Source: Cliona cf. orientalis
Taxonomy: Eukaryota > Porifera > Demospongiae > Clionaida > Clionaidae
NCBI GenBank assembly: GCA_963930775.1
Contig: OZ005690.1
Location: forward strand, 2,092,225-2,156,224
DNA length: 64,000 nucleotides
Direction of reading: 5' to 3'
Position numbers and translations under genes: made by a program
Notes under the pieces: model-generated
What the model was told of the DNA's origin: nothing
Database searches by the model: none
Seen by the model: the letters and a program-made list of their open reading frames with translations, nothing else
Shown: piece by piece, positions 1 to 64,000 of the stretch
Layout: each line of letters starts with the position of its first letter
Numbering within the stretch: the stretch's first letter is position 1

Positions 1-1400
1 GCTCTCCTGCTGAGTAGTTCTCCAGGAGTCCTGTACTCTGGCTTATATACCATCAGCAGTTCCACACTACTTGTGGGTTTCATTAAACTATGCACATGCA
101 CACATTCCATTCTGACCACAGAGCTGTTTTTGTGAACAGCCTCAGAATCTTGATTAAGGTCATAAGGTCATAGTGTCACATGACTGGCTATATTGCCTGT
201 GCATGGAGAGAGAGGGGGCTGGTAATAATTACCTCCACACGTGTGCAATTAGGGATAAAGCAATCAGTTTGGTTTATCTGTCTATACACACATGTATGTT
301 TATGCAGATGATCTAGTGTAGACCACCTTCCAAAAATTATTGTTGATAAACAACTTTTTGCTGCATGTGAATCAAAAGAGTGATGCACTCTGACATATAT
401 ATATACCATCAGCAGTTCCATACTACTTGTGGGTTTCGTTAAACTATGCACATGCACACATTCCATTCTGACCACAAAGCTGATTTTGTGAATAGCCTTG
501 GAATCTTGATTATTAAGGCCATAGTATGGTTGTATATATCACAGTCTTTCCCTTGCAAAGAGGGGAGGGGTGGGGTCTAGTAATAATTATCCTGGCACAT
601 CTCTGAATTACTATGTTCTTGCAGATGATCTATTGTAGACCACCTTCCAAAAAGTATTTAAGAAAGAACACAATTCCTATTACATCTCTGACTCTCCCTG
701 AAGAGTTCTGTACTCTGACTTATATACCATCAGCAGTTCCATACTACTTGTGGGTTTCGTTAAACTATGCACACACATGCCATTCTGTCCATAAATCTAT
801 TTTTTATGAATAGCCTTGGAATCTTGATTGTTTAGGTTATAGTATCACATAATAGGCTATATATTGTAGCTTGTGCTGAGGTGGGCGGGGTCTCGTTGTA
901 ATTACCCCAATTAGGAATATAAAACTCCTTCTGTCTACTGCATGTTTTTTTTCTCGCAGATGATCTAGTGTAGATCACCCTCCAAAAATTATGGATAAAG
1001 AATCAGCCATTCCAAGTAGCTCTCCTGCTGAGTAGGTAGTGCTCCAAGAGTTCTGTACTCTGACTTATATACCATCAGCAGTTCCACACTACTTGTGGGT
1101 TTCGTTAAACTATGCACATGCACACATTCCATTCTGACCACAAAGCTATTTTATGAATAGCCTTTGGAATCTTGATTGTTTAGGCTATAGTGTCACATAA
1201 CTGGCTATATAATATTATAGCAACGCCCTTGTGCAGAGGTCTAGTAATAATTACTCCAAACGTGTGCATAATTAGGGATATAAAAATCGGTTGTCTACTG
1301 TTTTTACAGATGATCTAGTGTAGATCACCCTCCAAAAATTATGGATAAAGAATCAGCCATTCCCATTAGTAGTTCTCCAAGAGTCCTGTACTCTGACTTA

Positions 1401-1914
1401 TACCGTAGGTCGGGTTTTAATTGCAAGTATCTATTAATTGTGAATTGTGAGTTTTTCTACGTTTGTATAGGTAATAGTGAGGTTGTATGTTGAATTTGGG
1501 TAAAATAGCACTCTGAAATAGGTATTTGGTTCAAAAATTGTACGAGCGATAGCGAGTACAATTTGATGAACCAAATGCCTATTTCGGAGTGCTATTTATC
1601 CAAATTCAACATACAACCTCACTATCACAGGCTAATAGTATACATACACAAAGTCAGATCGGTATTTCAACTCAGAAGGGTATTTCAAACTCAGGTGCCT
1701 ATTTCACTTGTAATACTTGTAATTGGTATACAAGATTTGTACACATCAAAGTACAAGTATACTATTACGCAATTAATAGATTCGCAAACATAAACGTGCA
1801 CGTATACTGTAGTACGGTACGGGGTCGTCCATCGCAATTATTGGATTCGCAATTTGGCCTGACTTGCCTAGAACGCAATTATTAAACTACGCAATTAAAA
1901 CCAGTCCTACGGTA
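1401..1914. mobile_element. Palindromic TACCGTA element carrying a nested insertion
   Basis: Left end TACCGTAGGTCGGGTTTTAA and right end AACC..GTCCTACGGTA are inverted. Internally a short word (TTAATTGC and variants) recurs several times. The related copy at 3497-3707 is only 211 bp; this one is 514 bp because another hairpin sits inside it at about 1474-1625. Confidence 0.7.
1474..1625. mobile_element. Nested long hairpin inside the 1401-1914 element
   Basis: GTGAGGTTGTATGTTGAA at the left is matched by TTCAACATACAACCTCAC at the right. The arms are about 60 nt with few mismatches, around a centre containing GTACGAGCGATAGCGAGTAC. The short open frames over this stretch are shadows of the palindrome. 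Confidence 0.7.
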
Positions 1915-2158
1915 TACCATCAGCAGTTCCACACTACTTGTGGGTTTCGTTAAACTATGCACACACATTCCACTCTGACCACAAAGCTATTTTTTATGAA
2001 TAGCCTTGGAATCTTGATTATTTAGGCCACAGTGTCACATGACTGGAGGTGAGGCTGGTAATAATAATTACTCCACACACTTGCGCAATTTAAAAGGGAT
2101 AAAGTAATCTGTTCTGTTTGTCTGTCTACTGTGTATACTAGTGTCATGCAGCGCCTGT

Positions 2159-2770
2159 TTGGGGCGAGCCTGAGCTGAGCCTCTGAAAGTCTCTGTCAGT
2201 AGCTGAGACTCGAAAACTTTAACAAAGCTATATCACAATAGATCATGAAGACCACTGACACATATCCAAGCAGACAATGACAGACAGTTTCACAGTGCCG
2301 TGTAGGCATATACAGCTTGATAGTTCCCTCCACATGTACATAGTGTCTGCCAACTGCTGCCAATAGTCGAGAGAAAATTTGATTTTAGCTGCCTCTGTTG
2401 TCAGAGTCAGTTAGCAACACGTCTATCTTTATCGCGTTCTTCTCCTTGCGTTGTTGAGCTGACGACAAGCTCTGTCTCGCTCGCTCCTCCTTTAGAGCCC
2501 AGCACAGTACAGTATAGCTTGACTCGTACCAATGGTAGCTAGCTATCTTGTACTTTGTGCAGGCACGAGTGTAAATTTGCAATTCGCTAAATTAGAACGG
2601 CGTATATACGGCCTGTAGCCCAGGCATGAGAATGCGCAATAGAATATTTCGCGTTTATGCCCATAGAGCCATGCTGGGCATATATTTCGCATGACCGACA
2701 TACCATATATATATATACAATTCGTGCATAGCTGTACCGTTTATGTGGGGCTCGCTCAGGCTCGCCCCAA
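2159..2770. mobile_element. 612-bp element with 17-bp terminal inverted repeats
   Basis: TTGGGGCGAGCCTGAGC at 2159-2175 is the exact inverse of GCTCAGGCTCGCCCCAA at 2754-2770. The element interrupts an array unit just before the GCAG anchor at 2776. No transposase frame is visible, so it is probably non-autonomous. Confidence 0.7.
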
Positions 2771-3171
2771 TTAATGCAGATGATCTATTGTAGACCACCT
2801 TCTTGTTAATGATAAACAACTTCTAGCTGCTTGTAAACCACAGAGTGCTGTGCAGCACTCTGACTTATATACCATCAGCAGTTCCATACTACTTGTGGGT
2901 TTCGTTAAACTATTATTTGTATGTATTATGTTTATGCAGATGATCTAGTGTAGACCACCTTCCAAAAAGTATTAAGAGTTCATAAACAATTATTGACTGC
3001 CTGTGAGTCCGGGAGATATCAATCCCCAAAGACCTGTGCACTCTGACATATATACCATCAGCAGTTCCACACTACTTGTGGGTTTCGTTAAACTATGCAC
3101 ATGCACACATTCCATTCTGACCACATTGCTGTTCTTGTGTGAATAGCCTCAGAATCTTGATTATTTAGGCC

Positions 3172-3322
3172 CAGAGGAGGTTGGTCACGGATTCTAACTT
3201 GCCTCAGGCTGCAGTGTACGCCCACGCAACCCAGGTCAACCCGCTGAGTCGGCAAAAACAATACGAAGTGCGACAATAAATTTAAAACGTACATTCAGAG
3301 AAATCACGACCAACCTCCTCTG
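3172..3322. mobile_element. 151-bp MITE with 9-bp target duplication
   Basis: Ends CAGAGGAGGTTGGTC and GACCAACCTCCTCTG are inverted and flanked by the direct repeat ATTTAGGCC (3163-3171 and 3323-3331). A 9-bp duplication is typical of Mutator-like elements. Related insertions at the same place in other modules (about 5226-5375 and 7228-7375) have decayed right ends, so the insertion predates some module duplications. Confidence 0.75.
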
Positions 3323-3496
3323 ATTTAGGCCAAAGCATCATAATATCATATCTGGCTGTATATCATAGCCTCGAAGGAGAGAGTGAGAGGGTCTATTAAT
3401 TTTTCAATCGTTTGGTAAAGGGCAATAAATAATTTTTTAATTTTTTTTTTTAATTAGAAGGGTTGAAGGAAGACTGTCATGCACTTAGGTACAATA

Positions 3497-3707
3497 TACC
3501 GTAGGTCGGGTTTTAATTGCGAGTATCTATTAAATGCGAATTGCGAGTTTTTTTACGTATCGCAATTAATAGATTCGCAAACATAAACGTGCACGCATAC
3601 TATAGTACAGTACGGGGTCGTTGATCGCAATTATTGGATTCGCAATTTGGCCTGACTTGACTAGAATACAAGTATTAAACTACGCAATTAAAACACGTCC
3701 TACAGTA
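3497..3707. mobile_element. Palindromic TACCGTA element, short form
   Basis: Starts TACCGTAGGTCGGGTTTTAA, ends with an inverted, slightly decayed TCCTACAGTA. It contains repeated AATTGCGA-like words and an internal TACGGGGTCGTTGATCG. It is the uninterrupted relative of the element at 1401-1914. Confidence 0.7.
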
Positions 3708-4418
3708 TATTATAGCAGTCACTATAGACCCCACTAACACACTAGCGATCCTCTAATTAACTCATAATGATTGGAGTTGATGGGATGATAATTGCTACCA
3801 AGTTAATTTTCATATTGCAGATGATCTGGTGAGGATCATCTTCCAAAAATTTTAGCAATTGCTAAGCTACTAGTCATAAGACCTATAGCTGTGCACTCCA
3901 GCTTATATACAATCAGTTGCTCCACAATACTTGTGGGTTTCGTTGAACTATGCACACACATTCCATTCTGACCACAAATCTATTAAATTTTTATGAAAAG
4001 CCTTGGAATCTTGATTGTTCAGCTATAGTGTCACATAACAGGCTATATAATAATATTTTAGCATCACCCTTGTGCTGAGGTGGGTGGGGTCTGGTAGTAA
4101 TTACCCCAAACGTGCACAATTAAGATATAGAAATTGCTTCTGTATACTGTATATGTTTTTGCAGATGATCTAGTGTAGACCACCCTCCAAAAATTATGGA
4201 TAAAGAATCAGCCATTCCAAGTAGCTCTCCTGTTAAGTAGGGTCCTGTACTCTGACTTATATACCATCAGCAGTTCCACACTACTTGTGGGTTTCATTAA
4301 ACTATGCACATGCACACATTCCATTCTGACCACAAAGCTGTTTCTATGAATAGCCTTGGAATCTTGATTGTTGAGGCTACAGTATCACATAACTGGCTAT
4401 ATACTGTGCTTTATTGGC

Positions 4419-4740
4419 CATCGCCTAGCAACCAAAGTTTTTATAGGTAAATTGCCGGCTACCAGAGGGGTGTGGGTGATCATAGGGTAGGCCAATGATG
4501 AGAGGGGGGTCATGGGCCAATAAGACAGTTACAAGACCTTAATTGGGGTGCATGAGATGCATGGTCGTAACTGTCTTATTGGCCCATGACCCCCCTCTCA
4601 TCATTGGCCTACCCTATGATCACCCACACCCCTCTGGTAGCCGGCAATTTACCTACAGTTACAAGACCTTAATTGGGGTGCATTCGACCATGCATCTCAT
4701 GCACCCAATTAAGGTCTTGTAACTATAACTTGCAAGTCAG
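4419..4740. mobile_element. Fold-back element (CCTAGCAACCAAAG family)
   Basis: Starts with GCCTAGCAACCAAAGTTTTTATAGG, runs through GCCGGCTACCAGAGG, and folds back on itself: the TACCCTATGATCACCCACAC arm is inverted relative to GTGTGGGTGATCATAGGGTA. It ends in a palindrome around GACCATGCATCTCATGCACCC. Relatives lie at 35880-36058, 48484-48668 and 54605-54790, with a partial copy near 50319-50391. Confidence 0.7.
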
Positions 4741-7700
4741 TTGTCTGTTGGAAAAGGTAAATAGGTAGTGGCTCTCAGTGCTTAATTCAGTTATACTACA
4801 AGTCACAAAGGCTATCAGTTTATATAGTGACAGAGACTGGTGCCATTCCCTAACTTTTCTAGACAACTGACCTGCAAAGTACAGTATTATAGCATTGCCC
4901 TTGTGCAGAGGTCTGGTAATAATAATTACTCCAAAGACATGCACAATTAGGGATATAAAAACTGCTTGTCTACTGTATATATATATATATATATGTTTTG
5001 CAGATGATCTAGTGTAGACCACCCTCCAAAAATTGTTGACAACGACGTAGAATTCGCGTTATTATATCTATTTGTTCTCCTCCAAGGCTCCTGTACTCTG
5101 ACTTATATACCATCAGCAGTTCCACACTAGTTGTGGGTTTCGTTAAACTATGCACATGCACACATTCCATTCTGACCACAAAGCTGTTTCTGTGTGAACA
5201 GCCTCAGAATCTTGATTATTTAGACCCAGAGGAGGTTGGTCACGGATTCTTCTTTGCCTTAGGCTGCAATGTACGCCCTCGCAACCCAGGTCAACCCGCT
5301 GAGTCGGCAAAAACAATACAAAGTGCGACAATAAAAATAAATTAATGCAACTTCCGAGAACTCGTTAAACCTCTGATTCAGGCCATAGTATTATGCCTGG
5401 CTGTATATCATAGCCTCTAGGGAAGGGGTGAGAGGGTATATTAAATTTTTAATCGTTTGGTAAGGGCGACAAATAATTAAGTTTTTAATTAGAAGGGCCA
5501 AATTTTTAGAAGGCATGGTATTATGACTACCATAAGCCGCATCAATTTTGTTTATAAATTTTTTGTGTTAGAAATATTATTCATGTAACAATATTTTTGT
5601 CAACTTCAAGTGTGCGCCATATCATAATATTATTTTCACGCTAACAAATCTTTCATCACTTTGTGCAAAATGAAAATTTAACAACGAAAATTTCGTAAAT
5701 TACGGTATGCATCAAGACCACTAGTAGCAAAAGCCTCGACTCAAGGTTATGCATTTTGGTACAACATGGCCAGAGCCATTCACACACAAATCATCCTCTA
5801 ATCAACTCATAATAGTTTGGATTTGATGGGATGATAATTGCTACCAAATTAATTTTTACATAGCAGGTGATCTGGTGCAGATCATCTTCCAAAAATTTTT
5901 TTGAATTGAAAAGTTATCAAATTGGTCTCTTTCACTAGCTACTTACAGCCTTGTGCACTCCAGCTTATATACAATCAGTTACTCCACACTACTTGTGGGT
6001 TTCCTTAAACTATCCACGCATGTTCCTTTGTGAGATAAGTAGGGTCTAGGCAATAAGATATGAATCTCATTAAAATGTTATGAATATCATTAACATTTGC
6101 TGTCCCGCTATGTATGAACAAGCTGATTTGACCAAGAAATCAGTGCAAGACTCCTCCAGAACACTGAGCCTTGATAAAATGAAGCCATGATGGTGGTTCT
6201 TACCAACTATGAAGCAAGAGAAGCTCTTTTTCTTTGCTCCTTGTCATGGACAGCTACTGCTGAATAACGTGATTATAAATGTAGGCTTGGTGGGTCACGT
6301 GCTGTGGTTTTTAATTAATTTTTTTTTTCAAATCTCAGAAATAAACGGTCAGTGGGTCCAAGAAACATGAAATCAAATTGATGTGGCCTTATAGGACTGT
6401 AACAGCCTGACATGTAGCTATTGGATGATAATATCATAATAAAACAATATTATTACAATGAAAATCAGTTTGGTGATCGTTAATTGTGTATATACATTAG
6501 TTGAAGGAATACTTTCATGCATGCACTTTGGTGCAACATATATAGCAGTCACTACTGACTCATTAACACACTAATGACCCTCTAATTAACTCATAATAGT
6601 TCGAGTTGATGGGATGATAATTGCTACCAAGTTAATTTTCATATTGCAGATGATCTGGTGAGGATCATCTTCCAAAAATTTTAGCAATTGCTAAGCTACT
6701 AGTCATAAGACCTATAGCTGTGCACTCTGGCTTATATACAATGAGTTGCTCCACACTGCTTGTGGGTTTCGTTGAACTATGCACACACATTCCATTCTGA
6801 CCACAAATCTATTAAATTTTTATGAAAAGCCTTGGAATCTTGATTGTTTAGGCTATAGTGTCACATATCTGGCTATACATGTATATTATAGCATCACCCT
6901 TGTGCTGAGGTGGGTGGGGTCTGGTAGTAATTACCCCAAACACTATATACACAATTAGGATATAGAAATTGCTTCTGTCTACTATATATTATTTTTTGTG
7001 CAGATGATCTAGTGTAGATCACCCTCCAAAAATTATGGATAAAGAATCAGCCATTCCAAGTAGCTCTCCTGTTTAGTAGTGCTCCAAGAGTTCTGCACTC
7101 TGACTTATATACCATCAGCAGTTCCACACTACTTGTGGGTTTCGTTAAACTATGCACATGCACACATTCCATTCTGACCACAGCTCTGTTTCTATGTGAA
7201 TAGCCTCAGGATCTTGATTATTTAGGCCCAGAGGAGGAGGTTGGTCACGGATTCTAATTTGCCTCAGGCTGCAATGTACGCCCACGCAACCCAGGTCAAC
7301 CCGCTGAGTCAGCAAAAACCATACGAAGTGCGAAAATAAAAAGCACATTCCAAGAAAATCGTTAAACCTCTCATTCAGGCCATAGTGTCATAATGTTATG
7401 TCTGGCTGTATATCATATAGTGAGAGCGTCTACTAATTTTTCAATCGTTTGGTAAAGGGTGACGAATAATTAGAAGGGTCAAATTTTTTTGAAGGCATGG
7501 TATTATGACTGCCGTAATTCGCATTAATGTTGTTTGCAAAATCTTTGTTAAATATTCGTGTAACAATATTTTCGTCAACTATATACAAGCGCGCACCATG
7601 TATTTGCTGTATAAGTTAGTACAGGTGCATAAAATTAATTTAAATCAGTTACTCCACACTATTTGTGGGTTTCATTAAACTATGCACACACATCCTTTTG

Positions 7701-9252
7701 TAACTAGAATCCCTTTTTTGTCCGTAAATATTGTAGATCTAAACAAGCAGTATTCCTGGGGGTATAAAAAGCCGTTTTTGTACCATGGGTACTGTTATTC
7801 GCGTTAATTTTGTATGCAAAATTTTTGTGCTAGAAATATTCATAATAATACTTTCGTCAACTTAAAGCGCATGCCATATTATATTCAATGTATAAGTTAG
7901 TACAGGTAAAATATCATTGCGTAAAACGTTCTTTTGTCACACAATTTTCACAAACTACGTATACAGTACGACCAACTTGACTTAAGTGGACAATGTCATG
8001 CATTTTGGTACATAGCAGTCACTACTGACCCATTAACACACTCATGCTCCTCTAATCAACTCAAGTTGATGGGATGACAATTGCTACCGAGTTAATTTTC
8101 ATATCACAGATGATCTGGTGAGGATCACCTTCCAAAAATTTTTAATCACCTCAATGTTGTAAAATTTTTGCTAGTTACAGAGTTGTGCACTCTGGCTTAT
8201 ATACAATCAGTTGCTCCACACTACTTGTGGGTTTCGTTAAACTATGCACACACATTCTTTTGTGACTATAATCGCTTTTTTTGTCCATGAATAGCGTTGA
8301 TCTAAACAAGTAAAATGGGCAGTATACCAGGGCGTATAAATAGCTGTGTTTGTACCATGTAAAATATTTTCGCGTAAATATTTTTCGTCACTTCGTGCTA
8401 GATAAATAATTTCAACAATAATTTTTTTTTACAAATTATGGTATGCATTAAGACCACCAATGAAAGCCTTGACTCAAGTGGACAATGTCATGCATTTTGG
8501 CATAATAATATTATAGCAGTCACTACTGACCCATTAACACACTAGTGCTCCTTTAATTAACTCGGAGTTGATGGGATGATAATTGCTACCTAGTCAATTT
8601 TCTTTCATTTGCAGATGATCTGGTGAGGATCACCTTCCAAAAATTTTTATCATCTTCAAGTTGCCAAGCTATTGATTAGCTTGATCTATATTAGCTCTGC
8701 ACATTTTGGCTTATATACAATCGGTTGATCCACACTACTTGTGGGTTTCGTTAAACTATGCACACACATTCTTATGTGACTACAATCTTTTTTGTCAGTG
8801 AATAGCATTAAGTAAAATGGCCAGTATACCTGGCGGTATAAAAAGCTGTTTTTGTACCATGGTTACCGTAATTCACGTAAATTTTGTTTGCAAACTTTTT
8901 GCGTTGGAAAAATTCATGTAATAATATTTTCGTCAACTTCAAGTGTGCCATATATTCGTTGTATAAGTTAGTACAGGTAAAATCTTTTCGAATAAAAAAA
9001 AATTGTCTATTTGCGTGCAAAATGAAAATGTAACACAATGTAACACTATAGCAGTCACTACTGACCCATTAACACTAATGCTCCTCTAATCAATTCACAA
9101 TAGTTGGAGTTGATGGGATGATAATTTCGCAAATTATGGCATGCATTAAGACCACCAGTGAAAGCCTTGACTTGAGTAGTTGATGTCATGGTACAATGTA
9201 GCAGTCACTACTGACCCATTAATACACTAATGATCCTCTAATCAACTCATAA

Positions 9253-9432
9253 TACCGTATAGCCGGAAAAATTGGTGGGATATAAATTTGGTGGTTGAGC
9301 CCAAAATCGCATTACAAGAAATTTGGCAGTTCGGTACGGGATCGCCATACATATATATGCGAGTAAGAAATTTTGGCGGATTTTAATTTGGCGGTTGTAA
9401 TATAGACCGCCAAATTTTCCGGCTATACGGTA
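9253..9432. mobile_element. Palindromic TACCGTA element (AATTTGGCGG word)
   Basis: TACCGTATAGCCGGAAAA at the left is matched by TTTTCCGGCTATACGGTA at the right. The word AATTTGGCGG recurs inside, with a central GGTACGGGATCGCCATAC. Relatives are at 12268-12474 and, degenerate, at 62098-62320. Confidence 0.75.
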
Positions 9433-10620
9433 GTTGGAGTTGATCGGGTGATAATCTTCGTAAATTATGGGTATGCATTAAGACCACCAGTGAAAGCCTT
9501 GACTTGAATAGTTGATGCCATCCATTATGGTGCAATAATCTTATAGCAGTCCCTATTGCCATTAACACACTAATGCTCCTCTAATCAACTCATAATACAT
9601 GGGAGTTCATGGAATGATAATTGCTACCAAATTAATTTTCATATTGCAGATGATCTGGTGAGGATCACCTTCCAAAAATTTTTGATCATCTAGAAATCGC
9701 CAAGTTACTAGTAATAAGATCTATAGCTGTGCACTCCAGCTTATATACAATCAGTTGCTCCACACTACTTGTGGGTTTCGTTAAACTATGCATACACATT
9801 CTTTTGTGACTATAATCACTTTTTTGTCTGTGAATAGCATTGAGTAAAATGGCCAGTATACCTGGCGGTATAAAAAGCCGTTTTTGTACCATGGCTGCCA
9901 TACTTCGTGTTAATTTCATTTGCCAAATTTGTGTTAGAAATATTCGTGTATTAATATTTTCATCAACTTCAAGCACGCACCATATTATATTTGTTGTATA
10001 AGTTAATTAGTAGGTAAAATCTTTTCAAATAAATCTTTTCAAATAAAAAAAATTGTCAATTTGTGCGCAAAATGAAAATTTAATACTATAGCAGTGACTA
10101 CTGACCCATTAACGCACTAGTGCTCCTTTAATTAACTCATAATAGTTCGAGTTGATCGATGATAATTACTACCAAATTTATTTTCATATTGCAGATGATC
10201 TGGTGAGGATCACCTTCCAAAAATTTTTTGGAAATTTAAAAATTGTCCAGTATCTAATCTGCAGATGCAATAACAGTGTGCACTCCCGCTTATATACAAT
10301 CAGTTGCTCCACACTACTTGTGGGTTTCGTTAAACTATGCACACACACATTCTTATGTCACTTTACAATCAATATTTGTGTACCAATATTTTGTCAACTT
10401 CAAGCAGTGCCATATATTCACTGTATCATGTACATGTAGTTGAAATGCTACCAAGCTAATTTTCCTTCATTTGCAGATGATCTGGTGAGGATCACCTTCC
10501 AAAAATTTTGAATATCGAAAAATCGCTAAACTTCTAGTTAGTAGATCTATACATCTGCACTCTGGCTTATATACAATCAGTTGCTCCACACTACTTGTGG
10601 GTTTTGTTAAATTATGCATA

Positions 10621-11329
10621 TATTCTTTTGTGACTATAATCCTTTTTTATTTTTGTCCATCAATAGTTTTTGTTTGGTGTATAGCTTAGATCTAAGCAAG
10701 CTAAACGGACCCCATGCAGTATACCTGGGGGCATAAAAAGCTGTTTTCGTACCATGGCTACTGTAATAATAATTTATGTTCGTTTCATTTGCAAAATTTT
10801 TGTGCTTGTGAAACAATATTATTATGATCGTCAATATCAAGCGCCTGCTATATTATATTCCCTGTATAAATTTGTACAGGTAAACTAGTTTCGCATAAAA
10901 AACTTTCATCACTTGGTGCAAAACGAAAATTTAACAATGAAAAATTCGCAAATTATAGTATCTATGTAACTATTACCATGTTCATATGTTATCAAAAATA
11001 ATTAATATTGACTGTTAGGGAAGGAAAAGTAGACATCCAATAGTCTAGAAATCATTTGAGCAGTGACTCTGTGTACCACTAACTAGATTACAAAAGCTTT
11101 AAATTAGTGAAATTTTTGTTGTTAATTGGCACAAAGTGATGAAAACAGTTTACATGTACTAATTTATACAGCAAATATATGGCGCACGCTTGAAGTTGAC
11201 GAAAGTATTGTTACCTGAAAATTTAATTCTAACACAAAAATTTTGTGAACAAATTAACGTGAACGATGTATGTTGCTATATAATAGTAGCTTGTGGGTAG
11301 CATATGGTATTCCAAAGAGTGCATATCAC
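10621..11329. other. Array-edge non-coding stretch
   Basis: AT-rich DNA with fragments of the array's intermodule DNA (TATAAAAAGC ... ACCATGG near 10733-10757, and in inverse order near 11110-11260). No module hairpins and no gene were recognised. Confidence 0.5.
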
Positions 11330-11512
11330 ATACATAGTTCAATGAAACCCACAAGTAGTGTGGAGTGGGTGATAGTTTATAAGCCAGAGGCCTCCTGCAA
11401 GGGAGTAGCCATGAGACGAGCATCATCAGAACCATGCTGATGTTCTATGACAACAATAGAACAAATTTTTGGAAGACAGTCTACACTATTGTGGATTGTC
11501 TGCAACAATATT
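11330..11512 (-). repeat. Inverted copy of the array module
   Basis: The same module in the opposite orientation: block 2 (AACCCACAAGTAGTGTGG on the + strand, then TATAAGCC) lies near 11345-11385 and block 1 (TTTTTGGAAG ... GTCTGCA) near 11465-11505. It is more diverged than the direct copies and marks the end of the regular array. Confidence 0.75.
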
Positions 11513-12267
11513 GAGTGTTTTTAACCCTCGGCGCATGCGCGAGGGGTACGGTAGTCGTTCTGTGTGTGTGTGTGTGTGTCTGTCTGTTATCACGCCAGCT
11601 GCTACATACCTGGTTAATACGATGCAAACAAGACGCCATTAGGCGTTCTACGGCATTTTCAAGGTCTGATTTGTGTGGATTTCGTTGAAAACGCTTCGTT
11701 CAAAAGTTCTGGCGACATTTGCTGACCACCATGGCCTTCTTCGCTTCTTGACCAGCTCTCGATTGATGAAAGAGACAGCGATGGCTTCATTTCAAGATTA
11801 GTAGTGTGTAGTTCTAGCGATAGTTCTTAAAACTTGACTGACTCTTCACCGATCTCAGTAGGCTATCAACTATGCTTCTTGGCTTTACTTTGTATAATAT
11901 TTAGATCTGCTGATCTGGCATGCACGTGGTACTATTGCGTAATACCGTGCAATCGCATTCTTGTGGCTACAGAGTAATAGTACCACTGTTGCTTGGCTTA
12001 TATACATGACAGCTTGCAAATTTGCAACATGCAGACTAGCTATTGCTATTGCGCCGAGGGTTTTGCACTATAGTGCTTCATTTGGGTTGGGACTGGTTTA
12101 TTTGGAAGCTGTTGTTAAATTAATGAAAGTTGTATTAATTTCGTATGCCAATAATATTCCATGCTGTACTTCATCTAAAAGAATATGAAAAAACGATTTT
12201 GAAAATGTGTGCTTTAATGGTAAAGGTCGTCATTTGCTCCATATATACAAGAATTCGTAAATACATG
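11513..12267. other. Non-coding stretch with (GT)n tract
   Basis: Contains CCCTCGGCGCATGCGCGAGGGGTA followed by ACGGTAGTCGTTCTGTG, which is the inverse of a motif found between most of the secreted-protein genes, then a (GT)n tract near 11561-11578. GGTAAAGGTCGTCATTTG occurs at about 12220. No credible coding exon was seen on either strand. Confidence 0.5.
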
Positions 12268-12474
12268 TACCATATAGCCGGAAAATTTGGCGGTTTGGTA
12301 GTCTATATTACAACTACCAAATTAAATCTGCCAACATTTCCTACTTGCTTATATACGTAACTATGGTGATCCTGTACCAAACCACCAAATTTAAATCTGC
12401 CAATATTCTTGCAATAGTGATTTTGGGTTCAACTGCCAAATTTAATTCCCGCCAATATTTCCGGCTATACAGTA
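12268..12474. mobile_element. Palindromic element (AATTTGGCGG word)
   Basis: Left end TAC.CATATAGCCGGAAAATTTGG, right end CCGGCTATACAGTA. The internal words are inverted copies of the 9253-9432 element with decayed ends. Confidence 0.65.
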
Positions 12475-12601
12475 TCATACATTAAATTGGATCACTCATT
12501 GTCTTCGATCAACTACAGCACAGTATGTACTGTATTAGAACCCTACAGTTTCCAGCCCCCTAATAAATATCACCATAACACTGCTATAATATTATAATAT
12601 T

Positions 12602-12700
12602 GCAGATGATCTGGCTTATATAGCACCGTGCTCTGGCTTATATAGCAGCAGCTCTTCCACACTACTTGTGGGCTTCGGTAAAACTATGTGCACGCATGAT
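12602..12700 (+). repeat. Degenerate array module
   Basis: GCAGATGATCTGG is followed almost at once by CTCTGGCTTATATAG and the CCACACTACTTGTGG hairpin, so the spacer is nearly lost. It is the last recognisable module before the (CT)n tract. Confidence 0.7.
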
Positions 12701-12736
12701 AAGCATTCTTTCGGAAACCACAAACAGCCCACAAGA

Positions 12737-12737
<1 letters not shown>

Positions 12738-12807
<70 letters not shown>

Positions 12808-12858
12808 CTCTCCTCCCCTCCCTCCCTCCCTCTCACTCTCTCTCTCTCTCTCTCTACC
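12738..12858. repeat. (CT)n microsatellite
   Basis: Almost pure CT dinucleotide with a few CCCT interruptions. The Ser/Leu-rich open frames over it are microsatellite translations. Confidence 0.95.
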
Positions 12859-12866
12859 TCTATATA

Positions 12867-13805
12867 CAGTCTACACTAAGACCACCGGAAGTCCATATAC
12901 GTACAATACATTTTAATGTCAACGCGCGGTTTGCATGGCGCCTATGGGGGTTAATGATATGCATGCCATGCATGTGGGGTCAAAAATAGTGCATGTCTAT
13001 GTACAACCGTATCTTCTAGTGTGAGGTAGCTATCATTCTATCTCAAGTACCATTGAAAAGAGGAAGAGCTGAGCTTCACTTTGATACCAAGAACAAGAGT
13101 AAGCATGCCGAGATGACCGATGTAGAGATGACAAAGATTTCGGCTGCGTATGGCTGAGGGCATCTTTGAATTGGGGGCAAATCAGTAACTATCAAACCAG
13201 CGCTAGGGGACTTGGTCCACAAGTAGGTAAGTACCAGAGCGGTTATTCCGCTGAATCCCGAGTCTTCAAGGACCACTCTGCCACCAGGAGCGCTCTTTGA
13301 AGATCGAAAATAATTTATCACTTTAGTCTGTTCTATTTTCTTAGTAGTAGTTAACTAGACTGTCAACCAAAGAAAATACTAAACTTTAGCTACTAAACTA
13401 GCTAGGTTATAGCTACCAACTCTTCGTCTTGAGTACTTTCTTCGTGATACTTCAACTCGCTCGTCCATTTTTCGATCTTTTCTGGCTGAATGGAACTTTG
13501 AATTGGGGGCAAATCAGTAACTCTCGTTCCAGAACCAAAAACGAGGCATCCTCGATGTCTATACCATAGTGGCAGTGTATAGCAGTAGCGTGGAACAGAA
13601 CCGCTCGAGGCGCTTCGAGAAACGAGCCTTCGAAAACGAGAAAAATTCATTCTGTCCTGGGTAGGGCGCGGTACACGGATAGATATGCGGACGTATACGA
13701 GATTATTGCGTGTACCCGCGTAATACGTACGCGCGCGTGCGTAATCATACGCAGTAAAACATCATTTCCGGTTTGCCATTAAACGGGTGGTCTTAGTGTA
13801 GACTG
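12867..13805. mobile_element. Tc1/mariner-type element, non-autonomous
   Basis: CAGTCTACACTAAGACCACC at the left end is exactly inverted at the right end (13786-13805). Both ends are flanked by TA (12865-12866 and 13806-13807). CAGT ends plus a TA target duplication are the Tc1/mariner signature. The 939-bp body has no recognisable transposase. It holds two minus-strand frames, 13076-13321 (81 codons) and 13402-13650 (82 codons), that share VTDLPPIQ from a short duplicated segment (CAATTCAAAG-type, near 13170 and 13500). The element splits a (CT)n tract in the SBF intron after exon 17. Confidence 0.8.
13402..13650 (-). other. Unrecognised 82-codon frame inside the mariner-type element
   Basis: Begins MNFSRFRRLVSRSASSGS and ends in an acidic tail; it contains VTDLPPIQ, also present in the frame at 13076-13321. 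No family was recognised. It could be cargo, captured exon sequence or chance. Low confidence that it encodes a protein. Confidence 0.25.
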
Positions 13806-13807
13806 TA

Positions 13808-13811
13808 TACC

Positions 13812-13876
<65 letters not shown>
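13808..13876. repeat. (CT)n microsatellite
   Basis: The continuation of the tract interrupted by the mariner-type element. On the minus strand it follows the splice donor of SBF exon 17 directly. Confidence 0.95.
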
Positions 13877-53336
<39,460 letters not shown>

Positions 53337-54096
53337 CTTCCAACACTTGACTCCTTTCCGTCGCTCTCCAGCACGATCGGCTTCGTTTCTCCCTAGGATA
53401 CCGTACTCTCACTCGATGTGACAAAAAAGCTTACAAGCTTGACTCTAACTATCCATCAACGGTTGAGCTGGGCTGAGAACGAGCGAGAGGGTGTCTTGGT
53501 AGGTGTTCACCAAATAGTGTATCTTTTCTTGAATAGGTGCTAAGGTGACGTGACCAAACTGTTTATAGGCGCTCGATCGAAGGGCCGGGGGTGATCGAGC
53601 TCGAGAGAGAGGGACGACCGAACAATGGCAGCCACACACCGCACACGCTTTCTTCTTCTGTTTGTGGCCGGACGAGGGGACGAGTCCAACCAACTGTCCC
53701 ACCCAGAGATTGATCGAGCCTTGCTGTGCTGTGGAGAAGCTGTGCAAGTGCAGAGCGAGTTCGCAAATTTTGTCACGTGACTATTACCTGCCTTTCAGCC
53801 CCGCCCATTATTCATAACTGGTATGCCACTGCGCGTGCGCAACTTAACCAGAACTTTGTGGTGCTAAAGTTTTCTTTAGGGATTTATGCCAGGTAGCTCA
53901 AAGGTTTGTGAAAATCAAAAGTTCCACCCCTAGGGTGAGGTCGAGAAATCAGTTTCCCTGGCTAACAATCCCCTGTCTTTCCCGTACAGGGGGTATAATA
54001 TAATATTTATTATAGTGGGGCATAATATTGACAGGTGCATTATAATAATATTGATAATGAGATGCATATTATGATTAGTGATAATGTCCACAGCTT
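53337..54096. other. 5' flank of SBF and gap to YOD1
   Basis: About 760 bp, GC-richer near 53560-53760. It should hold the SBF promoter and 5' UTR. Overlapping minus-strand frames (53445-53776) read no known protein, and no TATA box stands out. Confidence 0.5.
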
Positions 54097-54225
54097 CTAT
54101 ATCTCTCCAAAATTGATGTGTCCTGTCTTCTTTGCGTGGGCCTGTGCATCAGCAGGTCCGCTCAGAGCCTCACTGCACACGAGGCACCGCAGAGAAAACT
54201 TGGTAATGTCAGTGTACTGGCGAGC
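54097..54225 (-). CDS. YOD1: YOD1 exon 8 (C2H2 finger and stop)
   Basis: Encodes ARQYTDITKFSLRCLVCSEA, then AQAHAKKTGHINFGEI and TAG at 54099-54097. Confidence 0.93.
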   Translation of the reverse strand, partial: ARQYTDITKFSLRCLVCSEALSGPADAQAHAKKTGHINFGEI

Positions 54226-57200
54226 CTATAGATGATACAAAAATGTCAGATAGATAGTTTAGTGAGCACAATTCATTGACACAGCACTAAAATTAGTATC
54301 AGATTCTACTGTTGGTTTGTATAATAATGAAAAACTTGACCACATCCGTAGCCGCATAGTTCTAATGGTGAACATGGTAAAGGTCATCAATATAGTACGT
54401 ACACTGTCTACACATGTATTGGACCGTAGCCTTGTGCTATGCTGCACTGGCTTTTAACTTTTTGAAAAGCTGGGAATGGGGTTGTACAGGAGACTACTGG
54501 GTCATACTCAGTAACTGTAACACACCATTACAGATTTGACTTAACAGGTATTTCACCAGCTAGGCCCATTCCTAGCTTTTTACAGCTTCTAATTTGACAT
54601 GCTGTATAAAATAGTTATCTGACAGTAATTGGGGTGCATGAGATGTATGGTCGCAATTACTGTCAGATAACTAGGTATAGTTGACCTCTGCTCATCATTG
54701 GCCTACTTTATGATGACCCAAACCCTTCCCATAGCCGGCAAATTGCCTAGAAAAACTTTGGTTGCTAGGTAACTACATGTGTACCAACAAAATTAATAAT
54801 AATATTATTATAATAATTGCATGATACATTTTTTTTATCCCCGCACCTCTTGTGCTTGTTTTGCTATGTCCAAAGCCTCAAAGAGCACTGCCTCATTGCT
54901 GCTGGGGAAGGTGGTCTGGAGAATGGAGGGGGAGGAGCCACTGCCGTCCATCACCACTAGGGGGTCATAGTGGATGCCATCGTAGATAAGCAACGCTCTA
55001 CGATCATACTCCTCACCCTCTCCTGAGAAAAAATTAATGATTTAGGAAATGTCATAATATTAGTATTTCTTAAATTAATAGTAGTATTACAATAACATAC
55101 ATGTACCTTACTTAGTCTAATACAACATAAGGAAAATTTTTCTCAAAAAAATGTGCGCTTATCTGGTAAGGGTCGTCAACTACACTTCCATTATAATCAT
55201 ACACGTTATGAGAATTCATAGAAGGCTAATTTCTTATGATCATACTTTGTATTTGATAAACTACAGTATTCAACATTCAAGCTGCGCATGCATTCTATTC
55301 CTGTCTACAGCATGATGATGTCAAACGTAAACTTTAAACTACCGTAGATCTGGAAATTATCGTGTAAAGAAACTTTCGTATGATAAATATTCGTGTAAAA
55401 TATTTTTCGTAGGAACGACCCTTTACCGTATTAGCGTTAATAGTACGTGCTATTTTCGTAAGATTAATTTTCGTAGCCGCCATCGACTACGAAAATATTT
55501 TTACAACGAAAATATCCAGATTTATTGTATCATTCCAATCTCTTACCAAATCTGTCGACCCTCTGAGACTGAATATCGACCACGTCCAGCTCCACCTTGA
55601 AGTGAGCACTGAAGACAGTCAACTCTATACCACCTGCATGGAGGAGACAGAGATACAGTCACAAAATGAATACCGGATAATGAGCCTAAATCCACCTAAT
55701 ATATGTAAAAAAATTCATGCATTCTTCCAGACACTCCTGGGACACAAACTGTCCTGACAAGTGATATATATATAAGGGTACAGCTATGTACTCAGAGAAG
55801 CATTAGTTCCTACACTGTAACATTAATTAATAGGAACTTAGATAACACCTCATTTGGAACACTGATACTAAACAGGCAAATACACTACATGTACTGCCGT
55901 AGTGTCCTGGGCAAGCGGGTAATTATAAGCGCTCATGCGGGCCAAAATCGTGAGGTATGTTTAAGCGCCTATGACTACGGTAAGTCCCCCATAGGTACTG
56001 CTCTATAAACCTTGGTGTGGTTTGTTTATATGCACCTAAGTATACAAACTGAGATTTCCACCCCCCCCCCTAACTGGACATTCCAAGTGACGGTTGAAAT
56101 CCACTGTACAATGTCGTTATTGTCATGCATCTTGCATAGACAAAAAATATTATTGCATCCTATACACTGTAGATCGGGAAATTTTCATCGTTAAAAATTT
56201 TTTATCAACGATCTTTCCCGATGAAAATTAAATACGCAAAATATTTTGTGTACATTAGTTAATACAGTGATGTATTGCGTACGTTTGTGTATGCAACGAA
56301 AATTAGACTATGTGAAAATTTAACAAGCGAAATATTTTACCAGCAAAAATATCCCTATCTACAGTAGCCTCGTCCCCATGCGTGCAACATTGAAAAATCA
56401 GGAGTGGCCTGGGGACGAGGCTAATCTACGGTAGGTGGTGTATATGTACATGTATGTACCTCCCCACGACTGTTCCCTGAGCAGCCACTGTGTATATTCC
56501 TCCCTGGACCTGCCCAGCATGGCAGTGGAGTACTTGTCAGGATTGGAGATGATGATACCAGCAGCCAACTCTCGGAGCTCTTTGCTTGACTCGGCGTTAT
56601 TACACAGAAGAATGCTGTAGGCATAGTATTATGCAACGTACAATGTCATTAATAAGTTTAAATTTTGGTAATGTGTGTGCAGAGGCTTTAAACTGGAGCT
56701 TAAAATATGGGCAAAATATTTCTAACATGCATAATATATCATAGTTGCCAGGTTTATAAGAGGAGAGACCGAAATGAAGTAGAAAATAGAATTACCGTAT
56801 TCGCTCGATCAGACGCCGCTCTCGAATAGTAGCCGCGCCACACCTACTATTCGAGAACACCAGCACGTGGACATGCCTCGCGACTCGTTTTCAATGGCAG
56901 GCACACGATAAACAGTCTAGAACAAGTTCTAACTTTCTTTTACATCAGCAAAGGGGCCGGAATCTCCTAGATCAGTGGTATCAATCGACCGTTTCTCAAA
57001 GGATTGTCTCTCTGGCAGCTACTGGTATTAATAAACGCCGCTCTCGAATAGTCGCCGCTCTCGAATAAATGCCGCACAAATTCGGACGATGAAACAAATA
57101 GTAGTCGCGGCGTCTGATCGAGCGAATACGGTACATGACATTGTAACACGCGTGAAACGGACCACTCCTACTTTTGGGCGATTATGTACTGCCACGCCCA

Positions 57201-59307
57201 CTAAACTTTGAGATGTACAAGACCGAAATTCGATAATATACTGAGTTTATGCTTGTGCCACACCTCCATTTGTGTAATCGAGCTGGATTCCGGGACAATG
57301 CTGCAAAATCAGGCAAACCGGGACACAACCGGGACATAGGGCCAAATTCTGGGACTGTCCCGGCCAAACCGGGACACTTGGCAACTATTACATGTATATA
57401 TACCCAATATTATACTGATGGTATCCATGCACATGTACGTACATTATGCATGGATACTTTTCCTTCAGACAGCTAAATCTTACAGTACAGGCATATAAGC
57501 TTACCTGATACTCTTAAAGAGGCAAGAGTTGTCTGCCGCCACAACCCTGTAGTAGTGTGTGGTACAAAGAACACCCCATAAATAAAGTAATACATACTTG
57601 TAAGTATCCAATATTAACAATGACAACAATAAAAGTTGTTCCTAATGGAGCAGGAACCGTCCAGGAATCATCACTGCTGATCGGATGACACAAAATCCTT
57701 AACACCTATACACACAAAGTGATTCCCTGAAGCTCATCAGAGATGGAAGGCTATAGCCCTCACTATATAGAACATAATAGCCATATCTCCAGGCTTTTCA
57801 AGTCTGCGGCGCAGTTAGAGCTTGGTGGAAATCATCCAAGGTACTTGGTATTGTTACTATGAGTGCTCCACCATACAGGCACTGCACACTGATTGAATTA
57901 TTGCGGGCCAAGGTAGCTCTGTTTTGTTACTTTTTGAACATGACTTGACTATGGATGCTCTACTGGAGAATGGTCTTAGTGACATTAGATGTTATTACCA
58001 TAGTAACATACCAAATAATATAAGTCTACTAGCTATCCTTATCCTGCTACGGGACCAGTGCAGCAATTGTGCTTATAGAAGCCCAGTGAGACTTACTTTC
58101 TGCCCAGTTTCCCAGATCTCTTCCCTGAGCTAGAAGGTTCGGCTCCACCAGCTGCAGTCTGATCCAAACCTCTCTTAGTGCCACTAACTAATGCGTTCTT
58201 TGCATCAGTAGAGTTCAATATCATCACTTCACTATTATTCTCTCGACTATTTGATTTAATATTAGAGTTCTGTGATGCATTTGTTGAAATTGATGAAGAA
58301 GGTATGCCGGATGTGTTAGGTTCTGTTTTCTTTACGTCTCTGAGTTCTATCGTACGATGTCTGTCTGATTTGAGTTGTTCTATTGTAACAGTATCTCCGG
58401 ATTTGATTCCGAGTGACTGCAATGTCAGCAGCGGGTTATAGTCGGGGAGCTCTTTTGGAGGGTAGCCAAACAAAACTGCAAGCAAATGTGTGCAAAATTC
58501 CGTAGACATACAATGACATGTATATTATACAAATGTACCTACCCTGCAAATAGGCAATTAAAAGTGAAGGGAAGAGAAATAATCTCAAGACCAGGCCAGG
58601 ATATATACTATCATTGAGGTATCAGTAAATTCTGTGCTCACATCTACCAAACAGCTTACAAGTGCTACTTAATAATTAATAGTGCCCAAATACCACAATT
58701 CTGGAAGTATATATAGTGGCAAAGTGCAGTATATTATTATTCAAGCTCATGGTAGTTCATACTTTTCTGTCTGTCCGGGTGGATGGTGGTCTTATCTTCT
58801 AGAATCTTCTGTAGTGTCCATAGCGATGAGTCCTGGGTCAGCCCATCGATCACAAACCTACCAGAGCTGGACTGCACTCGTAGCACCTACATGTATGTTA
58901 TACATATCGGATATCACATCAACGAATTTAATAATTATTATGAAGACCTCAACACTAGATACATGTAGCACATAATCATATGCCTGCCACTTCATATGAG
59001 AGGAAGGTTTGGCACCCAGACTAGATTACGAGTAGCATTATCTCTTACCCAGCTATATTCATCTTCTGTAAAGCAGCAAAGCAATGACATGCTCAATTCC
59101 TGGCCTACTTTCATACAAAACACTCTTCCAAACAGCTGCGACTCAAGCTAGTCAAGCAGTCCAAGTTTAAAATGGCCGCCTGGCCAGGGGACGAGGCTAT
59201 CAAATATAGTCACGTACGTTTCATCATTAAGCTACAATCGTTAACTACCCATCACTTCCTCTACCTTCCGTAATTTATCAACTTACAAACTTTCTTCCTT
59301 GGGCCAT
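54097..59307 (-). CDS. YOD1: Ubiquitin thioesterase OTU1, complete, 8 exons
   Basis: Deubiquitinase of the OTU family that works with p97/VCP in ER-associated degradation (family knowledge). Exons: 59307-59287, 58886-58763, 58475-58097, 57546-57505, 56614-56460, 55633-55547, 55022-54847, 54225-54097. All junctions are in phase, giving 370 residues, close to vertebrate YOD1. Domains: N-terminal UBX-like (VLRVQSSSGRFVIDG, QKILFGYPPKELPDYNPLL), a Ser/Asn-rich linker in exon 3, an OTU core with DNSC (catalytic Cys about residue 183), SNPDKYSTAMLG, EYTQWLL, SWGG, and IYDGIHYDPL (catalytic His about 287), and a C-terminal C2H2 finger (Cys342, Cys345, His358, His364) ending GHINFGEI. Nothing essential is missing. 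Confidence 0.93.
54605..54790. mobile_element. Fold-back element in YOD1 intron 7
   Basis: AGTTATCTGACAGTAATTGG and its inverse around GCATGAGATGTATGGTCG, then CCCATAGCCGGCAAATTGCC and CTTTGGTTGCTAGG. It is in opposite orientation to the 35880 and 48484 copies. Confidence 0.75.
54847..55022 (-). CDS. YOD1: YOD1 exon 7 (OTU, catalytic His)
   Basis: Encodes RALLIYDGIHYDPLVV, then TTFPSSNEAVLFEALDIAK. The His is in the IHYD motif. Donor GTGCGG is non-consensus but in phase. Confidence 0.9.
55340..55529. mobile_element. Palindromic TACCGTA element (YOD1 intron 6)
   Basis: TACCGTAGATCTGGAAATTAT, with right end AATATCCAGATTTATTGTA. TTCGTGTAAA and TTTTCGTA words recur, with AACGACCCTTTACC in the middle. 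Confidence 0.7.
55547..55633 (-). CDS. YOD1: YOD1 exon 6 (OTU)
   Basis: Encodes GIELTVFSAHFKVELDVVDI and QSQRVDRFG, corresponding to the 'EISILSKFY...I.VVD.Q..R.DRFG' segment. Confidence 0.92.
55895..55982. mobile_element. Short palindromic element (YOD1 intron 5)
   Basis: TGCCGTAGTGTCCTGGGC at the left, ATGACTACGGTA at the right, with GCGC words (TATAAGCGCTCATG / TTTAAGCGCCTATG) inside. Confidence 0.55.
56165..56366. mobile_element. Palindromic element (YOD1 intron 5)
   Basis: CACTGTAGATCGGGAAATTTT at the left, AAAATATCCCTATCTACAGTA at the right. AAAATTTAACAAGCG-type words repeat inside. Confidence 0.7.
56460..56614 (-). CDS. YOD1: YOD1 exon 5 (OTU)
   Basis: Encodes LRELAAGIIISNPDKYSTAM, EEYTQWLLREQSWGG, matching the OTU1 helix and substrate-contact region. 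Confidence 0.92.
56793..57133. mobile_element. Palindromic TACCGTA element (CTCGAATAGT word, YOD1 intron 4)
   Basis: TACCGTATTCGCTCGATCAG, then ACGCCGCTCTCGAATAGT, inverted at the right as CTGATCGAGCGAATACGGTA. The word CTCGAATA recurs at least five times. At 341 bp it is the longest of this class without a nested insertion. Confidence 0.85.
57134..57504. other. YOD1 intron 4 remainder
   Basis: Contains an imperfect inverted stretch with CCGGGACA repeats (57290-57370). No exon was seen. Confidence 0.5.
57505..57546 (-). CDS. YOD1: YOD1 exon 4 (42 nt, catalytic Cys)
   Basis: Encodes VVAADNSCLFKSI, the OTU catalytic loop with the nucleophilic Cys. Clean GT-AG sites in matching phase. Confidence 0.92.
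58097..58475 (-). CDS. YOD1: YOD1 exon 3 (end of UBX-like domain and linker)
   Basis: Encodes LFGYPPKELPDYNPLLTLQ, LGIKSGDTVTIEQL, then a Ser/Asn-rich linker ending SGKLGRK. The linker is longer than in vertebrates. Confidence 0.9.
58763..58886 (-). CDS. YOD1: YOD1 exon 2 (UBX-like)
   Basis: Encodes VLRVQSSSGRFVIDGLTQD and ILEDKTTIHPDRQK. Donor GTATGA, phase 1. Confidence 0.85.
59287..59307 (-). CDS. YOD1: YOD1 exon 1 (21 nt, start)
   Basis: ATGGCCCAAGGAAGAAAG plus TTT, then GTAAGT. It joins in phase 0 to VLRVQSS of exon 2. The start is inferred from the short basic N-terminus and the good donor. Confidence 0.75.
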
Positions 59308-59676
59308 TGATCTGTGTCAGCACTCCATGATCGAGATTTCTAAATGGAGACCACCATAACAACCAAACTCCGCCCACTAAATTACTTTCCGTTCCGAAGT
59401 TTTCATTCCGAAGACATGTACACATACACAATCAGTCATCAGTACACACAAAAATGTATAAAGCAATGCAATGCAATACAAATTTACAATTGTGACAGTG
59501 TAGCTAGTAGCTGCACATCAAGTAATATATAATTTTAGTGAATCTTAGTGATGTATAAAATTCAATGTTAGCTGCATGTGTATCAAAAACGGACACCGTG
59601 GCAAGGCTGATTAGATGGTAGTATGGTATATACATAGTCGGAATGGACCATGACACAGTATTGTAACGAAATTAGT
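59308..59676. other. Gap between the ROCO-like gene and YOD1
   Basis: About 370 bp between the stop of one minus-strand gene and the start of the next, likely YOD1 promoter plus 3' UTR of the upstream gene. No special motif was seen. Confidence 0.5.
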
Positions 59677-62006
59677 TTAATTATAGGCATTACAGTAGGT
59701 GGTGCAAATTTTCTCAGCAACAGCTGGATCGAGAGGTTCAACTGCTTTGGCAAGTGCTTGCCAGGAGGGAGGAGGGTCGACCTGTTGTAGCCATGCACAA
59801 AACATTTCACGTAAGCAGTCACTAGCTCCACTATACTTGTATTCGATATTATCTAGTGTTCCTTTATCAATTGTAAGAAATACTCCTAGATTTTTCCACT
59901 CAGAAGCCAGTGATAAACTAATTTTGAGAGCAGAAGGCAAAGTGAGAGAAGCAGCGACAGTTGAGGGTTTAATACGTTCGGGTGCCGGCTCAAGCCAGTA
60001 ATCGTAGCCTGAAGGAAAATCACATAGTTGAGCTCGATTTGTCTCCTTCAAGCACAATAAATTGCAAGGAATGCCCTTATGCTGTACTAGTTCAGCGATA
60101 TGCGATCTGCAAAGTGAGCAGTAGAAAGTGGGGGTACAAGTGCATGTCAAATTTAGGTCTTTGCAGACTGTTTGAATAGCTAACTTGACTGATTGGCAGA
60201 TTTCACGGCATGTATCTTGGATACTACAGGCAGCCTCGGCTCTCTCGGTACTAGGGGCATAAACAACTTCAAAATGGGTCGGATACAAGCAAAGTGTTAT
60301 AAGATGGGGACCAACCAAGAAGGATACCTGATCGCGAAAAATTTGGTCAGGTTGCAACGACCAATTATACTCTGACTTCATTTCATTTGTCATAAGGAAC
60401 TTAATTACAGCACCAGTCACTCCCTTGGGACAATAGCCACAGTCAAATACCATGGCTAGTGTTGGAACTGCACTGTGCTGTTTTGGCGGGTAAAGTACTA
60501 GGTCAGCATGTGCTAAGACACAAGGGATAAAGAGCTTTTTGCCATCAAGAAAGGGAACAATGATTCGCAGATGTTTCAGGAGCTCAAAGAAACGAGAATG
60601 AGTAAGAAGCGGGTCTGAAGTTGTACCGCATATTCGTTCAAAATCTTGAAATGAGAAAATCCCTTTGTTTTTGAATTCATCACATAGCAGTTTACCTGCC
60701 CTTTCAAAGGTAAAGGTTTTTACGATCAGGTCAGTAATTCGATCAAAGAGAAGCTGTGGATCAAGAATGACAATCTTGTCAAGGTCACCATAAGGAAAGT
60801 AGCGAATCACCCCCATTTTTGTGTGAAGAAACCACAGCGCTTCCTTTAGCTCTTCATCACTGTCTATGCCACACCGCTGAGCTACTAAAGAACATTCATC
60901 GTAGCTAACTACACGCCCACTCAAGTTACGAATAACTAGGCTGAAGATAAGCCAGTGTGTGGGGATGCTCATTTGATACTCACTGAGCTGAGCAATTGTG
61001 TTTACTTTGGATCTGATAAGTGCAAAATCAGCATCACTGTTTGCAAGATTATTCACTGTGAAGACCAGCTGACTCTCGCTGGCAAACTCTATGAGGCCAT
61101 CACGATAATGGGATGTTGAAATGATCATTTGCTGAAGATAGCAATCTTTCTTTTTGATTTCTTCTACAGCTGTTGCAGGATTAAGCAAATCCTTGTGCGT
61201 GCCTATAAAGAGCACCTTTGGCTTCAATTGCACATTCTTTCCCACACCTTTATATATAAATGTGCCCATTGCAGCAATGGTAGATAAGCTTTGTAGAATT
61301 GATTCCTTAAGGGTGACAGATGACTGATAAGGTTTAGACCGTTGACCATCTGGAAGCTCATACTCGATAGTAAAAAGCTCATTGAGATCACGATGCAGAG
61401 GAAAAACTATAAAGAAAAGCGAAGGGCCAGATACTAAGAGAGGCAAAAGCTCCTGAAACTCCATCTGGCCTCCTACATCAGAAAGATAGAGAGTCCAAGA
61501 ACCATCAAGATGCTGGCGAAGTGCGACAATTCCATCAGTGCGAAGAGCGTTTTCAAAGGTTTGCCTTGGAGGAACGTAACCTCTTGGCATCTGTATAGGA
61601 TGGTTATCAACTGGTGCTAAATTTTCTAATGTGCCCTCCTGTTCTGGATGACGATCAGAAGAGAACTGTGTAGCTACTCTGTCACTACCTGTTGGCATTA
61701 GACCCTGAGCAGCAAGCATCATAAGACGTAGAGCTTCGCCACCGTACGTCAAATGCAGCCAAGTGGACTCAAAGACACTAGTGGCAATAGATGAAGACTT
61801 CTTTACGCTGACGTGAATTACCTTATCAGCTGCACCAGTGCTGGGTGAGGTTGGGGGGAGCTCCTTCTTTAGGAGTCGTTTAATCAGCGAGCTTTTACCA
61901 GATCTTGCAGAACCTAGAAACACACCATGCATCACTGTGTGATCAAGTTTGCCTTTAGTTGCGATAGCTTCTTCAATAGCAGCAATGTGCTTCTCATCTT
62001 CTATAC
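59677..62006 (-). CDS. ROCO-like GTPase with C-terminal death-like domain, 3' exon
   Basis: A single open exon entered by acceptor TTTGCTACAG at 62006 (phase 1) and ending TAA at 59677. About 775 codons are visible, beginning IEDEKHIAAIEEAIATKGK. GTPase signs: P-loop GSARSGKS about 30 residues in, switch II DVGGQMEFQ (about 175), and THKD (about 270) in place of NKxD. A COR-like part with a winged-helix look (WLIFSLVIRNLSGR, VAQRCGI, WFLHTKMGVIRYFP, LFIPCVLAHADL) follows. A cysteine cluster CTCTPTFYCSLC lies near 640. The last 84 residues (SLASEWKNLGVFLTID, LREMFCAWLQQ, WQALAKAVEPLDP) look like a death domain. This architecture is common in innate-immune-type genes of sponges and cnidarians (general knowledge). 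N-terminal exons lie upstream or outside; the partner domain is unknown. Confidence 0.8.
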
Positions 62007-62097
62007 CTGTAGCAAATTAGGCAGGAACTAAATTCATTGTTAATCGTCATAAATGTTTCAATTTTGCATGCAGGCGGGTTGTCATTATTCAGACTCA

Positions 62098-62320
62098 AAC
62101 CCGTAAAAAATTTGGCAGGGAATTGAATTTGGCTGTTTGGTGAATGGACAGGATTACTACCAAATTAAAATCCGCCAATATCAAGTCATATTGGATCACC
62201 TGCAGCTAATGCGATGTGCACATGCTATATATTACATTGATAGGTGTGGTCTTTGGACAGTTAACCTAGCAGATTGACGATCCACCAAATCCATGCACTA
62301 AAATTTCCAGCTACACGGTA
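62098..62320. mobile_element. Degenerate palindromic element (AATTTGGC word)
   Basis: CCCGTAAAAAATTTGGCAGG at the left, AAATTTCCAGCTACACGGTA at the right, with AATTTGGC and CCGCCAATAT words inside. Related to 9253-9432. Confidence 0.55.
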
Positions 62321-63652
62321 TAAAGTTTAGGAGAATATGTACATAATAAATTGTTCCAGTGACATAACTAGAGCTCTGTAGTGTAGAGCACATAGTATCC
62401 CGCACGCACATTACCAATCTGTAGATCTACTTTTATTTTCAGTCAGTGGATAGCAAGCAGCCAAATAATAAAGTGCCATTATGTTATGAGCATTATTTAG
62501 AACATTTCGACAATCTTTATCAGTTCATACTGCGAAACTTACATTTGTAGTTATGCGCACGAGAAAAAGTACATAGCCTGTATTATAGATTATCCATGCC
62601 AGCATTATGCATTGAGCAGGCAGTCGATAGGCATGGCTACAATGGCCAACAGAAAGGCTCTAGCTATTTGTATAACGTTTGTGAAGCGTATCCCTCGATT
62701 TGAAGCCCACTGAAGCTTTTTTTTTTGCTAAATTTGATTGACTGGTTGTGCTTACAAGTCGCTCAGGTGCCTAGGTCTTGAGAAATGGAGATGTTTGTGC
62801 TAACGACAATGATGACACGTCTACCGCTCATATTTCTTGCAAATCGAGAAAACTCATTTCTCAGAATGGCAACAACAAAAACAGTATTTGTTAATCATAG
62901 TCAGCTTCTTTCGATGTTACATTAGATCTACACAATTCATTTCTGTTCCAGCTTTAGATTTGGCTATAGTTCACAAATGCAAACATTTTAGCTATCAGCT
63001 ACACTCGCAAATGACATTCTTTTGAACGTGTGGCAACATAATTGCATACCAAGGTCATGTGACTATAGCGTAAATTCACGTCATGTCCAATTAACCTCCT
63101 CTGAAATTATGAACAGTATGTAAACGATATGATAATGATAATTTTGTGTGCTTTCAGTGATATGATACTCTCTAATGTCATATACTGTACCTATACCTGT
63201 GGTCTATGAATAATGTTGGTGATCACCTTGGATATGATGCAGTGGAGTTTTCAAAGAAGGTATGATTATATGTGTATGGGAAATACATTTCTAGTGGTGA
63301 GGAAAATCATCTATGCGGGGCGACCCTAGTCATGATTTCTTTAAAGCACAAAGGTATGGGGCTCAGAGTACTCAGAGCAGCCTTATATTAAATTTGCATA
63401 AGCCTGAGAAGCTACCTCGAGAGTGAAAGTATCACAAACTTCTAGTAGTTCAATGATGTTGATCACCTATACTTTTAGTAGTAGTGTACTGAGAGAATCC
63501 AGTCTACATGCCATCACCATGATGCCATGACTATCATGAGCACGAGTTGCCACGTACAGCGCATGATGACCATTACATGTACCTTACGTGTTCAAAATTT
63601 TAGTCTCTCCTCACTGAAATGATCACCCCACAAACATACATACATGTACAAG

Positions 63653-63875
63653 TACCGTATTTCTTCTAAGAATTCGGCCCTTCTAATTATTCGGCACCCT
63701 TTACCGAACGATTGAAAATAGTCTCTAATTTTCAGCAAAGGTCGTCACGCATATACACTATAAACGGGAATAGAATGCGCACGCAGATAGAATGTTAAAT
63801 ATTAATCTCTAAAAATTCGGCGAAGCTAAAGCAATATTATTATTTTCATGCCGAATTTTTAGAAGAAATACAGTA
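63653..63875. mobile_element. Palindromic TACCGTA element (AATTCGGCC word)
   Basis: TACCGTATTTCTTCTAAGAAT at the left, TTTTTAGAAGAAATACAGTA at the right. AAATTCGGC-type words recur, with CAGCAAAGGTCGTCACGC at the centre. Its CCCTTCTAATTATTCGGCAC segment is the inverse of sequence in the 1-12 kb array near 7449-7480. Confidence 0.75.
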
Positions 63876-64000
63876 TATATCATTATACTAAGATTATAGT
63901 CTTCCGTGCGTGCGTGTGTACGACCGGAAAGGTGAACGGAAGCGATTCGACCCGAGCTAAAACATTTTACTTCTAGGCATCGCTGGATTTGGGGCGATAC

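Follow-up and report, generated by a model that had tools for sequence, protein, structure and literature searches.

The repeated modules at the start of the window (the whole stretch of DNA analysed, 64,000 nucleotides) probably constitute an array of RNA polymerase II snRNA-type genes for Sm-class RNAs with gene-specific 5′ antisense domains, and the array would be one part of a genome-wide superfamily. From the gene anatomy it is nearly certain that the modules are snRNA-type genes of the Sm class. Pattern counts across the genome place them in a superfamily of at least 63 such predicted genes, in several families, and the predicted RNAs probably act as antisense guides. Transcription, Sm loading and antisense action are steps that we infer from the sequence.

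A complete module reads, on the minus strand, as a PSE (GAAACCCACAA), 21 bp, a TATA box, a predicted start ~31 bp past the initial T of that box, a variable 5′ domain of 25–55 nt, an Sm site and a terminal stem-loop. The Sm site is AATTTTTGG or a close variant, which is the canonical, spliceosomal form, and a 3′ stem-loop follows it, as in Sm-class snRNA genes. Of 68 genes, 67 have a PSE-to-TATA spacing of 21, under a script that allowed 19–23 and with non-array loci gathered by patterns that allowed 20–22. The array itself is real: it holds 22 complete genes, some of them upstream of the window, and C2:2.090–2.105 Mb contains 27 PSE copies with two mismatches or fewer, compared with none for the reversed control pattern. 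The contig with the locus measures 14.8 Mb and the genome 217 Mb, and the array extends ~2.2 kb upstream of the window start.

Predicted Sm-class RNAs on the minus strand lie at 10474..10542 (PSE at 10606, TATA box at ~10573) and, with the PSE position in brackets, at 10192..10265 (10329), 9647..9716 (9780), 8612..8686 (8750), 8107..8172 (8236), 7001..7080 (7144), 6647..6707 (6771), 5864..5940 (6004), 5001..5078 (5142), 4162..4232 (4296), 3818..3878 (3942), 2937..3023 (3087), 957..1040 (1104), 622..695 (759) and 305..374 (438). The gene at 7001..7080 has its 5′ domain in common with the genes whose PSEs are at 4296, 1104 and 82, and the gene at 6647..6707 has the 5′ domain of the gene with its PSE at 3942. 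At 1..82 (minus strand, PSE at 82) the promoter of a further gene and its initial bases are inside the window; the body of that gene is upstream, at locus L009, which also contains five more complete genes. An inverted complete copy is found on the plus strand at 11407..11497, with its PSE at 11343, TTTATAAG, a 5′ domain of ~55 nt, an Sm site and its own 12-bp 3′ stem-loop. Five modules in the array are broken. On the minus strand of the window, a broken gene at 1307..1949 has its PSE at 1949 and its Sm site and stem-loop at 1307–1342, with ~500 bp inserted between them (extent judged by eye); a likely pseudogene at 2780..2904 keeps PSE, TATA box and stem-loop and has lost the Sm site (by eye); 7640..7674 is an orphan PSE without gene body, and 12600..12677 is a degenerate module remnant.

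A sequence-only reading had described these modules as structured small noncoding RNA genes with three conserved hairpins and a middle spacer that was free to vary. That reading was right in kind, but the predicted RNA lies on the minus strand and contains a single one of the three hairpins, namely hairpin 1, the stem-loop downstream of the Sm site. The strings given for hairpin 1 are present (GATCTGGTGCAGATC at ~5869), and the strand is what has to be changed: standard pairs fill 95.8% of cells on the minus strand versus 80.8% on the plus strand in 22 sequences (12 distinct); these are the 21 genes that are complete on the minus strand, plus the 3′ portion of the split one, with the inverted plus-strand copy left out. 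A structured RNA on the plus strand is therefore rejected. The forms of hairpin 1 that had been called G-U compatible are in fact A·C mismatches on the plus strand and G·U pairs on the minus strand. The spacer is indeed variable, and corresponds to the 5′ domain of the RNA together with the stretch from TATA box to start.

Folding and covariation bear on the same stem-loop. The 3′ segments fold at −10.8 versus −6.0 kcal/mol for shuffled sequences, and 39 of the 58 distinct segments reach p ≤ 0.05 against shuffles. Within the array, the covariation that had been suggested as a check does not exceed 500 shuffles; one pair shows a double change, in two sequences. Across families genome-wide the terminal stem does covary: 87% of positions are paired in 38 distinct rows, versus a permuted mean of 72% and maximum of 78% (1000 permutations that ignore the kinship of rows), with 16 of 68 genes dropped for a missing 3′ anchor and with one or more of the retained rows (L081, GTCCAGCT arm) visibly mis-anchored.

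Hairpins 2 and 3 belong to the promoter. The U1 and U2 genes of the same genome carry an array-type PSE 62–64 bp upstream, with two mismatches or fewer in 13 of 17; the remaining four (U2 genes L011–L014) have it at the same place with 3–4 mismatches. At the U1 gene of locus L023 the element reads GAAACCCACAAGTACTG, matching the PSE of module family B. The spacing agrees less well: in the 12 U1/U2 genes where the script found a TATA motif, it is 21 in seven, 20 in one and 23 in four. Array and host U1/U2 genes have in common an snRNA-type promoter with its PSE at a fixed distance; hairpins 2 and 3 are assigned to this PSE, whose GAAACCCACAA core also occurs in the U1/U2 genes. Their strings had been reported correctly (CCACA-CTACT-TGTGG, with loop changes at 3922, 5122, 6751 and 7654 and CCATA at 418, 739 and 2884; GTTT-CGTT-AAAC, which varies near 3950 and 10605), but because they lie upstream of the predicted start site, we leave them out of the RNA structure. 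Inspection by eye shows no CCACA...TGTGG palindrome in those promoters of U1, U2 and family B that were examined.

Beyond the array, an exact promoter-plus-Sm pattern finds 63 matches genome-wide, on 14 contigs, and its reversed controls find 0 and 0. A slightly stricter pattern gave no match in a collection of prokaryote genomes; among viral contigs four records matched, with an identical stretch in all four, which we take for chance. No Rfam family, spliceosomal U snRNAs included, exceeds its cut-off in the window or at the 32 loci scanned (20 and 12, without six of the copies on contig C1). Searches for U6 genes by family and by pattern found none.

The 5′ domains are what distinguish one predicted RNA from another. 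After exclusion of gene L103 (position 983), which was anchored on the wrong Sm site, from the 5′-domain and 3′-segment counts, the 66 distinct 5′ domains form 58 clusters. Shared 6- to 8-mers do not exceed shuffles, and structure is scarce (7 of 66 with p ≤ 0.05), as would be expected of a guide. These same two features would also suit a different explanation, in which the Sm-class RNA genes are real, the 5′ domain is drifting filler, and the RNAs are sinks for the Sm ring or SNAPc, or functionless. Over all 231 array pairs, 5′-domain identity is 0.51 versus 0.49–0.50 for the distal flanks, and this equal divergence leaves room for drift. Searches for targets found none, which is likewise in keeping with filler: a conserved 25-mer from one 5′ domain occurs in just four array copies and at no other genome site with three or fewer mismatches, and in ~68 kb of local sequence the mean longest complementary run is 10.9, compared with 10.9 for shuffles. 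Among 46 non-array domains, the longest complementary run in that local sequence is 15, and shuffles reached 13.

Pairs of genes with related flanks argue against drift. Both flanks are homologous in 21 array pairs, which are not independent. Ten of these pairs also have homologous 5′ domains (z > 4; two are weak, at 4.4 and 4.9, and six come from one four-gene group), nine have 5′ domains without recognisable relationship (z < 2) and two lie between, whereas drift predicts a more gradual series. Moreover, in eight of 11 related pairs, selected for having 5′ domains that can be aligned, the aligned 5′-domain columns are 0.93–1.00 identical beside flanks of 0.77–0.94; in the other three the columns are 0.77–0.89 identical. 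On balance we consider drifting filler unlikely, though it is the alternative to be taken most seriously, and antisense guides are the function that we favour.

A mobile element or satellite that carries an snRNA promoter by chance is far less plausible. It would fit contig C1, which holds nine near-identical copies, the three examined lying inside a dispersed repeat of >1.7 kb that is 96–99% identical. It does not fit the window-type modules, which a genome search confines to one locus, nor the other families, whose genes occur clustered or singly and keep a conserved anatomy. The search for dispersed copies had been proposed as the way to separate noncoding RNA genes from a SINE, and it served that purpose: as copies are found at one locus only, the window module is not a SINE, and a dispersed transposon is rejected for it as well.

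Spliced-leader (SL) RNAs with many different leaders are very improbable as well. SL RNAs are short, of the Sm class and often tandem, SL families with several leaders exist elsewhere, and the array genes are likewise short, tandem and predicted to be Sm-class; AGGT occurs in seven of the 66 distinct 5′ domains. The predicted genes, however, show neither a conserved leader nor a consistent splice donor: 16 of the 66 domains lack GT altogether, GTRAG occurs in one, the domains fall into 58 clusters and have no 6- to 8-mer in common above shuffles, and a donor right after the Sm site (AAG|GTGRTC) is present in part of the array only, with GC or TC in other families. We therefore reject SL RNAs, which carry a shared leader ending in a GT donor.

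There is equally little to recommend variants of U7 snRNA for histone pre-mRNA 3′ processing, which we likewise reject: architecture and size are alike and TCTTT occurs in some 5′ domains, but the Sm site is the spliceosomal AATTTTTGG and not the U7 form (AAUUUGUCUAG), the 5′ domains fall into 58 clusters, and RF00066 has no match over its cut-off (best 24.4 versus 34 bits, 65 scored of 37,347 candidates), with none of the 21 matches listed at these loci. Of 73 matches to the histone stem-loop family (RF00032), sought as a lead to histone downstream elements, four were examined; they look like one dispersed repeat and not like clear histone genes.

In the mechanism that we propose, the minus strand carries snRNA-type genes for RNA polymerase II in a tandem cluster. 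Each PSE (GAAACCCACAA...) would be the binding site of SNAPc, with the TATA box 21 bp further on, and transcription, starting ~31 bp past the initial T of that box, would cover 5′ domain, Sm site and 3′ stem-loop and yield RNAs of roughly 60–100 nt. An Sm ring would be loaded by Sm site and stem-loop, while the 5′ domain, single-stranded and different from gene to gene, would pair with a target RNA, like the 5′ ends of U1 and U7 and like the HSURs of Herpesvirus saimiri. More tentatively, and at somewhat less than an even chance, the superfamily may be a natural "U7smOPT-like" repertoire of antisense snRNPs, in which promoter, Sm site and 3′ stem-loop stay fixed across dozens of RNAs while the 5′ guide can be exchanged, so that duplication and guide replacement could retarget them to splice sites, mRNAs, or parasite or virus RNAs.

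To our knowledge, animal Sm-class RNAs besides the viral HSURs are few and stereotyped (U1, U2, U4, U5, U11, U12, U7, SL and SmY). If our reading is true, at least 63 extra Sm-class RNAs that have promoter and Sm module in common and differ in the 5′ domain would make up a repertoire of a kind that we know from no other cellular genome; in the open-access literature, the titles and abstract openings among the matches listed describe no such repertoire. If the 5′ domains are guides, this would be natural programmable RNA targeting by snRNPs.

Known systems resemble the array in part. In U1 of the same genome a stem-loop likewise comes after the same Sm site, and U1 and U2 have the same PSE core at the same distance, but in the window and at the 32 loci scanned the predicted RNAs reach the cut-off of no Rfam family, U1 and U2 included. 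SmY is a small multigene Sm-class family, with 12 members in C. elegans according to PMC11229312, and the array is likewise multigene, small and, by prediction, Sm-class. The gene at 5001..5078 even has a weak same-strand match to SmY (RF01844, 5001–5069, minus strand), but it scores 18.1 bits versus a cut-off of 39, and in SmY a stem-loop flanks the Sm site on either side, the first one conserved, whereas the array 5′ domain is variable and mostly unstructured (p ≤ 0.05 in the 7 of 66 noted above); SmY is rejected on these grounds. U7 consists of a 5′ antisense domain, an Sm site and a 3′ stem-loop, and U7smOPT can carry other antisense heads. The array genes have this same order of 5′ domain, Sm site and stem-loop, but U7 is one RNA for one target class, whereas the array layout comes with dozens of heads. 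U7smOPT, which according to PMC13003931 binds the Sm core only, is artificial, whereas the array layout is natural; the same source describes current engineering of this snRNP design to alter splicing and to edit RNA. The HSURs are also small Sm-class RNAs with several per genome, and HSUR1 and HSUR2 bind host miRNAs while HSUR2 base-pairs with mRNAs, as stated in PMC6763288 and PMC13158664. We liken them to the array by layout; they number seven viral genes, against no fewer than 63 predicted ones in the 217 Mb of this genome.

The array of repeated modules at 1..12700 and its relatives elsewhere in the genome are, to judge from their sequence, very probably genes for Sm-class RNAs. In a genome of 217 Mb and 149 contigs, the array extends over ∼C2:2.0900-2.1049 Mb (contig OZ005690.1), or −2.2 kb to 12.7 kb of the window (C2:2092225-2156224). 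The hairpin strings of the sequence-only reading are present at their correct positions in the window sequence; its plus-strand reading of the modules does not hold, as the minus strand fits better for all complete modules except one. On that strand a complete module runs from GCATAGTTTAA-CGAAACCCACAAGTAGTGTGGA, with small variations, through a TATATAAG-type box and a gene-specific stretch to (A/T)AATTTTTGG or a close variant, followed by a stem-loop of the type GGTGRTCyrCACyAGATCATCTG. We refer to these elements as PSE, TATA, 5′ domain, Sm site, and 3′ stem-loop. There are 21 complete genes on the minus strand and one inverted copy on the plus strand (11343-11497), together with five broken modules: one split by an insertion (1307-1949), one that has lost its Sm site (2780-2904), a bare PSE (7674), a degenerate copy (12600-12677), and one upstream of the window (−1608). 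Long palindromes at 1486-1611, inside the insertion that splits gene 1307-1949, and at 4486-4613 look like MITEs; miRNA precursor model matches there are below cut-off.

Elsewhere on the minus strand, the window carries a tandem cluster of reading frames for cysteine-rich proteins (15828-38764), which by eye look secreted, and an ORF of 752 codons (59677-61935) that encodes a COR-A domain and has a match to Roc under its cut-off. The one cysteine-rich protein scanned has no Pfam match; of 7,999 candidates scored, at least 7,509 are relatives at E ≤ 1e-3, and most of the 120 listed are ENA entries without a name.

Hairpins 2 and 3, previously read as RNA structure, are promoter DNA instead, because the PSE and its spacing are common to the host U1 and U2 genes. 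An Rfam search of the host genome gives nine U2 and eight U1 matches over cut-off. The best match to GAAACCCACAA, sought within 75 bases upstream of each gene, begins 62-64 bp 5′ of the RNA in 17/17 cases, with no more than two mismatches in 13/17. The U2 genes L011-L014 (contigs C13 and C4) match with 3-4 mismatches, which is unconvincing alone; they contain ATAAAA in place of TATA, together with elements of the TTTGCCACAA or ATCACCACAA type, and there seem to be two U2 classes with different promoters. A TATA motif lies 30-32 bp upstream in 12/17 genes, at a distance from the PSE of 21 in seven, 20 in one, and 23 in four. Among array modules and relatives, 67 of 68 genes have a spacing of 21 between ACCCACAA and TATA, where the script permitted 19-23 and the patterns collecting loci outside the array permitted 20-22. 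The U1 gene L023 shares GAAACCCACAAGTACTG with the PSE of module family B. Taking U1 and U2 as the model, the predicted transcription start lies ∼63 bp downstream of the PSE start. Searches of the whole genome for U6, with RF00026 or with a U6 27-mer at 3 mismatches, gave no match, probably because the search was limited or because the host U6 is divergent.

The site 3′ of the variable part, AATTTTTGG or a close variant, is identical to the Sm site of the host U1 sequences inspected, and the stem-loop follows it directly. This is hairpin 1, which stands as predicted RNA structure but on the opposite strand from that first proposed: 95.8% of cells in the 10-bp array stem are paired on the minus strand vs 80.8% for the plus strand, an indication that the RNA has the minus-strand sense. 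These values cover 22 sequences, of which 12 are distinct, including the 3′ part of the split gene and excluding the inverted copy. Inside the array the expected covariation is weak: a single double-change pair occurs, in two sequences, and neither that count nor the covariation score is above shuffles. When families are compared genome-wide, covariation of the stem is evident, with 87% pairing in 38 distinct rows vs 72% for permuted arms (maximum 78% in 1000 permutations, which take rows as unrelated and ignore their kinship) and 27-52% for slid arms. When each 5′ arm is represented once (22 rows), the values are 87% and 73% (maximum 81% in 2000 permutations, with kinship likewise ignored). 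Arms were anchored by sequence, with the Sm site at left and a CTGC-type motif at right, and 16/68 genes without an anchor were dropped. For 58 distinct 3′ segments the folding energy is −10.8 vs −6.0 kcal/mol for dinucleotide shuffles, with p ≤ 0.05 in 39. Histone-type 3′ stem-loops (RF00032) match 73 times in the genome, 28 over cut-off; four of the 73 (L111-L114) have similar flanks, as in a dispersed repeat, and may follow the end of an open frame upstream in sense orientation. It would be odd for a repeat to carry a histone-like 3′ end.

Matched exactly, ACCCACAA-N20..22-TATAWA-N50..80-TTTTTGGA occurs at least 63 times on 14 contigs of the host genome, and the reversed pattern not once. 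C2 holds 20 (the window's array), C1 and C6 10 each, C11 five, C3 and C15 three each, C7, C8, C9, and C14 two each, and C5, C13, C17, and C18 one each. A looser regex on fetched pieces gives 68 genes, and with the six of ten C1 matches that lie outside those pieces the superfamily totals at least 74, counting variants. Nine near-identical copies of another putative Sm-class RNA gene family lie at C1:22.97-37.09 Mb. All three fetched copies (L076, L077, L078) are inside a dispersed repeat, which may have spread them; at L076 the repeat stops ∼230 bp beyond the PSE, which places the gene close to the repeat's end. A slightly stricter promoter-plus-Sm pattern has no match in the prokaryote genome collection, and the four matching IMG/VR records, identical over the matched stretch, are taken for chance. 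An Rfam scan of the window and 32 loci shows no family at or over cut-off; a sub-threshold SmY match in one array gene, on the minus strand (18.1 bits vs a cut-off of 39, E 3.6), is a lead only.

Excluding one gene with a mis-anchored Sm site, 67 genes carry 66 distinct 5′ domains of 25-59 nt; with an identity threshold of 0.68, these group into 58 clusters. The 66 domains have no 6- to 8-mer in common above shuffled sets, and 7/66 exceed 95% of shuffles in stability. Across all 231 array pairs, identity is 0.88 in the PSE, 0.86 in the Sm site and stem-loop, and 0.51 in the 5′ domain (shuffled 0.47), which is thus not more divergent than the distal flanks (0.49-0.50). In the 21 array pairs with both flanks homologous, the 5′ domain is homologous in 10 (two weakly, and six stemming from one group of four genes), not recognizably related in nine, and between in two. 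Among 11 related pairs picked for aligning 5′ domains, aligned columns are 0.93-1.00 identical vs 0.77-0.94 for the flanks in eight and 0.77-0.89 identical in the remaining three; in one of the eight (759/−262, named by PSE position), the upstream flank is as conserved as the 5′ domain (0.94 and 0.95). Genes 3087, 5142, and 7144 have common upstream flanks, with the U2 segment of that flank 0.88-0.90 identical and, by eye, one ∼120-150-bp insert (window ∼3165-3310, 5220-5340, and 7225-7370); their 5′ domains are 0.42-0.55 identical, close to the shuffled level. These comparisons favor kept or replaced heads over slow drift, and promoter-site recombination between units could be the source of part of the pattern.

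SL RNA, U7, and SmY identities each fail on the features tested, and no description of such an RNA family was found in the open-access literature among the matches listed, judged by titles and abstract starts. Base-pairing by Sm-class RNAs is known to be flexible, with the U1 and U7 5′ termini among the examples (PMC6763288), and antisense targeting by the 5′ domains is on that basis the likeliest function, at about even odds. The conserved 25-mer of one 5′ domain has no other site with ≤3 mismatches in a genome search, and complementarity of 5′ domains to local sequence is at shuffle level, both tests being blind to the short or imperfect pairing used by known Sm-class RNAs and to targets outside the genome. 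The layout of HSURs resembles that predicted for the array RNAs. U7 and the engineered U7smOPT combine a single-stranded, gene-specific head with an Sm ring and a 3′ hairpin, the same arrangement that the genes described here would predict.
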